Shown one piece after another: positions 1 to 64,000 of a stretch of DNA of 64,000 nucleotides. Both the position numbers and the translations under genes were made by a program. The notes beneath the pieces were generated by a model. It ran no database searches, was not told the DNA's origin, and worked only from the letters and a program-made list of their open reading frames with translations. Each line of letters starts with the position of its first letter. Position 1 is the stretch's first letter. This DNA is from Thermoplasmata archaeon (GTDB taxonomy: Archaea; Thermoplasmatota; Thermoplasmata; Lutacidiplasmatales; UBA184), in the NCBI GenBank assembly GCA_022750155.1, contig JAKIWG010000007.1, positions 1 to 64,000 on the forward strand. Direction: 5' to 3'.

Positions 1-250
1 CACCGCTTATCGCAGCTTGGCACGACCTTCATCGGCGCCTGAGCCTAGCCATTCCTCAACTGACAGGAGTCAGCTACACTGATTGCACTTGACAAGCGTC
101 CAGAACGCGTGTGATCGGCGTCATCGGACCCCCTGTCCAGGGGACTGGGGGTCCCATCGCCCTTCCCCGGAGAGGCCATGGCCTCTGCGAGTGCATGGAA
201 CGCGCGGGCGTTGGGCCCGAGCGCGACCTGAAGGGACCCGGGAACTATAT

Positions 251-1486
251 TTAACGGCTACGTCGGGCGATCGCACTCCTCCACCCCGGCGTCGCCGCCG
301 GGACGACGTACGAGGGGGAAATCGCTCCGGGGAGGGGGAGGTTTTCCCCCCAGAAGAACAGCACGCTCCCCTGGAACTCGCTGTGCACCACCACGATCGC
401 CCCGACCGGAGCGTCCGGGATCTGGAGGGTCACTGTGGTCCGCTCGCTCGCGGCCATCGAGAGGTCCTGGAACGCGACCGCCCCCGCGGCCGGCCGGAAC
501 GCAAGCGATAGCAACAGCGCGATGTCCTCCGCCAACGACACCGCGGCTTGGGGGACCGCACCGATCGTCGGGGCGAACACCGCGCCCCCGAAGAAGAACA
601 CCCCGCCGGAACCGACGGGAACCCATGCGAGCGAGGTCCGGGGTGCGGAGCCGTTCGGGGAGAGGCCGACGTAGCCGATCGACACCCCCTCGTGGGCCGT
701 GAGGGCGGTGAGATTCGCCCCCGCGGGCGAGGCCGAATACTGGACGCCGAGCGCCTGGGCGTAGGAGCTTGAGTAGGTCAGGTTGGAGAACGGCATCGGT
801 CTCGCGGCGGCCGGTAGACCGACCGACCAGGGGTCGGTCAGGGCATAGCCGACGAGCTTCTGCTGGCCGGTCCACCCCAGGCTGTCGTAGGCGAATCCGG
901 TACCGACCCCGGGGGTCGGGTGGCCCTCTACGTATCCGAGGGGGCCTCCCGCCCAGATCAGCACCCCCCCCGAACGGATCCACTGCGGAAGCTGGTTGGA
1001 GTAGAGCGAGAACAGGGAATCCGGGATCACACCGGTCCCGGCCATCACCAGGAAGGCGTGGGGGTGGGCCTGCAGCATCCCCGGGAGGCTCGGAGCGTCG
1101 ACGACCACGATCTGGAGGCGGGAGTGCTCGAGGGTGAGATACGAGCCGAGACGGACCGCGACCCCGTAGACGTCGTTGAACGCCCCATAGAGCGGATGAT
1201 ACTGCGGGTCCGCGAAGACCATGACCGTCGTGTCGGGGTTGTTGAGGGGCGAGCCGGGGACAAGTCCGACGTGGACCGAAAGTGGGTGAAGGCCCGCGGT
1301 GAGCGTGATGGAGGTCTGGAGCCCCTGGGGAGGGATCCGCTCGCTGGTGAGCTGGACCTGAAGGATCGGGATCGAACCCAAGCCGACGACGAGGAGGCTT
1401 TCGACCAGGAGCACGACCACCACGAAAATGGCGAGCGCACCGGCCGCCCGGGGCCCGACCGGTCCGGCGACCGCTGCCCGCCTCAC
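251..1486 (-). CDS. Membrane-anchored secreted protein with GATase1-like domain (cassette A)
   Basis: About 411 residues. I start it at the GTG at 1486 because that forms a 4-base GTGA overlap with the stop of the upstream glycosyltransferase; a longer upstream start at 1573 is possible. A single hydrophobic segment (about residues 15-38) acts as signal or anchor, followed by a beta-rich stretch and then a Rossmann-like region in which IRSGGVLIWAGGPLGY resembles the core of GATase1/ThuA-like folds. I see no convincing catalytic Cys-His pair, so it may bind rather than catalyse. It has a clear paralogue at 11868-13067, each directly after a GT-C membrane enzyme, which suggests a role outside the membrane with that enzyme, for example in surface glycan assembly. 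The function is inferred from context only. Confidence 0.75.
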   Translation of the reverse strand: MRRAAVAGPVGPRAAGALAIFVVVVLLVESLLVVGLGSIPILQVQLTSERIPPQGLQTSITLTAGLHPLSVHVGLVPGSPLNNPDTTVMVFADPQYHPLYGAFNDVYGVAVRLGSYLTLEHSRLQIVVVDAPSLPGMLQAHPHAFLVMAGTGVIPDSLFSLYSNQLPQWIRSGGVLIWAGGPLGYVEGHPTPGVGTGFAYDSLGWTGQQKLVGYALTDPWSVGLPAAARPMPFSNLTYSSSYAQALGVQYSASPAGANLTALTAHEGVSIGYVGLSPNGSAPRTSLAWVPVGSGGVFFFGGAVFAPTIGAVPQAAVSLAEDIALLLSLAFRPAAGAVAFQDLSMAASERTTVTLQIPDAPVGAIVVVHSEFQGSVLFFWGENLPLPGAISPSYVVPAATPGWRSAIARRSR

Positions 1487-2973
1487 GTCGTCGCCGCCTC
1501 GACCGAAGGAGGCCGTACCAGCCGCCATGCGGAGATCGCCGACATCGCGATCAGGCAGGACCCGCCCAGGCAACCGACGAGGAGCCAGAGGGTCCCCCGG
1601 TTGAACGGGCCCTGGTAGGTGTCGAACCCGATGGCGACGGCGTTGACGTAATTCACGGCCCCCGGCCCCATCATGACGGCGAGCGGGTAGAAGTAGGCCA
1701 GCGGGGTCAATAGCGCCATGTACAGCCCGAACGCGGCCGCCGAGAGCAGCCCGTATAGGACGAGCCCGGCCCTACCGAGCCAGGGCGTCGCCAATAGGAC
1801 GAGCGCCAGCGGTCCGACCATGTTCTCGGACTGGGGCGTGGAGTCGAACAGGACGACCCCCACCACCAGGGAGAGGGCCACCGTGGCGACCAGAGGGAGC
1901 GACAGGGGCGTCCAACTTCGCCAGTTCGACCAGCGGGCGCGCACGAACAAGGCGAGGACCCCCACGATGCCGACGACGACCAGGAGGCGGAGCGCCATCA
2001 GAACGCCGGGGGCGTACTGTCGGAGCTGGAGCACGTCGAACGGGGGGAAGAACCTGGGCACGGCGCCGTTGTAAACGACGAGCACACTCAGGCCGCCGTA
2101 GACCCCGCTCGCCGAACCTCCCGCGAGGCTCTGGCTGATTGGTCCCAGGTAGAGCAGGAACGGCACCACCCCCAGTCCCAGCCCGAGGGCGTATTGCCCG
2201 ATGGTCACCAGCCTCGACCGCCAGGCCCCGATCGTGCCCCTCGGCCGCATCAGGAAGACGAGCAGGCCGAGGGGGATCAGCACCGCGGGGTACGCCTTCG
2301 CCGAGATCGCGAGGGCCAGCACCACCCCGGAGGCGAGGGGCCAATCGTACACGAGGGCGGCGAGGAACAGCAGCATGAACAGTGTGGCGAGCCCGTCGAC
2401 CTCCCCGTGGACCGCCGTCGCCCAGATCAGCAGGGGGTTCAGGAACCAGATCGCCGACGCCAGGTCCGCTTCCCGAGCGCTTCGGAATCGGCTCACGAGC
2501 TGAAAGATCACCAGGGTCGAGGCCACGTCGGCGAGGATGAGCGGGAGCTTCAGGGCCAGCAGCGCCGTCGGGCTGGGAACCAAGTTCGAAGTCAGGCCCG
2601 TCGCGACCACGGCGGGAGTGATGGAATCGAAGGTCGGCACGAGCGACGACGTAGGGAAGAACGCCGAGGCCAGGGCGTAGAGCGGGGCGCTCAGCAAGGG
2701 GCCCAACGGGGGATTGAAGTAGAGCGTGGAGGAGTACGGCGACCCGGTGTAGATCAGGTCCAGCCCGGAGAGGATGAAATCCGGCGTGTCGATCCCCCAG
2801 GACGTGATCGGCGCGAGGATCAGGCGCGCGGCCAACCCAATGAGGACGATCCAACGAAGCCGCCTCGTGCGGGGCGACTTCCACAGTTCCCGGAACCGCA
2901 CCCGTAGCGCACCCAATGCGAAGCGGAGGTCGGCCTCGGTCGGAGCGACCAGCTCGCCGAACGCCCTGCGCAC
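1483..2973 (-). CDS. GT-C superfamily integral-membrane glycosyltransferase (cassette A)
   Basis: 496 residues from a GTG start. A basic cytoplasmic N-terminus is followed by 10 or more hydrophobic segments. An acidic loop just after the first membrane segment (SWGIDTPDF) and the repeated pattern FLNPLLIWATAVHGEVDG are typical of GT-C enzymes such as GT87/PIG-M-like mannosyltransferases, which transfer sugars from polyprenyl-phosphate donors on the outer face of the membrane. The paralogue at 13039-14598 keeps the same architecture. It lies downstream of the GT4 gene and overlaps the following secreted-protein gene by 4 bases, so the three probably form one transcript. The substrate cannot be read from sequence. 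Confidence 0.8.
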   Translation of the reverse strand: MRRAFGELVAPTEADLRFALGALRVRFRELWKSPRTRRLRWIVLIGLAARLILAPITSWGIDTPDFILSGLDLIYTGSPYSSTLYFNPPLGPLLSAPLYALASAFFPTSSLVPTFDSITPAVVATGLTSNLVPSPTALLALKLPLILADVASTLVIFQLVSRFRSAREADLASAIWFLNPLLIWATAVHGEVDGLATLFMLLFLAALVYDWPLASGVVLALAISAKAYPAVLIPLGLLVFLMRPRGTIGAWRSRLVTIGQYALGLGLGVVPFLLYLGPISQSLAGGSASGVYGGLSVLVVYNGAVPRFFPPFDVLQLRQYAPGVLMALRLLVVVGIVGVLALFVRARWSNWRSWTPLSLPLVATVALSLVVGVVLFDSTPQSENMVGPLALVLLATPWLGRAGLVLYGLLSAAAFGLYMALLTPLAYFYPLAVMMGPGAVNYVNAVAIGFDTYQGPFNRGTLWLLVGCLGGSCLIAMSAISAWRLVRPPSVEAATT

Positions 2974-3024
2974 GGTTCGAGGTTCCGGGGGAAGTGGGTC
3001 AGGCTGCGTGGACGGACCCCGGGG

Positions 3025-4257
3025 TCACCGAACGGCTTCGGCATGGGCCGCCCCGGCGTGGAGGATCGGCGCCGTGAGCTGCGGGAGCGCTTGATCCCAG
3101 CTGAACAGGGCCGCGGCGGCTGTCGTCCGCTCGGCCAACCGGTGCCTTCGACCGGGTTCGAGCCAGAGCTCGCGCAATGCGCGCTCCAGGGCCCGCGGGT
3201 CGCGGCTCGGATAGACGATCCCCGCCCCCGTTTCGACCAGGAGGGGACCGATGCCCGGACCCTCGGAGCTGAGGACGGGGCACCCATAATGAACCGCCTC
3301 GGTGGCGACGACGCCGAACCCTTCCGATTCGGTCCCCGTCAGCACGAGGATCCATGCGCTGCGGAATCGACGGGCGAGCTCCGCATCGGTCAGTCGTCCC
3401 AGGAACTGGACGTACGGAGTGAGGCCTACCTTCGCGCAATCCGCTTCCACCTCCGCCCGACGGTCCCCGTCGCCGACGAACCACGCGAAGATCTCCACGC
3501 CATCGGAACGCAGGCTCGCCAGCGCCTCGAGCAACCGTTCCGGCCTCTTGTAGGAATGGCCCCAGTCCAGCCCGCCCACAAAGAGGACCGCGTGGTCCTT
3601 TCCGGGAAGCGAGCCGGGAGCGGCGCCGGCGATGTCCACCGGAGGGAGCACCCCCAATCCGATCCCGGGACCTAGGGGAATGACCAGGATCCGGTCGCGA
3701 GCCACCCCCCGACCCACCAGGAGCCGAGCATGTCGCGGGGTCGTTACGAGGATCGCCGAGGCCCTTCGGAGCAGCCACCCTTCCCAGGTTCCGAACGGGC
3801 GCGCATAGATGTGCTCGATGTCGAGGTCGGCGTGGTAGGTGGCCACCCACGGGATTCCTCGAAGCATCCCCCACCCTACCCCGAAGTCGGCGGAGAGAGA
3901 CGGGAAGTTCCCCCAGATGACGTCCGGGTCGAATTCGCGCAGGGCCCGAAACAGCGGCCGGGGCCGGAGGAGGTTCTCCCCAAAGAACCTCCAAGACGGG
4001 AGGTACCGGACCGGGAACGGGTCGCCTTCAGCCTCGGGATCGGCCGGGGGAATGGTCCGACCGACTTGACTCCCGGGGCGCAACAGGTAATCCGCGGTGA
4101 ACACACATACGTCGGCCTGCTTGGCGAGCTCGCGCGATACCAGCTGATGGTAGAACTCGGCCCCGCCCGTCCAGGGGGGGTACACATGCGTGACCACCGC
4201 CACCCGTGGCCGGCGCACGGAACGGCCCGCTCGATCCCCCTGCGGGCGGCCAGGCAT
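3025..4257 (-). CDS. Glycosyltransferase family 4 (GT-B fold)
   Basis: 410 residues. The N-terminal Rossmann domain begins VAVVTHVYPPWTGGAEFYHQ, the usual GT4 opening with a glycine-rich acceptor loop. The C-terminal domain carries the donor-binding motif EGFGVVATEAVHYGCPV, with the first Glu of the E-x7-E pattern, and LFVGGLDWGHSYKRPERLLEAL at its beginning. No membrane segment is seen, so it likely works on the cytoplasmic side, adding a hexose to a lipid-linked or nucleotide-linked acceptor. It is first in a leftward operon with the GT-C enzyme (51-base gap) and the secreted protein. The sugar and acceptor are unknown. Confidence 0.85.
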   Translation of the reverse strand: MPGRPQGDRAGRSVRRPRVAVVTHVYPPWTGGAEFYHQLVSRELAKQADVCVFTADYLLRPGSQVGRTIPPADPEAEGDPFPVRYLPSWRFFGENLLRPRPLFRALREFDPDVIWGNFPSLSADFGVGWGMLRGIPWVATYHADLDIEHIYARPFGTWEGWLLRRASAILVTTPRHARLLVGRGVARDRILVIPLGPGIGLGVLPPVDIAGAAPGSLPGKDHAVLFVGGLDWGHSYKRPERLLEALASLRSDGVEIFAWFVGDGDRRAEVEADCAKVGLTPYVQFLGRLTDAELARRFRSAWILVLTGTESEGFGVVATEAVHYGCPVLSSEGPGIGPLLVETGAGIVYPSRDPRALERALRELWLEPGRRHRLAERTTAAAALFSWDQALPQLTAPILHAGAAHAEAVR

Positions 4258-4359
4258 TGAGGTGCAAGAGAGGGCCGCCGAGATAACGATTCGGCCGTGC
4301 CGGTCCGAGGGTGAGAGGAACGGCCGGACGTCCCGGCGACGTACGGCCGGCGCCCGGGC

Positions 4360-5130
4360 CTATCGGTGGGAGGATTCGAACCGGGCCGCCGCGTAGCGGC
4401 AAAGTCCGTCTCGGTTCGGTTCGCAACCCGCACAGTTCCTCTCCGCGGGGACCGGGGGACGGGTACGGTCGGCACGGATCTGGGTGACCGCGGCACGGAT
4501 CCAATGAGCCTCGAGGTCGGTGTACGGGACCTCCACCCAACCTTCGCGTTCGCCCCGGCCCGCCGCGTCCCCATACAGGACCACGCCCATGGCCGGTCGA
4601 TGGCCAGTCATCGCCTCGATCAACCGGCACTCGGCGATCGCCTGGACGGTATCGAAGACCCGGCCGTGTGCCTCATGAAAGCCCACGAACAGATGCGTCG
4701 CCTTGTACTCGATGGGCATCAGGGAGCCGTCCGAGTGCCGGACGATGAAGTCCGGACGCCCGCTGAGTCCGAGCTCGTCGTCGATCAGGTTCATCCCGTG
4801 CCGAAGGAGGGAGTCGTCGATCCGGGTCCGCTCGGGGGGGAACAGGAAGGGCAGATCGTCCTCTCCCTCGTCGCGGTAGACGAGTACATCGTGCGGGTCG
4901 AGGTCGAGGCGTCCCTCGTTGACGCGCAAGTGCACCGTCGACGGGGTGAACAGGGGGGAATGGCGCTCGGGGACCACGTCGAGCGGAGTGCACGCCATCT
5001 GCGGTGTCCCGAGGCGCTCGGACCGTCGCCGAGCGTGCGTCAACTCCATCTCGTGCGGGCATCGGGAGTAGGTCACGAGGTCGTGCGGGGTCAGGTGCTC
5101 GGGCCGGAGGTCGAGGGACGCGGAGCTCAT
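4360..5130 (-). CDS. Cas4-like RecB-family (PD-(D/E)XK) nuclease with Fe-S cysteines
   Basis: 256 residues. The nuclease core is visible as GRPDFIVRHSDGSLMPIEYK (motif II Asp and motif III ExK) followed by QAIAECRLIEA, the Q-x3-Y/C helix typical of RecB nucleases. Four cysteines, C24 near the N-terminus and C233, C236 and C244 near the C-terminus, match the 1+3 arrangement that holds a 4Fe-4S cluster in Cas4, AddB and Dna2. No CRISPR array or cas1/cas2 is present in the window, so this is a stand-alone Cas4-type DNA exonuclease. It starts 24 bases after the nucleotidyltransferase-fold gene on the same strand, so the two are probably co-transcribed. Confidence 0.8.
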   Translation of the reverse strand: MSSASLDLRPEHLTPHDLVTYSRCPHEMELTHARRRSERLGTPQMACTPLDVVPERHSPLFTPSTVHLRVNEGRLDLDPHDVLVYRDEGEDDLPFLFPPERTRIDDSLLRHGMNLIDDELGLSGRPDFIVRHSDGSLMPIEYKATHLFVGFHEAHGRVFDTVQAIAECRLIEAMTGHRPAMGVVLYGDAAGRGEREGWVEVPYTDLEAHWIRAAVTQIRADRTRPPVPAERNCAGCEPNRDGLCRYAAARFESSHR

Positions 5131-5154
5131 CCGCAGCCTTTCTCCGCGTGCAGG

Positions 5155-6111
5155 CTATGAAGCCGCGCTTGGACTGGATTCGCCCGCCCCGACGTGGGGC
5201 ACGGACGGGCCGGCGAGCATCCCCTCGGCCTCCCTCCACGCCGTTCGGTCGACGCCCGCGCCCTCGAAGATCTCGTGGAGTAGCCGCAGGTCTGGCCCCT
5301 CCTCACGCAACCGGTTCGCGATCGCCGAGACCCGTTCCGGGCGGTGCTGGATGAACGCCCGGGCGAAGGCGAACTCGAGGCGGCTGACCCGGAGCGCTTG
5401 TCCCTCCACGGTCACGGACCGGACCGGAAGCTTCTCCTCCGGCATTCGCCACTCCAGGTCGTAGGGTCCCGCAGGCGCGGCTTCGAGTTGGGTGGCCCAT
5501 TCCACCCGCATGCCGCGCGCGAGCGTCCCGACGAACGCCCGTCCCCCGAGCACACGGTGTCCCGGGACCCACGTGGTGGGCGACACCGGCTCGATCAGAT
5601 ACTCCGAGAGCGCGTCTCCGATGGCGCGCACTCCGGCCATGGTCGTGCCCAGGTCGAGGTCCTGGCACCGGATGGGTACGCCCTGCAGGAGGGCCGCGGC
5701 CGACCCGCCCACATGCCAGGGCGTCGAGAGCTGCTCGAGTGCGGGCCCGATCCGGGCGACGACCTCCTTCAGCGTTTCATGAACCGGCGGCTCCATCCCG
5801 CCGTAGAGTTGAGCCATCTGGGCCTCGAACACGAATCGGGTCCGGTTGTACGCCGCGCGGACCTGGGATTCCTGGTCGATCGGGAGCTCGAACTCACGGT
5901 GCCAACAGCGGGGACCTCCGAACTGGCACGACGAGCCCGGACGGGACCAACCGAGCGGCTCTGGCGAGCCCTTGGGTGGCCCCCCCGCATCCTGTCCACC
6001 CTCTTGGGCGTGAAACACGAACTGCACGAGGTCTCCGGACCGCTCCCGCGTCAGCTGGTGCAGGAACCCTCCGCCGAGGTCCGGTCCCGAGACCATCTCT
6101 GGATACGGCAC
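5155..6111 (-). CDS. Nucleotidyltransferase-fold protein with an unusual Cys/His N-terminal region
   Basis: 318 residues. The middle carries the nucleotidyltransferase signature WHVGGSAAALLQG (GGSA at 135-138) followed by DLDLG (151-155), the two acidic residues expected for metal binding; a third carboxylate is likely further on but I cannot fix it. The first 70 residues form a distinct region with His34, glycine pairs and SCQFGGPRCWH (Cys62, Cys69, His71), which could bind metal. I do not recognise that region. No helix-turn-helix is seen. It is the first gene of a pair with the Cas4-like nuclease. Related folds serve as tRNA or protein nucleotidyltransferases, or as the toxin or antitoxin of MNT/AbiEii systems; which applies here is unknown. 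Confidence 0.6.
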   Translation of the reverse strand: MPYPEMVSGPDLGGGFLHQLTRERSGDLVQFVFHAQEGGQDAGGPPKGSPEPLGWSRPGSSCQFGGPRCWHREFELPIDQESQVRAAYNRTRFVFEAQMAQLYGGMEPPVHETLKEVVARIGPALEQLSTPWHVGGSAAALLQGVPIRCQDLDLGTTMAGVRAIGDALSEYLIEPVSPTTWVPGHRVLGGRAFVGTLARGMRVEWATQLEAAPAGPYDLEWRMPEEKLPVRSVTVEGQALRVSRLEFAFARAFIQHRPERVSAIANRLREEGPDLRLLHEIFEGAGVDRTAWREAEGMLAGPSVPHVGAGESSPSAAS

Positions 6112-6201
6112 GCGGAGGCCCCTCGGAACGGACGGCTTCGGCTCCGCCGCTCCCCGACGGGAAGTCGGTGCGGGCCCTTATACCCGGCCCCTCCCGCGCG
6201 C

Positions 6202-7053
6202 TCAGGCGGTGGCAATCGGCGCAGCGAGCGGGATGGGCCCCATGCGCGATGCCACCAGTCCGTGCGACGACTGGGCGCACAGGTACGTCCCGTTGGCGAG
6301 GGTCATCCAGTCGGCGCGGTGGGAGTCGAACGGCTCGCTCCCGATCATCACCTGCTTGGGGTCGGCGACGTACGTCATCTGATAGTAGGGCCGGTCGTCA
6401 AAGAACCGTGGCCCGTGCTCCCCGCGCCAGTGGCAGAACGCCCACAGCTCGTTCGGGCCCCGGGAGAACAGGACATTGAGCCCGTCGAACGGCCCGCCCT
6501 TCGGCGATCCCTGGTTTCGCCATACGTGGACCAGGTCGTCCACGGTCTGGGCGTACGCCCCCAGCGGGTCGACCTGCTCCTCGAGATGACGGACGAACAG
6601 CCAGAACAGCACCTCGCTGTCGTTCACCCCCATCACTTTCCGCTCGTACTTTCCGAGCAGGGGGCGGGTCTCCCTCGGGAACGGGATCGACCCGTTGTGG
6701 GCGAACAGGTCGCCCTCGTGGGTGAACGGCTGGACGTTCTCGAGGGCGATGAGGCGCTCCCGTCGCAGCCGCATGGGATTGCTGGCCGCCCGCAGGTGGG
6801 CGATCACCATCGGGCTCGTCGCACGGGCCGCGGCCGCCATGAATCGTTCCCGCTCGCCCGGCTCGAACGCTCCCCCGATCCCCTTCTCGAGACGGGGGGT
6901 CCGGGTCGCCCGGTACCATCCGATCCCCCAACCGTCCCGCTGGGCGGTCTTCTCCGACGCCTGGGACTGCCTAAGCAGCGAACGGTCGGTCGATACCAGC
7001 CAAGGTTCCGCGGGGGTTGCCGGGCTCGAAAGGAGTCCAAAAAGGCGGCACAT
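6202..7053 (-). CDS. Class II glutamine amidotransferase (Ntn hydrolase, YafJ type)
   Basis: 283 residues starting MCRLFGLLSS. I chose the ATG at 7053 over an upstream start because processing must leave Cys2 as the N-terminal nucleophile, the defining feature of Gn_AT_II enzymes. A TATA box about 27 bases upstream fits a leaderless transcript. DGWGIGWYR (substrate loop), AHLRAASNPMRL and FAHNGSI (the Asn-Gly oxyanion region) are all present. The protein is a lone amidotransferase domain without a synthetase partner, like bacterial YafJ, so it probably releases ammonia or hydrolyses a gamma-glutamyl or related amide. It is divergent from the iron-sulfur carrier genes. Confidence 0.85.
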   Translation of the reverse strand: MCRLFGLLSSPATPAEPWLVSTDRSLLRQSQASEKTAQRDGWGIGWYRATRTPRLEKGIGGAFEPGERERFMAAAARATSPMVIAHLRAASNPMRLRRERLIALENVQPFTHEGDLFAHNGSIPFPRETRPLLGKYERKVMGVNDSEVLFWLFVRHLEEQVDPLGAYAQTVDDLVHVWRNQGSPKGGPFDGLNVLFSRGPNELWAFCHWRGEHGPRFFDDRPYYQMTYVADPKQVMIGSEPFDSHRADWMTLANGTYLCAQSSHGLVASRMGPIPLAAPIATA

Positions 7054-7076
7054 CGGCCCTACGACGGTGGGGGCCG

Positions 7077-7084
7077 AGATAAAC
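7077..7084 (-). promoter_or_regulatory. TATA box of the class II amidotransferase gene
   Basis: GTTTATCT on the minus strand, centred about 27 bases before the ATG at 7053. The spacing implies transcription starting at or next to the start codon. Confidence 0.6.
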
Positions 7085-7126
7085 CTCCCCCCGAGTCCAT
7101 TTCGTCGCGGCCCGGAAGACACAACG

Positions 7127-7134
7127 CTTTTACA
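7127..7134 (+). promoter_or_regulatory. Candidate TATA box of the A-type carrier gene
   Basis: CTTTTACA, about 35 bases upstream of the ATG at 7167. A second AT-rich element (CTATATT, 7148-7154) lies closer. A purine-rich GGAGACGGAG sits directly before the start codon and can serve as ribosome binding site. Confidence 0.45.
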
Positions 7135-7166
7135 CACCCGTCGGTTGCTATATTCGGAGACGGAGA

Positions 7167-7496
7167 ATGGTGCACGTGGACGTAACGCACTCTGCCCAGG
7201 AGCAGGTGCTCAAGATCATGCAGAAGCAGGGGAAGCCCGAGGCGGCCCTGCGCCTGTTCGTTCAGGGAGGCGGATGCTCGGGCCTCACCTACGGGATGAC
7301 GTTCGACAAGCCGGAGACGGGCGACGATATCGCGTTCCAGGACGGCGGGTTGACCGTCGTCGTCGACAAGGCGAGCGCGCCGCTTCTCGAGGGGATCAAA
7401 GTCGACTACCTCCTCGGGCTCGAAGCTTCCGGGTTCAAGATCTACAACCCGAACGCCAAGGAGACCTGCTCTTGCGGCAAGTCGTTCTCGGCATAG
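7167..7496 (+). CDS. A-type iron-sulfur cluster carrier (IscA/ErpA/HesB family)
   Basis: 109 residues, full family length. The three conserved cluster-binding cysteines are present: GGGCSG (C37) and the C-terminal CSCG pair (C101, C103), in the classic C-x(about 60)-C-G-C arrangement. It delivers 2Fe-2S or 4Fe-4S clusters to target proteins in the cytoplasm; targets nearby could include the Rieske protein and the Cas4-like nuclease, though this is only inference. It is followed after 78 bases by a second, cysteine-rich relative with its own promoter. Confidence 0.9.
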   Translation: MVHVDVTHSAQEQVLKIMQKQGKPEAALRLFVQGGGCSGLTYGMTFDKPETGDDIAFQDGGLTVVVDKASAPLLEGIKVDYLLGLEASGFKIYNPNAKETCSCGKSFSA

Positions 7497-7520
7497 GTTC
7501 GGCCACCGGGCGCCGCAGGA

Positions 7521-7527
7521 TTATATA
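7521..7527 (+). promoter_or_regulatory. TATA box of the cysteine-rich A-type carrier gene
   Basis: TTATATA sits 48-54 bases before the ATG at 7575, leaving room for a short leader that contains a strong GGAGGG ribosome binding site at about 7561-7566. It indicates independent transcription from the upstream paralogue. Confidence 0.6.
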
Positions 7528-7574
7528 GCCCCCGGGGCGTGGAACCCTCGGGGACGTTGAGGAGGGCCCCAGAG

Positions 7575-7970
7575 ATGTCGGTAAACATTGAAGTCAGCAA
7601 AGAGGCGGTATCCCAGGTCCAGACGCTCATCAAAGCGCAGAAGCCGGGCACGGCCGTGCGTGTCTTCGTCCAGGCGGGCGGGGGCGGCGGCGGGTGCGGC
7701 GACGGATGCGGCTGCGGCGCAGGCGAGGCGAAGGCCGGCCCGTCCTTCGGGTTGGCCTTCGACAACCCGCGCAGCGGAGACGAGGTCGTCTCGGTCGACG
7801 GGCTCCAGATCATCGTAGACCCGATGAGCGCGGAGTTCGTCAACGGGGCGAAGATCGACTTCGTCCAGAGCCTGGATGCGACCGGATTCACCATCGTCCC
7901 TCCCCATCAGACCGTGCCGGACGCTCCCATCGGGAGCGGGTGCGGATGCGGGAGCGGCGGCTGCTGCTGA
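7575..7970 (+). CDS. Cysteine-rich A-type (HesB/IscA-like) protein
   Basis: 131 residues from the ATG preceded by GGAGGG; an upstream GTG at 7539 is less likely. The fold matches the preceding carrier (VSKEAVSQVQTLIK, FVQAGG, VDPMSAEFVNGAKIDFV, ATGFTI). The cluster regions are altered: after a run of glycines it has C41, C45 and C47 instead of one Cys, with a short Gly/Ala/Lys insertion, and it ends GCGCGSGGCC (C123, C125, C130, C131). Seven cysteines could hold a different or larger metal centre, or both a cluster and another metal. It is a divergent tandem duplicate; its role in cluster assembly or metal storage is inferred. Confidence 0.85.
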   Translation: MSVNIEVSKEAVSQVQTLIKAQKPGTAVRVFVQAGGGGGGCGDGCGCGAGEAKAGPSFGLAFDNPRSGDEVVSVDGLQIIVDPMSAEFVNGAKIDFVQSLDATGFTIVPPHQTVPDAPIGSGCGCGSGGCC

Positions 7971-8077
7971 ACGGCTGGACCAACCTTTTCTGCTATCCCC
8001 GTCCGGGTCCGATAGTCATGCACCGTCGAACGGCAACGAACCTCTCGAACGCACCCGTCGAGTGGGCCCCCAAGCAT

Positions 8078-8085
8078 TAGTATAG
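8078..8085 (+). promoter_or_regulatory. TATA box of the GT2 glycosyltransferase gene
   Basis: TAGTATAG, about 30 bases upstream of the ATG at 8114, with a GAGGTAA ribosome-binding-like sequence just before the start. Confidence 0.5.
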
Positions 8086-8113
8086 GCTCATCCGGTCCCT
8101 CTCGAGGTAACGC

Positions 8114-9085
8114 ATGGCCCTGGCTTCTTCACCACCAACGTCGGTTCATGCGAACCTGTTCTACGATTCCCCGGGCGTCAGCTGGGGACCCGCCCGGGTC
8201 TCGCTCGTCGTCTGCGTATACAACGAGGAGAAGAACCTCCCCCATTTCCTCAAGGCGGTCCAGGCCGCGACCGGCCCCAGCTTCCGGATCCGCGAGATGA
8301 TCTTCGTCGCCTCCGGCTGCACGGACCAGAGCGTAGATATCCTGCAGGAAGCGGCCCTCGCCGATGACCGCATCCGGCTTGTCGTGGTCGCCCGCCGCGA
8401 CGGCAAGGCCTCCGCGCTGCGCATGGGCCTATCGCGGGCCACCCAGGAGATCGTCCTGTTGGAGAACGCCGACACCGTGCCCGCACCCGGTGCCTACGAA
8501 GCCCTACTTTCCCCCTTCCAGCGACCGGGAGTCGGACTCGTCACCGCCCACCCCCGACCCGCCGACCCCGCCCGCGGGTTCGTCGAGCGGCTGGGCGAGG
8601 TCCTCTGGGAGGTCCACGACCGCATCTCCACGATCTCCCCCAAGGCCGGCGAGGCGTTCGCATTCCGTCGCACCGACCCCCCCCTCGACGACGACGTCGA
8701 GGACGACGACACGTTCGTGGGGATCTACGTCGGCTCCCAGGGCTGCGAGAGCGTCTACGCCCGGGACGCGATCGTCTACAACCGGCCCCCGAGCAACTTT
8801 GGCGAACTCTCGCGTCAGCGCTACCGGATCAATCGCCAGATCCTGGGACTCTGGCGCCGGACCGGGTTCACCACCAGCACCTGGAACCCGCTGTACATGG
8901 TCCGCGCCATCAGCATGTACCTCCGGGACTCCCCCCGCAGGTTCCCCGAAGTGATGGTCTTGGTCACCACCGAATCGCTCGTTCGAATCGCGGCTCTCGT
9001 GACCGTCTCCTTCCTTCACAAGCCGCTCCGGGCCTGGGCCCCTCTCGACTCGACGAAGCGCGCGATCGAATCGGTCGGCCACTGA
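8114..9085 (+). CDS. Glycosyltransferase family 2 (GT-A fold)
   Basis: 323 residues. VSLVVCVYNEEKNL is the nucleotide-binding start of the GT-A fold, RDGKASALRMGL follows, and the metal-binding acidic motif is replaced by LLENADTV, where the Asp-x-Asp equivalent is ENAD. Acidic DDDVEDDDTFVG and a QRYRINRQ motif near residue 240 resemble the catalytic Asp and QxxRW region. No clear membrane helix is present except a mildly hydrophobic C-terminal segment. It probably transfers sugar from a nucleotide donor to a lipid or glycan acceptor. It stands alone with its own promoter. The acceptor is unknown. Confidence 0.85.
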   Translation: MALASSPPTSVHANLFYDSPGVSWGPARVSLVVCVYNEEKNLPHFLKAVQAATGPSFRIREMIFVASGCTDQSVDILQEAALADDRIRLVVVARRDGKASALRMGLSRATQEIVLLENADTVPAPGAYEALLSPFQRPGVGLVTAHPRPADPARGFVERLGEVLWEVHDRISTISPKAGEAFAFRRTDPPLDDDVEDDDTFVGIYVGSQGCESVYARDAIVYNRPPSNFGELSRQRYRINRQILGLWRRTGFTTSTWNPLYMVRAISMYLRDSPRRFPEVMVLVTTESLVRIAALVTVSFLHKPLRAWAPLDSTKRAIESVGH

Positions 9086-9241
9086 GTCGGACCGGCCCCC
9101 GGAACCCACCGGAGCCTACTGCGCCGTAGGCAGGCGCCACCCCGCCTTGGGGTCTACGGCGATGACTTATGTGGTGCCCCCGGTGGGCGGTACGTTCGGC
9201 ATCCGCCGAGCCACGTCGGACCCATCCATAGAGGAGCTCGC

Positions 9242-10390
9242 ATGATCTCTCCACCGGGTCGGGCGGGAATCCCAAGGCCACCTCCTACGCCGGGGGGGGC
9301 GGTCGAGGAACCCCCGAACGAACTCGATGTGCTGACCCGCCTCCCGCTGTGCGCCGAAGCGGCGTTAACCCTTCTGGGGGACCCGATCACCCCGACTCCA
9401 CGGTTCTTCATCCGCAACCACTTCCCCGCCCCCCGGCTCGAGCTCGCAAGCTGGCGGCTAGTGATCGATGGGGAGGTCGAGCGGCCGGTTTCGCTGTCGT
9501 ACGAGGATCTGGTCCGGCTCCCCCGCCGTGAGGGCATCGCACTCCTGGAGTGCGCGGGGAACAGCCGCTCGGGCGTCAACCCCCCCACCGAGGGCGTGCG
9601 CTGGTCGAACGGCGCTGTGGGGGCGGCGCGTTGGGCTGGCGTCCCCCTCGCCTCCGTCCTGGAGCGCGCGGGGGTGAAACCGGGCGCCAAGGAGGTGGTG
9701 TTCGAAGGCGCCGACCGGGGACGGGAGCCGGACGTCCCGGAGGAACTCCAGTACGCGATGAGCATCTCGATCGAGAAGGCGAGGGACGGGGACACCCTTC
9801 TCGCCGACCGGATGAACGGCGCCCCGCTTTCCGTGAACCACGGGTTCCCCGTCCGTGCCATCGTCCCGGATTGGTACGGGATGGCCTCGGTCAAGTGGGT
9901 CACGAAGCTGACGGTCATCGACCACGCCTTCCAGGGCTACTTTCGGACCCGACCGTACGTCTACATCCACGAAGGCGACTCCGTCGGGGGCACGAAGACC
10001 CCGGTGACGGTCCAGCGCGTCAAGTCCCTGATCACCTGGCCCGGGGAGGGCCAACCGATCCGACCCGGCCGCCACACGATCCGGGGCGTGGCTTGGTCGG
10101 GAGGTGGCCCGATCTCTCGCGTGGAGCTCAGCGTGGGACGACTGGACCCGGCGACCGAGCCGGACCAATGGCGTCCCACTCGGTTGACCGGAGATCCGGC
10201 GCTCCATAGCTGGACACCATGGGAGTACGAGATCGAGCTCGCGCGTCCGGGCTACTACGTCTTCCGGGTGCGCGCGACCGACGCGCACGGAAACACCCAA
10301 CCCGTACTCTCCCCGTGGAACTTCCGGGGCGTGGGGATCAACTCGGTCCACCAACTGCCGGTGGTCGTCGAGGGCGAGCCCCTGCGCTAA
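9242..10390 (+). CDS. Sulfite-oxidase-type molybdopterin oxidoreductase
   Basis: 382 residues. The molybdenum-ligating cysteine lies in ECAGNSR (C104), close to the CAGNRR signature of sulfite oxidase and nitrate reductase. The central Mo-cofactor domain (RPVSLSYEDLVRLPR, VNHGFPVRAIVPDWYGMASVKW) is followed by the C-terminal immunoglobulin-like dimerisation domain (about 270-375). There is no cytochrome b5 domain and no evident Tat signal; the N-terminus is Pro/Gly-rich. It probably oxidises sulfite or a related sulfur compound. Its convergent neighbour is msrA, with msrB next, so a link to sulfoxide or methionine repair is possible. A GAGGAG ribosome binding site precedes the ATG. Confidence 0.85.
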   Translation: MISPPGRAGIPRPPPTPGGAVEEPPNELDVLTRLPLCAEAALTLLGDPITPTPRFFIRNHFPAPRLELASWRLVIDGEVERPVSLSYEDLVRLPRREGIALLECAGNSRSGVNPPTEGVRWSNGAVGAARWAGVPLASVLERAGVKPGAKEVVFEGADRGREPDVPEELQYAMSISIEKARDGDTLLADRMNGAPLSVNHGFPVRAIVPDWYGMASVKWVTKLTVIDHAFQGYFRTRPYVYIHEGDSVGGTKTPVTVQRVKSLITWPGEGQPIRPGRHTIRGVAWSGGGPISRVELSVGRLDPATEPDQWRPTRLTGDPALHSWTPWEYEIELARPGYYVFRVRATDAHGNTQPVLSPWNFRGVGINSVHQLPVVVEGEPLR

Positions 10391-10989
10391 CCCGGGCGGC
10401 GATCCGGCCCGGAGCCCGGTGGGTCGCGCAACCGCTCGACGAAGTGGGCGCGGAACTTGGCGACCTTCGGTTCGATCACCATCCGGCAGTACGCCTGCTC
10501 GGGATGGCGCCGGAAGTAGTCGCGATGATACTCCTCGGCAGGGAAGAACTGGGTGAGCGGGGCGACCTCGGTGACCAGCTTTCCGCGCCAGATCCCCGTC
10601 GCCTGCACCTCGGCGATCACGGCGTGTGCCGTGGCCTTCTGGGCCGGGTCATGGAACAGGATCACGGATCGGTACTGCGTCCCGACGTCCGCCCCCTGGC
10701 GGTTGAGGGTCGTCGGGTCATGCACCGTGAGGAACACGGTGAGCAGGTCATGGTAGGATAGGATCGTGGGGTCGAACTCGACCTGCACGACCTCGGCGTG
10801 CCCGGTTCGACCGCTGCACACCTGCTCATAGGTGGGGTTGGGCTTGGCCCCTCCCGCGTACCCCGAAACGACCCCGATCACCCCTCGCAGCTCTAGGAAC
10901 ACCGCCTCGGTGCACCAGAAGCAGCCGCCCCCCAACGTCGCAAGGGCACCCCGCGACGAACCCGGCGGTCTTCCCGGTGGAGCAGACAT
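10387..10989 (-). CDS. msrA: Peptide methionine-S-sulfoxide reductase MsrA
   Basis: 200 residues. The catalytic motif GGGCFWCTEAVF places the nucleophilic Cys at 23 with a second Cys at 26. GYAGG, YEQVCSGRTGHAEVVQV and QYRSVIL are all diagnostic for MsrA, and QAYCRMVIEPK near residue 170 supplies a possible recycling cysteine. It reduces the S-epimer of methionine sulfoxide in proteins in the cytoplasm. Its 3' end overlaps the stop of the converging molybdoenzyme gene by 4 bases. MsrB lies upstream on the same strand after a 246-base gap, so both epimers are covered from one locus. Confidence 0.95.
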   Translation of the reverse strand: MSAPPGRPPGSSRGALATLGGGCFWCTEAVFLELRGVIGVVSGYAGGAKPNPTYEQVCSGRTGHAEVVQVEFDPTILSYHDLLTVFLTVHDPTTLNRQGADVGTQYRSVILFHDPAQKATAHAVIAEVQATGIWRGKLVTEVAPLTQFFPAEEYHRDYFRRHPEQAYCRMVIEPKVAKFRAHFVERLRDPPGSGPDRRPG

Positions 10990-11235
10990 GAACCGTAGAA
11001 CCGACCCTCGAATTTAGCGGGGAGGGGTCGCGTGGGTCGGTCCACTCTCGTCAGGTCCGACGGTTCACGCACTTCTCCGCGGGCCCGTGTGCCCGCGCTC
11101 GGGCTACTACGCATCACCCCCGCTGGTGCAGAATACCGGGCCCGTCCCCGACGGTATGTTGGAAAGGCGCGTGGGGGCGACGGCCCCTCGCAACGGAAAC
11201 CGACCGGTCCGCCTTCGCGGCCGTTCGACTCGCCC

Positions 11236-11619
11236 CTACGCTTTCTCCCCTTCCGGGACGAACGAGAGCGAGATCGAGTTGACGCAATGTCGGGTGTTCT
11301 TCGGGGTCATCCGTTCGCCGAGAAAGACGTGGCCGAGGTGGGCGCGGCACTTCGCACACACGATTTCGGTTCGCTCACCGTCCGAGTCCGAGATCCGGAC
11401 CACCGCACCCGGAATCTCCTGGTCGAAGCTCGGCCAACCGCAGTGCGCGTCGAACTTGTCACCGGAGCGGTACAACGCTGCACCGCAGCGCTTGCACGTG
11501 AAGGTGCCCCGCCCACTGAACTTCTCATACTCACCGGAGAACGGTGCCTCCGTTCCCTTGTGGACGATGACCCGTTCTTCCGCCCGGGTGAGCTTCCTCC
11601 AAGGGGAAGGATCTGCCAT
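11236..11619 (-). CDS. msrB: Peptide methionine-R-sulfoxide reductase MsrB
   Basis: 127 residues, single domain. The structural zinc site is CKRC (C42, C45) and CAKC (C88, C91). The catalytic cysteine lies in RHCVNS (C112), and CGWPSF near residue 60 is the conserved substrate loop. It reduces the R-epimer of protein methionine sulfoxide and complements MsrA downstream. Their presence together supports an oxygen-exposed lifestyle. Confidence 0.95.
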
Positions 11620-11867
11620 GAGGATCGGAGAATCGTGTCCCCATCTATCCTTTGCTGGGAATCGAGTACGAGCCGATAGGCTCCGACGTTCGACCTCTGC
11701 CTATGGTCGGAACACCGGTGGACTCCCCTGACCACCTCAATCGGGCCCCGCCGGCCGAGGCTCCTCCCTCCTCCCCGGTCAAGCCGCGGGCCCCGACAAC
11801 GGTTCTAGGCCTCCGGGAGGCCGGCGATCGCCGGGGGGTTCGCGGTAGGTCCGCGACGAGCCCCGGG

Positions 11868-13067
11868 TCAGCCTGGAGGGGCGACCCCCGACGAGCCTAC
11901 GAGGAGTACCGAGTCCGAGAGGTCTACCACGATCCACTCGTAGGTACCGGACGCGTCGGGAACTGCGAACGAGCAGGAAGTGGTCCCCAGCGGGCCGACG
12001 CTCACCCACAACGAAGCGGCATACGAGCTCGTGGGCACCGCGCCCAGGCCGAGCCATAGCGCGATATCGAGGCTAATGACGGCGGTTCCGTCGGTGATCC
12101 AGCCCTGTGCGTACGGCTCGTACCCGACGTAGCCACTAGCGTCCGCTCCCCCGAAGAATAGGATCCCGCCGTGACCGAGAGGCAGGTAGGCGATCGACGT
12201 CCGGGGAGCGGCAGGACCCTCCGCCCCCGGTGCGCTGATAAGCCCTAGATCGAGGCCTCCGTGCCGGGCGAGCCCGGTCACGTTCGCCCCGGCGGGGGTC
12301 GCGTAGTACTGGGTGCTGAGCGCCGAGGCGAGCGGGCTCGGGCTCGTTCCGTCCAATGGCGGTGGGGGGAGCTTGGTCGGAGTTCCCAGCGGAACCACCG
12401 GGGCCGGGTCCGTCACGGGGTATCCGGCGAGCAACTCCTGCCCGTACCAGCCCGGGTTGGCGTAATCGAACGACCCACCGGATCCGGGGTGGCCGGCGGC
12501 GTACCCCAGCGGACCCCCGGCCCAGATGAGGAGTCCTCCGCTCCGAACCCAGTCGGCGAGGAACCAGGTAGAGTTCGAGAGCACAGTGTCGGGGGCGGGG
12601 AGACCGATCACCGCAAACGCCGCGTTCGGGTCCGCGGTGAGGTCCCCCCGGACGGCCGACCCCGAAATGGTCTCGACAGGGATCGGGTTCCCCAACGTCG
12701 CAAGGTAACTCGCGATCCGGATGGCGTCCCCCTCGAGGGTCGCCACCCCTCCGTTGGTGTATGGTCCGGGGTAGAGCGGATCGGCCAGCACGAAGAGGCG
12801 ATCCGGACGCGTCGTCGGTCGGTCCGCGGACACGAGCCCGACACGCAGGTCGAGGGGGGCCGCCGTCGAATGCAGCTGAAGTGTGATGGTCGCCCCGAGG
12901 CCACCGGAAGGGGCGGTCGACGCAGTCACCTCCAGGGTCCCGTCGCCCCGCGCATGTACCCCCCATCCGGATTCGACCGCGAGCAGCGCGAGGGCCACGA
13001 TCGGGATCGCCGCCCAGCGGAGGCGACGGCCCCGCCCTCTATCGGGCCCCGACCGCCCTGCGGACAT
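11868..13067 (-). CDS. Membrane-anchored secreted protein with GATase1-like domain (cassette B)
   Basis: 399 residues. The basic start is followed by a hydrophobic segment at about 19-32, then a beta-rich domain and a GATase1-like region with WVRSGGLLIWAGGPLGYAAG and FDYANPGWYGQELLAGYPV. These two stretches align almost directly with the protein at 251-1486, showing common origin. The start overlaps the end of the GT-C gene by 29 bases. The C-terminal 120 residues are beta-rich and may form a separate domain. The function is unknown; pairing with the GT-C enzyme in both copies suggests joint work on an extracytoplasmic glycan. Confidence 0.75.
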   Translation of the reverse strand: MSAGRSGPDRGRGRRLRWAAIPIVALALLAVESGWGVHARGDGTLEVTASTAPSGGLGATITLQLHSTAAPLDLRVGLVSADRPTTRPDRLFVLADPLYPGPYTNGGVATLEGDAIRIASYLATLGNPIPVETISGSAVRGDLTADPNAAFAVIGLPAPDTVLSNSTWFLADWVRSGGLLIWAGGPLGYAAGHPGSGGSFDYANPGWYGQELLAGYPVTDPAPVVPLGTPTKLPPPPLDGTSPSPLASALSTQYYATPAGANVTGLARHGGLDLGLISAPGAEGPAAPRTSIAYLPLGHGGILFFGGADASGYVGYEPYAQGWITDGTAVISLDIALWLGLGAVPTSSYAASLWVSVGPLGTTSCSFAVPDASGTYEWIVVDLSDSVLLVGSSGVAPPG

Positions 13068-14598
13068 GGCGCCTCACCCCCTCGCGAACCCGGGCCGGCA
13101 GGATCGACCACCACGCGCGGGCCAGGATCCCGATGACCGCGAGGCCCCCGATGAGTCCGAAGCCGAACCAGAAATAGGGTGGCACCCAGAGGTACTTCCC
13201 GGCCACGAAGGCCCGCGCGGTCCCGACGAAACCCCCGACCGCACCCGGCCCGAGCCAGAGCAATACGGGCAGGAACGCGCCCTCCGGAGTGAACAGGGTC
13301 ATGTACAGACCGAAAATCGTCGCTGAAAGAACCCCATACAGCACGGGCATGCTCCGGCGCCAGATGGGCAGGAACAGGGCCGCCAGGGGCAGCAGGGCGG
13401 AGGCGTTCTCGGCTTGCGGGGTGGGGTACGCGAGTAGGATTGCGGCGGTGCTCAGCAGGGCTGCGGTCGCCAGGAGGGTCGTGAGTTCACTCCGAGAGAG
13501 CGGGGCTCTTCCCCGTAGCGCCAGAAAGGTGGCGAGCGCCACGAACAGGATCGAGATCACGGCCACGGCCTCAAGGGTATGGAGCGCGAATAGCCCGGGG
13601 ACGTGGGCTCGCCACCAGGCGGTGAAGCCGTAGAGCGGGGCCATTTGGACGTTGTAGATCGACAGGATGGTGATCCCGCCGTAGTTCAGGGGAGAAACCG
13701 GGCCGCCCACCACGCCACCGAAGAAGCTCAGGTACGGTAGGAAGAGTGCCCCGGTCACGACCAGACCCCCCAGGAATCGCGTCAGCCGCTTCAGGGGCTG
13801 GGCGATCCCGAGATCCCCGGGCTCCCGGTATGCGAGCCAGAACGCGACAGCGACCGGAAGCAGGGCAAGGGGGTACGCTTTCGAGAAGATCGCAGCGGAA
13901 AGGAACATTCCCGCCCCGAGGGGTTGACCCCATGCGAGCGCGACGAGAAAGAGGAGAACCCCGCAGGCGGCGAGACCGTCGGGCTGAGCCTGCACCGAAG
14001 AGACCCATATCGCGACGGGGTTCAGGAAGAACGCCGCAGCCGCCAGGGAGGAGTTCCTCCGGTATCCGGCCCGGTTGAGGAGCACCACGATGGCGAGGGC
14101 GGAACCGACGTCGGCCAAGATGAGGGGCAGTTTGAGGGCCAAGAGTAGTCCCGGCGACGGGAGCCACGGAGTGACGAACGCCGGGCCCAGGATGGACGAC
14201 GCGGGAAGGAGCGCCGGATAGAACACGACGGTGGCTTGGGAGGGGTCGAGGAGCTCCAGAAGGGCCACGAGCGGCGCCTGCAGGAAAGAGGCGAGGGGCG
14301 GCTCGTAGAGGATCCCATTGGCATACGGCGAACCGTTGTGGAGGAACGAAAGGTCGGCGAGTGCGAAGCTCGTGGTGTCGCCGCTGAGCGAGGTGATCGG
14401 AGCGAGGAGCAGCCGGACCGCCAATCCGATAAGTAGAGTGTACCGCAGCCCTCGATAACGCGGATCCCGAAGGAGCGAGCGCCAGCGATCGCTTAGCCAC
14501 TCCCCCAGCCCAATGGGCAGTCCGAGTCCAACGGCGAGGGCTTCGGCGCGACGGGGTGCGTCGGTGGTCGGCCCCGTTGGACTCGCGGGGGAGGTCAT
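13039..14598 (-). CDS. GT-C superfamily integral-membrane glycosyltransferase (cassette B)
   Basis: 519 residues with about ten or more membrane segments. It shares with the enzyme at 1483-2973 the order LRYTLLIGLAVRLLLAPITS, an acidic first loop (LSGDTTSFALADL), GSPYANGILYEPPLASFL and FFLNPVAIWVSSVQAQPDG, the GT-C-type substrate loop. It is therefore a diverged duplicate that kept its partner gene downstream. It probably uses a polyprenyl-phosphate sugar donor at the outer membrane face. No GT4 gene accompanies this copy. Confidence 0.8.
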   Translation of the reverse strand: MTSPASPTGPTTDAPRRAEALAVGLGLPIGLGEWLSDRWRSLLRDPRYRGLRYTLLIGLAVRLLLAPITSLSGDTTSFALADLSFLHNGSPYANGILYEPPLASFLQAPLVALLELLDPSQATVVFYPALLPASSILGPAFVTPWLPSPGLLLALKLPLILADVGSALAIVVLLNRAGYRRNSSLAAAAFFLNPVAIWVSSVQAQPDGLAACGVLLFLVALAWGQPLGAGMFLSAAIFSKAYPLALLPVAVAFWLAYREPGDLGIAQPLKRLTRFLGGLVVTGALFLPYLSFFGGVVGGPVSPLNYGGITILSIYNVQMAPLYGFTAWWRAHVPGLFALHTLEAVAVISILFVALATFLALRGRAPLSRSELTTLLATAALLSTAAILLAYPTPQAENASALLPLAALFLPIWRRSMPVLYGVLSATIFGLYMTLFTPEGAFLPVLLWLGPGAVGGFVGTARAFVAGKYLWVPPYFWFGFGLIGGLAVIGILARAWWSILPARVREGVRRHVRRAVGAR

Positions 14599-15158
14599 GG
14601 CTACGTCCCCATTCTGGGAGAATTGTACCGCTCAGTCGACCCGATCGGCCGGCGCGAGGGAGATGGCGGGGTGGTCAGGACGTTCCGCCCCTCCGCACCC
14701 GCGACGAGCGAGGGTGGGGTGAGCTTTCGGTTCATCGAGCACGCCTTCGCCGAGAATCGAGCGGAGGACGTGCCCTTCGCTATAAGAGCGGTGCCAGGCC
14801 CGGGTTCGCCGTGGTCGGTTCGTCGTGGCCCTCGACCGAACGCGCCAATCGGGAGTCGGAGCAGAGAGGAAAACTATATGGCCGGATCTCGGCGGGCGAG
14901 ATCCGACTGGGCACCCGTTACCTAGGGTTCGTTAGGATTGCCCGGACTCGGGGCCCGACAGATTGCAATACGAATGGGTTCGATCCCAGTAGATTTTCTG
15001 CCTGAGGACGAGCCGTTTCGCTGTTTGCTGCGGGTCCGCTGGAGGTCACGCGCGAGCGGGATCTGAGCCCGGCCATGTCCGCTCAAGCGACTGGGTGAAT
15101 CCGATGCCGAGATGGCTGTTCGCGCAGCCGCGGTCTCGACTCGGAGGGGGCAACCTCA
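14599..15158. other. 560-base intergenic region with one hairpin
   Basis: No convincing gene. An AT-rich AAAACTATAT at about 14870-14879 is followed at 14883-14905 by a perfect hairpin with 9-base arms (CGGATCTCG) and a 5-base loop. A GGTTCGATCCC at about 14980 resembles a tRNA T-arm but its stem is mismatched and no tRNA can be folded around it. A small RNA transcribed rightwards is possible. Confidence 0.3.
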
Positions 15159-15422
15159 TTGACGGGCCAGTGTACCGGGCCCCAGAAACCGGGAGCCTTT
15201 CGCTTGAGAGTGCGGAGAGTTAACCCGAACCCGGCTAACCCCCTCCGGGGGGATGGGCCGGGCCAGACCCCTATCCTGACGATCGATGACTTTGTCCTCG
15301 GCGAGAGAGCTCGGTTCGACTCGGTCGAGTACATCGTGGCCCGGATGGTCTTCCTCGTGTTCATCCTCATCGGGGCGGCCGTGGTCGTCGTGGAGTTGTT
15401 GAGGCTCGCAGCACCCGGGTGA
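15159..15422 (+). CDS. Small C-terminally anchored membrane protein (hypothetical)
   Basis: Up to 87 residues; the start is uncertain and may lie downstream of 15159. The N-terminal part is polar and Pro/Arg-rich. The C-terminal 25 residues (VARMVFLVFILIGAAVVVVE) form one hydrophobic helix ending in a short tail. Its size and composition are like other tail-anchored small archaeal proteins, but no homology is recognised and it could be a chance ORF. Confidence 0.35.
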   Translation: MTGQCTGPQKPGAFRLRVRRVNPNPANPLRGDGPGQTPILTIDDFVLGERARFDSVEYIVARMVFLVFILIGAAVVVVELLRLAAPG

Positions 15423-15658
15423 AAGGCGACCGTATCGGCCGGATGCATCGAACGGGGCTCCAAAGGCGCCCCCCGGGCAGGGGAACTGGGTACGAAGAAG
15501 TCCGTGACGTCACGTGCCTCCTCCACCGGGGCCGTGGGAGGCCACGTCGCGCCTGCGACCTCCCGGAGCTTTCCCATGGGGCCTTGGCGGTTCGCCCTCC
15601 CACCGGGGCGGGGCAGCTCGGATTCCCCGTCTCGCCCCGGGAACGCCGGTGGATTGCG

Positions 15659-15874
15659 TCACTTACGATGCGCGGTCGCGTGGTGGTCTCGGAGCTCCTC
15701 GGGGGTGTCGAAGGTCGCCTCGCAAAAGGCACACTTGGGTCGAGGGGGCAGTGGGGACTCGCCCTCGGCGATCTTTTCCGCGTGCCCTTCGAGGTGGGTC
15801 TGAAGCTCGGGTCCGTCCGAGAGCTCCTTGTCACAGACTTCGCACCGAAATACCGTGGCTGTCTTCGCGTCCAT
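15659..15874 (-). CDS. Mini-protein with two C2H2 zinc fingers
   Basis: 71 residues from the ATG at 15874; longer ORF extensions upstream look non-coding. Finger 1 is CEVC-x12-H-x3-H (C11, C14, H27, H31). Finger 2 is CAFC-x12-H-x4-H (C48, C51, H64, H69, with a second His at 65). The two are joined by an acidic linker. Classical C2H2 fingers are uncommon in archaea and usually bind nucleic acid or protein. A paralogue with the same layout is at 26127-26372. It may be a small regulator or chromatin factor; the function is unknown. Confidence 0.8.
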   Translation of the reverse strand: MDAKTATVFRCEVCDKELSDGPELQTHLEGHAEKIAEGESPLPPRPKCAFCEATFDTPEELRDHHATAHRK

Positions 15875-16169
15875 TGTCGCCTCGTTCGAATCCAGGGAAC
15901 GACGGGCTAAAGGCGGAGGGCGCCCCGGTCGGTGCCTCCCTATCCAAAGGGTGAGGCGTGGGGGGCAGGCCCCCCCGGCACCCTCATCGCACGGCCCCGG
16001 CGAATCGAGGGTCGATGCGCCCGTCGAACGAATCCCGACCTTCGGCCCTCCCGAGGACAGAGCAACCGATGGGTCGAACGACCCAGACCGGCGCCGCCGG
16101 CCGATAGACGGTACCGAGGCTCGGGCCGTCTCGCGCCCCGGGCCCCCGTTCCCGCTCCCCCCGGCGACC

Positions 16170-17423
16170 TCAACGGAGGAGCTGGTGACGGTCCGTGGTG
16201 AGGATGGGAGTCGGGAGCCGGGTCCCACGGCGGGGTTCCGGGAGGAGCTCGTTGCCCCCGCGGAACGCGTCCTGCGCGGCCTCCCGGCTTCGGAACTCGG
16301 GGAATCCCCGGAGGGCGGCGGACGAGCCGAGCGCGAGGACAACGACCGTCGTGATCAACACGGTGTACCAGCCGACCGTGATCAACCCGAGGCCGAGGGT
16401 GAGCGTCAGGATGACAGTCGCGCTGGTCAGTCGCGTGTTCATCAACACCGCGATCGGTGCGGCCCGGCGAGTTCCGAACACCCAGCGGCCGATCGGGTAG
16501 ATCGTTCCGACCTTGAGCGCGGTGGCGACGACGACGAGCGTCGCGATGAGGGACCAGTGCTGGATCAGATACGCCGGATCGACCCGAAGACCGACCGCGA
16601 GGAAGTAGAGCGGGACGAAGACCGCGAACGCGAGCTGCCGGACGTCCTTGAGGAACCATTCGCCCGCCCACCGGGAGAAGAGGAGGCCCATCAGGAAGAC
16701 GAACAGGATCCCCGGGACCCCGACGAGCGTCGACAGGAACGCGAGAACCGCCAGGGAGAACAGCAAGCCTCGGGCAGGAAGGTTGGCGAACCCGGCGGGG
16801 CCGCCCGGGTCGGTCAGAGCTCGTTGGAAACGAGGGAGGAGTACCGCCGCCGCGCCGAGCATCCCGAGGACCACGAGGGTGAAGGCGATCCCGGTCGAGG
16901 TGAAGAACGTCGTGGACGTGATCGTGACGTCCTCGACAAGGTTCACCGAGAGGGTGGCCGCAAGGACGAGACGTCCGAACGGCAGCTCCGTCAGGTCGTA
17001 CTGCTGGAGGGTGGTGTAGACGATGGAGATCGAGGTATCGGCGAGGGCAGTGGCACCGATGACGGAGATCAGGAGCGGCGCCCTGAGCCCCCAGTAGAGG
17101 ACCGAGAACAGGCCGAGGAACGGGAGGAAGAACCCGGGAACTCCCACCGTCAGCGCCCGGCGGAGATTCCGTCGGAGGAAATCGAAGTTCGTCTCGAGCC
17201 CGGCGAGGAACACGATGAACAGGCTCCCCAGGACGAGGATCGAACTGGTCCCGTCCGGCAGGCCGAACCCCAGCAGGGCGACGAGGCTAATCCCGGCGGC
17301 GATTTCGATGGCCGTGATCGGCAACTGGGTCCGCCGGGAAACCAGGGCCGTGACGACGATCGTCCCGAAGACCGCCACGAGGGCGAGGTCGAAAGAGTTG
17401 ACGACCATCATTCGATGCCGCAA
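16170..17423 (-). CDS. CPA2-family cation:proton antiporter (Na+ or K+/H+)
   Basis: 417 residues with about 12 membrane segments; the true start may be one of the Met codons at 17408-17411. The family core is present: FIVFLAGLETNFDF, and GATALADTSISIV with the membrane Asp required for ion exchange. A polar C-terminal tail of about 40 residues follows, without a TrkA-N regulatory domain. It exchanges protons for sodium or potassium across the cytoplasmic membrane to control pH or ion balance. It is monocistronic, pointing away from the decayed region. Confidence 0.85.
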   Translation of the reverse strand: MRHRMMVVNSFDLALVAVFGTIVVTALVSRRTQLPITAIEIAAGISLVALLGFGLPDGTSSILVLGSLFIVFLAGLETNFDFLRRNLRRALTVGVPGFFLPFLGLFSVLYWGLRAPLLISVIGATALADTSISIVYTTLQQYDLTELPFGRLVLAATLSVNLVEDVTITSTTFFTSTGIAFTLVVLGMLGAAAVLLPRFQRALTDPGGPAGFANLPARGLLFSLAVLAFLSTLVGVPGILFVFLMGLLFSRWAGEWFLKDVRQLAFAVFVPLYFLAVGLRVDPAYLIQHWSLIATLVVVATALKVGTIYPIGRWVFGTRRAAPIAVLMNTRLTSATVILTLTLGLGLITVGWYTVLITTVVVLALGSSAALRGFPEFRSREAAQDAFRGGNELLPEPRRGTRLPTPILTTDRHQLLR

Positions 17424-17544
17424 GGCGCGGGGCGAACGAAAAAGGACCCCCTGAAAATCGGTAAGGACCTGTGGTCACGGTAAGCAAACTAGCGAACGGA
17501 CCGCCTTGAGCGCGTGACACTCGTCGGGAGTGCCTGGGTTCGAC

Positions 17545-18063
17545 TCACGTCACGACGAAGTAGTTCAGCTCGGAACTGAGCTGGGAGGCGACCCGCGCGC
17601 TCGCTCCCACAATCGCTGTGTTCACGTGGTCGGTCGCCGTACCCATCCAAGCGTAGAACTCGACGGCGATCTGGTACCTATGTCCCGCCGGGAAGGTTCC
17701 GGCCCCGGTCCACACCAGATGGAGCGGGTAGATCGCGCAGGACGCCATCGACGGCGACGACCCGTTGTAGCAGCTCAGGGACCGTGAGCACCCCGAATAC
17801 CAGCTCGAGCTGTTGGAAATGTTCGCGGGCCATGAGTATCGGGGCAGAGAGCCCTACCGCCCAACGACGGTCCTGGTCGTCCTCGCGTCGAACACCCTCC
17901 CGCCAGCCACCACATCCCACGCCGCAGAAAAGCTGCAGTCGAACGTCTGGCCATGGTTCGGATATTTCGTCGGCATCCGGTTGGACCATAAGGTGCGGAG
18001 GTTCACGGCGGTGCGCTTCTGACTGCGTTCTCGGGGACAACGAGTGGGCATCGGGTCGTGCAC
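17545..18063 (-). pseudogene. Decayed secreted-protein gene with an internal TAG
   Basis: One minus-strand reading frame runs through the interval interrupted by a single amber codon at about 17854. Upstream part: LRTLWSNRMPTKYPNHGQTF with a Cys and Trp pattern. Downstream part: a Ser- and Cys-rich stretch, then FPAGHRYQIAVEFYAWMG and a C-terminal Ala/Ser-rich end. The composition resembles extracellular archaeal proteins. The last 45 residues recall the end of the intact secreted gene at 18604 (G-x-R-Y, then an Ala/Ser-rich stretch before a hydrophobic tail), so it may be a degenerate relative; this is inference. No pyrrolysine genes are visible, so readthrough is unlikely. Confidence 0.4.
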
Positions 18064-18603
18064 CCCCCGGGTTTGTTATCGACCCACAGCCACGCAGCCG
18101 CATTCATCCTGAGGGCGAATGTCTACGACCGTGTCAGCGGGTTACCCGGTGAACTTACCTCGTCTGCCTTCAGCTTCTTCGGAGGTAACCAGTGGATTCT
18201 CAACAACCTGGTGATTTCCTGACCCGTTCCCTTGGTGGTCGACGTGCTCGGGTTGAGTCCGTTGACGCCAATTTGGGCGTTCGCGAGCTCAGGTCCTAAG
18301 TCGCAGGCCGGGGTTATCTCAGCACCACCGGCGCTGGTGGTTCCGTTCTGAGGATGCGCTATCGCAGGTGTGAAGGCAGGCTTTTTCCGCTTCTCCCCTC
18401 TGCTGTCGACCTACTGAACCATTTCACCGCCCAGGTTTTTCCCCGGAACTCGTGGGATGTGAGCCGAGTGAGGTCGAACTCCCGGTCCCGAGCTCTGCCT
18501 GTGGCCGAGCTTATCTAGAGCGAACAGGCTTGCGGGTCATCCTCCCCAATCCAGAGCCACGGAGGATCCCAATGAGAGAGAGCAGCATCGCAGTTTGGGG
18601 TGC
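18064..18603. other. 540-base region with coding-like fragments, no intact gene
   Basis: A minus-strand frame (about 18410 to 18110) reads like an extracellular protein fragment (AEITPACDLGPELANAQIGV) but lacks a start codon. A plus-strand frame ending at about 18220 is also protein-like. Both cannot be coding. Together with the adjacent pseudogene this suggests a decayed gene about 0.8 kb long. GAGCTTATCTAG at about 18508 is an AT-rich element that could be a promoter for the gene at 18604. Confidence 0.3.
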
Positions 18604-19407
18604 ATGATGAAGGCGTCACCGCGAACGCTGGATATTTTGACCACTGTTTTGGTCACTGCGGGGCTCATCCTCGGGTCTGAAGTGCTGGCACTGAGTCCGT
18701 CGTTTCGTCAATTGTTCTCGCCGGCCACGACCCCGGTGGGTACCGTTGCGTCGGTTTCACACGAGCTGACTTGGATCCCTCCACTCGCTGGGTTCACCGT
18801 CCGCTCGTTGAACTCGACAGACAACAATGGGCATGGCACCGCGAGATTCTCCGTCCCCGAAGATTTCAACACGTCGACGGGAGTCGTTTCCGGCAGCGGG
18901 AATGCATCCGAGAACGGTTCCGCAGGCGTCGCCGACGGGAGGGTCGACGCGAATTCATACGCCACCGGGCCACAATTCTCCATTGCGACGAGCGGGCCGT
19001 ACGAATTCCAATCAATCTGGAACGCGGGTTGGAATCTGACCGTCCGAGATGTCAACAGTTACGGTAGCGCCTACATTGGCGCTACGGCGGACGTTTCGAT
19101 AGCCTTGGCGGTGAACCTGTTCGATGTCAATACGGGCGCGGGTTGGTCAAGCTACTTCAGCAACGATACATCTGTTGGTTACAATGGATTGAATCAGACC
19201 ATTAGTTGGGACCTCAATCACTCCCTCTCTGTCCCAACCACGGTCTTTCTCACCCTCGGAGACCGATACTACCTGCAGACCTTCGTCCAGCTCAGCGTAG
19301 GGGCGGTGGCGTTCGCCGGAGCAAACATGGCGTTCGCCTCTTTCAGCTTCTCGTCCTCGGCCGTCGTCACAAAACTGCTGGAGATTCGCCTCGCCCCGCT
19401 TGGGTAG
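18604..19407 (+). CDS. Secreted protein of unknown function
   Basis: About 267 residues; I choose the ATG at 18604 because GGGGTG stands just before it. The signal peptide is at about 8-28 (ILTTVLVTAGLILGSEVLAL). The mature part is rich in Ser, Asn, Thr, Gly and aromatic residues with many N-x-S/T sequons, typical of archaeal glycosylated surface proteins, and is predicted mostly beta. No Cys is present and no domain is recognised. The GC content is visibly lower than in the neighbouring housekeeping genes. It stands alone between decayed genes. Confidence 0.7.
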   Translation: MMKASPRTLDILTTVLVTAGLILGSEVLALSPSFRQLFSPATTPVGTVASVSHELTWIPPLAGFTVRSLNSTDNNGHGTARFSVPEDFNTSTGVVSGSGNASENGSAGVADGRVDANSYATGPQFSIATSGPYEFQSIWNAGWNLTVRDVNSYGSAYIGATADVSIALAVNLFDVNTGAGWSSYFSNDTSVGYNGLNQTISWDLNHSLSVPTTVFLTLGDRYYLQTFVQLSVGAVAFAGANMAFASFSFSSSAVVTKLLEIRLAPLG

Positions 19408-19651
19408 CCCCCGCTATAAGGTGGTCACGGAGAGCTGGCCGTTAGGCTAACGCCCGAGCCAAATATGGACGATTTACCAGTGTACCCAGTGGGCCTACTT
19501 GCCGGACAAGCCGAAGGACTCTATCGCCAAAGACAATCCCTCAGGGTGCTTTCGCGGCGGGGAAAGCCTTGCCCACCCCACGGTCCCCCATCTTGCTCGC
19601 GAGGCCGCATTCGCGAAAGTCCGCGCCGCCGGAGGCCCGCCTTGTGTGCGA

Positions 19652-20211
19652 TCATTCTCCGGGCGAGCCCCTCGGCCTTCCAACGGAGGCTCGCGGCGAG
19701 CTCTCGGGCGTAGCCCTCACAGGGCGCCCCGGGGGCCGCCCCGAGCGGGTACGTCGGTGGCCCGACTTGATCTCTGCCATGGCGACCCGGACCCGCTCCG
19801 ACCGCCTCTCGGACTCGAAGGCGGCGATCCCCGGGAGGAGAGCCAAGAGCAGGTCCCTGCCGAGATTCGGCTTCCCGACTTCTGGCGTGTCGAGCGTCGG
19901 CTCCTTGAGGGAGTGGAACCGGACCCCCATTGCCTCGAAGTCGAGGACCGACTGTGTCGCCTTGGTGACGGTCGCCTCCCGAGAGAACCGATCCAAGGAC
20001 CAGACCAGGAGGTGGGTCGAGGGGCGGTCGGGGGCCCGGGCGTCCTTCAGTGGGCGGTCGTGCACAATGCGCTCGACCTTGCCGGTTCCGGAGACCCTCT
20101 CGGAGTAGACCTTCACGATCTCCCAGCCCCGCGGGCGCATTCCGTCCGGAGCTCCCGTTCCTGACCAGCGAGGTCCTGATCATCAGTGGAGAAACGGAGG
20201 TATAGGACCAC
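19652..20211 (-). pseudogene. Serine recombinase (resolvase/invertase), frameshifted
   Basis: A GTG at 20211 opens the frame VVLYLRFSTDDQDLAGQERE, the catalytic-serine start of the resolvase family (Ser in RFSTDDQ). This frame stops at about 20113. The rest of the catalytic domain continues in another frame from about 20140: GWEIVKVYSERVSGTGK, then LVWSLDRFSRE with the conserved Arg, and ESERRSERVRVAMAEIKSG of the E-helix. The two parts fit together with a one-base change near 20135. The DNA-binding C-terminus also looks damaged. It marks a former mobile element; the gene is probably inactive. Two tRNA genes lie just to the right. Confidence 0.7.
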
Positions 20212-20522
20212 CTTCGAGCTGCAGGGGCCGAGTTGGGAAGCTTGGTTGCCTCCGATGCCCCTCCCCGGCAAGGGAAGACTAGGTCGGCCGTCCACATGGT
20301 GGGCGTTATCGGATCGGGGCTCGCAGGCGCCGGAATCGCCGCCTTTCTGGTCCGTCCCGCGAGCGAAACCTACGGAGTTCTTGGATTCGTCACCGTCCTC
20401 GCGCTGTCCCTTGCCGCCTGCATTGGTGGGGTAAGACTCACGAACCGCTTGACTCGTTCCTGAGGGGTCCGGGTCCTCCTCCGGGGCGAGGAAGTCGGCG
20501 GCCGACTGGCGCCCGGGTGAGG

Positions 20523-20745
20523 TCACCTCCCCCCTGCCGCCCTAACCCGCTGCCTTCTTCGGCGCTCCGCGATGGTCTTCTCCTGGGCCCGGAAGTCGAG
20601 GTAGCAGTCCGAGCATCCCGAGGATCGAGATCGGTGGGGGGGTCTGCCCGCACCCCCCGCAATGCTTCCGGAGATGGGGTGGAACAGTCCGAACGTGCTC
20701 TAGGTCGGTGAACCTGAGCCTGTGCTCCCGGTAGACCCCGCGCAC
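20523..20745 (-). pseudogene. Small zinc-ribbon protein (DUF2116-like) with a frameshift at a G7 run
   Basis: The first frame gives VPPHLRKHCGGCGQTP and the second, one base off, gives GCSDCYLDFRAQEKTIAERR followed by a basic tail ending at 20523. Joined, they make HCxxCG...CSxxC plus a basic helix, the pattern of short archaeal zinc-ribbon proteins. The shift coincides with seven consecutive G (20636-20642, plus strand); six would restore one frame. The GTG at 20745 is the longest possible start. It could be a real frameshift, a phase-variable run or a sequencing error. Confidence 0.5.
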
Positions 20746-20812
20746 GAACTAACGACGCGGGACGGGCCGAACCATTGGCCCCCCCTCCAAAGCGGTCCTG
20801 GGGGCTGAAACA

Positions 20813-20888
20813 TGGGCCCGGACGGATTTGAACCGTCGACCGACCGGTTATGAGCCGGTCGCTCTGAGCCAGACTAAGCTACGGGCCC
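20813..20888 (-). tRNA. tRNA with CAT anticodon (elongator Met or Ile2)
   Basis: Reads GGGCCCGTAGCTTAG on the minus strand. The acceptor GGGCCCG pairs with CGGGCCC, the anticodon stem ACCGG/CCGGT encloses loop CTCATAA (anticodon CAT), the T-arm is GACGG-TTCAAAT-CCGTC and the discriminator is A. No intron. The body resembles archaeal tRNA-Ile2 (lysidine/agmatidine type) as much as elongator Met, so the identity is left open. Confidence 0.93.
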
Positions 20889-20921
20889 GTCGGCGAGGGA
20901 GCGATCGAAGGGGACCGGAGG

Positions 20922-21027
20922 CGCCGCCGAGCGGACTTTCGGGACCGGAACGGAGGGCCGTCCGGTACCTTCGAACCGCTGACCTTTCGGTTAACAGCCG
21001 ATCGCTCTACCGCTGAGCTACGGCGGC
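20922..21027 (-). tRNA. tRNA-Asn (GTT) interrupted by an intron in the T-loop
   Basis: Minus strand. Acceptor GCCGCCG (21027-21021) pairs with CGGCGGC (20929-20923); discriminator G is usual for Asn. The D-arm is GCTC...GAGC and the anticodon loop CTGTTAA (GTT). The T-stem AGCGG pairs with CCGCT, but 41 bases separate the two arms instead of 7. Removing 34 bases gives loop TTCGAAT, a perfect consensus T-loop. Mature length is 72. One A-A mismatch occurs at the base of the anticodon stem. Confidence 0.9.
20936..20969 (-). other. 34-base archaeal tRNA intron at position 59/60 with BHB motif
   Basis: On the tRNA strand, exon sequence TTCG pairs with intron CGAA to make a 4-base-pair central helix. 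Three-base bulges AAG and AGT flank it, with the T-stem outside and ACCGG/CCGGT inside. Cutting each bulge after its second base excises exactly this interval and joins TTCGAA to T. This is the canonical bulge-helix-bulge recognised by archaeal tRNA-splicing endonuclease. Confidence 0.85.
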
Positions 21028-21053
21028 ACCGAGGGCGCCGAGCAGGGCTCCGG

Positions 21054-21443
21054 CTAATAGCCTTTCCGACCCGCGGCGAGCCCCTTGTGCTCGTTCGCGC
21101 GGTCCTTGAGGTGCTCGATGAGCTCGCTCATCTTGTCGAGCGATGTGTCGAGCGACGCCCAGAACTCCTTGGTCTTGTCCGTGACGACGGCTCCGTCGGC
21201 GGAGGGCTGTATCACCCCCTCCCGCTCCAGGAGGTGCAATGAGTATCGCACCTTGTGGATGGGGAGGTGGAGGGCCTCGCTCAATCGGATGATCCCCATC
21301 GGGGGTTTCCCGGCGAGGTGTTCGAGGATATCCACGTTGCGCGCGAGCAGGTCAAGTTCGCTCGCGATCCGGTCGACCAGGTGGCTCCCGTCGGCGCCCG
21401 GAGCCCCCTCGGCCTCCTCGGGACGCGCGGGCGGTTTGCCCAT
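21054..21443 (-). CDS. Winged-helix transcriptional regulator
   Basis: 129 residues from the ATG at 21443; a longer start at 21542 is possible. After a Pro/Ala-rich N-terminus, residues about 30-100 form a winged helix: DILEHLAGKPPMGIIRLSEA, HLPIHKVRYSLHLLEREGVI, then a wing with AVVTDKTKEF. A C-terminal amphipathic helix (LDTSLDKMSELIEHLKDR) may dimerise. It resembles small archaeal regulators found in many euryarchaeotes; the ligand and targets are unknown. It sits between the tRNA genes and a divergently transcribed methyltransferase. Confidence 0.75.
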   Translation of the reverse strand: MGKPPARPEEAEGAPGADGSHLVDRIASELDLLARNVDILEHLAGKPPMGIIRLSEALHLPIHKVRYSLHLLEREGVIQPSADGAVVTDKTKEFWASLDTSLDKMSELIEHLKDRANEHKGLAAGRKGY

Positions 21444-21628
21444 GGGATTGCGTTCCACGGCCCCGAGAACGGCGCCCGTTACTTGAACGTTCGCCACCGC
21501 ATCACGCGCACCTCCTCGCGAAAGGGCCGAGGACGGTCGCAACGGCCATATGTTTTAGCCCCAGACCGGTCGTGGTCTGACCGGTTCGTCATGCCGCTAC
21601 CCTGCAGTCCCCTGGACGGTGGGCCGGG

Positions 21629-22591
21629 ATGAGCCCGAGCGTGCTCGACTCGTTCCGGACCGAAGACAACGTCGGGCTTGCCGACAAGATCCTTCGCCCG
21701 GTCTATCCCCTCGCGGTCGTCCTCGGGCGCACCGGGTTCCAGAACCTGTCGAGGTATCGACGGGCGTACTCGAACCACTGGACCGTGACGATGGCGCGGA
21801 TGGGACTCCGCAAGTACCCCATCGACGGGCACCTGCGGAACGGGACCACCGTCAGGCTGACCAAGCACCGGATCGCGCAGCTCTACTCGTCGGACCGTCT
21901 GGAGTGTCATCCCGCCGAGGATTCCGTCCGGGTGCGGGTCGGAGACCGGACGTTCACGCTGCTCACCGGCTGGAGCCAGGGCGACATCAACGGGGTGTAC
22001 GTCGAGAACGTCTATGGCCCGCTCCAAGTCCGGGACCGGGTCGTGATCGACGTCGGGGCGTCGATCGGCGACTCGCCGATCTTCTTCGTTGCGAACGGCG
22101 CCGCGAAGGTCATCGCACTGGAGCCATGGCCGATCACCTTCCAGCGCCTGAACGCGAACATCGCGGCCAACCACCTAGAGGAGCAGATCGTCCCCCTCAA
22201 TGTGGCCCTCGGACCCCAGCCGGGCGAGCTGCGCCTGGATGACCGGTTCGAGAGCCAGCAGCACGCCCAAGTCAAGTCCTTCGATACCGGAACGAAGGTC
22301 CCGATCGTGCCCCTGTCGGAGCTGGTCGAGCGATACGACGTTCACGACGCGGTCCTCAAGCTGGACTGCGAGGGAGCGGAATACGATGCGATCATCGGCA
22401 CGCCGCGCGAGACCCTGCGGCGCTTCCGTCAGATCCAGATCGAATACCACTACGGCTACCGGAACCTGGAATCCTGCCTGGGTCAGGCCGGATTCCGCGT
22501 CCGGCATAGCCGAGCGCACCGGACCGTCAACCCGGTTATACATCGCTCGGTGCTCTGGCAAGGGAACCTGTACGCGGACCGGATCGACTGA
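21629..22591 (+). CDS. FkbM-family SAM-dependent methyltransferase
   Basis: 320 residues. The N-terminal 130 residues are a family-specific cap. The Rossmann core has motif I VVIDVGASIGDSPIFF (about 142-157), motif II ALEPWPITFQRLNANI, and VLKLDCEGAEYDAII, the FkbM hallmark for motif IV. FkbM enzymes O-methylate sugars or lipids, often in surface glycan clusters. Here it stands alone near a wHTH regulator, so the substrate is unknown; the many glycosyltransferases in the window make a glycan acceptor plausible. Confidence 0.85.
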   Translation: MSPSVLDSFRTEDNVGLADKILRPVYPLAVVLGRTGFQNLSRYRRAYSNHWTVTMARMGLRKYPIDGHLRNGTTVRLTKHRIAQLYSSDRLECHPAEDSVRVRVGDRTFTLLTGWSQGDINGVYVENVYGPLQVRDRVVIDVGASIGDSPIFFVANGAAKVIALEPWPITFQRLNANIAANHLEEQIVPLNVALGPQPGELRLDDRFESQQHAQVKSFDTGTKVPIVPLSELVERYDVHDAVLKLDCEGAEYDAIIGTPRETLRRFRQIQIEYHYGYRNLESCLGQAGFRVRHSRAHRTVNPVIHRSVLWQGNLYADRID

Positions 22592-22662
22592 ACCGAGAGG
22601 AGGATTCCCGCCGACGGGGCCGGGAGCCCCCCCTATGCGGTCGAATCCGGGATACCATCCGC

Positions 22663-22669
22663 ATTTATA
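22663..22669 (+). promoter_or_regulatory. TATA box of the coiled-coil protein gene
   Basis: ATTTATA, 24-30 bases before the GTG at 22693, in an otherwise GC-rich gap. The spacing supports this GTG as start of a leaderless message. Confidence 0.65.
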
Positions 22670-22692
22670 CGCATAGCAACATTGGTACCTGC

Positions 22693-24531
22693 GTGCGACA
22701 GAACTCCCCACGCGCCGCAGCGGGCACTCGATCGCTTGACGCAGGCGCCACGGGCACCCTCGTAGACGATACGTTCATCGCCCCTGCGACGGTGCCCGCG
22801 GACCCGGGGGCGGTGCCCACCGCTCCGCCCTCGCCCTCCCCGAACGCCGCCGACGCGGCCGAGCCCTCGCCGCCAGCTCCCGCCACCGCCCCCATGGACG
22901 AGGTGACGCTCGCATTCGCGACGTGGCTTGACACGGCGGGAGTCCCTCGGACCCTCTCCGAGTCGGTCGTCCAGGCCACGATCTTCTGCGCCGCCGACGG
23001 CGAAAGGACCCGGCAACGATTCGTCTTCCAACGCGAGGGTGAGACGGTCCGTGCCGTGGCACCCGTCTACTGGCCACTCCTCGTGTTCCGTACTCCGGAA
23101 CAAGGCCGGGTGGTGGTGTTCGATGGGACCGGGCTCTGGAAACGGTCGTTCCATCACTCGCTGCTCCCGCCGCTCGAAGCCTGCAGCGCAGAACTCTCGC
23201 ACCCCCCCGCCGCGGCGGACGTGTCGGTCTACCTTCGCGGGATCCGCTCGATCGTGCTCGGTGATGCCGGATCCGAGACGTTGACGGTGGAGGGATTCCT
23301 CCCTACCGAGGCCCCCCTCTTCTCGGACATCATCTCGCAGTCGGCGTTCCGAACCGAACCCCTGCCAGCCCACCCGGGGTTCCTCCCCACCCGGCATCCC
23401 GTGGCCTGGTACGAGGCCACGGTCTCGCAGATCAGCCGGTCGATCTCGCAATTCGACCGCGAGCTAGGCGAGATCCGGGATCTTCGGGCGCAGGTGGAGG
23501 CCACCCGTACGTCGACCCTGGAGAGAATCGCTTCCGAACGGAAGGCTCTCGAGTCGGAGCTGCGCAACCGGGTCCGATTCTACGCGCACGCCGAGATGGA
23601 ACGGGAGGCGGAGACGCTCCATCGGAGCCTCTGGGAACAGACGATGGTCGACCTCGACCGCATCCGCCAGGCGAACGCCGCGATCGCGAGCGCTCGGGCT
23701 TCGGCCGCGACCGCCGAGGAGCTCTCGAAACGTGCCGCGGCGGCCGGCGGAGACCTCACGGTCTGGCGCGACCGCGCCCGGAAGGCGCGCGACATCGAGC
23801 GGGACGCCCTCCAGGCGATCCGGGAGGCGCGGGGCCGCATCGAGCTCCTCCACGAGCGGGAGCGTCAGGCCTTCGGAGTGCTCACCGACCGGGTGGCCCT
23901 CGTCGAGCAGCGGTCGGCCAACGACCTGGCCGTGTTCGATCTTCAGCAGGCGGAGGTCGAGGCCGCATCGGTCGAGCTCCTTCAAGCCCTGGACGCGCAG
24001 ACCGCACGTCGGAGCGCGGAGCGAGCGGAGGTTGCGGCCCACCTGGTCGAGCTCCCCTCATTGAACGGAGTCCAGACACTCTGGTTCCCCCTCTGGGTAG
24101 CGGAGCTGATCGGGCCGAAGGGGTCCAGGTTCCGAGTATTCCCCCCGATGCAGCTTCGGACGGGCATGAAGATCGGGGAGTCGATCAAGACCCTCTTCGG
24201 AGGGGTCGTGCTCCCCCTCGAATCCCGGACGGCCCGTTTCGAGCAGGCGCTGCGGAGCACGCTTGAAAAGGCGCTCGAAGAAGACCCGTGGCTGAAGACG
24301 GCGATGGGGCAGATCGTCCGGGCCGCGGACGCGACGGCCGACCCCGAGTTTCTCCAGCACTTGGCGCTCGGCCTCCAGGAACTCCGCCAGTCCGGTTGGA
24401 TCACCCCCGAGCAGGAGCGCGGTTATTTCGAATCGTGCTCCCAGCATCTGCGGACGAGACCGTTCGCCGATTCCCCCCGAGAGACCCTCGCCCTGGGTCG
24501 CCCGTCGGTCAACTTCGTGAACAGCGGGTAG
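22693..24531 (+). CDS. Large soluble coiled-coil protein, function unknown
   Basis: 612 residues from a GTG supported by the TATA box. Residues 25-67 are a Pro/Ala-rich linker. Residues about 68-230 are a mixed alpha/beta domain (DEVTLAFATWLDTAGVPRTL, AVAPVYWPLLVF). Residues about 240-455 are a long heptad-rich coiled coil (ISRSISQFDRELGEIRDLRA, then repeated Glu/Arg/Ala). The C-terminal 150 residues are a second globular domain with a WFPLWVAEL core. No membrane segment, nucleotide motif or signal peptide is present. It may be a structural or scaffold protein. I do not recognise the family. Confidence 0.8.
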   Translation: MRQNSPRAAAGTRSLDAGATGTLVDDTFIAPATVPADPGAVPTAPPSPSPNAADAAEPSPPAPATAPMDEVTLAFATWLDTAGVPRTLSESVVQATIFCAADGERTRQRFVFQREGETVRAVAPVYWPLLVFRTPEQGRVVVFDGTGLWKRSFHHSLLPPLEACSAELSHPPAAADVSVYLRGIRSIVLGDAGSETLTVEGFLPTEAPLFSDIISQSAFRTEPLPAHPGFLPTRHPVAWYEATVSQISRSISQFDRELGEIRDLRAQVEATRTSTLERIASERKALESELRNRVRFYAHAEMEREAETLHRSLWEQTMVDLDRIRQANAAIASARASAATAEELSKRAAAAGGDLTVWRDRARKARDIERDALQAIREARGRIELLHERERQAFGVLTDRVALVEQRSANDLAVFDLQQAEVEAASVELLQALDAQTARRSAERAEVAAHLVELPSLNGVQTLWFPLWVAELIGPKGSRFRVFPPMQLRTGMKIGESIKTLFGGVVLPLESRTARFEQALRSTLEKALEEDPWLKTAMGQIVRAADATADPEFLQHLALGLQELRQSGWITPEQERGYFESCSQHLRTRPFADSPRETLALGRPSVNFVNSG

Positions 24532-24790
24532 CACCTAACGACCCCACGTTGGCCCAGGGTGGCGGAGGGGTGGGACCGGCCATTGTCCGGAAGGGTCTCC
24601 GCTCCATGCGCGGTCCGTTTCCGCGGCCCGTCCGCCACACCCGAAGGATCCAGCGGGCCCGAGGTCCGAGGAGCACGTCCCGACCCGACCGGTGGACCTT
24701 CGCATTCGCTCGGCCCAGGAATATCGGGGGACTAACCCCGGACCCCGCCTATAGGCCGAGACCGCCGTATCGGGGTCGAGGTTCCCGGGA

Positions 24791-25203
24791 ATGGATTCTC
24801 GCCCGGCGGCCGTCGCAGGTTGGGCGATCGCCGTGTGCTTGATGGTCACGGACCACGTGCTCCTCGGGGCCAACGCTTCCGGCGGGACGCCCCGTACTCG
24901 TCCTACTGGGAACTTCCGAACGGGAAGGCGTCGGGGTTCGTGGTGGAGACCGATCCCACCGGGGGAATGGACCATTGGGTACACCTGAACTCCACGGACG
25001 CCTCGGGGCTTTCCGTGCGCCAGAGCTACCAGCTCCCGGTGCAGCTCCCTCCATGCCTGCCACCTGTGCAAGGGATCCAACCCACCCCCGGTTCGGGGTA
25101 CGCGGGAGTTCCGTTGACCACGTGGGTGATCGCGGGCCTGAGCGCCGCGGTCGTCGTTAGTACCTTTTGGGTCCTTTGGCTGGCGCGCACGCGTCGCCCT
25201 TGA
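24791..25203 (+). pseudogene. Secreted or membrane-anchored protein gene with one frameshift
   Basis: The frame from the ATG at 24791 encodes a signal peptide (AVAGWAIAVCLMVTDHVLLG) and then loses coding character near 24885. The neighbouring frame from that point reads DAPYSSYWELPNGKASGFVV, a Pro-rich region and a C-terminal hydrophobic helix (TTWVIAGLSAAVVVSTFWVL) ending in a basic tail. Together they make a plausible 137-residue surface protein anchored at its C-terminus. A one-base change around 24880-24890 is required. It may be a pseudogene or a sequence error. Confidence 0.5.
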
Positions 25204-25589
25204 GTGGTGCGGCCGCATCCGCCGGTGGGATGACCCTTCCCGACGGGGAGTCGGAGCGATCGTCGACGAGCTGTGACCCGGAACCGGACACTCGGTTGGT
25301 CCGGTTCGCCGGCAGATGGACGAGCCGGAACCTGCCCCCGAGTCGTATCCGTTCCGAACCACCGGGCGCGTCGGGCCCGTCGCTCCCTCCGAACCCTCCC
25401 ACCCGGTGGGTCACGCCCTAGCGGAGGAGAAGTTCGGCGTTCAGCTATGCGACCTTCCCGGCGATCTTCGGACCGATGGGGGGGCTCCTCAGGACTCGCA
25501 CGAGGCCGTTCGCCAGATGATGACGAACCCCCGATCCCGGTCGCCGACCGGGTGGTCGACCGGGCTCGTGGTGGGCGAATGCGCGATCC
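25204..25589. other. 386-base intergenic region
   Basis: Several overlapping ORFs exist in all frames but their composition is that of GC-rich noise. I see no gene, RNA or repeat. Confidence 0.4.
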
Positions 25590-26006
25590 ATGTGGATACG
25601 CCGCGCCGGCGTACCCGTGATCCGTGCGGAAACCACATTGGCGGTCCTTTTCTTCGCTTCCATCCCGCTGGGATTCCTCCTGAGCCACCTGAGTGCGTTC
25701 CGGAGTCTTGCCGCGATCCTCTACATGGTCGGAGCGGCGTGCGGGATCGCGGCGTCTCTAACCCTCAGCGCTGCGCGGGCCCACAAGAGCGAGGTCGTGG
25801 GGGTGGCCTACCGGTCGATCGGGAAGAATCCGATTCCCACCGCGAGCTCTCCTGCGACCTACGAGCTCACGCTGAGCTACTCCCACGTGGCCTCCTCGAA
25901 TTTGGGGACCCAGCAGGAGGTGCGCGGGGTCAGGTTCGTCCTGGCCGACCGACCGGAACTCGCCGAAGTTCCCGCTCGAATGCGGGAGCGGATACTGGGG
26001 GGTTAA
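25590..26006 (+). CDS. Small membrane protein with two N-terminal helices (hypothetical)
   Basis: Up to 138 residues; the first ten may not be translated. Two adjacent hydrophobic helices occupy about 14-60 (TTLAVLFFASIPLGFLLSHL and AAILYMVGAACGIAASLTL). The remaining 75 residues are a soluble beta-rich domain (YELTLSYSHV, EVRGVRFVLADRPEL), probably on the cytoplasmic side. No homology recognised. It lies 120 bases before a zinc-finger mini-protein on the same strand. Confidence 0.6.
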   Translation: MWIRRAGVPVIRAETTLAVLFFASIPLGFLLSHLSAFRSLAAILYMVGAACGIAASLTLSAARAHKSEVVGVAYRSIGKNPIPTASSPATYELTLSYSHVASSNLGTQQEVRGVRFVLADRPELAEVPARMRERILGG

Positions 26007-26126
26007 CGGGAACCCCCTGCCCCCGGACCGGCGAACACTCCCACCGCGTTGGTCGGGAAGTCGTATCCACTCCGTAACGGGGCGTCTATCAAGGGAAAGA
26101 CCCGATTTCATCTCAGAGGGTGAGCC

Positions 26127-26372
26127 ATGACTACCGAAAGTGAATCATCCCCGGCAGCGAGGGAGGAACGGGCGTTCCGATGTGAACTATGCGGCGCCAG
26201 CATGACCGACGCCGCCGAGCTCCAAGGGCACGTGGACGGTCACGCCGAGCGGGTGGCCGAGGGTCTCCCGGCCGTCCCCGAAGGACCCAGCCTTCGCTGT
26301 GCGTTCTGCCCCGCCCTATTCGAAACCCCAGAGCAGGTGAAGGACCACCACGCGTCGGCGCACCACAAGTGA
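26127..26372 (+). CDS. Mini-protein with two C2H2 zinc fingers (paralogue)
   Basis: 81 residues, preceded by a GAGGGTGA ribosome binding site. Finger 1: CELC-x12-H-x3-H (C19, C22, H35, H39). Finger 2: CAFC-x12-H-x4-H (C58, C61, H74, H79). The spacing, the linker (HAERVAEG) and the end (DHHASAHHK) match the protein at 15659-15874, so they are recent paralogues. Possibly a small nucleic-acid- or protein-binding regulator; the target is unknown. Confidence 0.85.
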   Translation: MTTESESSPAAREERAFRCELCGASMTDAAELQGHVDGHAERVAEGLPAVPEGPSLRCAFCPALFETPEQVKDHHASAHHK

Positions 26373-26473
26373 GCCCGTAACGAAACCGACCGTTCCGTTC
26401 GTCCGTCCGGCAAGGGAGACCGCATCGCACCCGTAAGCGACCGAGAGACAGAGCGGAGGGGGGTCCTTTGGCC

Positions 26474-26632
26474 GTGTTCGACACAATGAGCTTGGCGCTG
26501 GTAGCCTTAGTGATCGGCGCGCTGGCGCTGGTCGCCGCTTGGCTGCTCCATTGGATCTTGCTCGTAGCGGGGGTCGTGCTGATCGCCCTCGGGGTCTACC
26601 TCGCATTCGGCGGTTCCTTGGGTCCCCTATAG
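26474..26632 (+). CDS. Very small membrane protein, two helices
   Basis: 52 residues from the GTG at 26474 (or 48 from the ATG at 26486). A GGAGGGG lies about 12 bases before the GTG. Nearly the whole protein is hydrophobic: MSLALVALVIGALALVAAWL and LLVAGVVLIALGVYLAFGG, forming a helical hairpin. No charged residues occur in the membrane part. It follows the zinc-finger gene on the same strand. Small hairpins of this sort are common in archaea, with unknown function. Confidence 0.6.
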   Translation: MFDTMSLALVALVIGALALVAAWLLHWILLVAGVVLIALGVYLAFGGSLGPL

Positions 26633-26934
26633 ATCGCCCTTGTCGGAGCGATTCGGGGGGGCCGCACGGGCCTTCCTCCTTTCTCGAAGCGAGGCGCGTC
26701 GCCCGGGCTCCGAGCCCAGCACTTCCTCGGAACCCCAGCGCCTCCGCGCGGAGTCCCCCCCTCGGCAGATCCGTTCTCCTTGAGATCCCTCGGACGAAGG
26801 CAGCCGGACCGCTCTGGCTCTCGGATGCGCTGGGTTCAATGTGGCTCCCCTGAAGGCAGCCCACTGTGATCGGTTACGACCTTCCCTCAACGATGATACC
26901 CCGACCGCCGAACTTCGTACTCAGGTCCCGAGGC

Positions 26935-27330
26935 ATGTCGAGCGCGAGCCGGTTCGGTTACCCGAGCATCGGTCACCTTCCGTTGGGGGTCGCTATCCTC
27001 GCCCTCCTGGTAGGGGTGTTCGGCTTCTTCGTGCTCCTCGTGGGGTTGGTGCTCTTGGTGTTCGGCACCGGCCTGGCGTTCGGGGCCGGCACGGTGACGG
27101 TCTTCGGCTCCGGCAGCACGGTCGCGGGACTTGTCCTGACGATCTTCGGGGTCCTGACCGTGGCCGTCGCCTCCGGGCTGTGGAGCCAAGAGCTGTGGGC
27201 GCTCGCGCTAGCGGTCTTGGTCCTGCTGTTCTACGGGGTCGTGGAGTTCCTCTCCCAAGCCTGGCTCGGATTCCTCCTCATCGGGGTGCTGCTGATCTAC
27301 CTCGTGGCGGTCTCGAACCACTTCGATTGA
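26935..27330 (+). CDS. Four-helix membrane protein (paralogue of 36051-36425)
   Basis: About 131 residues from the ATG at 26935; an earlier start at 26866 adds a polar stretch not shared with the paralogue. Four hydrophobic helices, beginning LPLGVAILALLVGVFGFFVL and ending LLIYLVAVSNHFD. The paralogue at 36051-36425 has matching sequence across nearly the whole length (LPLGVAIL, LWxQExWAL, VLVLLFYG, VSxHFD). The conserved Trp-rich loop between helices 3 and 4 may be functional. No characterised family is recognised. Confidence 0.75.
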   Translation: MSSASRFGYPSIGHLPLGVAILALLVGVFGFFVLLVGLVLLVFGTGLAFGAGTVTVFGSGSTVAGLVLTIFGVLTVAVASGLWSQELWALALAVLVLLFYGVVEFLSQAWLGFLLIGVLLIYLVAVSNHFD

Positions 27331-27370
27331 CCGGGACCGGATTCAGCGACTGCCAGATCACGGAGCGGCG

Positions 27371-27700
27371 ATGGGTTCGGTGGGTGATCTCCCTCACAGC
27401 GTCGGAAACGACCCCGTGGTCCTAGCGGGCAGCCCCACCCTCGAACCCGGCGAGGGACGACCGATCGCCGCCCGGTTCGGGTCGGCCTTCTACCTCGGCC
27501 CTTTCTTCTTGGTGGAGCGCGGCAGCTGGTTGGGTGTAGATGCCACGGCCCGGCGGACCTCCTGCTCCTCGGGCCCGCCGGACTTGCGGGCGCCGCTTAC
27601 ACGTTCGAACCCGCCCGGATCGTCCGGTTTCCCGGAGGCCGCAGCGGGTACCGAACGGGGGCGTCGTCCCGGCAGCAGGAATCTCCGACGCACGGACGGG
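27371..27700 (+). pseudogene. Possible broken ORF of unknown function
   Basis: The frame from the ATG at 27371 reads plausibly to about 27545 (GSAFYLGPFFLVERGSWLGV). After that a different frame reads like protein (ADLLLLGPAGLAGAAYTFEP, then ARIVRFPGG) to about 27660. A frameshift near 27550 would join them. No family is recognised. The rest of 27700-27950 shows no clear gene. Confidence 0.3.
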
Positions 27701-27982
27701 GTCGCCGTCGACGAGAACGGCGGTGGGAATGTCGCCGGGGCGCGGTCCGAGATGATACACCGGCCTCCGGGTCGGGAGGGGGCGATCGGACTCCGCTCCC
27801 CCGGGTCGCGTCACGATTGCGGGACGGCGCCGGAACCGCTTGACCTTGGCGCGCCGACCCTCGATCCTCCGCGCGGATCGGTCGATACCCGGCGCCCGGC
27901 GGCTCGGAGGACCTGACCGGAGGCCCCATTTCGGGGGAGTCCGTACCATAGCCATAAACAGGAACTCCGCGTAAATCGGGCG

Positions 27983-28678
27983 ATGCCACCGGACGACGAG
28001 AACGAACTACGGACGGCTTCCAGCGCCGGGCACCCGACCGCCCGCACTCCCCGGTGGCGCGGGGGACACGGGGCCGCCTCCGCCCTTCCGTACCTGGTGT
28101 CGATCGTCGTGACCCTCCTGGTCGCGTGGTTCGCCTTTGCGTTGATCACCGGTACCCCCGTCGGCCTGACGGTTCCGAAGCTGCCCATCCAGACCGTGAC
28201 CTCGACCACCCCCGTGGTCCTCACGATCAACAACCCGTTCGACACAGAGAACAACAGTTCGGCCGACCAGTTCTCTCCGGCGAACTTCACCGTCCCGTCG
28301 CACACCCTCCTCGAGATGACCTTCATCAATTACGACAAGGGGCAGAACCCTGTCACCACCCTCGAGGCCACGGTGAGCGGGTCGGTCGGAAACTGCGTCT
28401 ACCTCAACGCGACTCCGACCGCCCTCGGTCAGTGCGTACACGCGCTCCCGACTGGGTTCGTGACCCACACGTTCTCGTTCGTGAGCGGGGCGTACGCCGG
28501 GTTCAACATCCCGATCCCGTCGGCAGTGAACTCCGCGCCCGGCGGCATCGGGGCCAGCGTGACGTTCTTTGCGTACTTCAATCAAACCGGAACGTTCACC
28601 TGGAACTGCATTGCCCCCTGCGACCCCTGGTCCATGCAGACAAATGGGTTCATGACCGGCACGATGACGGTCACCTAG
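27983..28678 (+). CDS. Membrane-anchored cupredoxin-like protein of the cytochrome b operon
   Basis: 231 residues. A cytoplasmic polar start precedes one helix (about 35-57, YLVSIVVTLLVAWFAFALIT) that anchors a beta-rich extracellular domain. Likely copper ligands lie late in the domain: VTHTFSF supplies a His, and NCIAPCDPWSM supplies Cys, Cys and Met, in a cupredoxin-type loop similar to but not identical with the CuA loop of oxidase subunit II (its His is missing). It is first in a four-gene operon with a small membrane protein, Rieske and cytochrome b, so it probably accepts electrons from that complex. An AT-rich CCATAAAC about 30 bases upstream is a likely promoter. Confidence 0.65.
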   Translation: MPPDDENELRTASSAGHPTARTPRWRGGHGAASALPYLVSIVVTLLVAWFAFALITGTPVGLTVPKLPIQTVTSTTPVVLTINNPFDTENNSSADQFSPANFTVPSHTLLEMTFINYDKGQNPVTTLEATVSGSVGNCVYLNATPTALGQCVHALPTGFVTHTFSFVSGAYAGFNIPIPSAVNSAPGGIGASVTFFAYFNQTGTFTWNCIAPCDPWSMQTNGFMTGTMTVT

Positions 28679-28688
28679 AGCCCGACCC

Positions 28689-29168
28689 ATGCATCGTGCG
28701 TACCCACTTCGGCCCCGTCGCGTCGCGGCCGCCTGCTCCCGGGCCCGCGTCTTACACGTGGCGCTCTTCCTCCTCACGGTCTGCCTGCTGGACGTGGTGT
28801 GGGTGGTGCCCCCATCTCCGACGGGGTGGGCGGGGGGGAACCCCCCCGGGGGAGCCGCCCCGGTACCCGGGCTGGCGAGGGTCGCGTTCGCGGGCAACAG
28901 CGGTGGGGTATGCTCTACTTCCGGCTCCGTCTACCTCGGAGTCGATTGGAACTGTGTCGCGATCCTGAACCTGGTCGAGGTCGGGCTCATGCTCGCCGCG
29001 ATCCTCCTCGTAGCGTACATCTACTGGGACTCGGACGCTGCCGAGCTCCCGGGGGAGTCCGCGTCCGTCCCACTCACCGAAGAGGAATGGGCGGCGAACC
29101 GGGCGCTCCGAGCCGAACGGTTGCGGGCCGTGACTCCCGACCCGGAGGCGCCAGGGGAATCGCCGTGA
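28689..29168 (+). CDS. Two-helix membrane subunit of the Rieske/cytochrome b operon
   Basis: 159 residues. Helix 1 is at about 22-40 (VLHVALFLLTVCLLDVVWVV), helix 2 at about 93-113 (LNLVEVGLMLAAILLVAYIY), with a Gly/Pro-rich external loop containing two Cys (GGVCSTSG and DWNC) that could form a disulfide or bind metal. The C-terminal 45 residues are acidic and cytoplasmic. Its stop overlaps the Rieske GTG start (GTGA). Its position suggests an accessory subunit of the quinol-oxidising complex. No homology recognised. Confidence 0.65.
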   Translation: MHRAYPLRPRRVAAACSRARVLHVALFLLTVCLLDVVWVVPPSPTGWAGGNPPGGAAPVPGLARVAFAGNSGGVCSTSGSVYLGVDWNCVAILNLVEVGLMLAAILLVAYIYWDSDAAELPGESASVPLTEEEWAANRALRAERLRAVTPDPEAPGESP

Positions 29169-29998
29169 CCGAGGGGCCGACCGGACTGGCAACCGGGGCG
29201 GAAGACTGCGGGAATTGCCCGAGTGCCGGGGGTCAGTGGTACACGCTGGCGCCCTACCTGAACCAAGACGCCGTCGGGGTGGTCCGACGCGTGGCGCCGC
29301 TGGGGTCGTCTGGGCCCCCTGGGGCGGAGGCGGTCGACGAGGCGCGTCGTAATCTCATCAAGCTCGCTCTCATCGGCGGGGCCATCGCGGTGGGGGCCGC
29401 CGGCGGGGCGACCGCCCTGCGCTACCTGGAGCCGCCGGTCGCCGGCGCTTCGTCGTACCCGAAGGTCCAGTTGCTCTACGACGACGGCTCGCCGATCCTC
29501 GGCTCCCAGTATCGGTACCCTCCGGGCGCGACCGATCTGATCGTGTTCAACTACCCGCTCACGAACGAGCCGAACATACTGTTCAACCTTCCAGCCGCGG
29601 CCCCCAACGGCGTCGGGCCGAAGAGCACCCTGGTCGCGTACTCGGCGATTTGCCAGCACCTCGGGTGTGTCCCCCCGTACGTATCGTACTATCCGCCGGG
29701 TGCGTGTCCGTCGTTCAACGGCGGGAAGGCGATCATCCACTGCGTCTGCCACGGCTCGACGTACGACCCAGCGCAGGCCGCCACCGGGGGCGGCGCGGCG
29801 ATCCTGACCGGGCCGACGCAGCTCCCCCTCCCCCAGGTCCTTCTCGAGTGGGACTCAGCGACCGACTACCTGTTCGCCGTCGGGGTGATCGGTCCTCCCG
29901 TCCGGGGACATTCGAACACTCTCCTGGGGGGAAGTCCGGTCTCCTCGCCGCTCCAGCTCGAGGCGCCGCAATCGCCCACCCAACAGTGCCCGACGTAG
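29165..29998 (+). CDS. Rieske 2Fe-2S protein
   Basis: 277 residues from the GTG in the GTGA overlap; longer upstream ORF extensions are antisense-like. A twin-arginine motif (RRNLIKL, 61-67) precedes the single hydrophobic anchor, as usual for Tat-exported Rieske proteins. Cluster box 1 is CQHLGC (C163, H165, C168) and box 2 is CVCHGS (C193, C195, H196). The C163/H165/C193/H196 set holds the cluster, and C168/C195 should form the disulfide. It carries electrons from menaquinol through cytochrome b to an external acceptor, probably the cupredoxin. An N-terminal CGNC pair is unusual. Confidence 0.92.
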   Translation: MTEGPTGLATGAEDCGNCPSAGGQWYTLAPYLNQDAVGVVRRVAPLGSSGPPGAEAVDEARRNLIKLALIGGAIAVGAAGGATALRYLEPPVAGASSYPKVQLLYDDGSPILGSQYRYPPGATDLIVFNYPLTNEPNILFNLPAAAPNGVGPKSTLVAYSAICQHLGCVPPYVSYYPPGACPSFNGGKAIIHCVCHGSTYDPAQAATGGGAAILTGPTQLPLPQVLLEWDSATDYLFAVGVIGPPVRGHSNTLLGGSPVSSPLQLEAPQSPTQQCPT

Positions 29999-30007
29999 GA
30001 AGGGGCG

Positions 30008-31630
30008 ATGGAAGGAAAGGGGAACGTGGCGGATCCGCCGTCCCGCGTCGGTTACGGGGGGTTCAACCGTCTCCTCGACTGGGTCTGGAACTACATCGAG
30101 GAGCGGGTCGGGGTCTCGCGCTGGCCCCTGCGTCCCCAGCCTGCCTTCAGTTTCCGCCCGGCCTACTGGACGGGCGCCCTCGTCGCCGTCGCGTTCGTCG
30201 TCCAAGCGGTCTCCGGGATGTTGCTGCTGATCTACTACAACCCATCGGTCAGCCCCAGCACGACCGGCGGGGCGCCGGCGGCGTGGAGCTCGACGCAGTA
30301 CCTAATCCAGCAGGTCCCGTTCGGCCTCCTAGTCCTCACGGCCCACCTCTACGGGGCGTACGCCGTGATCTTCCTCGCGTTCATCCACTTCTTCCGCGGG
30401 TTCTACGCAGCGGCCTACAAGGCCCCCCGCGAAGCCTCGTGGTTGTTCGGCACCGTGCTACTGCTCTGCATGCTGGGGATGGGGTTCACCGGTTACCTGC
30501 TTCCCTACACCTCGCTCTCCGTCGGAGCGACGAACGTCGGGATCGCCCTAGCCACCGCAGCGGCCCCCATCGGGCCGATCGTCGCTCCGCTATTGCAGGG
30601 CGACGGAACCTACCAGGGACTGCTCTCGCGGATGTTCGCGTTCCACGTCGTCCTCATCCCCGCGGTTCTCGCCTTTCTCCTCTGGCTTCACGTGACGCTG
30701 TTCGAGACGCACGGAGTGGCGCCCCCGGCTTCGAGCGACCCCGGGGCGCGACGGACGCTCACCCACGAGGACGACAAGAAGCTCGGGAACTGGTTTCCCC
30801 GGATCTTCCTCTACGGGACCAAGTGGACGTTCGGCTACATCGGCGCCCTGCTCCTCATCGTCGCGGCATGGCCCACGGAGCTCGCGCCGGCGTTCGGTTC
30901 GGCGAACCAGTCCGGGGTCTCGCCCGAGCCCGACTGGTATTTCCTGTGGCTCTACAAGCTCGCGGATTTCCAGTATGTGAGTCCCCTTGTCGCGATGGGG
31001 GTCCTGGGGTTCATCGTCTTGGGCCTGCTGTTCCTCCCCTGGATCGAGCAGGTTCCCGGCCTGCTCTTCCCGCGGCTTCGCAATCCGCGGACCCACCCCA
31101 GGGACCGCCCGGTAATGATGTTCCTCGCCACGTTCCTCCTCTCCTTTTTTGTGCTCATGACCGTCTGGGGCGGCGTCATGCCCGGGGTCGTGATCCCGGT
31201 CTCGATGTACCTTGCCTACCTCGGGGGCCTTGCGGTCGTCGACGCGACCGTCATCCTGTTCTTCTGGGCGCGCTATCGCGAACGGTACGCGAGGCGCGTC
31301 GCCCGGGCGTTGTCGGGGACGGGGACTCCGACGGGGAGCAGTCGTTCCCCTGCCGAATTCCCGACGCGAGCGGACCTTCTCTCGGGCAGCCCCGGCTTCT
31401 GGACGCCGCGGTCGGCACTGGCCGTCATCCTCGTGGCGGGGCTCCTGGTGCCGCTGGGGTACGTGCTCACCCTCCCTTCGTTCACCACCGTCGGGGACCA
31501 GCGGGGCCTCGCGGTGGCGTTCGCCGTGATGGCGTTCGCGATCGCGGCAATCGTGCACCTGGTGGAGCAGAGCGAGCGGTTCCGGCACGCGAGCCGCGCG
31601 ATCCCCCCCGGAGTCGCTCCCGGACCGTAG
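30008..31630 (+). CDS. Cytochrome b of the quinol-oxidising (bc1/b6f-type) complex
   Basis: 540 residues, longer than typical cytochrome b (about 400) because of extra C-terminal helices. The heme ligands are H113 and H127 (H-x13-H) and H213 and H228 (H-x14-H). The Qo-site motif appears as PEPDWYFLW (306-314). About 12 membrane segments. N-terminal b6 domain and C-terminal subunit-IV-like domain are fused. It oxidises quinol in the membrane, translocating protons, together with the Rieske protein 9 bases upstream. No cytochrome c1 gene is present, as expected for archaea. The menaquinone methyltransferase at 58.6 kb fits as quinone source. Confidence 0.92.
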   Translation: MEGKGNVADPPSRVGYGGFNRLLDWVWNYIEERVGVSRWPLRPQPAFSFRPAYWTGALVAVAFVVQAVSGMLLLIYYNPSVSPSTTGGAPAAWSSTQYLIQQVPFGLLVLTAHLYGAYAVIFLAFIHFFRGFYAAAYKAPREASWLFGTVLLLCMLGMGFTGYLLPYTSLSVGATNVGIALATAAAPIGPIVAPLLQGDGTYQGLLSRMFAFHVVLIPAVLAFLLWLHVTLFETHGVAPPASSDPGARRTLTHEDDKKLGNWFPRIFLYGTKWTFGYIGALLLIVAAWPTELAPAFGSANQSGVSPEPDWYFLWLYKLADFQYVSPLVAMGVLGFIVLGLLFLPWIEQVPGLLFPRLRNPRTHPRDRPVMMFLATFLLSFFVLMTVWGGVMPGVVIPVSMYLAYLGGLAVVDATVILFFWARYRERYARRVARALSGTGTPTGSSRSPAEFPTRADLLSGSPGFWTPRSALAVILVAGLLVPLGYVLTLPSFTTVGDQRGLAVAFAVMAFAIAAIVHLVEQSERFRHASRAIPPGVAPGP

Positions 31631-32024
31631 CCCAGAGAAGCCCCCCGCGGGACCGATTGCCCGGGCCGGTGGAGAACCGCGGCGACCGAATGTCGATAGA
31701 CCGTCGGTCCCCGGCCTCGCCTCCTCCGCGAGCCGCGGCTGGCATCGGTTGCCCCCCGAGTTGCCGGGCCGCGAGCGCGGGCCGACCGGGGGAACCGGAC
31801 ACGACGGGGGCGTCGAGTCATCGAAGGAGGCAACATCCGCCTCCGCAATGTCCCGATGGCGGCGGAGACGCAAGATGCGGCTCCGTGAGGTACCGGCCCC
31901 TCCGGCTGGGAAGATCCGCGACCGTGCGTCCTGTATCCGCCCGGTGGTCGGGGGTACCCCCTCCTCCTTTCGGCACGTCCCGCCTTCCCGGCAGACGTAC
32001 GGCGAGTTCCCCTTCGAGATCACC
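31631..32024. other. 394-base intergenic region after cytochrome b
   Basis: No gene recognised. ORFs here are extensions of shadows of cytochrome b. AT-rich elements before 32025 are not evident. Confidence 0.4.
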
Positions 32025-32300
32025 ATGGCGAAAGTCACGATCGAACTCGTGTGCGTCAGCCTCCACATCCGCAATCTCGCCCGGTCGCTCCGCTTCTACC
32101 GGAACTTCGGATTCCGAATCCACAAGCGCGGGAGAGTGGATCTCCGCGGCGAGTGGGTCCACCTCAGGGGCCGCGGCGCGGCGCCTCGAGCGGAACGAGC
32201 GCCCCAGTGGGAGGCCGCGTTCACGAACCGGTCCCCAACCTTCTCCACCCACACGGGCGGAACCGCTACGCCGCCCAGCCGGATGACCGAGGCCCGCGAT
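32025..32300 (+). pseudogene. VOC/glyoxalase-like domain remnant
   Basis: The frame from the ATG at 32025 gives VCVSLHIRNLARSLRFYRNF, then GFRIHKRGRVDLRGEWVHLR, the first beta-alpha-beta half of a vicinal-oxygen-chelate domain. His near the start of the motif could be a metal ligand. Beyond about 32170 the homology jumps between frames (RRLERNERPSGRPR in one, SGSPF-like in another) and there is no intact second half. Probably a decayed dioxygenase/glyoxalase gene. Confidence 0.55.
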
Positions 32301-32367
32301 CGAACTGTTCGGCTCGAGGCCCGACCTCCTCGCGGTTGCCGGAGGAGGCGACCCGCGATTCTTTTCG

Positions 32368-32574
32368 CTAGGGGGGACAGGCCTCACCGGGCGCCCGAAG
32401 GGTATCGCCGAGCAACATGGACCGCTCTCTCGTGGAGAGCCCGGAGTGTCTCGAGCACAGATGCACCTCGAGGCTCGTCCTGCCGGCGTACGGCCCGCTG
32501 CACATCGGGCACAAGATTCTCGGGGAACTCCCCGAGAATCGTACGCAGGGACACCCGTAGACATGGCAGGGCAT
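32368..32574 (-). CDS. Possible C2H2 zinc-finger mini-protein
   Basis: 68 residues from the ATG at 32574. A single clear finger CPMC-x12-H-x4-H (CPMCSGPYAGRTSLEVHLCS, ending in RH) follows an N-terminal Cys-rich patch (MPCHVYGCPCVRF). The upstream ORF extension contains a further CGGC. A perfect inverted repeat lies inside the frame, which makes the coding call less sure. If real, it is the third small C2H2 protein in the window. Confidence 0.4.
   Translation of the reverse strand: MPCHVYGCPCVRFSGSSPRILCPMCSGPYAGRTSLEVHLCSRHSGLSTRERSMLLGDTLRAPGEACPP
32515..32540. repeat. Perfect 12-base inverted repeat with 2-base centre
   Basis: GATTCTCGGGGA at 32515-32526, AC, then its exact reverse complement at 32529-32540. 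The dyad could be an operator or a hairpin RNA; no T-run follows on either strand, so it does not look like a terminator. Confidence 0.6.
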
Positions 32575-32757
32575 CGGAGTGGAATGTCCGCGGGGGCGGA
32601 CGAAGCGGCCTCGACGACGCCCCACGGCTGCGGCCACCAGGTAATGGGTCCCGCGGATGTGGTCGCATCCCCCGCAGGGCACCAGACGAAGGATCCGACG
32701 TTGAGTAACCATTTCGATCTCGATGAGAGAAGACCCCGAACTGCCCTGAGGCGGCAA

Positions 32758-33162
32758 GCCGGAGTTCCCTCTAAGAGGCCCTCGATGCCCATTAAGCGTG
32801 CCTTGGAGAGCGAGACGCGGGCTGCGGCAGAAACCACGCCTCCTGGGAGCGCTAACGGAGGGACTCCGTCGAGGTGGAGGGGTCGGTTATTCCGGGGGAA
32901 CCCTCGCGCCACGAAGCATCCTACCCGCCGCCTACCCATCTTCCGACGCGGCGAGAGCGGCGGGGGCCCCTCGGCCCAGACCGCCACCACTCTCCCTGAT
33001 CGAGCGTCCTTCCCGAGGCAGTACCCCGCGTCCGATTCGAAAGCCGCGGGCCATCGCCCCCCCCGGGCCAGGAGGAGCGCCCGCGGGCCCCTGGAGGCGA
33101 GCGTTCGGGCCGCGCCCGACGGACCCGCTCCGGTACGGAAGTCGGCGAATTGGTGCAAGACC
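32758..33162. other. 405-base intergenic region
   Basis: No supported gene. ORFs overlap in all frames without protein-like composition. Confidence 0.4.
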
Positions 33163-33405
33163 CTACGACCGGGTCGCTCGGGCACGCCGGCTCGACCGGA
33201 CACGATTCTCGAAGCGGTGGGCGCCGTGCCGGGTCATCGTGCTCACGCGCTTGCCCGCGCGCGAAACGTCCTTGCCGACGGTCCGAGCGCCGCTCGCGAT
33301 CTTCCGGCCCGCCACGCCCATCCCGAGCTTGACGTCCCGACCGGCGGTCTTTGACCCTCGTACGACCTTCTTCTCGAGTTTCCGTCCCTGTGCTTTGATC
33401 GACAT
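33163..33405 (-). CDS. Small, highly basic protein (possible DNA-binding)
   Basis: 80 residues from the ATG at 33405. Extremely rich in Lys, Arg, Gly, Ala and Ser with a loose repeat of about 11 residues (VGKDVSRAGKRV, AGRKIASGARTV). It starts MSIKAQGRKLEKKV. No Cys, no hydrophobic core. The composition recalls histone-H1-like tails or chromatin proteins, but there is no fold signature. It lies 98 bases downstream of the PLD-family gene on the same strand. Confidence 0.55.
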   Translation of the reverse strand: MSIKAQGRKLEKKVVRGSKTAGRDVKLGMGVAGRKIASGARTVGKDVSRAGKRVSTMTRHGAHRFENRVRSSRRARATRS

Positions 33406-33503
33406 TTTCACGCCTGAACATCTGGCCATCACCGGGGCGGGTGTCAATGTCCCGCTTGGCTCGATTTGAGGCGAGCACGGGAGGTACGCCGCTCGCCCGA
33501 TCA

Positions 33504-34949
33504 CTACATCGCCGCGGAGAACAAGCGAGAAATCGACTCCTTGAACCGAATGGCGCGGGACCGGGCTTCGTATCCTGCCTGGGTGATCTCGGTGCAGCGG
33601 GTCATGTCGTCCTCAAAAATCTCGCGATAGCGCTTGCTGAGCTTGCTGTCGTAGATGACTGCATTCGTCTCAAAATTCCAGTTGAAGCTCCGTATATCCC
33701 AGTTGGCCGAGCCCACCGAGGTGATCTGGTCGTCGACGGTGGCGGTCTTGGCGTGGAGGAAACCGGCGTCGTAGCTGAACGCACGTACTCCGGCGTCCAA
33801 CAACTCCCCGATGTACGAGAGCGATGCCCAGTGCACGAAGGGCTGGTCGGGCTTGGTCGGAACCATGATCCGAACGTCGACCCCAGAGAGCGCGGCCAAA
33901 CGGAGCGCAGTGAGCACGCTTCCGTCTGGCACGAAGTAGGGGGTCTGCAGGTAGCAAGTCCGCTTCGCAGAGCTGACCATCTTCACGTAAAGTTCCCGAG
34001 GGGGATTGAACGGCGTATCGGGTCCACCGCTCACCACCTGGATGGAGGCCGAGCCGCCTCGGGGGGAGCTCGGAAAGTACCGAGGACCACGCGGGAGCTC
34101 CTCTCCGAACGCGAAGTTCCAATCGAGGGCGAATCGGAGTTGAAGGGCCCGCACTGCCCCGCCCTGGATTCGAACCGCCGAATCGCGCCATGCCCCGAGC
34201 GGCCCTTCCCCGAGATATTCGTTCCCGATGTTGAACCCTCCCACGAACCCCACCGTCCCGTCGATGACCGCGATCTTCCGGTGGTTCCGGTAGTTCACCC
34301 TCAGACCGACCGTCGGAAACCACGCCCGGTAGAATCCGGAAACGTGCCCGCCGCTCTCGGTGAGCTTCCGGTAGCGAGCGCGGGGAATCCCGTTCCCCAG
34401 ATCGTCGTAGAGGAGGCGGATCTCGACCCCCTCTGCCGCCTTGCGCTCGAGCGCCTGGACGAGGCGCTCACCGAGGGAATCGTTCCGGATGAGGTAGTAC
34501 TCGAGGTGGATGTGTTGCTTTGCGTTGTCGATCGCCTCGAACAACGCGTCGAACTTCTCGCGCCCATCGATGTAGAGTTTCACTTGATTTCCTGCGGTAA
34601 GGAATGCCGAACTCTCGCTCCACAGCATCCGGGCTAGGTCCGGCTGAGACTCGAGGCTCGCGAGATTCTGGCCTGTCTCGTCACGGACGCCGAGCTCTTC
34701 CCCCTTTAGAACCCGCCCCAGAAGGGTCCGGTCCCAACTCGACTTCTGTCGAAACTCTCGGGACTTGAAATACTTGAATCCGAAGAGCAGATACAGCACG
34801 AATCCACCCACCGGGAATGCAAGGATTAGGAGCGCCCACGCCAGGACGCTCTGAGGGTCCCTCCGCCCGGCAAAGATGAGGGCCAGAACCGTCGAGACAT
34901 CGGCGACCAGGATGGTGACGATGACGACGAAGATCAGGTCGCTGACCAT
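33504..34949 (-). CDS. Cardiolipin-synthase-like phospholipase D family enzyme
   Basis: 481 residues. Two N-terminal membrane helices (FVVIVTILVADVSTVLALIF; AWALLILAFPVGGFVLYLLF) precede two PLD domains. The HKD motifs are NHRKIAVIDG (first) and LHAKTATVDD (second). LEYYLIRND, GSANWDIRSF and a C-terminal SRLFSAAM also match bacterial ClsA/ClsB. It would join two phospholipid head groups in the membrane; in archaea the substrates would be ether lipids (archaetidylglycerol) giving archaeal cardiolipin-like lipids. The close match to the bacterial arrangement suggests horizontal origin, which is inference. Confidence 0.88.
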   Translation of the reverse strand: MVSDLIFVVIVTILVADVSTVLALIFAGRRDPQSVLAWALLILAFPVGGFVLYLLFGFKYFKSREFRQKSSWDRTLLGRVLKGEELGVRDETGQNLASLESQPDLARMLWSESSAFLTAGNQVKLYIDGREKFDALFEAIDNAKQHIHLEYYLIRNDSLGERLVQALERKAAEGVEIRLLYDDLGNGIPRARYRKLTESGGHVSGFYRAWFPTVGLRVNYRNHRKIAVIDGTVGFVGGFNIGNEYLGEGPLGAWRDSAVRIQGGAVRALQLRFALDWNFAFGEELPRGPRYFPSSPRGGSASIQVVSGGPDTPFNPPRELYVKMVSSAKRTCYLQTPYFVPDGSVLTALRLAALSGVDVRIMVPTKPDQPFVHWASLSYIGELLDAGVRAFSYDAGFLHAKTATVDDQITSVGSANWDIRSFNWNFETNAVIYDSKLSKRYREIFEDDMTRCTEITQAGYEARSRAIRFKESISRLFSAAM

Positions 34950-34992
34950 TCAGAATTCCCCTCCGTTCGATCCCTGGTGATGAGCAGCTGAC

Positions 34993-35859
34993 TCAATTGG
35001 CCCCGACACCCGTCGGGTGGATCCGGTCGTCCCCGGCCCCGGGCGTGAGGTAGAAGCTTGCCGACTCGGGCAGGATCGTGACCAGCCTTCCGGCTCCGGA
35101 ACGCGCGGAGACCTCGGTGAGGAGACGCCCGGCATCGACCGTCGCCCCGAACGAGGCCGGGAACGTGTCGTAATGCATCGGGAGCATCCGCTTTGCCCCG
35201 AGCTCCTGGAATGCGGCGACGGCGTCCTCGACGTTCATGTGATTGCGCCGGTACCGGGGGAATAGGGCTCCGGCGATCGGTAGGACCGCCAGGTCGAGCG
35301 AAAACCGCTCCCGGATCGCCCGGAAGATCGATGCATCGAAGCCCGTGTCACCGGCAAAGTAGATGCAGCTCGGTCCGGATAGAACGTAGCCTTGGTACCC
35401 CGAGGTGAACAGGAACGGGAGTCGCCCGCCGAAATGGCGGGACGGCACGGCAGTGATCCGCCAGCTCCCGAAGGCGAGCTCCTGCCAGGGGCGGAGGGTG
35501 GAGACGTTCGTGAACCCGCGCATCCGAGCGATCGGAGCGATCCCCCACGGCACGACCAGGGGGTGGGAACGGCCGACGCGGCCCAGCGACGGATAGTCGA
35601 GGTGGTCGTGGTGGCCGTGGGATATGAGGATCGCAAGCGGGCCCTGTATCTCCTCCGGCCGGAATCGGGAGGGTCGACTCCGCTTGGTGAAGAACCGAGC
35701 GATGCGGTCGGAGAACACGGGGTCGGTCAGAATCGTGGCTCCCGCCGCCTCGAAAAGTAAGCTGGCGTGGCCAAGGTTCGTCACGCGCGTCGAGCCGGGC
35801 TTAGGTGCCTGGACCGCTGCTCCCCTCGCGGTCGATCCGGCCGGCGGCGGTGCCCCCAT
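34993..35859 (-). CDS. Metallo-beta-lactamase-fold hydrolase (UlaG/NAPE-PLD-like)
   Basis: 288 residues from the ATG at 35859. The zinc motif SHGHHDHLD (HxHxDH at 81-86) is followed by further His/Asp ligands at SRHF (about 140), FAGDTGFD (Asp171) and MHYDTF (His229). The UlaG-like subgroup (FLF...GYVLSGPSCIYFAGD) includes NAPE-PLD and lactonases. It probably hydrolyses a phosphodiester or ester in the cytoplasm. It lies 43 bases upstream of the PLD-family gene on the same strand, so a lipid substrate is possible. ORF sequence upstream of 35859 is antisense noise. Confidence 0.85.
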   Translation of the reverse strand: MGAPPPAGSTARGAAVQAPKPGSTRVTNLGHASLLFEAAGATILTDPVFSDRIARFFTKRSRPSRFRPEEIQGPLAILISHGHHDHLDYPSLGRVGRSHPLVVPWGIAPIARMRGFTNVSTLRPWQELAFGSWRITAVPSRHFGGRLPFLFTSGYQGYVLSGPSCIYFAGDTGFDASIFRAIRERFSLDLAVLPIAGALFPRYRRNHMNVEDAVAAFQELGAKRMLPMHYDTFPASFGATVDAGRLLTEVSARSGAGRLVTILPESASFYLTPGAGDDRIHPTGVGAN

Positions 35860-36050
35860 GACCCGCTCCGGCCCCGACACGAGTGCCTTCGCAATAAGTG
35901 GGCCGTGATCGTCCCGAGCGGGGAGGAGCCCCGAACCGGTCCAGCCACGCAGGGCGTGACCGAAGTGCGGCAGGACCGACTTGAAATGTTCTGGACGGCG
36001 AGCTGCCCCGGGCACGGGATCGGTGAACTGGATCACGGGGGTCCCGTGGA

Positions 36051-36425
36051 CTAGTCGAAGTGTCTCGAGACCGCGGCGAGGTAGACGAGAAGGAGGATCA
36101 CGATCAAAAGGCCGAACCACGAGGCGGATGCGAAATCCACCGCTCCGTAGAAGAGGAGCACCAAGATTGCGAGGACCAGAGCCCACATTTCTTGGTTCCA
36201 GAGCCCGACCGCGACCGCGAGGATCACGAGACCGATGATCGCGACGATGATCCCGGCGACGGTGCCTGTCGCACCGAAGACGCTGCTGAGCCCCACGCCT
36301 CCGAGTGCAAACCCAGCCGACGCGAAGAGGAGCAGCAACCCGAGGAGGAGGACGAACAGGCCGAAGATCCCGATGAGGACCGCGAGGATTGCCACTCCCA
36401 AGGGCAACGATCCGACCCCGGACAT
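36051..36425 (-). CDS. Four-helix membrane protein (paralogue of 26935-27330)
   Basis: 124 residues. Four hydrophobic helices and the end YLAAVSRHFD. It aligns along its length with the protein at 26935-27330: LPLGVAILA, GLWNQEMWAL, VLLFYGAVDF. The two copies lie on opposite strands 9 kb apart. Conservation of the Trp/Gln/Glu loop suggests a function beyond a generic membrane anchor. Family unknown. Confidence 0.75.
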   Translation of the reverse strand: MSGVGSLPLGVAILAVLIGIFGLFVLLLGLLLLFASAGFALGGVGLSSVFGATGTVAGIIVAIIGLVILAVAVGLWNQEMWALVLAILVLLFYGAVDFASASWFGLLIVILLLVYLAAVSRHFD

Positions 36426-36554
36426 TGCTGAGGATTCGACCGGTTCCCCTATAGGGGTTCCCTGAACGGAAGTTGAGTGGAGTCGAGATGAGTACCTCCC
36501 CAGACGGGCGGGCGCCTATGGCATTCGGGACGGACCGGTCCCGGCCGGATCGGA

Positions 36555-36788
36555 TCAACGGTAGCGCGATCGTTCGTCGGGGATCAAGGACGCTACCAGG
36601 AAGATTGCAGCGATTGCCAGGATGATTCCCCCCAAGAGTTCGAGATTGTCCGCCCCGGCGCAATTCGAGTAGACGGGGTTTGCGCTCGGCCCGGAGACGG
36701 TACATCCCACCCGAACATACCCGGCAAACATCAGAGGCAATCCCACGAGGAGCGCGGTGAGCCCGAGGGCGAGAAGATGGGCCCTCAC
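36555..36788 (-). CDS. Small two-helix membrane protein
   Basis: 77 residues. Helix 1 (LLALGLTALLVGLPLMFAGY) and helix 2 (LLGGIILAIAAIFLVASLI) flank an external loop with two Cys (VGCTVSG, SNCAGA) that may form a disulfide. The C-terminus is basic and cytoplasmic. It lies upstream of the four-helix protein on the same strand. No homology recognised. Confidence 0.65.
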   Translation of the reverse strand: MRAHLLALGLTALLVGLPLMFAGYVRVGCTVSGPSANPVYSNCAGADNLELLGGIILAIAAIFLVASLIPDERSRYR

Positions 36789-37203
36789 GGGAAAGTACTC
36801 CTAGCACCCGAGAGGGCGCGATTCCGTGCCGGCAATGGCGCCCCTGCCTCCGCTTTGGCTCCATCCTCCTCAGTAGGGCCTTTGAGATGCCTGCTGGGAG
36901 GCGGGCCACGAAACTGCGCTGTGCGAGGCCAGTGGTGGCGTCGGGGGCCCTCCGAGTGTGGACCCTCGACGAGCCAGGCGGGGGCCTCCTGGGAATCTAC
37001 CGGAGGGACCGTCATTCCAGTGGGTCGCCGGTTCGGGAGGGGATAGCCGCTCGCTTGATTCTAACTCACTCCCTCACGTCGTGCGGCCGAGGACACAAGC
37101 GAGAGGGAGACAACGCCCCGATACCGGTCGGACCTGGAGGCTGACGTCCCCGCTTGACTCGGCTTAAGCAGCTTAACAAATATCCCGAGTCCGAGACTCG
37201 AGC
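36789..37203. other. 415-base intergenic region
   Basis: No gene seen. The right end is AT-richer (TTAACAAATATCCC at about 37172-37185) and probably contains the promoter of the DUF3494 gene, with the TATA-like element about 25 bases before the start. Confidence 0.4.
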
Positions 37204-38061
37204 ATGCAACCGAGTCGTCGAGCGCTCCTCGCGCCACTGGTCGTCATCGCCACCGTCGCCCTTCTGATCCTCACGCTATCAGTCGGCCTGGTCCAAGCCG
37301 TATCGCCTTCGAACACCGATGGCCGCGGTCCGAGCGGCGTCCACACCCTCGCGTCGATCGGTCCGAGCGTCGTCTGCAAACAGGCCCCGGTCCCGTTGGG
37401 CTCCGCAAGCAACTTCCGCATCCTTGCGGGCACTACCATCACCAACACGGGTGCCACGACCGTGAAAGGAAACATCGGCGTCAGTCCGGGTGCTGCCGTC
37501 ACGGGCTTCCCGCCGGGAAAGGTCTCGGGGAAGATCCATAAAGCCGACACGGCAGCCGCCAATGCTCAGAGGGATCTGGTCACCGCGTACAATGACGCGA
37601 TGGGCCGCACGAAGTGCCCGGTCTCCGTTGCCGGCAACCTGGGCGGCAAGACCCTAGGCCCGGGCCTGTACAAGTCCACGTCTTCCCTGATGATCTCCTC
37701 GGGCGACCTCACGCTCACGGCCCACGGACATTCGGGCGCGGTCTTCATTTTCCAGATCACCACGAAGTTCACGACCACCGCGGGCCGGCACGTGATTCTC
37801 GCGGGCGGAGCCCAGGCGAAGAACATCTACTGGGCCGTGGGAAGCTCGGCGACCCTCGGCACCACGTCGGTCGTCTACGGGAACATCCTCGCTCACAAGT
37901 CCATCTCCATGGCGACGGGAGCCACCCTGCACGGCCGGGCCTTGGCGCACATCGGAGCGGTGACCTTGGCAGGGAACCACGTTTCTCACCTCCCGTTCTC
38001 CGGCGCGGTCATCTCGGCGGGAACCATCGCTTCGACCCCGGCGGCGAGGCCCTCTCCGTAG
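37204..38061 (+). CDS. Secreted DUF3494 (ice-binding-type) protein
   Basis: 285 residues. Signal peptide at about 7-32 (LLAPLVVIATVALLILTLSV). The mature protein begins the DUF3494 domain with PLGSASNFRILAGTTITNTG, KGNIGVSPGAAVTGFPPGKV and the helix DTAAANAQRDLVTAYNDA, and continues with the repeated beta-solenoid turns (GVYKS-type LGPGLYKSTSSLMISSGDLT, HVILAGGAQAKNIYW, TSVVYGNILA). This family includes ice-binding proteins and many non-ice adhesins. A short Ala/Pro-rich C-terminus follows the domain. It may bind ice or a surface polymer; which applies is not readable from sequence. Confidence 0.85.
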   Translation: MQPSRRALLAPLVVIATVALLILTLSVGLVQAVSPSNTDGRGPSGVHTLASIGPSVVCKQAPVPLGSASNFRILAGTTITNTGATTVKGNIGVSPGAAVTGFPPGKVSGKIHKADTAAANAQRDLVTAYNDAMGRTKCPVSVAGNLGGKTLGPGLYKSTSSLMISSGDLTLTAHGHSGAVFIFQITTKFTTTAGRHVILAGGAQAKNIYWAVGSSATLGTTSVVYGNILAHKSISMATGATLHGRALAHIGAVTLAGNHVSHLPFSGAVISAGTIASTPAARPSP

Positions 38062-38386
38062 GGACTAACCTCGCATTCCCTGCCCGACCGGGGGCCTAGC
38101 CAGGGGGCCCTTCCGGCCATCCGATAGCGACCCTCCCGCGGCAGGCCATTGTTGAACCGATCCCCCAGCCCCGGTCACCCCGTTCCCTGGTCTCCTGCCT
38201 TGGGGGTCGCCCCGCCGCATTTTGGTCCTATTGGAACTCGGGAATCTCATCCGGGGGTAGCAGCACGTTCAGGTTACGAGGCGGGCCGTGCGTTCGGAGT
38301 GGAGTTTCGAACGCCTCGCGCTGCCGGATCACCCGGTGGGCGGCGCTTCGCACGAGCTTCGGCCGTGGCGCCGGTTGCGGAAGTTA
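38062..38386. other. 325-base intergenic region before tRNA-Arg
   Basis: No gene or repeat recognised. Confidence 0.4.
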
Positions 38387-38460
38387 CGGGCCCGCCGGGA
38401 TTCGAACCCGGGTCCGAGGCTCCGGAGGCCTCTGTGATATCCAAGCTATACTACGGGCCC
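38387..38460 (-). tRNA. tRNA-Arg (CCG)
   Basis: Minus strand. Acceptor GGGCCCG/CGGGCCC, anticodon stem GAGGC/GCCTC with loop CTCCGGA (anticodon CCG), T-arm CCGGG-TTCGAAT-CCCGG, discriminator G. 74 bases, no intron. Its acceptor stem is identical to that of the CAT tRNA at 20.8 kb. Confidence 0.93.
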
Positions 38461-38868
38461 GTTGTCGACACGAAGTCCGGTGAAGAGAGTCTCCGTCCTG
38501 CCTCGTGTCGTCGGTTCTGAAGCGGCGACCTCAGGACTCAGGCAGACCCTCCTCCCGGAATCCCCGACGTAGCTTCGTGGTATAAGGACCACTCCGAGTC
38601 GGGCTCGTCTACCGTGCGCCACGGAACGGGGATCGCCTGACCTGTCGACTGCACCGGTAATCCCGGTCGTCTCCCGCGAGTCGGTACGGTTGCGATTCGT
38701 GGGGGTTCTCGGAGGCACATTCGCACGACCGCGGGTTGGTTAGTTGCAGGCCGCGAGGCCTCGCCCAGCGACGCGGGCCGACGCTGAAAACAGGCCGCCT
38801 ACCAAAGGTGTATAACTCCGCGACGTAGAGGTCACGGCCGAGGTACGCTGCGCGGGTGGGCGCGGCTC
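38461..38868. other. 408-base intergenic region after tRNA-Arg
   Basis: No gene seen. ATAACTCCGCG near 38811 is mildly AT-rich and could belong to the promoter of the glycosidase gene. Confidence 0.35.
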
Positions 38869-41292
38869 GTGCCGGGCCCCGTCACGCATTCGGCGCTCGA
38901 CCTTCGACGGGGCTTGGCGTGGGCCACCGTGGTCCTGTGCGCCGTGGGAAACTTGGGTGGAGGGTGGCACGGGTCAAAGTGCACGGCGGACCGCTCCGAC
39001 ACCCGACGGGCCGGGCCCCCCCGAAAGGGGTCGAGGGCGCGGGGATGGAGACCCTCGTCGATCCTTGCGGCGCTGTTCATCGCAGCGTCCGTGACCCTCA
39101 TGTCCGGCGTCGGGGCGGCCGCCTCGCCCCACGACGGGCCTTCCACCGGGGTTTCTCCGCAGGGGTGGGCTCCCACCGTCGGGGACGGCGGGGTGATCAA
39201 GCTCCTGAAGTCGGGCTTGACCCTGAGCGTGTTGACCGACCACACACGATTCGTCTCGGGATCGGCCCACTCTCGCTCGTACACGATCTCGGTTTCGGTC
39301 ACGGTTCCCATATCGCTCGCATTGGCGCACATCGAGACGTATCCGCTCTCCCAATGGGGCAACCCAGCTCAGTTCCCTGGCGGGGTCGACGCCCTCCCCC
39401 CGTTCTCGTACTGGAGCTGGTCGATCTTCCGCGGCCCGGTCAACGATACGTCGAACTGGACCGCATACCAGAGCCTCGGCCTCCTCCTCCGAACGATTCC
39501 CTGGGTCGGCGCCAGTTTCACCGTCTCCGGGAGCGTGTTCCCCCGATTCGCGATCCACGTCGGAGCCCTGACCCCCACGGGATATGTCGCCCCTGCCGTC
39601 GGATACGTGGCGACAGACGTCCTGGGACCGTCCTCCAACATCGCCTCGGACGCAGATTTCCTCCGGTTCGCCCAATCGGTCCATCCGGGCTTGATCCGGT
39701 TCGGGGTGACGACAATCGGACTCGGGACCAAGTGGAACAATGCGACCGCCCTCCCCCAGTTCCATTGGCAATCGTTTGACCAGATCGTCAACTTCTCGAA
39801 GGCGCTGCCGAGCCAGGTTCTGATGAGCCTGCCCGCCGGTACCTGGGGGGATGGCAACGCACTTCCGACCGGGATGCCGCTCAATACCTCGTATCTGGTG
39901 AATTTCTACGGTGCCTCGGGGTACTTCCCCGCCCTGAAAGCATACGCAGCGTACATCGGCACAATCGTCCAGCACGTGCTGCTCACCGGAGCCAACATCA
40001 CCTACTGGTCCGTGGGCAACGAGGTCCCGCGATACTCGCCGGCGGAGGTTAACGAATACATCCAGGTGTTCAATACGGCGGCCGCGACGATCCATAAGAC
40101 GTTCCCGAGCGCGCTCGTCGGTTCCGATGTGATGATGGACCCGAACTACATCCGACAGTTCGCGACCCACGCCCACGGGGTGGGCTTCCTCTCCTTCCAC
40201 TACTACGCGGCCACCGGGATCTGCCTGCACGGCACGGTGTACTGCCCGCCCACGGGCGGCGCGGCGGGGACCACGGACCCCACGATCGTGGGTGGACCGA
40301 ATTACATCGGTCACCTCGGCCTCTGGGATGCGCCGGCCCTCGCCCAAATGCTCTGGCGGAACATTACCGGCCAGACCCTCCCGGTCGTCGACTCGGAATC
40401 GAATCTCAACCACATGGGCGGCCAATACACGACGATCGGCGGCACCGACCCGCGTATCCCAACGTTGTTCGGGGCCTCGTGGCTTGCGACGACCCTGATC
40501 CAATCGGTCTGGCAGAACCTCTCGGCATTCCTCTATTTCGGGTTTAGCGGGCCGGCGGTTCAGTCGCCGACCAACACGTCGCAGTACGGTGGTTGGGGTT
40601 TTCAGCTGACGAGCGAAGGAACCCACGACAACGATACGAAGTATGCCCCATATTGGGCGCTCAAGCTCTGGGGCTCGGCCATCCAACCGGGCGCCTCCGC
40701 GCTCTCCACGACCGGCTCGGACCCTCTCGTGGTCGAGGCGCAGGCATTTCGTCGGGGCACCTCCGGCCTCTCGATCCTCGTCGTGAACCGGGTGAACGCC
40801 ACGGTGCACGTGACGCTCAATGTCTCGGGCGCCAACGAGGTCCCCACGTCCCTCCGGATCCTCGGACCGGGGTCCTACGTACAGGCATTCAACCCCGCCA
40901 CCCAGACGGAGAGCCTGCTCCGCTCCACCCTGTACAATGCCCCCACTCCGCCCGCCAACCCCGTGCACCTCACGTTGCGGGGGTACAGCGTCGCGATGCT
41001 CGAGGAGCGGTTCGTCCCGGGACCGACCCCCGCCGGTTCCACGAATTCGACTATCGGGGTCGTCGCCTCGCTCACACCGGAGCCGGAGGTGGGGGACGCC
41101 TCTTCCAGCCCGGTCGGGGCGTATCAGGCCATGACGCAGGGATCCGGTGCCACGTCGACGTCATCGGTCGCAACTCACGCCGTGTGGCCGATGCCCGGAA
41201 CGGCATCACCACTACTCACCCTCGCTTCGCCGTACCCCGCCCTCGTGACCGCGGCGGCGGTGCCGATTCGCCGGATCGGGAACGGTCGGTAG
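38869..41292 (+). CDS. Large secreted glycoside-hydrolase-like protein (clan GH-A TIM barrel)
   Basis: Up to 807 residues; the start is uncertain, and the export signal may be the second hydrophobic stretch (SSILAALFIAASVTLMSGVG, about 63-82). A beta-domain (about 90-240) precedes a TIM barrel. The barrel has ITYWSVGNEVPRYS, with the Asn-Glu of a clan GH-A acid/base (E385), and TLPVVDSESNLNHM, a plausible nucleophile strand (E510). A C-terminal beta-sandwich (about 600-700) and a Ser/Thr/Pro-rich tail follow. Similar layouts occur in GH39, GH51, GH79 and GH30 enzymes. Likely an extracellular retaining glycosidase for plant or microbial polysaccharides; the exact family is unassigned. Confidence 0.75.
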   Translation: MPGPVTHSALDLRRGLAWATVVLCAVGNLGGGWHGSKCTADRSDTRRAGPPRKGSRARGWRPSSILAALFIAASVTLMSGVGAAASPHDGPSTGVSPQGWAPTVGDGGVIKLLKSGLTLSVLTDHTRFVSGSAHSRSYTISVSVTVPISLALAHIETYPLSQWGNPAQFPGGVDALPPFSYWSWSIFRGPVNDTSNWTAYQSLGLLLRTIPWVGASFTVSGSVFPRFAIHVGALTPTGYVAPAVGYVATDVLGPSSNIASDADFLRFAQSVHPGLIRFGVTTIGLGTKWNNATALPQFHWQSFDQIVNFSKALPSQVLMSLPAGTWGDGNALPTGMPLNTSYLVNFYGASGYFPALKAYAAYIGTIVQHVLLTGANITYWSVGNEVPRYSPAEVNEYIQVFNTAAATIHKTFPSALVGSDVMMDPNYIRQFATHAHGVGFLSFHYYAATGICLHGTVYCPPTGGAAGTTDPTIVGGPNYIGHLGLWDAPALAQMLWRNITGQTLPVVDSESNLNHMGGQYTTIGGTDPRIPTLFGASWLATTLIQSVWQNLSAFLYFGFSGPAVQSPTNTSQYGGWGFQLTSEGTHDNDTKYAPYWALKLWGSAIQPGASALSTTGSDPLVVEAQAFRRGTSGLSILVVNRVNATVHVTLNVSGANEVPTSLRILGPGSYVQAFNPATQTESLLRSTLYNAPTPPANPVHLTLRGYSVAMLEERFVPGPTPAGSTNSTIGVVASLTPEPEVGDASSSPVGAYQAMTQGSGATSTSSVATHAVWPMPGTASPLLTLASPYPALVTAAAVPIRRIGNGR

Positions 41293-41590
41293 CTAGCCGT
41301 CGGCACCCGGGTGGACCGTCGGTCGGAGCGCCGCTCCACCCCTCTGGTAGGAGGGGCGGGCCCAGGTCTGGCCCCACCGGCTCGTCCCGGGCCTCGAAAC
41401 ATTCGGGATGGGGCCCTTCCCCTGTCCCCGACCCACCCCTGGCTCCCCCAAGGTGTCTCAGCACGCGGGGGACGCATACTTGGCCTCCGATCTTCGGCGG
41501 GCCACGGGTCGCCGTGAAAGCTGTTTTCTTCCGGCGAAAGGGGGGACGCGGTGGAAAGGCTTAGGAAGGGGGCTCCGCTCCGGCTCCCCG

Positions 41591-42247
41591 ATGCAGCCCA
41601 TCGCAGCGATCGACGCGGACATCAAACGCCGGCACCTCCTTACCCACCCATTCTACACCGCGTGGTCGAAGGGCGAGGTCCCGATGGAGACCCTGCGTGA
41701 CTACGCGGGGCAGTACTACCAGTTCGAGGCGAACTTCCCGCGGTTCGTCGCGGGGACCTACGCGCATATCTCCGACCCGAAGCACCGCCGAGTGCTGCTC
41801 GACAATCTGGTGGACGAGGAGGGGCGCTCCCCGACCCATCCGGAACTCTGGCTGGACTTTGCCCGGGAGATCGGGGTGCCGGCGCGACGTGCGGCCCATG
41901 CGAAGCCCACCGTAGGGACCCAACAGCTCCTCGACACCTACGAGGAGCTCGCGGTTCGAGGCGATGCGCCGTCGGGCCTCGGCGCGCTCTACGCCTACGA
42001 ATCGATCTTTCCCGATGTCGCCGCCGAGAAATCGAGGGGGCTGAAGGAGGAGTATGGGATCCGCTCGAAGCTCGCCCACGAGTTCTTCCGGGTACACACG
42101 CTCGCCGACCGGGAGCATTCGCTCGCGGAACGCAGGATCCTGATGGACGAGATGCGCCGCTCACCTCGCGCGGCCGTGGCGGCTCGTCGCGCCGCGCAAC
42201 AGACCACCGATTCCTGGTGGGGCTTCCTGGACGGCTTCACGCTCTAG
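41591..42247 (+). CDS. CADD-type diiron protein, putative self-sacrificing pABA synthase
   Basis: 218 residues from the ATG at 41591. All-helical TenA/PqqC/heme-oxygenase-like fold. Residues correspond to Chlamydia CADD with a constant offset of five: Glu76, His83, Glu137, His169, Asp173 and His176 match the six metal ligands, and Tyr22 and Lys147 match the Tyr27 and Lys152 implicated in making para-aminobenzoate. Motifs: DEEGRSPTHPELW, YAYESIFPDVAAEKSRG, HTLADREHS. It would supply pABA for folate or pterin cofactors from its own tyrosine side chain. It is separate from the converging ribosomal operon. A classical PqqC or TenA role is less likely. The family call is firm; the reaction is inferred. 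Confidence 0.82.
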   Translation: MQPIAAIDADIKRRHLLTHPFYTAWSKGEVPMETLRDYAGQYYQFEANFPRFVAGTYAHISDPKHRRVLLDNLVDEEGRSPTHPELWLDFAREIGVPARRAAHAKPTVGTQQLLDTYEELAVRGDAPSGLGALYAYESIFPDVAAEKSRGLKEEYGIRSKLAHEFFRVHTLADREHSLAERRILMDEMRRSPRAAVAARRAAQQTTDSWWGFLDGFTL

Positions 42248-42262
42248 GCGAGCGCGGCCGGC

Positions 42263-42466
42263 CTACGACTTGCCCTTGGCCTTGGCGGCCACGGGTGCCG
42301 GGGCCGGGGATGCGGCCTTCGACTCCGAGTACCCGCACCGTCCGCACGAGCGGCGGTTGCCGTGCTCGGCGAGGAACGTTCCGGGCCCGCACTTCGGGCA
42401 GAATTTGTGGGTGCGCGTGAGGGCGTCGCCCTTCGTGCTGTACAAACCGACGCGCGCCTTGGCCAT
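42263..42466 (-). CDS. rps27ae: 30S ribosomal protein S27ae
   Basis: 67 residues. Zinc ribbon [20 protein letters not shown] with a second pair CGRC (C23, C26, C41, C44). An Ala/Pro/Lys-rich tail of about 18 residues extends beyond the normal end. Last gene of the Rpo7 operon, 3 bases after S24e. Confidence 0.93.
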
Positions 42467-42469
42467 GGA

Positions 42470-42847
42470 CTAAGCGTCCTTCTTCGGGGCGGATTCCTTC
42501 TTGGCGGCGGGCTCCGGCGGGGGAGCGGCTTCGGCGGCGGCTCCGGGCGCGGCCTTGACGGCCTTCTCCTTCAGTCCGTTGCGCACGAGGATGTGCTCCC
42601 GGACGATCGATTTGGCGATCTCGACGCTCTGGTAGGTCACGGCGACCCCCTCGCTCTTCGCCATCCCATAGCGGGCATTCATCCTCTCGATGATGACCCG
42701 GTCCTTGGGGACCTTGACGAGCTTGGCGAACTCGACCCGAACGGTGTCCCGGGTGGGCGTGGCGGCGAGCCCGTGGCCGATCTCGAAGCGGTATTCGACG
42801 CGTTTGAGGAGGGGGTTCGGGCGCTCCTCCAGGATCTTAAGCTCCAA
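42470..42847 (-). CDS. rps24e: 30S ribosomal protein S24e
   Basis: 125 residues. Typical start LKILEERPNPLLKRVEYRFE and core VRVEFAKLVKVPKDRVIIER; the family is usually about 100 residues. The last 28 residues are a low-complexity Ala/Pro/Lys tail. It overlaps the preceding dephospho-CoA kinase gene by 11 bases. Confidence 0.93.
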   Translation of the reverse strand: MELKILEERPNPLLKRVEYRFEIGHGLAATPTRDTVRVEFAKLVKVPKDRVIIERMNARYGMAKSEGVAVTYQSVEIAKSIVREHILVRNGLKEKAVKAAPGAAAEAAPPPEPAAKKESAPKKDA

Positions 42848-43370
42848 GGTCGACCCTCCGAAGTTCCATCTGTGCGATGAGCCCGCGTACGTGTTCCTTC
42901 GTCACGGCGTCGACCGCTACGAAGGAGACCCCCGCACCCGGGATACCGTATATAACGGTGGCCCCGAGCGGCATCGATTCGACGAGCGCGAGCGACCCGA
43001 GGTCCTCTTCTCCGTCGACTTCGACGAGCCCGCCGCCATCGTGGATCGTCTCGCGGATCGCCCGACGCAGTCGTTCGGTGAGCATCCCCGCGGGGTTGCG
43101 GACCTTCACGAGCCGTCGCTGGGCGAGCGGGGCAAAGACGGCGCAGTCGACCGGCTCGTGGCGTCTCGTCTTCAGGTCGACGACCCCGATGAACGGGGGG
43201 TGGTCCAACCGGATCGCGTCGGCCGTGACCCGGTCGCCGCACGCCGCGAAGTTCGGCAGGGCGCGGATCCGCCGGTCGGCGTCGGCCCCGCTGTACACGG
43301 GTCCATAGCGTTCCGCGAAGGTCGAACGCAGGGCTTCAGGGACGACCCAGACCCGTTCTTCACTTGACAC
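42837..43370 (-). CDS. GTP-dependent dephospho-CoA kinase (DUF359)
   Basis: 177 residues. The conserved DUF359 motifs are present: ALPNFAACGDRVTADAIRLD and HPPFIGVVDLKTRR, then VRNPAGMLT and GEEDLGSLALV with acidic residues that act in catalysis. It phosphorylates dephospho-CoA with GTP, the last step of archaeal coenzyme A synthesis. It sits between Spt4 and S24e, a conserved archaeal arrangement, with short overlaps at both ends. Confidence 0.9.
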   Translation of the reverse strand: MSSEERVWVVPEALRSTFAERYGPVYSGADADRRIRALPNFAACGDRVTADAIRLDHPPFIGVVDLKTRRHEPVDCAVFAPLAQRRLVKVRNPAGMLTERLRRAIRETIHDGGGLVEVDGEEDLGSLALVESMPLGATVIYGIPGAGVSFVAVDAVTKEHVRGLIAQMELRRVDLGA

Positions 43371-43545
43371 GGAGCGCGTACCGCCCGCTGGCGTGGATGC
43401 CCATCTTGCGGGCGATCTCGGACTTCTCCGGGTCGAGGACCAACAGGTAGCCCTGCCACTCGCGGGAGACCTCCCCGCCGCAGCGGGGGCACTTGTTCTG
43501 GTCGGTGATCGAATTGCAGGTCTTGCACGCCTTCCAGCTGATCAT
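43360..43545 (-). CDS. spt4: Transcription elongation factor Spt4
   Basis: 61 residues. Zinc ribbon CKTCNSI and CPRCGG, then SREWQGYLLVLDPEKSEIAR, diagnostic for archaeal Spt4 (formerly RpoE''). Pairs with Spt5 to raise RNA polymerase processivity. Its ATG overlaps the stop of Rpo7 by 4 bases. Confidence 0.95.
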   Translation of the reverse strand: MISWKACKTCNSITDQNKCPRCGGEVSREWQGYLLVLDPEKSEIARKMGIHASGRYALRVK

Positions 43546-44201
43546 GCGGTGCCTCCCGTGGGGGCTGCCTTCGCGGCCGCGGCGGGTTTCGCGGCGGGAA
43601 CCGCCTTACCGGCCGCTTCCTTCTTCACGGGCTTCTTTCCGCCCTTGTCCTCGGCCTTCTTGTGGGCTTCCTGGATCCACTCGAGGCGGCCCAGGCCCGG
43701 CTGTCGCATGGTGAGCCCAATGCGGCTGTCGCGGGGGGAGATCTCGGAGAGGGAGAGCGAGACGACGCGCGCTCGCACCTTGTAGCCGACCTTGAGATCC
43801 TTCTTGGTCTCGACCCCGACCAACCGCTGGTTGTGTTCGTCGATGTTGACCCGGTCGTCCATGATCTGGCTGACGTGCAACAGGCCGTCCAACGGGCCGA
43901 ACCTCACGAACGCGCCGAACTTGCGGATCTCGACCACGGCGCCTTCGACGACCTCCTGGATCTCTGGGCGGAAGAGGAGGGCCTGGTACTCGACCTCCTG
44001 GTAGACCCCGCCATCGCCGTGGATGATGTGACCCTCACCCAACGGCCGGACCTCCTGGATCATGACGGTCAGGTTCTGTCCGTCGACGAGCTTCCCCTCG
44101 AACTGCTGCTGGGCGAGTTCGGTCAGGACCGTCTCGAGCTTCGGCCCGAGCCGCTCCGGAGGGATCCGTACGACGTCCCTCCGATGGTCGAGATAGTACA
44201 T
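43542..44201 (-). CDS. rpo7: DNA-directed RNA polymerase subunit Rpo7 (RpoE1)
   Basis: 219 residues from the ATG at 44201, placed by a TATA box 27 bases upstream. N-terminal stalk domain MYYLDHRRDVVRIPPERLG and EGKLVDGQNLTVMIQEV, then an S1-like RNA-binding domain (EIRKFGAFVRFGPLDGLLHV, VRARVVSLSLSEISPRDSRI). It pairs with Rpo4 as the polymerase stalk. A 30-residue Lys/Ala/Pro tail extends beyond the normal end (family about 185). First gene of the operon. Confidence 0.95.
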   Translation of the reverse strand: MYYLDHRRDVVRIPPERLGPKLETVLTELAQQQFEGKLVDGQNLTVMIQEVRPLGEGHIIHGDGGVYQEVEYQALLFRPEIQEVVEGAVVEIRKFGAFVRFGPLDGLLHVSQIMDDRVNIDEHNQRLVGVETKKDLKVGYKVRARVVSLSLSEISPRDSRIGLTMRQPGLGRLEWIQEAHKKAEDKGGKKPVKKEAAGKAVPAAKPAAAAKAAPTGGTA

Positions 44202-44224
44202 GCGCTCGCGCCGAGCGGGGCCCG

Positions 44225-44231
44225 CTATAAG
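44225..44231 (-). promoter_or_regulatory. TATA box of the Rpo7 operon
   Basis: CTTATAG on the minus strand, centred 27 bases upstream of the Rpo7 ATG. It fits a leaderless operon transcript. Confidence 0.7.
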
Positions 44232-44262
44232 ATGATTGCTAATGCGGCAGGCGCCGGCCGGT

Positions 44263-45282
44263 TCAGTGCCCGATTCCGAGCGCCCGGTCGGTGATGGCGA
44301 TGGACGTCCGGGCGTCCGGGGCGAGGTCGAACATCGCACGGATCGCGTCGACGTTCTCCGGCACCACGATCGACTCCTGGTGGATCGCCTGGAAGAAGTA
44401 CAGTTCCCGTCCATCGACCCGGATCCCGTTCTCCCAGAGGACCCCTTCCATCATGTCGGAGCCGCCCCTCGCGCGGTCCTTCGCGAACTCCATCACCTGG
44501 GGGGTACCGTCCACGTGCTCCCAGGCACTGAAGACATGGAACCTCGGGGTCTCCCGGAACGCCTCGACGACCGCCTGCGCCCCCGGGGGGGCGGTCTTCA
44601 GCCGAACGTGGTTCACGTGCACGTGCATCAGGGTGGTCGGGACGACCACCGCGGTCGTGGCGATCGAGAGGTCCGGGAAGATCGTCTGCACATCGGGCCC
44701 GTGGTGGGAGGGAAGCGTGAAGGTCGGCATGATCCCGTTGATGGGTCCCCGACCCGATTCTGCAGGGTCGGCGGCGCGACGGACGATCGTCGCTTCCCAC
44801 GATTCCACGCCCCAACGGGAGGTCAGCACGGAGGCGGCCCGTGAAAGTCCCGTCGTGTTGCACGAGACCACGCGGACCCGACGCTTCCCTTTCGAGCGGG
44901 GGTAGTTGCCGAGCGCGTTGAACGACGCCTCCGCGATCGCGGCCTTCTCTCCTCCCTGGAAGATCGCCCGGATGTTCGCGGCGTCGTAGAGCTTGAGATT
45001 CTCCCGGCCGATCTTCTCCGGGGCCGCGTCGACGACGACGTCGGCCTGCTGGAGCATCTCGGGGACCGTTCCGGCCGTGGCGATCCCCGCGGCGTCGAAC
45101 TCGGACTTCTTTCCCTCGCCGGCGATGAACAGCTTGTATCCCTTGGCGACCGCCCGGTCCGCCTCGTAGTTGGGGCGGGTCTTCGAGACCCCGACCAGGA
45201 CCATGTCCTGCTGGGCCGCCACGGCATCGGCGACACGCTTTCCGATGGTACCGTATCCATTGACCGCGACACGGACCGTCAT
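44263..45282 (-). CDS. gap: Glyceraldehyde-3-phosphate dehydrogenase, archaeal type II
   Basis: 339 residues from the ATG at 45282; the longer upstream ORF is antisense to the acyl-CoA dehydrogenase. NAD(P)-binding start VRVAVNGYGTIGKRVADAV, catalytic Cys141 in SCNTTGLSR, and a C-terminal half typical of archaeal Gap (TTLMHVHVNHVRLK, QESIVVPENVDAIRA). It interconverts glyceraldehyde-3-phosphate and 1,3-bisphosphoglycerate, chiefly in gluconeogenesis in many archaea. Convergently neighboured by the Rpo7 operon on the left (same strand) and divergent from the acyl-CoA dehydrogenase. Confidence 0.95.
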   Translation of the reverse strand: MTVRVAVNGYGTIGKRVADAVAAQQDMVLVGVSKTRPNYEADRAVAKGYKLFIAGEGKKSEFDAAGIATAGTVPEMLQQADVVVDAAPEKIGRENLKLYDAANIRAIFQGGEKAAIAEASFNALGNYPRSKGKRRVRVVSCNTTGLSRAASVLTSRWGVESWEATIVRRAADPAESGRGPINGIMPTFTLPSHHGPDVQTIFPDLSIATTAVVVPTTLMHVHVNHVRLKTAPPGAQAVVEAFRETPRFHVFSAWEHVDGTPQVMEFAKDRARGGSDMMEGVLWENGIRVDGRELYFFQAIHQESIVVPENVDAIRAMFDLAPDARTSIAITDRALGIGH

Positions 45283-45370
45283 TCGGGCCGACGAAACCGA
45301 CCGACGGTTAAAGGGGTGCCGGGCTCGGTAGGCGGCCTCCTGTGACCCGGTCGATGGGGGCGCCGTGGCC

Positions 45371-45377
45371 GATATAG
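45371..45377 (+). promoter_or_regulatory. TATA box of the acyl-CoA dehydrogenase gene
   Basis: GATATAG, about 30-36 bases before the ATG at 45407. It supports the chosen start rather than the upstream GTG at 45365. Confidence 0.5.
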
Positions 45378-45406
45378 GCGAGAGCCGGTCTGGCGCTCGG
45401 ACGGCT

Positions 45407-46597
45407 ATGGATTTCGAACTCACCGACGAGGAGAAGGCGTTCCACGGAGCCGTCCGAAAGTTTGGGGACCGCGTACTGCGTCCCCACGAGCGCCAGATCG
45501 ACGCCGAAGGGCGGATCCCGGACGAAGTACTGTCGGAGATGGCCCGCCTGGGACTGCTCGCCATGCCGGTCTCGACCGAGTTTGGTGGGATGGGCGCTTC
45601 GGCGGTGCTCACCGAACTCGCCGCCGAGGAGATCGGCCGGGGAGACTTCTCGATGGCCACGGCCGTCTTCTTCCTGCTCGAAGCGGGGTGGGGGTACATT
45701 CTCGACCGCCACGGGACCGAGAGTGCCAAACGAGCGGTGCTCCCCGCCGTATGCTCGGGCAAGGCGTTCCTGGGGATCGCGACCACCGAGCCGTCCGGGG
45801 GGAGCGACCTCGCCAACATGCGGACGCGCTCACGAAGGGAGGCCGATGGCTTCTCGATCCGTGGGGAGAAGGCGTTCCTCTCCGGGGTCGACGAGGCCAA
45901 GCGACTGGGCGGGGGCCACCTCACCCTGACCCGGGCCGAAGAGGGGGGGTTCAACTTCCTCTACGTTCCGACCGTCTCGGAGGGGGCGACCACCCAGAAG
46001 TTCCAGAACATGGGGCGAATGGGGATCTCCACCGGGGCGATCACCTACGACGGGGTCCGGGTCCCTCGTTCCTACCTGATCGGCGAGGAGGGCAAGGGCT
46101 TCGGATGCGCGATCGAGGGGTTCACCGTCGCGCGCACCTTCGTTTCGGCGGCGTGTGTCGGTGCCGCCGAGCGGGCCCTCGAGACCGGGATCGCCTACAT
46201 CAAGGAGCGACAGGTCTTTGGCCAAGCGCTCGGCAAGTTCGAGGCGATCCAGTTCGAGCTCGTCGACCTGTGGGTGCAGGTCGAGGCCGTCAAGTGGCAG
46301 TGCCGACGGGCGGCGTGGCTGCTCGACCGCTACACGCTGCGCGGCGACGACAGCCACCGGGGAGAGGTCGAACGGGCCGTCGCCGCGGTCAAGCTGACCG
46401 CGCCCCCCATCGCGTTCGAGGCGGTCAAACGGGTCATGATGTGGTTCGGGGCGGCCGGCTACACGAAGGATGTGGGCCTCGAGCTCGGTCTCCGGGGGGT
46501 CATGAGCTACCTCGTCGGCGCCGAGGGAGGGCTCAACGTGATGCGAATGATCCTGGGTCGGGAACTGCTCGGGAAAGAGTTCCTGCCGTACAAGTGA
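45407..46597 (+). CDS. Acyl-CoA dehydrogenase
   Basis: 396 residues. FAD-binding and catalytic features: GIATTEPSGGSDLANM (substrate/FAD loop), FLYVPTVSEG, KERQVFGQALGKFEAIQFEL (Arg/Phe FAD contacts), and VKRVMMWFGAAGYTKDVGLE near the C-terminus with a Glu close to the position of the medium-chain catalytic base. It oxidises acyl-CoA to enoyl-CoA and passes electrons to ETF. The substrate could be a fatty, branched-chain or aromatic acyl-CoA. Thirteen bases before thiL on the same strand. Confidence 0.93.
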   Translation: MDFELTDEEKAFHGAVRKFGDRVLRPHERQIDAEGRIPDEVLSEMARLGLLAMPVSTEFGGMGASAVLTELAAEEIGRGDFSMATAVFFLLEAGWGYILDRHGTESAKRAVLPAVCSGKAFLGIATTEPSGGSDLANMRTRSRREADGFSIRGEKAFLSGVDEAKRLGGGHLTLTRAEEGGFNFLYVPTVSEGATTQKFQNMGRMGISTGAITYDGVRVPRSYLIGEEGKGFGCAIEGFTVARTFVSAACVGAAERALETGIAYIKERQVFGQALGKFEAIQFELVDLWVQVEAVKWQCRRAAWLLDRYTLRGDDSHRGEVERAVAAVKLTAPPIAFEAVKRVMMWFGAAGYTKDVGLELGLRGVMSYLVGAEGGLNVMRMILGRELLGKEFLPYK

Positions 46598-46610
46598 AGG
46601 GAGGTCCAGG

Positions 46611-47618
46611 ATGGTCCGTCGGGCCAGCGGCCGGCCCCGCCTATTCCCCGAGCGAGAATTCCACCGTTGGTTGCGCACGCTGGTCCCCTCGGGGGGCACC
46701 GGGCTCCTCGCGATGGGCGACGACGTCGCCGCGCTGCCCCTCGACCGCGGACGAACCCTCCTCCTGACGACCGATGCCCTCTCGGAAGGGACGCATTTCC
46801 TCGGACGATCGCCGGCCGACGCCGTGGGCGCCGCGGCGATCCACGCCAGCCTGAGCGACCTCGCGGCGAAGGGAGGGCGACCGATCGCCGCCCTGCTGGA
46901 CCTTCTCCTTCCCCCCCGAACCCCCATGGCGTGGGCTCAGGGCGTCGCGCGGGGAGCGCAGAAGGCCGCCGCCGAGTTCGGAATCCAGCTCGTGGGAGGG
47001 GACACGAAGCCCTCGGCCGGCCGCTCGGTCGTCGGCACGCTGGTAGGCATCGGTTCCCGACAGCTCGCGCCGCGCTCGGCGGCAAGACCCGGGGACCTCC
47101 TCGTCACCACCGGAGTGGTCGGCCAGGGCGGGGCGGCCGCGCTGCCCCTGACCCGAACCCGGAGACCCGCGACCCGGGAACTCCGAGAGCTTCTCCGGAT
47201 CCGCCCGCGGCTCGAGGAGGGTAGTGCTCTCGTCCGCTCCGTGCATGCGATGCTCGACACCTCCGACGGGATCCTCGAGGCGTCCACTCTCCTCGCGGAG
47301 GCGAGCGGCGTGGGCGTGGCCATCGACTGGGACCGGCTTCCTCTCGACCGGAGGCTCCACGCGGCCCACCTCTCCCCCTCCACCCGCCTCGAACTCGCGT
47401 TCTTCGGCGGGGATTATGAACTCCTGGCCGCCCTTCCCGCCCGTTCCTTGCCCTCGGCGCTCCGAGCGCTCCGACGAATCGGAACGGAGCTCACCGTCGT
47501 CGGCCAGGTCGAAGCGGGCCGGGGCGTGCGGCTCCTCCAGGACGGGACGTCTCGGCGGATGCGGTCCGCCGGGTGGGATCCGTTCGCCCGCCCCCGACCG
47601 GCGCCCGGCCGCCACTGA
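46611..47618 (+). CDS. thiL: Thiamine-monophosphate kinase ThiL
   Basis: 335 residues. AIR-synthase-like fold with MGDDVAALPLD (Mg-ATP aspartates), LLLTTDALSEGTHF, HASLSDLAAKGGRPIAALL, QLVGGDTKPS and MLDTSDGILEAS. It phosphorylates thiamine monophosphate to thiamine diphosphate in the cytoplasm. Co-directional with the acyl-CoA dehydrogenase and the following ABC exporter. Confidence 0.93.
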   Translation: MVRRASGRPRLFPEREFHRWLRTLVPSGGTGLLAMGDDVAALPLDRGRTLLLTTDALSEGTHFLGRSPADAVGAAAIHASLSDLAAKGGRPIAALLDLLLPPRTPMAWAQGVARGAQKAAAEFGIQLVGGDTKPSAGRSVVGTLVGIGSRQLAPRSAARPGDLLVTTGVVGQGGAAALPLTRTRRPATRELRELLRIRPRLEEGSALVRSVHAMLDTSDGILEASTLLAEASGVGVAIDWDRLPLDRRLHAAHLSPSTRLELAFFGGDYELLAALPARSLPSALRALRRIGTELTVVGQVEAGRGVRLLQDGTSRRMRSAGWDPFARPRPAPGRH

Positions 47619-47663
47619 CGCGCTCCTCGGCATCCTTTTCCGACCCGCACCTTGGCGGACGGG

Positions 47664-48584
47664 ATGGACGCCCTCATCGCCGACCACGTCAGCAAGCGCT
47701 ACTCCGGCGGGGACCGGGGCAAGCTCGCACTCCAGGACGTGGACCTTTCGATCCCCAAAGGGTGCCTGTTCGCTTTTCTCGGGCGGAACGGCGCGGGCAA
47801 GACGACGTTCATCAAGATCGCCGCCACGCTCCTCGTGCCTACCCACGGGGAGGTCCGGCTGTTCGGACACGATGTCGTCCGGGAGCCCGAGCGCGTCCGA
47901 CCGCTCATCGCCCTCGTCCCCCAGGAGGGCAAGCCGTTCTACCACCTGACGCCGCGCGAGCACGTCTACGAGTACCTCCGCGTCCGCGGGGCGACCCGGG
48001 AGTCGGCGCTCACGCGGACGGAGGAGATCCTCCATGCCATGGGCCTCATGGGCGTGGCGAATGAACCCAACCTTCGCCTGAGCGGCGGCATGCAGCAGCG
48101 GGCCCTCGTCGCCACGATCCTCGCCACGGAGGCGCCGTTCCTCTTCCTCGACGAACCGACGCTGGGCATGGACCCGTTCGCACGCCGACAGGTCTGGGAG
48201 GTCATCCGGCGGGCCGCTCGCAAGGGTTCCACGGTCCTGCTCACGACCCACTACCTCGACGAGGCGGAGCAGCTCTCCGACGAGCTCGCGGTGATCGATG
48301 GGGGCAAGGTCCTCTATCGGGGGACGGCGGAGAAGCTCAAGCTCACCCTCGGACGCGAGGTCCGCCTCCAGTTCTCCGGGGGCTTCACCTCGGAGGAGCT
48401 CCGCGAGTTCGGGCGGGTATTCTCCGACCGGAACCGCCTGACCCTGCTGACCACCCGGGCCCAGGTCCGGAGTCTGACGGAGATGGCGCTCGAGCGGGGG
48501 AGCGAGGTCGTCGTCGGCCCGGTGACGCTCGAGGAGGCGTTCCTCGAGCTCGTCGGGAAGGGGATCGAGGAGGACGAAGCATGA
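47664..48584 (+). CDS. ABC-2-type exporter, ATP-binding subunit
   Basis: 306 residues from the ATG at 47664. Walker A GRNGAGKTT, Q-loop VPQEGKPFY, signature LSGGMQQR, Walker B FLFLDEPTLGMD and H-loop TTHYLDEAEQ. The C-terminal 80 residues are the extended domain common in drug- and lipid-type exporters. It couples ATP hydrolysis to export by the permease encoded next, whose ATG overlaps the stop by 4 bases. Substrate unknown. Confidence 0.93.
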   Translation: MDALIADHVSKRYSGGDRGKLALQDVDLSIPKGCLFAFLGRNGAGKTTFIKIAATLLVPTHGEVRLFGHDVVREPERVRPLIALVPQEGKPFYHLTPREHVYEYLRVRGATRESALTRTEEILHAMGLMGVANEPNLRLSGGMQQRALVATILATEAPFLFLDEPTLGMDPFARRQVWEVIRRAARKGSTVLLTTHYLDEAEQLSDELAVIDGGKVLYRGTAEKLKLTLGREVRLQFSGGFTSEELREFGRVFSDRNRLTLLTTRAQVRSLTEMALERGSEVVVGPVTLEEAFLELVGKGIEEDEA

Positions 48585-49345
48585 GCATCGCCTCCCAGCT
48601 GCGCGCCGCCGGCCACATCTGCTACTTCAACGGGATCATCCCGTTGTGGCGCTCACCGCTGCTCATCGCCGCGGTGTTCCTCACCCCGTTCAGCTTCCTG
48701 TTCTTCCTGCGGGTCATCTCCACGCCGGAGCTGTTCAAGTTCGGGGTCGTCGGGGGGATCCTGTTCACGGTCCTGTTCACCGGCAACGGCATGCTGAACG
48801 ATTGCGCCTACCTCCGCCTCGAGCGTCAGCTCCAGCAGATCTTCGTGGCGAGCCCGGTCCGACCGCTCTCCTACATCCTCGGCATGGCGCTCTCCGAGCT
48901 CGCGTTCACCCTCCCGGCGCTCGCGCTGTTCCTGGGGATCCTGTTCGTCGTCGTACCGTTCGGGGCGGCGGTGTTCGTCGCGCTCGTCGGCATCGTGCTG
49001 CTGACCTGGCTGATGGCGACGTCGTTGGGGTTCCTCATCTCCACGTTCTTCCGTCAGCTTCGGGAGATCTGGCCGATCGGCACCCTCGTCTTCTCCCTGC
49101 TCGCCGTCCTCCCCCCGCTCTTCTACCCGGCGAGCCGGATCCCGTCGGGCTTCCAGTGGGTCGCCTTCCTCGCGCCGAGCACGTTCTCGGCCCAGCTCGC
49201 CGAGGCGGTCCTCGGCCTGAACCAGGGCAGCGCCCTCTCCCCGGCCTGGCTCAACGACCCGTGGTTCGACCTCGCCGGTCTCGTGGGGGCGACGGTCCTG
49301 TTCGGGGCGACGGCCGTCTACCTCGCCCGCTGGCGCGAGCCGTAG
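48581..49345 (+). CDS. ABC-2-type exporter, permease subunit
   Basis: 254 residues, six membrane segments. Typical ABC-2 pattern: first helix PLLIAAVFLTPFSFLFFLRV, cytoplasmic motif YLRLERQLQQIFVASPVRPL, and late helices ending LVGATVLFGATAVYLARWRE. Forms the exporter with the preceding ATPase (ATGA overlap). Substrate not assignable. Confidence 0.88.
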   Translation: MSIASQLRAAGHICYFNGIIPLWRSPLLIAAVFLTPFSFLFFLRVISTPELFKFGVVGGILFTVLFTGNGMLNDCAYLRLERQLQQIFVASPVRPLSYILGMALSELAFTLPALALFLGILFVVVPFGAAVFVALVGIVLLTWLMATSLGFLISTFFRQLREIWPIGTLVFSLLAVLPPLFYPASRIPSGFQWVAFLAPSTFSAQLAEAVLGLNQGSALSPAWLNDPWFDLAGLVGATVLFGATAVYLARWREP

Positions 49346-49445
49346 CGGGACCCGTCCCGGGAGCGTCGGGCGTGCGGCGTCATCGCACACTCGACGTTAG
49401 CCTCAAGTAGCCCACCCGGCGTGGCCGCCCCCGAAGGTGTTCCCG

Positions 49446-50708
49446 ATGGCCGACGACGCACAGGCAATCAATCCGTTCGAGACGGCGAAACGCCAAGTCG
49501 ATATCGTGGCCGACCTGCTCAAGCTCGACAACGGGAACCGGGAGATCCTCAAGCACCCGAAGCGCGAGCTGACCGTCAATTTCCCGGTCCGGATGGACGA
49601 CGGGCAGTACCGGGTCTACACCGGCTACCGGGTCCAGTACAACATGGCGCGCGGCCCGACCAAGGGCGGGATCCGCTACCACCCGGGGGTCACGCTCGAT
49701 GAGGTCCGCGCCCTCTCGGCGTGGATGACCTGGAAATGCGCGGTCGTCAACCTCCCCTACGGCGGGGCGAAGGGCGGCATCATCTGCGATCCGAAGCACA
49801 TGAGCAAGGGGGAGCTCGAGCGGCTGACCCGACGCTATGCGAGCGAGATCGCCCCGATCATCGGCCCGGAGATGGACATCCCCGCCCCGGACGTCTACAC
49901 CGACTCGCAGACGATGGCGTGGATCATGGATACCTACTCGATGCAGCGCGGCTACTCCGTCCCGGGCGTCGTGACGGGCAAACCGATCTCCCTCGGCGGG
50001 AGCGAGGGGCGCGGCGAGGCGACGGGGCGTGGGTGCGCCTACGTCATCCGGGAGGCGGCCGCCCACGCCGGCGTCAAGGTCCACGGCGGGTCCGTCGCGG
50101 TGCAGGGGTTCGGCAACGCCGGCAGCGTGGCCGCCAACATCCTCCATGACGAGCAGCACGCGAAGATCATCGCCGTCTCCGACTCCAAGGGCGGGATCCT
50201 GAACCCCGAGGGGTTCAATCCGCACGCCGTCGAGGAGCACAAGAAGAAGACCGGATCCGTCGTCGGGTTCCCCGGCTCGAAGCCGGTGACGAACGAGGAG
50301 ATCCTCGAGACGAAGTGCGACATCCTGGTCCCGGCCGCCCTCGAGAACCAGATCACCAAGCGCAACGCCGACAATATCCAGGCGAGGATCGTCGCCGAGG
50401 CCGCGAACGGCCCGACCCTCCCCGACGCGGACAAGACCCTCTACGAGAAGGGGATCACCGTGCTTCCCGACATCCTGGCGAACGCCGGGGGCGTGACGGT
50501 GAGCTACTTCGAGTGGGCCCAGGACATCCAGGGGTACTTCTGGGACCTCGAGGACGTCAACCGGCGCCTGGAGAAGGTCATGACCCAATCCTACGCGCAG
50601 GTCCACAAGACCGCGCTCGAGTACAAGGTGCACAACCGCACGGCCGCCTACGTCCTCGCGATCCAGCGGGTCGTCGACGCGATCAAGATCCGCGGGATCT
50701 ACCCGTAG
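49446..50708 (+). CDS. gdhA: Glutamate dehydrogenase
   Basis: 420 residues from the ATG at 49446; a GTG nine bases upstream is possible. Catalytic region GPTKGGIRYHPGV with MTWKCAVVNLPYGGAKGGI (catalytic Lys in PYGGAKGG context), then EMDIPAPDVYTD and the Rossmann motif VAVQGFGNAGSVAA. It interconverts glutamate and 2-oxoglutarate plus ammonia with NAD(P). Fits amino-acid use as a carbon and nitrogen source. Confidence 0.95.
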   Translation: MADDAQAINPFETAKRQVDIVADLLKLDNGNREILKHPKRELTVNFPVRMDDGQYRVYTGYRVQYNMARGPTKGGIRYHPGVTLDEVRALSAWMTWKCAVVNLPYGGAKGGIICDPKHMSKGELERLTRRYASEIAPIIGPEMDIPAPDVYTDSQTMAWIMDTYSMQRGYSVPGVVTGKPISLGGSEGRGEATGRGCAYVIREAAAHAGVKVHGGSVAVQGFGNAGSVAANILHDEQHAKIIAVSDSKGGILNPEGFNPHAVEEHKKKTGSVVGFPGSKPVTNEEILETKCDILVPAALENQITKRNADNIQARIVAEAANGPTLPDADKTLYEKGITVLPDILANAGGVTVSYFEWAQDIQGYFWDLEDVNRRLEKVMTQSYAQVHKTALEYKVHNRTAAYVLAIQRVVDAIKIRGIYP

Positions 50709-50756
50709 GCCCCGCGGTCGGCGCCCTCGATCAACCCCTTCCCTTCCCCCCTCTCC

Positions 50757-51374
50757 ATGCCCGATTTCCCCCGATGCCGCCGGACCGGCTGGGACGATGC
50801 CGACCGGTGGGCCGACTTCCTCGCCGAGCAGGTCACGCGCGCGGGCCGGGTCCCGGAAACGCTGGTGGCCCTGACCCGGGGGGGGTGGGTACCGGCCCGC
50901 CTTCTCGCCGACCGCCTCGGCCTCAAGCGGATCGTTTCGCTGCGGGCCCAGCACTGGGGCGTCACGGCCACGCCGAGCGGCAAGGCGGAGCTGACCGAGG
51001 GCCTCTCCGGGCCGGTGGAGGGGCAGACGGTCCTGGTGGTCGACGACATCACCGACACGGGAGAGAGTCTCGAGCTCGCGACGGCCCATGTGGCCTCGCA
51101 CGGGGCCCGCCGGGTCGAAAGCGCCACGTGTCTCCACATCAGCCACTCGCGGTTCGTCCCGACCTACCACGCCGAAACGATCGACCGGGACCACTGGGTC
51201 TGGGTCGTGTTCCCGTGGAACTATTGGGAGGACCTGCAAACCCTCGGACGACGGGCGTTCGAGGAGACGCACGACTTCGGGGCCGCCGCGAAGCTGCTTC
51301 AGGAACGCTGCGGATTTCCCACGACCCCGGCCGACGTCGAACGGGCCCTCCGGACCGGGGCCCGAGACCCGTAG
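50757..51374 (+). CDS. Type I phosphoribosyltransferase (xanthine/hypoxanthine type)
   Basis: 205 residues. The PRPP-binding motif VLVVDDITDTGESLELA is canonical; ALTRGGWVPARLLADRLG forms the PPi loop. A C-terminal FPWNYWEDLQTL segment recalls archaeal xanthine or hypoxanthine phosphoribosyltransferase-related proteins. It probably salvages a purine base to a nucleotide. It follows gdhA by 48 bases. Confidence 0.85.
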   Translation: MPDFPRCRRTGWDDADRWADFLAEQVTRAGRVPETLVALTRGGWVPARLLADRLGLKRIVSLRAQHWGVTATPSGKAELTEGLSGPVEGQTVLVVDDITDTGESLELATAHVASHGARRVESATCLHISHSRFVPTYHAETIDRDHWVWVVFPWNYWEDLQTLGRRAFEETHDFGAAAKLLQERCGFPTTPADVERALRTGARDP

Positions 51375-51384
51375 CGCTCCCCGG

Positions 51385-52476
51385 CTACACCGGCGCGGCG
51401 GTGCCGGCCTGGGAACGGGCCTTGAAGTACTGCGAGAGGACCCCGGCGCTGATCACGAGGGCGAGCCCGAGGACGATCGCCGCGACGATCAACGGGAGCT
51501 GGCTCGGACCGGCCGGGCCCTCGAGCCCTTCGAGGTACCGGACGAGGTACAGGATCCCGTAGCTGGTGAACCCGATCCCGGTGATCGAGGTCGTCGCGAT
51601 CGGGAACGTGCGCGGCAGGCGTCCGCGCAATAGGTAGCGTCGGATGGCCCGCCCGCTCTCCCAGACCTCGGAACCGACCAGCCACCAGACGGTGCTCGCT
51701 ACGAGGAATTGGAGCCCGCGGTTGATCGGGGTGTCGTTCGGGTGGCCGACGGTCACGTTGTACCCCTCGAGGAAGCCGACCCCGATGAGGGCGATGGCGA
51801 ATAGGCCGAATCCGAAGGCGACGGAGCCCTGGCGGATGTCCGTCGACGCCGAGCGGAGCGACTCGATGAGCGCCTCGTCGATATCGAACGTCCAGAAGAT
51901 CAGGTAGACCCCCAGGAGGATGGCGAGTCCGATGACCCCCCACCAGATGATCCCCGCCGCCGCCGCGATCCCGAGCGTGAGGAGGACGAACGCGAGCGGG
52001 AGCACCGTCTTGGCCCGCAGCTTCGGGTCCTTCAGGGCCTGGATGACGGTGTAATACGTCGACTCGAGGCTGGCGCTCTGCCGGATGTGCACGCGGTGCA
52101 CCCCGTCGATCTGGATCCTCGAGTAGAGGATCGGGAACACGAACTCGTCCTCGGCCCCGTCCGAGATCAGGTGGGCGGAGGTCGCCGGGTGGCTCTGGAG
52201 GACCCGGTCGAACTGCTCCCCGACCTTCCGGTCGGACAGCACGCCTACCTTCGGGGAACCGGTGAGCACGACCACGTCGCACTCGTCGCCGAGGCGGGAG
52301 ATCTCGTCACGCAACCGGACCGCGGCGAACATCGCATTGGTGTCGGCGTCCTCCGGGTCGGCGGTGCCGAGACGCATCGCCGCGTCGAGGACCGCGGCCC
52401 GTCCGACGACGGGTCCCTGGATCCCCGCCTTGCGGCCGAGGTCGTCGTCTCGGTCGACGCAGACGACGAGCCGCAT
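51385..52476 (-). CDS. DUF373 family membrane protein
   Basis: 363 residues. The soluble N-terminal domain (MRLVVCVDRDDDLGRKAGI, TNAMFAAVRLRDEI, VVVLTGSPKVGVLSDRKVGE) is a Toprim-like Rossmann region characteristic of DUF373. Six or so membrane segments fill residues about 155-355. The family is almost exclusively archaeal and its function is unknown. It converges on the phosphoribosyltransferase gene, with 10 bases between stops. Confidence 0.92.
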   Translation of the reverse strand: MRLVVCVDRDDDLGRKAGIQGPVVGRAAVLDAAMRLGTADPEDADTNAMFAAVRLRDEISRLGDECDVVVLTGSPKVGVLSDRKVGEQFDRVLQSHPATSAHLISDGAEDEFVFPILYSRIQIDGVHRVHIRQSASLESTYYTVIQALKDPKLRAKTVLPLAFVLLTLGIAAAAGIIWWGVIGLAILLGVYLIFWTFDIDEALIESLRSASTDIRQGSVAFGFGLFAIALIGVGFLEGYNVTVGHPNDTPINRGLQFLVASTVWWLVGSEVWESGRAIRRYLLRGRLPRTFPIATTSITGIGFTSYGILYLVRYLEGLEGPAGPSQLPLIVAAIVLGLALVISAGVLSQYFKARSQAGTAAPV

Positions 52477-52586
52477 GGCCGGTATCCATGGGAGCTGGGC
52501 CCCTTAACGACTAGTGTCAAACCGGATTGGCGGGCGCGACCGAGTTATCCGACTTCGCCCGCCGATGGTCCCGCGCTCTCGCCACG

Positions 52587-52593
52587 CTTATAG
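52587..52593 (+). promoter_or_regulatory. TATA box of proS
   Basis: CTTATAG, about 30-36 bases before the ATG at 52623. It supports this start over the in-frame upstream one at 52527. Confidence 0.6.
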
Positions 52594-52622
52594 ACGGGCG
52601 GCACCCCTCGACCGTTCGCGCA

Positions 52623-54047
52623 ATGGCCGAGCTCCCCTCCAAGTCGAAAGGGTTCATCGACTGGTACCTCGCGGTCGTCGAGGCGGCAAACCTCACCGAC
52701 AAGCGATACGGCGTCAAGGGGATGAACGTCTGGACGCCGTACGGCTTCCTCGCGCGTCGGGCCCTCGATGCCGTGATGGTCCGCGAGATCGAAGCGACGG
52801 GGAGCCAACCGGTCGAGTTTCCGACCCTCATCCCCCAGACGGAGTTCCAGAAGGAGAAGGAGCACATCAAGGGGTTCGACGCCCAGGTCTACTGGGTGAC
52901 CCGCGGCGGCGCCACCGAGCTCGACGTCCCCCTCGTCCTCCGGCCGACGAGCGAGACGGCAATGTATCCGATCTTCCAGCTGTGGATCCGCTCCCACCGG
53001 GACCTCCCGCTCAACGTCTACCAGATCGTCAACACGTTCCGGTACGAGACGAAGACCACGCGCCCGTTCCTGAGGGTCCGCGAGATCCACTTCTTCGAGG
53101 AGCATACCTGCCAGGTGAACGAGGCCGCGGCGACGGCCCGCGTCGCCTCCAACCTGGGTGCGTTCCGGCGCATGGCCGACGCGCTCGCCCTGCCGTACGT
53201 CGCGATCCGTCGACCGGACTGGGACAAATTCCCCGGCGCGTTCTATTCCGTCGCGCTCGACATCCCGGTCGGCGAGGCCCGGACCCTTCAGATCGGGTCG
53301 ATCCACCACTACCGCGAGAACTTCTCGCGGCCGTACGGTATCGAGTTCGAAACGGCCGACGGGGGAAAATCGCTCGTCCACCAGACCACCTTCGGCCTTT
53401 CCGAGCGCCTCCTCGGGGCGGTCGTCGCCGTCCACGGGGACGACCGGGGCGTGGTGTTTCCCCCGGCCGTCGCACCGTACCAGGTCGTCATCGTGCCGAT
53501 CGGGGGGAAGGGAGCCAACGCCCCGGTGGAGTCGGCCCAGTCGCTCGCCACCCTACTGCGAGAGCGGGGGATCCGGACCCACGTCGACGTATCGGAGGAC
53601 CGTCCGGGGGCCAAGTACTATCACTGGGAGCTCGCCGGCGTGCCTGTCCGACTCGAGCTCGGACCGCGGGAGGCAGAGGCCGGTACCGCGACCGCGGTCG
53701 ACCGGCTCGGTCGGAAGTCGGTGATCGGACCGGCGGAGCTCGGGGCCGCAGTCGAGCGAACGCTCGACGAATTCCGAGGTGCCCTGTACGAGAAGGCGCT
53801 CGCCGAGTTCCGGTCCGCGTTCGAGACCGCCCGTCACCTGGACGATCTCAAGGCCACGACAAAGGTTCGCGCCCTGTCCTGGTGCGGTCAGGAGAGCTGC
53901 GGCCACCAGATCGAGCAGGCGATCGACGGCGCCCTCCTCGGGACCCCGGAAGAGGAGTTCCCCTTCGCCTCGGGCGACCCGGGCCCGTGCATCGCCTGTG
54001 GAAGCTCGAGCGGGACGCGCTGGGCACTCGCCGGTCGGCCCCTCTGA
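52623..54047 (+). CDS. proS: Prolyl-tRNA synthetase, archaeal/eukaryotic type
   Basis: 474 residues. Class II core: DWYLAVVEAANLTDKRYGVK, motif 2 FRYETKTTRPFLRVREIHFF and motif 3-like QTTFGLSERLLGAVVAVHGD. Anticodon-binding domain at about 285-395, and a C-terminal zinc-like domain with CGQESC and CIACG, ending RWALAGRPL rather than the usual Tyr. It charges tRNA-Pro with proline. Confidence 0.95.
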   Translation: MAELPSKSKGFIDWYLAVVEAANLTDKRYGVKGMNVWTPYGFLARRALDAVMVREIEATGSQPVEFPTLIPQTEFQKEKEHIKGFDAQVYWVTRGGATELDVPLVLRPTSETAMYPIFQLWIRSHRDLPLNVYQIVNTFRYETKTTRPFLRVREIHFFEEHTCQVNEAAATARVASNLGAFRRMADALALPYVAIRRPDWDKFPGAFYSVALDIPVGEARTLQIGSIHHYRENFSRPYGIEFETADGGKSLVHQTTFGLSERLLGAVVAVHGDDRGVVFPPAVAPYQVVIVPIGGKGANAPVESAQSLATLLRERGIRTHVDVSEDRPGAKYYHWELAGVPVRLELGPREAEAGTATAVDRLGRKSVIGPAELGAAVERTLDEFRGALYEKALAEFRSAFETARHLDDLKATTKVRALSWCGQESCGHQIEQAIDGALLGTPEEEFPFASGDPGPCIACGSSSGTRWALAGRPL

Positions 54048-54086
54048 GTAGGATCGGTCGCGCCCCGCAGGGGTCGCGGAATCGGC

Positions 54087-54347
54087 CTATGATCGGCTCG
54101 GCGCGACCGGTGGGTTCGGTAGGGAGAGCCACATACCCGAGAAGCCGAACAGAAGGAGCACGATGGCCACGGCGTACACCCCGTTGTCGAGCCACACGCC
54201 GTACGAGAGACCCCACCAGAGGTAGAAGACCGCGGCGAGGACGACCAGTCCCGCGAACAGCCAGAACTGGATGAGACGATGGAGCGGCATCCCCTGGGAG
54301 GATGGCTCGTCCTCAGAGCCATGGCCGGAGTCCGCGGGCTCGTCCAT
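54087..54347 (-). CDS. Small two-helix membrane protein
   Basis: 86 residues from the ATG at 54347. An acidic cytoplasmic N-terminus (20 residues) precedes two helices: FWLFAGLVVLAAVFYLWWGL and VYAVAIVLLLFGFSGMWLSL. Short polar tail. Longer upstream ORF sequence is antisense to the TPR gene. Convergent with proS. No homology recognised. Confidence 0.65.
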   Translation of the reverse strand: MDEPADSGHGSEDEPSSQGMPLHRLIQFWLFAGLVVLAAVFYLWWGLSYGVWLDNGVYAVAIVLLLFGFSGMWLSLPNPPVAPSRS

Positions 54348-54520
54348 CGACCCTTCCACGCGGCGTACGAGACATAACGCTTGCGCTGAGCGGGAGGTGG
54401 ATGCGGGGTCTAACAACCACTTCGGAACCCGCCCGAAGAGGTCGGAGCGCGGAGCCCACTTCGAACCGCTCCGGCGAGCGAGGGGAGGAATGACCCCTCT
54501 CGTGACCCGGCGACGCGAGG

Positions 54521-54527
54521 GTTTATC
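54521..54527 (+). promoter_or_regulatory. TATA box of the TPR regulator pair
   Basis: GTTTATC, 28-34 bases before the start at 54555. Probably serves both TPR genes. Confidence 0.6.
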
Positions 54528-54554
54528 GTCCCGCCCCCCCGTCTTTTCCTTCCG

Positions 54555-56153
54555 ATGGTCGCCTCGGTGAGCGAAGAGCCCGTGGCGGGGGATGGCCGCC
54601 CCCCCGGGATCGACCAGCTCTCCTCCGACCAGCTTCGGACCCTCGCCTACGCGAGCGCGATCGGCCGCGAGTTCGACTTCCGCCTGCTCGTCACGGCCAT
54701 GGACCAGGACGAGGAGCTGTTGGCGGAGCAGCTCGAACGCCTCACCCACCTCGGGATCCTGAGGGAGCGCGTGGGCGGTGACCGCTTCGGTTTCACGCAG
54801 GACGAGACCCGGGCACGGATCTACCAGTCGTTGACCGCCAGCCGCCTGCGGGTGCTTCACCGAAAGATCGCCGAGGCAATGGAACGCCTCTATCCGAGCC
54901 CTCCCCCAGAGATCCTCCCGGAGCTCGGGCGCCATTTCTTCCTCGGAAAGGTGCCGGAGAAGTCGTACGAGTACAATCGTCAGGCGGCCCAGCTCGCCCG
55001 ACAGGACGACCAACCGGAGGCCGCGGCGCACCACCTGGAGCGGGCCCGCATCGACCTGCGGTCGTTGCCGGGCAACCAGACCGCGACCGAAGCGACCCTC
55101 GACGCCGAACTGGGGGACCTGTACTACAGCATGGGCGACGCTCGGTCGGCCGACCGGATCTACGGCGAGGGGCTCCAGCTCGCCGTCCCCGAGGACGCGC
55201 GGCTCCGGGCCCGACTCCTGCTCGCCCGAGCGGAGATCGCCCGCGGGGACCTGAACGCGGCCCGCGCGGTGGTCGGCGCGCGCGAGGCCCGTGAGCTCTT
55301 CTCCCTAACGGGCGACCTCTCCGGGATCGCGTCGGTCCACCGGATCCTCGGTCGGGTGGCGCTCCAGCGGGGCGCCTACCGAGAGGCGCTCGACGAGGGG
55401 ATGACCGCCCTCGACCTCCTCCAGCAGTCCGACGACCCCCGCGTCCTTGGCCGGCTGTGCATCGACATCGGGGACGCGTTCAGCCACCTCGACCCGGAGG
55501 TGCGGGATGAGGCGGTGCTGTGGTTTCAGCGCGCGATCGAACGCCTGACGGCGGTGAGCGACTGGGTCGAGGTCGCTAGGGCCTATCTGCACCTCGGCGA
55601 GTTCATCGGCGAGAGCCAGCCCGGGGATGGCCTGGAACACCTCGCGCGGGCCCGAGAGCACGCCGAGCGCGGTCACGAGGCCCGGTGGGCGGCCTGGGCG
55701 CTCCTGACCGGGGTCGACCTGAGGCTGGCCCTCGGCGAGGTCGAGGAGGCCGAGCGGGACAACGAGCAGGCCCGACGGCTCCTGGGACGGGGAGACGACC
55801 CGCTCGCACGGCTTCGTGCGGAGGTCAACAACGGGCAGATCGCCGAGCGCCGGGGCCAGTGGGAGGAGGCGGAGGCCTCCTACCAGAAGGCCAGGGACCA
55901 GGCGAAGAACCTCGAGCTCGCGGCCGAGGGCGCCGCCGTGCAGTTCCACCTCGCCCGACTCTGGCTCAAGACCCGCGACCTTCCCAGGGCCCGCGAGGCC
56001 TACCAGTCCGCGGTCCACGCCCGGCTTCCGACGCTCATCCCATCCCTCGCCGGGGCCTTCGCCGAGCTCGGGCGACAGATCAGCTCCGCCTCGGAGGTCG
56101 CCGGCCCGGGATTCCGCGCCGTGGGTTCGGGCGTCCCGGGGGAGCCCCGGTAG
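54555..56153 (+). CDS. TPR-repeat protein lacking the ATPase domain
   Basis: 532 residues. It begins with a winged-helix-like segment (QLRTLAYASAIGREFDFRLL, LTHLGILRERVGGDRFGF, LRVLHRKIAEAMERLYPSPP) identical in layout to the part of the next gene that follows its ATPase domain. About ten TPR-like helical pairs cover 140-510 (SYEYNRQAAQLARQDDQPEA and so on). No Walker motifs exist. It is a partner or truncated duplicate of the STAND-type ATPase 9 bases downstream; it may bind the same ligand or titrate it. Confidence 0.8.
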   Translation: MVASVSEEPVAGDGRPPGIDQLSSDQLRTLAYASAIGREFDFRLLVTAMDQDEELLAEQLERLTHLGILRERVGGDRFGFTQDETRARIYQSLTASRLRVLHRKIAEAMERLYPSPPPEILPELGRHFFLGKVPEKSYEYNRQAAQLARQDDQPEAAAHHLERARIDLRSLPGNQTATEATLDAELGDLYYSMGDARSADRIYGEGLQLAVPEDARLRARLLLARAEIARGDLNAARAVVGAREARELFSLTGDLSGIASVHRILGRVALQRGAYREALDEGMTALDLLQQSDDPRVLGRLCIDIGDAFSHLDPEVRDEAVLWFQRAIERLTAVSDWVEVARAYLHLGEFIGESQPGDGLEHLARAREHAERGHEARWAAWALLTGVDLRLALGEVEEAERDNEQARRLLGRGDDPLARLRAEVNNGQIAERRGQWEEAEASYQKARDQAKNLELAAEGAAVQFHLARLWLKTRDLPRAREAYQSAVHARLPTLIPSLAGAFAELGRQISSASEVAGPGFRAVGSGVPGEPR

Positions 56154-56162
56154 GGGGTGGAA

Positions 56163-58622
56163 ATGCTCGACGGGATCGGCAGCCCCTCCTCCCGGTCCGG
56201 CGAGACCCCGGAGCATCCAGCCCCCCTGTTCGGCCGGACCGAAGTGCTCGAATCGCTCGTCCGTGTCCTCGAATCGGCGCGCGGCGACCGCGCCCGGTTC
56301 GTCCTGATCTCGGGAGAGGGGGGGGTCGGGAAGAGCACCATGCTCCGCGCGGCCGTCGCCTCGGCGCGGTCGGTCGGCTTCCAGGTCCTCGCCGGGCGCG
56401 CCCTGCCCTCCGACCTCCCGCAGCCGTTCCGGTTGATCCAGGACCTGGTGCGCTCCGCCCAGCAGGAGCGCTCGCTCCGCCAGAGCGCCCAGCAGGGACC
56501 CGCGTCGATGCTCCCGCTGTTCATCGCCCCGTACGACTCCGATGGGGCGGCCGAGGCCGCGGTGAGCGGCTACGGCACCGGAGCACCGGAGGTGGGGGAG
56601 GCGGACCGTCTGCTGATCCACCTCTCCAATCCGTCGGAGCGCATCGACGCCGACCGCAACTCCCTGTTCAACCGCTTATCGGACTTCTTCCTCCAGTGGG
56701 CCGAGAAGGCTCCCCTGATGGTCGCCATCGACGACCTCCAGTTCGCGGACGACTCCTCGCTCGAGTTCCTCGCCCGCTTCCTGTCGCAGATCGGCGGCCA
56801 TCGCATCGCCCTCGTCGCGACCCTCACGCCGGAGGAGGACGCCGCCGCGCCGGTGACCGACGCCTTCGCCGAGATCCTCCGCTCCCCGCTCGCCGAGACC
56901 CTCACGATACGTCGGATGACCGAGCTCGAGCTCGCCCAGTACGTGCGCTGGATCCTCCACGACCGAGACCCGGGCCCGGACGCGGTCATGCGATGGTTCA
57001 CCCAGACGGAGGGGAACCCGCTCTTCGTCGAGCACCTGGTCCGCGGGTCGAGGGGGTTCGACAGCGGGGTCGCCGCCCGCACCGAGACCCCGGGCGCGCT
57101 CCACGAGGTCCTGCGCCAGCGCGTGCGGGAACTACCGGAGCCGGAGCGCCGGGTGCTCGTCTACGGGGCGGTCCTCGGGAAGGAGTTCGACTTCCCGACC
57201 CTTGCCCGCGCGTGCGGGGGGGAGGAGGAGCGGCTCAGCGAATCCCTGGACCACCTGGTCCACGGCGGCGTCCTGCGGGAGAAGGGCGGAGAGGTCTACG
57301 AGTTCGTCAGCGAACGGACCCGCACGGACGTCTACTCCGAGCTCACCGAGACCCGGCGACGGATCCTTCATGGGAAGGCCGCACGCGCGATCGAGTCCAC
57401 CCCGGATTCCACCACCAACCGGGTGTACGAACTGGCACGCCAGTACTACCTCGGCCGCGACGACGCCAAGGCCGTCGAGTTCAACCGCCGCGCGGCCGAC
57501 CTCGCCATCGAGGCGTTCGCCTTCGAGACGGCCGTCACCTCCCTCGAGCGGGCGCTCGAGGCCGTCCGGCGCCTCGTCCCGAGGGACTTCACCGTCGAGC
57601 TCCGTCTGCTCGTCGAGCTCGGCCGGGTGCTCGGGGAGCTGGGGGACCTGCGGCGTTCGGAGGAGGTCCTGCTGGACGCCGTCGCGCGGGCCCGGGTCGA
57701 TGCCAAGCGCGAGACGGAGCTATCGCTCGCGCTCCTCGGTCTCGCCCAGACGCGTTCGGACCTCGCGATGTTCACGAGCGCCCGCAGCCTCGCGACCGAG
57801 GCGTTCTCGATCCTGGAGAAGCTCCAGCACACGCGCGGGCTCCTCGCGGCCCACCGCGTCCTCGGGGTCGCCGCCTGGCGCATGGGCGACCTGCCGACCG
57901 CCGTCCATCACCAGCGGGAGGAGCTCGCGATCGCCGAGGTCGAGGGGACCCCCACCCAACGCGGCCACGCGATGATCGACCTCGCCAACACGTTCATCCT
58001 CCAGGGGGAGAAGGGAGTCCCCGAGGCGCTCGGCCTGTACGAGAAGGCGGCGGCGATCTTCGCCGCCGGCCAGGACCATAGTGCCCATTCGCGCGTCCTG
58101 ATGAATCGGGCCGTCCTCCACCACAACGCCGGTCGGATGGAGGAGGCGGTCGCCGACATGGAGGGCGCCCTCCGTGCGGCCGAACGCTCCCGCTCGCGGA
58201 TCTGGATCGGGTACTGCTCGCTCAACATGGCGCAGTTCCGCGTCGAGCTCCACGACCCGGACGAGGCCCGCCGGATGCTCACGAAGGCGGCCGGGCTGTT
58301 GGAGCCCCTCGGCGACCAGCTCGCGCACCAGCAGTCGGTCATGATCGACGGGATGATCGACGAGGAGCGTGGGGAGTTCTCCGGGGCCGAGGAGAAGTTC
58401 GGGCGCGCACTCGGTCTCGCTCGGGAGCTCGCGCTCACGGCGGAGACGGCCGAGATGCTGTACCGGATGAGCAAGCTCGCCCACCACCGGGGGGACCGGA
58501 TCGAGGCGCGTCGGCGCCTCCAGGAGGCGCGTGAGGCGGGGATCGCCACGCTCCGCGGAGACTTGACCGCGCAGATCCGCGAGTTGGACGGCCAGATCGG
58601 CGAGGCGGCCCCCCAGCGTTAA
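56163..58622 (+). CDS. STAND-type AAA_16 ATPase with TPR repeats
   Basis: 819 residues from the ATG at 56163, with AGGGGG before it. Residues about 20-330 are an AAA_16/NACHT-like NTPase: FGRTEVLESLVRVL, Walker A SGEGGVGKST (51-58), Walker B LMVAIDDLQFAD (189-196), and a sensor-like Arg (VALVATLTPEED region). A winged-helix follows (RRVLVYGAVLGKEFDFPTLA). Residues about 420-800 are TPR-like repeats. Such proteins sense a ligand through the repeats and act as ATP-dependent switches in regulation, signalling or defence. The output is not visible: no DNA-binding domain of known type or effector is attached. Confidence 0.85.
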   Translation: MLDGIGSPSSRSGETPEHPAPLFGRTEVLESLVRVLESARGDRARFVLISGEGGVGKSTMLRAAVASARSVGFQVLAGRALPSDLPQPFRLIQDLVRSAQQERSLRQSAQQGPASMLPLFIAPYDSDGAAEAAVSGYGTGAPEVGEADRLLIHLSNPSERIDADRNSLFNRLSDFFLQWAEKAPLMVAIDDLQFADDSSLEFLARFLSQIGGHRIALVATLTPEEDAAAPVTDAFAEILRSPLAETLTIRRMTELELAQYVRWILHDRDPGPDAVMRWFTQTEGNPLFVEHLVRGSRGFDSGVAARTETPGALHEVLRQRVRELPEPERRVLVYGAVLGKEFDFPTLARACGGEEERLSESLDHLVHGGVLREKGGEVYEFVSERTRTDVYSELTETRRRILHGKAARAIESTPDSTTNRVYELARQYYLGRDDAKAVEFNRRAADLAIEAFAFETAVTSLERALEAVRRLVPRDFTVELRLLVELGRVLGELGDLRRSEEVLLDAVARARVDAKRETELSLALLGLAQTRSDLAMFTSARSLATEAFSILEKLQHTRGLLAAHRVLGVAAWRMGDLPTAVHHQREELAIAEVEGTPTQRGHAMIDLANTFILQGEKGVPEALGLYEKAAAIFAAGQDHSAHSRVLMNRAVLHHNAGRMEEAVADMEGALRAAERSRSRIWIGYCSLNMAQFRVELHDPDEARRMLTKAAGLLEPLGDQLAHQQSVMIDGMIDEERGEFSGAEEKFGRALGLARELALTAETAEMLYRMSKLAHHRGDRIEARRRLQEAREAGIATLRGDLTAQIRELDGQIGEAAPQR

Positions 58623-58647
58623 GGGTCCGGGTCCGGTCGTTCGCGTG

Positions 58648-59448
58648 ATGGCGTCGACGCCTTCCGCGGAACGCGTCGCATCGGACGGTTCGCCCTACCC
58701 CGACCGCAGCCGCCCGAGCTTCGAGCACGACGTCCGGGCGATGTTCACCCATATCGCCGTCCGTTACGACTGGTTCGACCACCTCGCCTCCGTCGGCAAC
58801 GACTTCCTCTGGCGCCCCCGCGCGCTTTGGGACCTCGACCGGTTCCATGCCGGCGCCCCGCGGAGGCGGATCCTCGACATCGGCTGCGGCACGGGAGACC
58901 TGACGGTCCTGGCCTCCCGGCGGTTCCCCCAGGCCGAAGTGGTGGGTGCGGACTTCACCGCGGCGATGGTGGAGCGCGCCGAGGCCCGGACCGTTCGCGA
59001 CGCGAACCGCCCGCGGGTGCGGTATGCGCGCGCCAGCGCGATGCACCTTCCGTTCCGTTCCGGTTCGTTCGACATCGCCATGAGCGCATTCGTCGCGCGG
59101 AACCTGCCGAGCCTGCCGGACGCGTTCCACGAGCTGCGCCGCGTCCTCGCACCGACCGGGACCCTTCTCACGTTGGAGATCACCGAGCCCCCCTCCCCGC
59201 TCGTCGGGGGGCTCTTCCACGCCCACTTCGACCGGGTCGTCCCATGGCTTGGAGCGGCCGTCCACAGCGCCGGGCCGTACCGATACCTTCCCGAGTCGCT
59301 GAAGTTCCTCCCCAAGCACGACGAGATGCTGGCGCTGCTCCATCGGGTCGGGTTCGACCGGGTCATCTCCCGTCGGCAGTCGATGGGCATCGTCACCGCC
59401 TACCTCGCCGGGGCCGCGGCTCCGGGACCCGCTCCCCGCCACCGTTAA
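58648..59448 (+). CDS. menG: Demethylmenaquinone methyltransferase (UbiE/MenG)
   Basis: 266 residues. AMFTHIAVRYDWFDHLASVG (family start), motif I ILDIGCGTGDLTVLA, and PYRYLPESLKFLPKHDEMLA, a UbiE signature. It C-methylates the quinone ring in the last step of menaquinone synthesis in the membrane-associated cytoplasm. Quinone made here would feed the cytochrome b/Rieske complex at 28-31 kb. No other menaquinone genes are in the window. Confidence 0.88.
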   Translation: MASTPSAERVASDGSPYPDRSRPSFEHDVRAMFTHIAVRYDWFDHLASVGNDFLWRPRALWDLDRFHAGAPRRRILDIGCGTGDLTVLASRRFPQAEVVGADFTAAMVERAEARTVRDANRPRVRYARASAMHLPFRSGSFDIAMSAFVARNLPSLPDAFHELRRVLAPTGTLLTLEITEPPSPLVGGLFHAHFDRVVPWLGAAVHSAGPYRYLPESLKFLPKHDEMLALLHRVGFDRVISRRQSMGIVTAYLAGAAAPGPAPRHR

Positions 59449-59480
59449 GGGGGGATGGGGCCCGTCGGGGACGACGCGAC

Positions 59481-60602
59481 ATGTCCGGGCCTCCGTTCGA
59501 CGCCTTCCGGTACGCCCACGAGCACCGCCGGGAGGTCGCGTGGCTGAGCCAGAACACCAATCACCTCCTCCCCCCGGAGATCGTCCGCGACGCGCTCGCC
59601 GGGGCCGTCGCCGAGCGGCGCTACGAGGGCTATCCGTACGCACCGGGCACCCCCGAACTGCGTGCGCTCATCCTGGAGGACCTGGGGTTCCCGCCGGAGT
59701 ACGGCCTGATCGTCTCGGCGGGCGGGACCGAGGCGCTCTACATGCTGACGCGCGCGCTCCTTCAGCCGGGCGACGAGGTCATCGCCTCCGACCCGAGCTA
59801 CCTCATCATCCACCGGTTCATCGAGCTGTGCGGGGCCCGTACCCGGAACCTCGACATCTACCAGCCCCCGTACCGGCTGACGGCCGACCGGGTCCAGGCC
59901 GAGATCAACCCGAAGACCCGAATGATCCTCCTCATCGACCCGTTGAACCCGCTCGGGTCGGGCTACCCGAAAGAGGAAGTGAGGGCGATCGCGGAGCTCG
60001 CCCACGACCACCACCTGCTCCTCCTCAACGATGTGACGTATCGCGACTTCGCCGACGCCCCCACGCTGGCGGCCGAGTTCGCGCCGGAGGAGACCCTGAC
60101 CGTTTGGTCGGTCTCCAAGAACTGCGGACTCGCCGGCCTGAGGTTGGGTGGCGTGGCCGCCCCCCCCGCCCTCGCCCAGAAGGTCGGCCGGTTCAACACC
60201 AACGACCTCGGGGTGAACATCCTCGCCCAGGTGGCCGCGACGGCCGCGCTGGCCTCCAAACCCCGCTGGTTCCCGGCCATCAAGCGCCAGACCCGGGAGA
60301 ACCAGACTCGGATCCGTGAGGTGGTCGCACGGGTCCCGGGCGCGTTCCTGCCCGTGTTCCCTTCCCAGGCGAACATGTTCGCGATCGACGTGACCAAGAC
60401 CGAGGTCTCGCCGGAGGCGCTCCAGAAGGAGATGCTGCTCCGGCACGGGGTGTTCGTGCGCGCGGGAAACTATCTGTCCCCGAAGTTCGGCGGCCGCTTC
60501 GTGCGCGCCTCCTTCTCCAACCCCCCGGAGGACATCGACCGGTTCGTCGCGTCGTTCCCGCTATCGGTCGACGCCCTCAGGGTCCGGGCCGCTCCGGCAT
60601 AG
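59481..60602 (+). CDS. Class I/II PLP-dependent aminotransferase
   Basis: 373 residues from the ATG at 59481. PLP-lysine in VWSVSKNCGLAGLRLGG; substrate and PLP loops GGTEALYMLTRALLQPGDEV and DPLNPLGSGYPKEEV (a variant of NPNNPTG); C-terminal Arg in GRFVRASFSNP. It transfers an amino group between an amino acid and a 2-oxo acid. Aspartate/aromatic versus branched-chain specificity cannot be decided. It follows menG by 32 bases. Confidence 0.88.
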   Translation: MSGPPFDAFRYAHEHRREVAWLSQNTNHLLPPEIVRDALAGAVAERRYEGYPYAPGTPELRALILEDLGFPPEYGLIVSAGGTEALYMLTRALLQPGDEVIASDPSYLIIHRFIELCGARTRNLDIYQPPYRLTADRVQAEINPKTRMILLIDPLNPLGSGYPKEEVRAIAELAHDHHLLLLNDVTYRDFADAPTLAAEFAPEETLTVWSVSKNCGLAGLRLGGVAAPPALAQKVGRFNTNDLGVNILAQVAATAALASKPRWFPAIKRQTRENQTRIREVVARVPGAFLPVFPSQANMFAIDVTKTEVSPEALQKEMLLRHGVFVRAGNYLSPKFGGRFVRASFSNPPEDIDRFVASFPLSVDALRVRAAPA

Positions 60603-61464
60603 CCCGGGAAGTAGCTTCCGGCGGACGGACGTAGACGTCCACCACGGCGTGCAATCGACCGGGCCCGTACGGCTTGACCTCCCTCGCCGAGGAGTCGCCG
60701 ACGCGTGCCCCGAGCCGTCCCAGATGCTGCCGCACGCGGGAGTGCGCGGCGTCGACCCCCCCGCGAGTCCCCTCCACGAGATGCACGTGGAGGGTCCCGC
60801 CGGCCGGGCGGAGGAGCGAGAGAGCTCGGGGGAGCCACGGGATCGACGACGGAAGGTACCCCATCAGCACCCGGTCGGCGACCCCGAGCGGGAGGTCGAC
60901 GCTTAGGTTGTCTCCCGGCACCGGCATCACCCGCTCGCCCAGGCCGTTGACCCGCACATTGACGACGAGGTACTCGAACGACACCGGATTCTTCTCGCAG
61001 GCGTACACGCGTGCGGCGCGGCCCTCCAGGGCGGCGGGGAGGGCGAAGTAGCCGATGCCCGCGAACAGGTCGACGACCTGCTCGCCCGACCGGACCAGCT
61101 TCCCGATCCGCTGGCGTTCGGTCCGGTTCCCCGCCGCGAACATCACGCGGGCCGCGTCGAGCCGGTATCGGACCCCGTGCTCTCGGACCTCCGCCTCCGT
61201 CCCCGAACCGGCGATGAGCTCGACGTCCGGGACCCGCAACTCCCCGGCCATCGCCCCCCGGTATCGCAGAACGGCCCCCACGCGCAGCTCGCGGACCCAT
61301 GCGCGGCCGATGGTGCCGAAATGGGGTCGAAGCGCTTCGGGGAGACGGAGAAGCAGGACCCGGCCGAGACGCTGGTAGCCCGTCGGCATCGAGCGGGCGA
61401 GATCGGCTCCCGCCTGCTCTTCGAGGGCCGAGCGAACCCGCTCGGCCGGCGCCTTCCGGTTCAT
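60577..61464 (-). CDS. Trm5/Taw2-family tRNA(Phe) modification enzyme, probably Taw2
   Basis: 295 residues from the ATG at 61464. Class I SAM fold: VVDLFAGIGYFALPAAL, YACEKNPVSFEYLVVNVRVN, and a third motif MGYLPSSIPWLPRALSLLRP. The Met-Gly-Tyr at the third motif, instead of the Asn-Leu/Pro-Pro of Trm5 methyltransferases, points to the aminocarboxypropyl transferase of wyosine synthesis (Taw2/TYW2). It modifies base 37 of tRNA-Phe. Its 3' end overlaps the converging aminotransferase by 26 bases. Confidence 0.8.
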   Translation of the reverse strand: MNRKAPAERVRSALEEQAGADLARSMPTGYQRLGRVLLLRLPEALRPHFGTIGRAWVRELRVGAVLRYRGAMAGELRVPDVELIAGSGTEAEVREHGVRYRLDAARVMFAAGNRTERQRIGKLVRSGEQVVDLFAGIGYFALPAALEGRAARVYACEKNPVSFEYLVVNVRVNGLGERVMPVPGDNLSVDLPLGVADRVLMGYLPSSIPWLPRALSLLRPAGGTLHVHLVEGTRGGVDAAHSRVRQHLGRLGARVGDSSAREVKPYGPGRLHAVVDVYVRPPEATSRAMPERPGP

Positions 61465-61495
61465 TCCGGGAGGCTCCGCCGAAGCTCGGCGTCGC

Positions 61496-62251
61496 TCACC
61501 GCGAATCGGGCTCGCTCCCCTTCTCGAGGAGCACGTCGAGGAACTGCTGGAGATGGGCGATGAGGATCGGATTGTCGGTGAACCCGCAAGCGTCGAGGCC
61601 CGCGCCGGCGAGCAGTGCATGGGCTCCGTCCGTGAGCGCCTCCGTGGCGAGGAGGTTCTCGCGGGCGATGTACTGGACTCCCTCGGGCACGCGCTGGAGG
61701 GGAGCGGTCACGAACGTCACCGCGACCCCGCGCTTCACGGCATGGCTCACCTTCTTCGTGAGCGCGTCGCGGATTTCCGCGACCTGGGGGGTGGTGAGGA
61801 TGAACGTCTTCGTCGCCTGGTCGAGGAGCTCGCCGATCTTCGCGAGCACTTTTTCGCGCCCGTTCAACAGGTACACCAGTTGCGGCTCCCCGTGCTCTCC
61901 CACGATCCGGTGGAGCAACTCGAGCTTCTCGAACACCTCCTGGATCGCACCCTTGAGCGCCTCGGCGACCTCGAGAGGAGGCTTGGCCCGGAAGAGGATC
62001 GGCTTTCCGCCGGTCGGCGTGGCGTACCCTTTCTCGGCCAGCGACTCGAGCACCTTGTAGGCGCTCGTTCGGGGGATCCCTGCGGATTGGGCGAGGGTCG
62101 CCGCGTCCCCGACCCCCCGTGCGACCAGGGCGATGTACGCCCGGGCCTCGTAGACGGTGAGGCCCACGCGGCCGAGGACCTCGACGACGCGTCGGTACTC
62201 CTGGGTGATCTCGCTCCCCAGGGAGAAGGCGGCCTCCTCGATCGTCGCCAT
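61496..62251 (-). CDS. TrmB-family transcriptional regulator
   Basis: 251 residues from the ATG at 62251. Winged helix at about 20-85: LTVYEARAYIALVARGVGDA, LAQSAGIPRTSAYKVLESLA, EKGYATPTGGKPILFRAKPP. An effector-binding region with KTFILTTPQVAEIRDAL and a coiled-coil linker follow. TrmB regulators control sugar transport and central carbon metabolism in archaea. Adjacent Taw2 and fumarase/aspartase genes do not reveal its target. A GTTAAGTG element about 27 bases upstream is a likely promoter. Confidence 0.88.
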   Translation of the reverse strand: MATIEEAAFSLGSEITQEYRRVVEVLGRVGLTVYEARAYIALVARGVGDAATLAQSAGIPRTSAYKVLESLAEKGYATPTGGKPILFRAKPPLEVAEALKGAIQEVFEKLELLHRIVGEHGEPQLVYLLNGREKVLAKIGELLDQATKTFILTTPQVAEIRDALTKKVSHAVKRGVAVTFVTAPLQRVPEGVQYIARENLLATEALTDGAHALLAGAGLDACGFTDNPILIAHLQQFLDVLLEKGSEPDSR

Positions 62252-62272
62252 CGACCCTTCGACCGCAGAACA

Positions 62273-62280
62273 CACTTAAC
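62273..62280 (-). promoter_or_regulatory. TATA-like box of the TrmB-family gene
   Basis: GTTAAGTG on the minus strand, 22-29 bases before the ATG at 62251. Confidence 0.45.
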
Positions 62281-62352
62281 GCCGCCAGTCGGGGGTCCCG
62301 GCCCGGTCCCGTTTGAAGGGGGAGTCGCGAGAGGGGCGCAGGAAATCCGTCG

Positions 62353-63753
62353 CTAGGGAACGGGCCGGGCTAGCCGTAGGAGCTCGGCGTGGCCGAGCAT
62401 CCGCTCGGCCTCCTCGCGGGTCAACAGCCGCTCGGCCACGAGCAGCTCCTTGACGGGGGTGCCGGTGCGGGCGGAGGTGTGGATGAGCTCGGCGACCTTC
62501 TGGTATCCGAGCTTCGGGGTCAGGATCGTGGCGAGCGCGGTCGAGCTCAACAGGAATCGCTCCATCGTAGCCGGGTTGGCCGTGATCCCGTCCACGCATT
62601 GATGCGCGAATACCGGGAGGTACCGTGTGAACAGCTCGATGGAGAACAGGGTCTCGAACGCCGCGAGAGGCATCATCACGTTGATCTCCAGCTGGCCCGC
62701 TTGGACGGCGAGGGAGGTGGCGAGGTCGGCGCCGATGACGTGGAAGGAGACCATGTTGAGGCATTCGGCCGCCGACGGGTTCACTTTCGCGGGCATGATC
62801 GACGAGCCCGGCTGGATCTCTGGGAGACGGATCTCGTCGAGGGCCGTCGCCGGACCGCTCGAGAGCAGCCTCAGGTCGTTGGAGATCCGCACGAGCTCGG
62901 CGGCCAGGTTCCTCAACCACCCGGAAGACGCGCCGAGCGCCCATCGGCTCTGCATGCTCTCGAACGGGTCGCTGGCCGGACGGAGGGGGAGGCGCGTCAG
63001 CTGCGCGTATTCCGTGACGGATCGGGTGCGGAAGCCCGGTTTGGAGTTGATGCCGGTGCCCACCGCACTCCCCCCGAGGGGGATCTCGGCGAGGCCCTTC
63101 TCGATCGGGGGCAGGGTCTCCAGGACCCGCTCGAGGGCCGACGCGTACGCGCGGAACTCGTAGCCGAGCGTGACGGGCATCGCGTCCTTCAGGTGGGTCC
63201 GACCGGCCTTAGGCAGGCCTGCGAACTCCTCGCCCTTGCGTCGCAGGCTCTCGATGAGCACCCCGAGGGCGGGGCGGAGGTCGTGGAGGGCGAGGAGCAC
63301 CGCGACCTGGGCTGCCGAGGGGAAGGTGTCGTTGGTGGACTGCCCGCGGTTGACATGATCGTTCGGGGAGAGCTCGGCGTAGTCCCCGCGTTCCCTCCCC
63401 AGAAGTTCGAGCGCCCGGTTCGCGAGCACTTCGTTCACGTTCATGTGGAACGACGTCCCCGCACCGGCCTGGAAGACATCGACGACCATCTGGTCATTGA
63501 ACCGCCCGTCGGCCATCTCCGAAGCGGCACGGGAGATCGCCTCGCCCCGACGCGCGTCCACGCCGTCGAGCGCGACGTTCGCGCGCGCGCAGGCTTCCTT
63601 CAGCCAGCCGTAGGCCCGGATCAGGTAGACCGATTCGCGCAGGCCGCTGATGGGAAAGTTCTCCTTCGCCCGAAGGGTCTGGATCCCGTAGTACGCGTCG
63701 GACGGGACCTCGCGCTTGCCGAGCGAGTCCTCCTCCACGCGCACACCCGCCAT
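62353..63753 (-). CDS. Fumarase/aspartase superfamily lyase (aspartate ammonia-lyase or class II fumarase)
   Basis: 466 residues from the ATG at 63753. Signature GSSIMPAKVNP near residue 315, with AGAGTSFHMNVNEVLANRAL, NRGQSTNDTFPSAAQ and GRTHLKDAMPVTLGYEF. It adds or removes water or ammonia across fumarate. The sequence has both fumarase-like (GRTHL) and aspartase-like features, so either aspartate deamination or fumarate hydration is possible. It would link to glutamate dehydrogenase and the TCA cycle. Confidence 0.88.
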   Translation of the reverse strand: MAGVRVEEDSLGKREVPSDAYYGIQTLRAKENFPISGLRESVYLIRAYGWLKEACARANVALDGVDARRGEAISRAASEMADGRFNDQMVVDVFQAGAGTSFHMNVNEVLANRALELLGRERGDYAELSPNDHVNRGQSTNDTFPSAAQVAVLLALHDLRPALGVLIESLRRKGEEFAGLPKAGRTHLKDAMPVTLGYEFRAYASALERVLETLPPIEKGLAEIPLGGSAVGTGINSKPGFRTRSVTEYAQLTRLPLRPASDPFESMQSRWALGASSGWLRNLAAELVRISNDLRLLSSGPATALDEIRLPEIQPGSSIMPAKVNPSAAECLNMVSFHVIGADLATSLAVQAGQLEINVMMPLAAFETLFSIELFTRYLPVFAHQCVDGITANPATMERFLLSSTALATILTPKLGYQKVAELIHTSARTGTPVKELLVAERLLTREEAERMLGHAELLRLARPVP

Positions 63754-63865
63754 CGGGGGCGACCCACCCGGGCCGGTGAGAAAACCCTTTAGGTCGACCG
63801 ACGACGTGGGAGCCCGACCGGCGGCCCGACGGGTCGGCGCCCTGTCGTCGCCCCCCGGACGGACC

Positions 63866-64000
63866 GTGGTCGACCCGATCCAACTCGTCAGCGACATCGT
63901 CCAGGCGGACGCGTTCCTGCTGCTTCCCCCGCTCCTGTGGCTCGTGCTGTTCCTCTTCGCCTGGGAACAACCCGCGCTCTCCGCCCGACTCGGCCTCGGT
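63866..64000 (+). CDS. N-terminus of a membrane protein, cut by the window edge
   Basis: 45 codons from the GTG at 63866 to the end without a stop. A hydrophobic helix (AFLLLPPLLWLVLFLFAW) follows a short acidic N-terminus. It is divergent from the lyase gene. Too short to identify. Confidence 0.4.
   Translation, partial: MVDPIQLVSDIVQADAFLLLPPLLWLVLFLFAWEQPALSARLGLG

Follow-up and report, generated by a model that had tools for sequence, protein, structure and literature searches.

A tRNA-Asn gene interrupted at position 59/60 and the T-loop introns of Lutacidiplasmatales and related archaea

Archaeal tRNA introns outside the canonical position

Among the closest described systems are the noncanonical BHB tRNA introns of Thermoproteales, reportedly the subject of work by Sugahara in 2008 and Fujishima in 2010. 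More widely, noncanonical introns have been credited to Crenarchaeota, Nanoarchaeota, Thaumarchaeota, Korarchaeum and some Asgard archaea in the available parts of four papers (PMC4090602; PMC8450103; PMC4033280; PMC11291895), where Korarchaeum is presented as the only alpha2 archaeon that has them (PMC4033280) and tRNAscan-SE 2.0 is reported to give 673 noncanonical introns over 217 archaeal genomes, with Crenarchaeota and Thaumarchaeota named (PMC8450103). Position 59/60 is one of the noncanonical archaeal intron positions listed in the accessible text of PMC4090602, which describes Euryarchaeota, with endonucleases mostly of the alpha4 or alpha2 type, as having introns in <10% of tRNA genes, each single and at the canonical position only. 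Broad substrate use is tied to the CSL and ASL in the available part of PMC12397907, and the enzymes of A. fulgidus and T. acidophilum are rated narrow in that of PMC6379350. The accepted rule links introns outside 37/38 to endonucleases with special loops. As far as the open-access papers could be consulted in part, none on noncanonical tRNA introns in Thermoplasmatota was found, and no open-access paper on Methanomassiliicoccales tRNA introns was found; earlier machine annotation of some of the introns described here is likely.

The window analysed here comprises positions 1 to 64,000 of contig JAKIWG010000007.1 (GCA_022750155.1), from a draft Lutacidiplasmatales genome of 51 contigs (93.7% complete, 1.82% contamination). 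The genus of this genome includes AcS1-67, JOPF142, Inc-BW-H-2-M_MAG52 and FK1.bin102; SubAcS13-24 (G025) belongs to another genus of the same family, and comparisons with it and with AcS11-62 (G026) are stated at family level. AcS1-67, AcS11-62 and SubAcS13-24 come from pine forest and stand in a table headed Lutacidiplasmatales in a paper that used tRNAscan-SE 2.0.5 and whose main text, in the part available, does not contain the word 'intron' (PMC9287336).

The tRNA-Asn gene and its intron

Table 1. Features of the tRNA-Asn locus and its surroundings (window positions)
Feature	Position	Strand	Remarks
tRNA-Asn(GTT) pre-tRNA, 106 nt	21027 to 20922	minus	anticodon GTT at 20993-20995
tRNA-Asn exon 1, positions 1-59	20970..21027	minus	sequence reading and ARAGORN
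T stem AGCGG	20976-20980	minus	
T loop TTCGAA	20970-20975	minus	
Intron, 34 nt, between 59 and 60	20936..20969	minus	hairpin
Intron CGAA	20938-20941		pairs with exon TTCG
Intron AG	20936-20937		intron side of bulge 2
tRNA-Asn exon 2	20922..20935	minus	T60, T stem CCGCT, acceptor CGGCGGC, discriminator G73
tRNA-Met(CAT), intronless	20813..20888	minus	33 nt downstream of tRNA-Asn
GGAAAGGCTATTAG, BRE/TATA-like	21054..21067	minus	27-40 nt upstream of tRNA-Asn
Serine recombinase	19652-20526	minus	about 670 nt downstream of tRNA-Met; Pfam Resolvase match over 19652-20140 (E 1.8e-14); N-terminal part seemingly in another frame (by eye)

Removal of the 34-nt intron (Table 1) leaves a tRNA of 72 nt with an acceptor stem of 7/7 pairs, a T stem of 5/5 and the T loop TTCGAAT, whereas without removal the 3′ half of the locus forms no T arm. 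ARAGORN calls a tRNA-Asn(gtt) on the spliced sequence and no tRNA on the unspliced one, to which the Rfam tRNA model gives a shortened match of 54 nt only (20974-21027, 35.8 bits). A preliminary description of the locus, made from the sequence, had proposed a tRNA-Asn with a 34-base intron in the T loop, with acceptor stem, T stem and T loop exact once it is removed; identity, limits and splice product all hold, and so does the joint at 59/60, which the available text of PMC4090602 lists, as the description had said, as noncanonical.

The same description had called the BHB perfect, which is right for the core and not for the inner helix. The core is exact by sequence (central helix UUCG/CGAA, bulges AAG and AGU), giving the 4-bp central helix with two 3-nt bulges, each to be cut after the second base, that defines the motif. 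In the inner intron helix, on the other hand, the second pair is a U.C mismatch, and RNAfold favours a 2-nt 5′ bulge in the isolated arm (-24.4 kcal/mol; the strict 3+3 form, at about -20.9 kcal/mol, costs about 3.5 kcal/mol more). The minimum of the isolated arm retains the T stem and the central helix, with central-pair probabilities near 0.5; the cloverleaf is the RNAfold minimum neither for the whole precursor nor for the mature sequence, which, like the 2-nt bulge, is counted against the reading. In the precursor, the T stem would form the outer helix, U54-U55-C56-G57 paired with CGAA the central helix and the intron hairpin the inner helix. A single-chain endonuclease would then cut between AA and G and between AG and U, after which ligation of the exons by RtcB would restore the normal T loop UUCGAAU. 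Since the T loop, as long as its positions 54-57 are paired with the intron, should be unable to meet the D loop, splicing is expected to precede T-loop modification, and perhaps end trimming as well.

The upstream GGAAAGGCTATTAG is TATA-like and lies at the right distance to be a putative promoter of tRNA-Asn; it doubles as the final codons of the ORF upstream of the gene, and its conservation therefore cannot be taken as unambiguous evidence of a promoter. In the five genomes whose sequence covered the place, the Asn gene is present in all five, with the joint, the tandem arrangement with tRNA-Met and the upstream element kept (CTAATAG in G026). Exons of these orthologues average 94% identity and introns 63%, compared with 55% for shuffled introns. 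The central helix is mismatched in two of the five (G001 and G022), which is counted against the reading; the 7/7 spacing from T stem to intron stem stays.

A covariance model built from four other tRNAs of the same genome (R1: Arg-TCG, Asp, Gly and Glu) matches the Asn locus from end to end (58.9 bits), with an E value of 5.6e-13 when 76.7 kb are searched and of 1.6e-11 for the genome. A second intact tRNA-Asn, which according to the preliminary description would speak against the gene, was sought in the draft genome and not found, either among 37 Rfam tRNA places or among 27 R1 places (both E<=10, genome-wide), in an assembly of 51 contigs in which a gap could hide one. An ARAGORN tRNA-Asn at 9522-9594 (minus strand) lacks both a TTCRA T loop and any Rfam match over the gathering score, and was set aside as a false call.

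A degenerate tRNA-Asn pseudogene carrying a random insertion might also be invisible to ARAGORN when unspliced, score low with Rfam and, as seen by eye here, contain an A27.A43 mismatch in the anticodon stem. It would, however, be the genome's only Asn gene found, its exons would have kept 94% identity over five genomes around the same joint, the same joint recurs in 11 more tRNA genes, and base 57 covaries with the intron over 135 T-loop introns (see below), all of which makes a pseudogene highly improbable. The locus is, with great confidence, a functional and apparently sole tRNA-Asn gene with a presumably protein-spliced archaeal BHB intron at 59/60.

T-loop introns in the genome, the family and the phylum

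The tRNA complement recovered from the genome amounts to 41 genes or fragments, comprising the 37 Rfam places and four from R1 (His, Leu-TAG, Pro-TGG and Ser-GCT). Four further R1 places (G000:C43:161622, C1:3280, C13:24797 and C39:1041) read as non-tRNA and were dropped. An intron at 59/60, after TTCRAA and before T60, is present in 12 of the 41; the preliminary description had taken the Asn gene for a single unusual case, but at least 12 genes of this genome share its kind of intron. Both exons are complete in nine of these (Asn, Arg-TCT, Arg-TCG, Asp, Gly-TCC, Ser-GGA, Ala-GGC, Glu-CTC and His), Gln-CTG and Ser-GCT have lost their 5′ ends at contig ends (Ser-GCT by reading only), and Leu-TAG, also by reading only, has a D-arm intron in addition. 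In Ala-TGC, the contig ends right after TTCAAA. Anticodon-loop introns are reported by ARAGORN in three genes (Tyr, Met and one on contig C22), and D-arm introns are found in Leu-TAG, Arg-GCG and Pro-TGG (L134, L035 and L136), that of Arg-GCG reading as a BHB (GTAG/CTAC). At least one intron is present in 17 of the 41 genes or fragments, and 12 of the 15 noncanonical introns share the 59/60 joint. The C22 gene (L028, G000:C22:13301-13415) is labelled Ser(tga) with a 31-nt intron by ARAGORN and may be a Leu-TAA with a canonical intron, its anticodon loop reading CTTAAA by eye. D-arm introns occur among relatives too (L240, L243, L244, L255, L259 and L282), and Lys-TTT in G001 appears by eye to have both a D-arm and a T-loop intron. 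Given nine 59/60-intron genes, ARAGORN missed six and misplaced the 3′ end of the other three; the annotated tRNA sets of these soil archaea may accordingly be incomplete, and missed genes could falsely imply absent tRNAs or low completeness.

The T-loop introns share a structure. In an alignment of eight T-intron tRNAs of the genome that was itself fitted to the structure, pairing holds in 97% of the structure cells and both partners vary in 18 of the 25 pairs, a level reached by 0 of 500 shuffles. A larger set of 135 T-loop introns was assembled from 92 found by a parser, 40 from the phylum stretches and three added by hand. The parser demanded 3/3 pairs at 54-56, so that pair counts there are not evidence while those at 57 are; it omitted the mismatched Asn of G001 and G022 and Gly-TCC of G010, as well as Leu-TAG and Lys-TTT, which are interrupted twice. 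Where base 57 is G (n=69), the facing intron base is C in 65, A in three and G in one; where it is A (n=66), the facing base is G in 43, U in 22 and C in one. The difference in facing C (65/69 against 1/66) has a Fisher p of 2e-32, computed over orthologues that are not independent. Base 57 also varies inside single tRNA species, namely Arg-TCT (8 G-C, 11 A.G and 2 G.A), Asp, Gly-TCC and Asn, the last being A.G in G026 and G-C in G000 and G010. The mismatching G faces A57 about twice as often as U does, which is counted against the reading. In the strict register, an average of 3.40 of the first four inner-helix pairs form in 77 family introns, against 1.76 for shuffled sequences; for 15 introns from outside the family the figures are 3.27 and 1.55, and in neither set did any of 200 shuffles reach the observed value. 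A base 58-59 tally of 'CC' (3/77) is probably a parser misreading.

The spread of these introns was followed with a second model (R2), trained on Asp, Glu, Gly, Arg-TCG, Arg-TCT, His, Asn and Ala genes, a training set that favours those tRNAs in cross-genome comparisons of counts. At E<=1e-12, R2 matches all 101 sampled genomes of the Lutacidiplasmatales family, from seven genera, with 2-10 matches each at places mostly not read individually. A survey of the phylum, made under stricter filters by which weak cases are lost, has matches in 42 of 194 genomes at 113 places, divided between seven family genomes with 6-8 each and 35 of the 187 others with 1-4. Both surveys scored just 20 or 39 first-look candidates per genome, and their counts are therefore lower bounds. 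Of the 113 places, 40 were fetched and all 40 parse as 59/60 introns. In three other genera of the family (G131, G227 and G081), the tRNAs interrupted are the same as in the window's genus at 19 of 20 places, the sole exception being Arg-CCG in G081; this figure covers 20 of 21 places, leaves G142 out and is favoured by the training of R2. At least 10 of 16 named, more distant genomes have at least one T-loop intron (30 loci fetched), the other six, including a Thermoplasma, having been searched in part only; Candidatus Methanomethylophilus sp. 1R26 and Methanomassiliicoccales RumEn M2 are both interrupted in Arg-TCT. The preliminary description had held the position to be known mainly from Thermoproteota and some Thermoplasmatota-related lineages; the cited papers, in their available parts, credit noncanonical introns to other groups, but the survey finds the position used repeatedly in Thermoplasmatota.

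A binning error, by which the contig would be foreign and the intron not of this lineage, might be entertained, the draft being in 51 contigs and showing 1.82% contamination. Introns of this kind are nevertheless present on other contigs, R2 matches 101/101 family genomes and the Asn-Met pair is kept in 5/5, and a foreign origin is scarcely credible.

Splicing enzymes, intron spread and known systems

The genome has one RtcB and one endonuclease ORF of 353 aa (L002:928-1989, minus strand), which contains two PF01974 repeats and matches the N domain and the catalytic domain twice each. Among 28 enzymes chosen for alignment from 81 relatives, Y291, H299 and K330 of the C-terminal repeat are invariant (28/28); in the N repeat, as judged by eye, the Tyr and His are not seen and a conserved Lys (K148) lies at a comparable place. 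The nearest named enzymes come from Thermoplasmata MAGs. These features point to an alpha'2-type endonuclease (one chain carrying two repeats, with Tyr-His-Lys in the C-terminal one), which would form a homodimer. A CSL/ASL loop insertion, with its Lys before the LxLS strand, is absent: the segment has the same length in 28/28 aligned enzymes, and no gap occurs at the loop site against A. fulgidus (1r0v) and M. jannaschii (1a79). This segment is the probable CSL/ASL insertion site, the alignments of 3p1y, 3p1z and 4fz2 starting just after it; the 3p1y entry is a chimera named as A. fulgidus with broadest specificity. As to the type of endonuclease, a question raised by the preliminary description, the answer is a single chain with two repeats that lacks the broad-specificity loops. 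Two repeats in one frame are also found in 10 of 11 further genomes (the second in G060 below the family cut-off), while no endonuclease was found in the eleventh, G093.

The enzyme might have been broadened by a route other than CSL/ASL loops, for example by a full two-repeat fusion like that of the Methanopyrus kandleri enzyme, in which case a strict BHB would not be what permits the position. For a model of a relative's enzyme (L043, 85% identical, mean pLDDT 90.4), Foldseek ranks 5x89, the M. kandleri subunit fusion, first and 2gjw of A. fulgidus after it, and both the mismatched central helices of some introns and the existence of D-arm introns would fit such a broadening. Most introns, however, keep the 3-4-3 spacing and the pairing, the loop site is without insertion in the comparisons given above, and the M. 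kandleri enzyme too is called constrained or limited in the available parts of PMC6379350 and PMC12397907, so that this explanation, while possible, is doubtful. 

On the favoured reading, the near identity of positions 54-57 in every tRNA lets one kind of intron end, typically [C/G/U]GAA-A-N, fit any T loop; this universal fit would have allowed introns to settle at one position in many tRNAs although the enzyme accepts mainly BHB substrates.

How the introns may have reached so many tRNAs is hinted at by likeness between them in some genomes. In G060, from another class of the phylum, near-identical T-loop introns of 36-42 nt, with ATGAA at both ends, interrupt Glu-CTC, Asp, Arg-CCT and Ala-TGC (L314-L317); all six intron pairs have Z above 4 (mean 8.75), which looks like recent intron copying. 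Elsewhere outside the family, pairs with Z>=4 number 3/6 in G201, 3/6 in G155, 1/6 in G093, 1/3 in G016 and 0/3 in G013. Within the family, they number 2/66 in the window's own genome, 0/55 in G001, 0/55 in G010, 2/28 in G131, 0/15 in G227 and 0/15 in G081. Recent copying inside the window's own genome was looked for and is barely to be seen, two of its 66 pairs standing out (Asn-Asp and Asp-His), with the mean Z being 1.0. When family genomes are compared with one another, introns from the same tRNA show only a slight likeness (mean Z 1.9; different tRNAs, 0.4). Taken as a whole, the proposal that the T-loop introns of Thermoplasmatota are a mobile RNA family landing on U54-U55-C56-R57 can be put forward only tentatively. 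An excised intron ending in [C/G/U]GAA-A-N would be reinserted into any T loop by the strict BHB endonuclease and RtcB and subsequently fixed in DNA. In Lutacidiplasmatales, the insertions would predate the split of the family and have left a set of about a dozen interrupted tRNAs, and in another class they would be of recent date, the example being G060, whose Glu, Asp, Arg and Ala tRNAs share one intron.

Integrases use the 3′ half of tRNA genes as attachment sites, and the introns might be kept as a shield of that half rather than as mere passengers. They do interrupt the 3′ half of many tRNAs within the T loop, and a resolvase-family fragment lies downstream of tRNA-Met (Table 1), yet many tRNA genes of the same genomes have no intron; a shielding role is unlikely.

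The Asn gene is a modest finding alone, and it is the wider pattern that carries the novelty. What is new here is a T-loop-centred set of introns in archaea whose single-chain endonuclease lacks the special loops. T-loop introns occur in members of several classes or families of one phylum, the enzyme being loop-less where it was looked at, and in one family they have become fixed in some dozen tRNAs. The lineage breaks the 37/38 position rule and mostly keeps the motif geometry, which suggests that the loop-less enzyme restricts the motif and not the place.

With the Thermoproteales introns, those described here have in common the BHB motif, the listed 59/60 position, an occurrence in several tRNAs per genome and, in some genomes of the phylum, likeness of introns across tRNAs; they differ in that Thermoproteales have an (alpha-beta)2 enzyme with a CSL loop and introns at many positions, whereas here, in another phylum, the enzyme is a loop-less single chain of two repeats and all but three of the 15 noncanonical introns lie at one joint. 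Motif geometry and enzyme class are those of the euryarchaeal 37/38 BHB introns, from which the present introns are set apart by their position and by the share of genes interrupted (17/41). The endonuclease resembles the alpha'2 enzymes of A. fulgidus (2GJW) and T. acidophilum (2OHC) in its one chain, two repeats, C-terminal Tyr-His-Lys and lack of CSL/ASL, but is longer (353 aa against 305 and 289), with two N-domain and two catalytic-domain matches, and its closest fold, judged from the L043 model, is the fused M. kandleri enzyme. Like the intron-rich soil Asgard archaea, this is a soil archaeon with many noncanonical tRNA introns; the Asgard archaea, as described in the available part of PMC11291895, belong to another phylum and have introns in 92-95% of their tRNA genes, over half of these with several.
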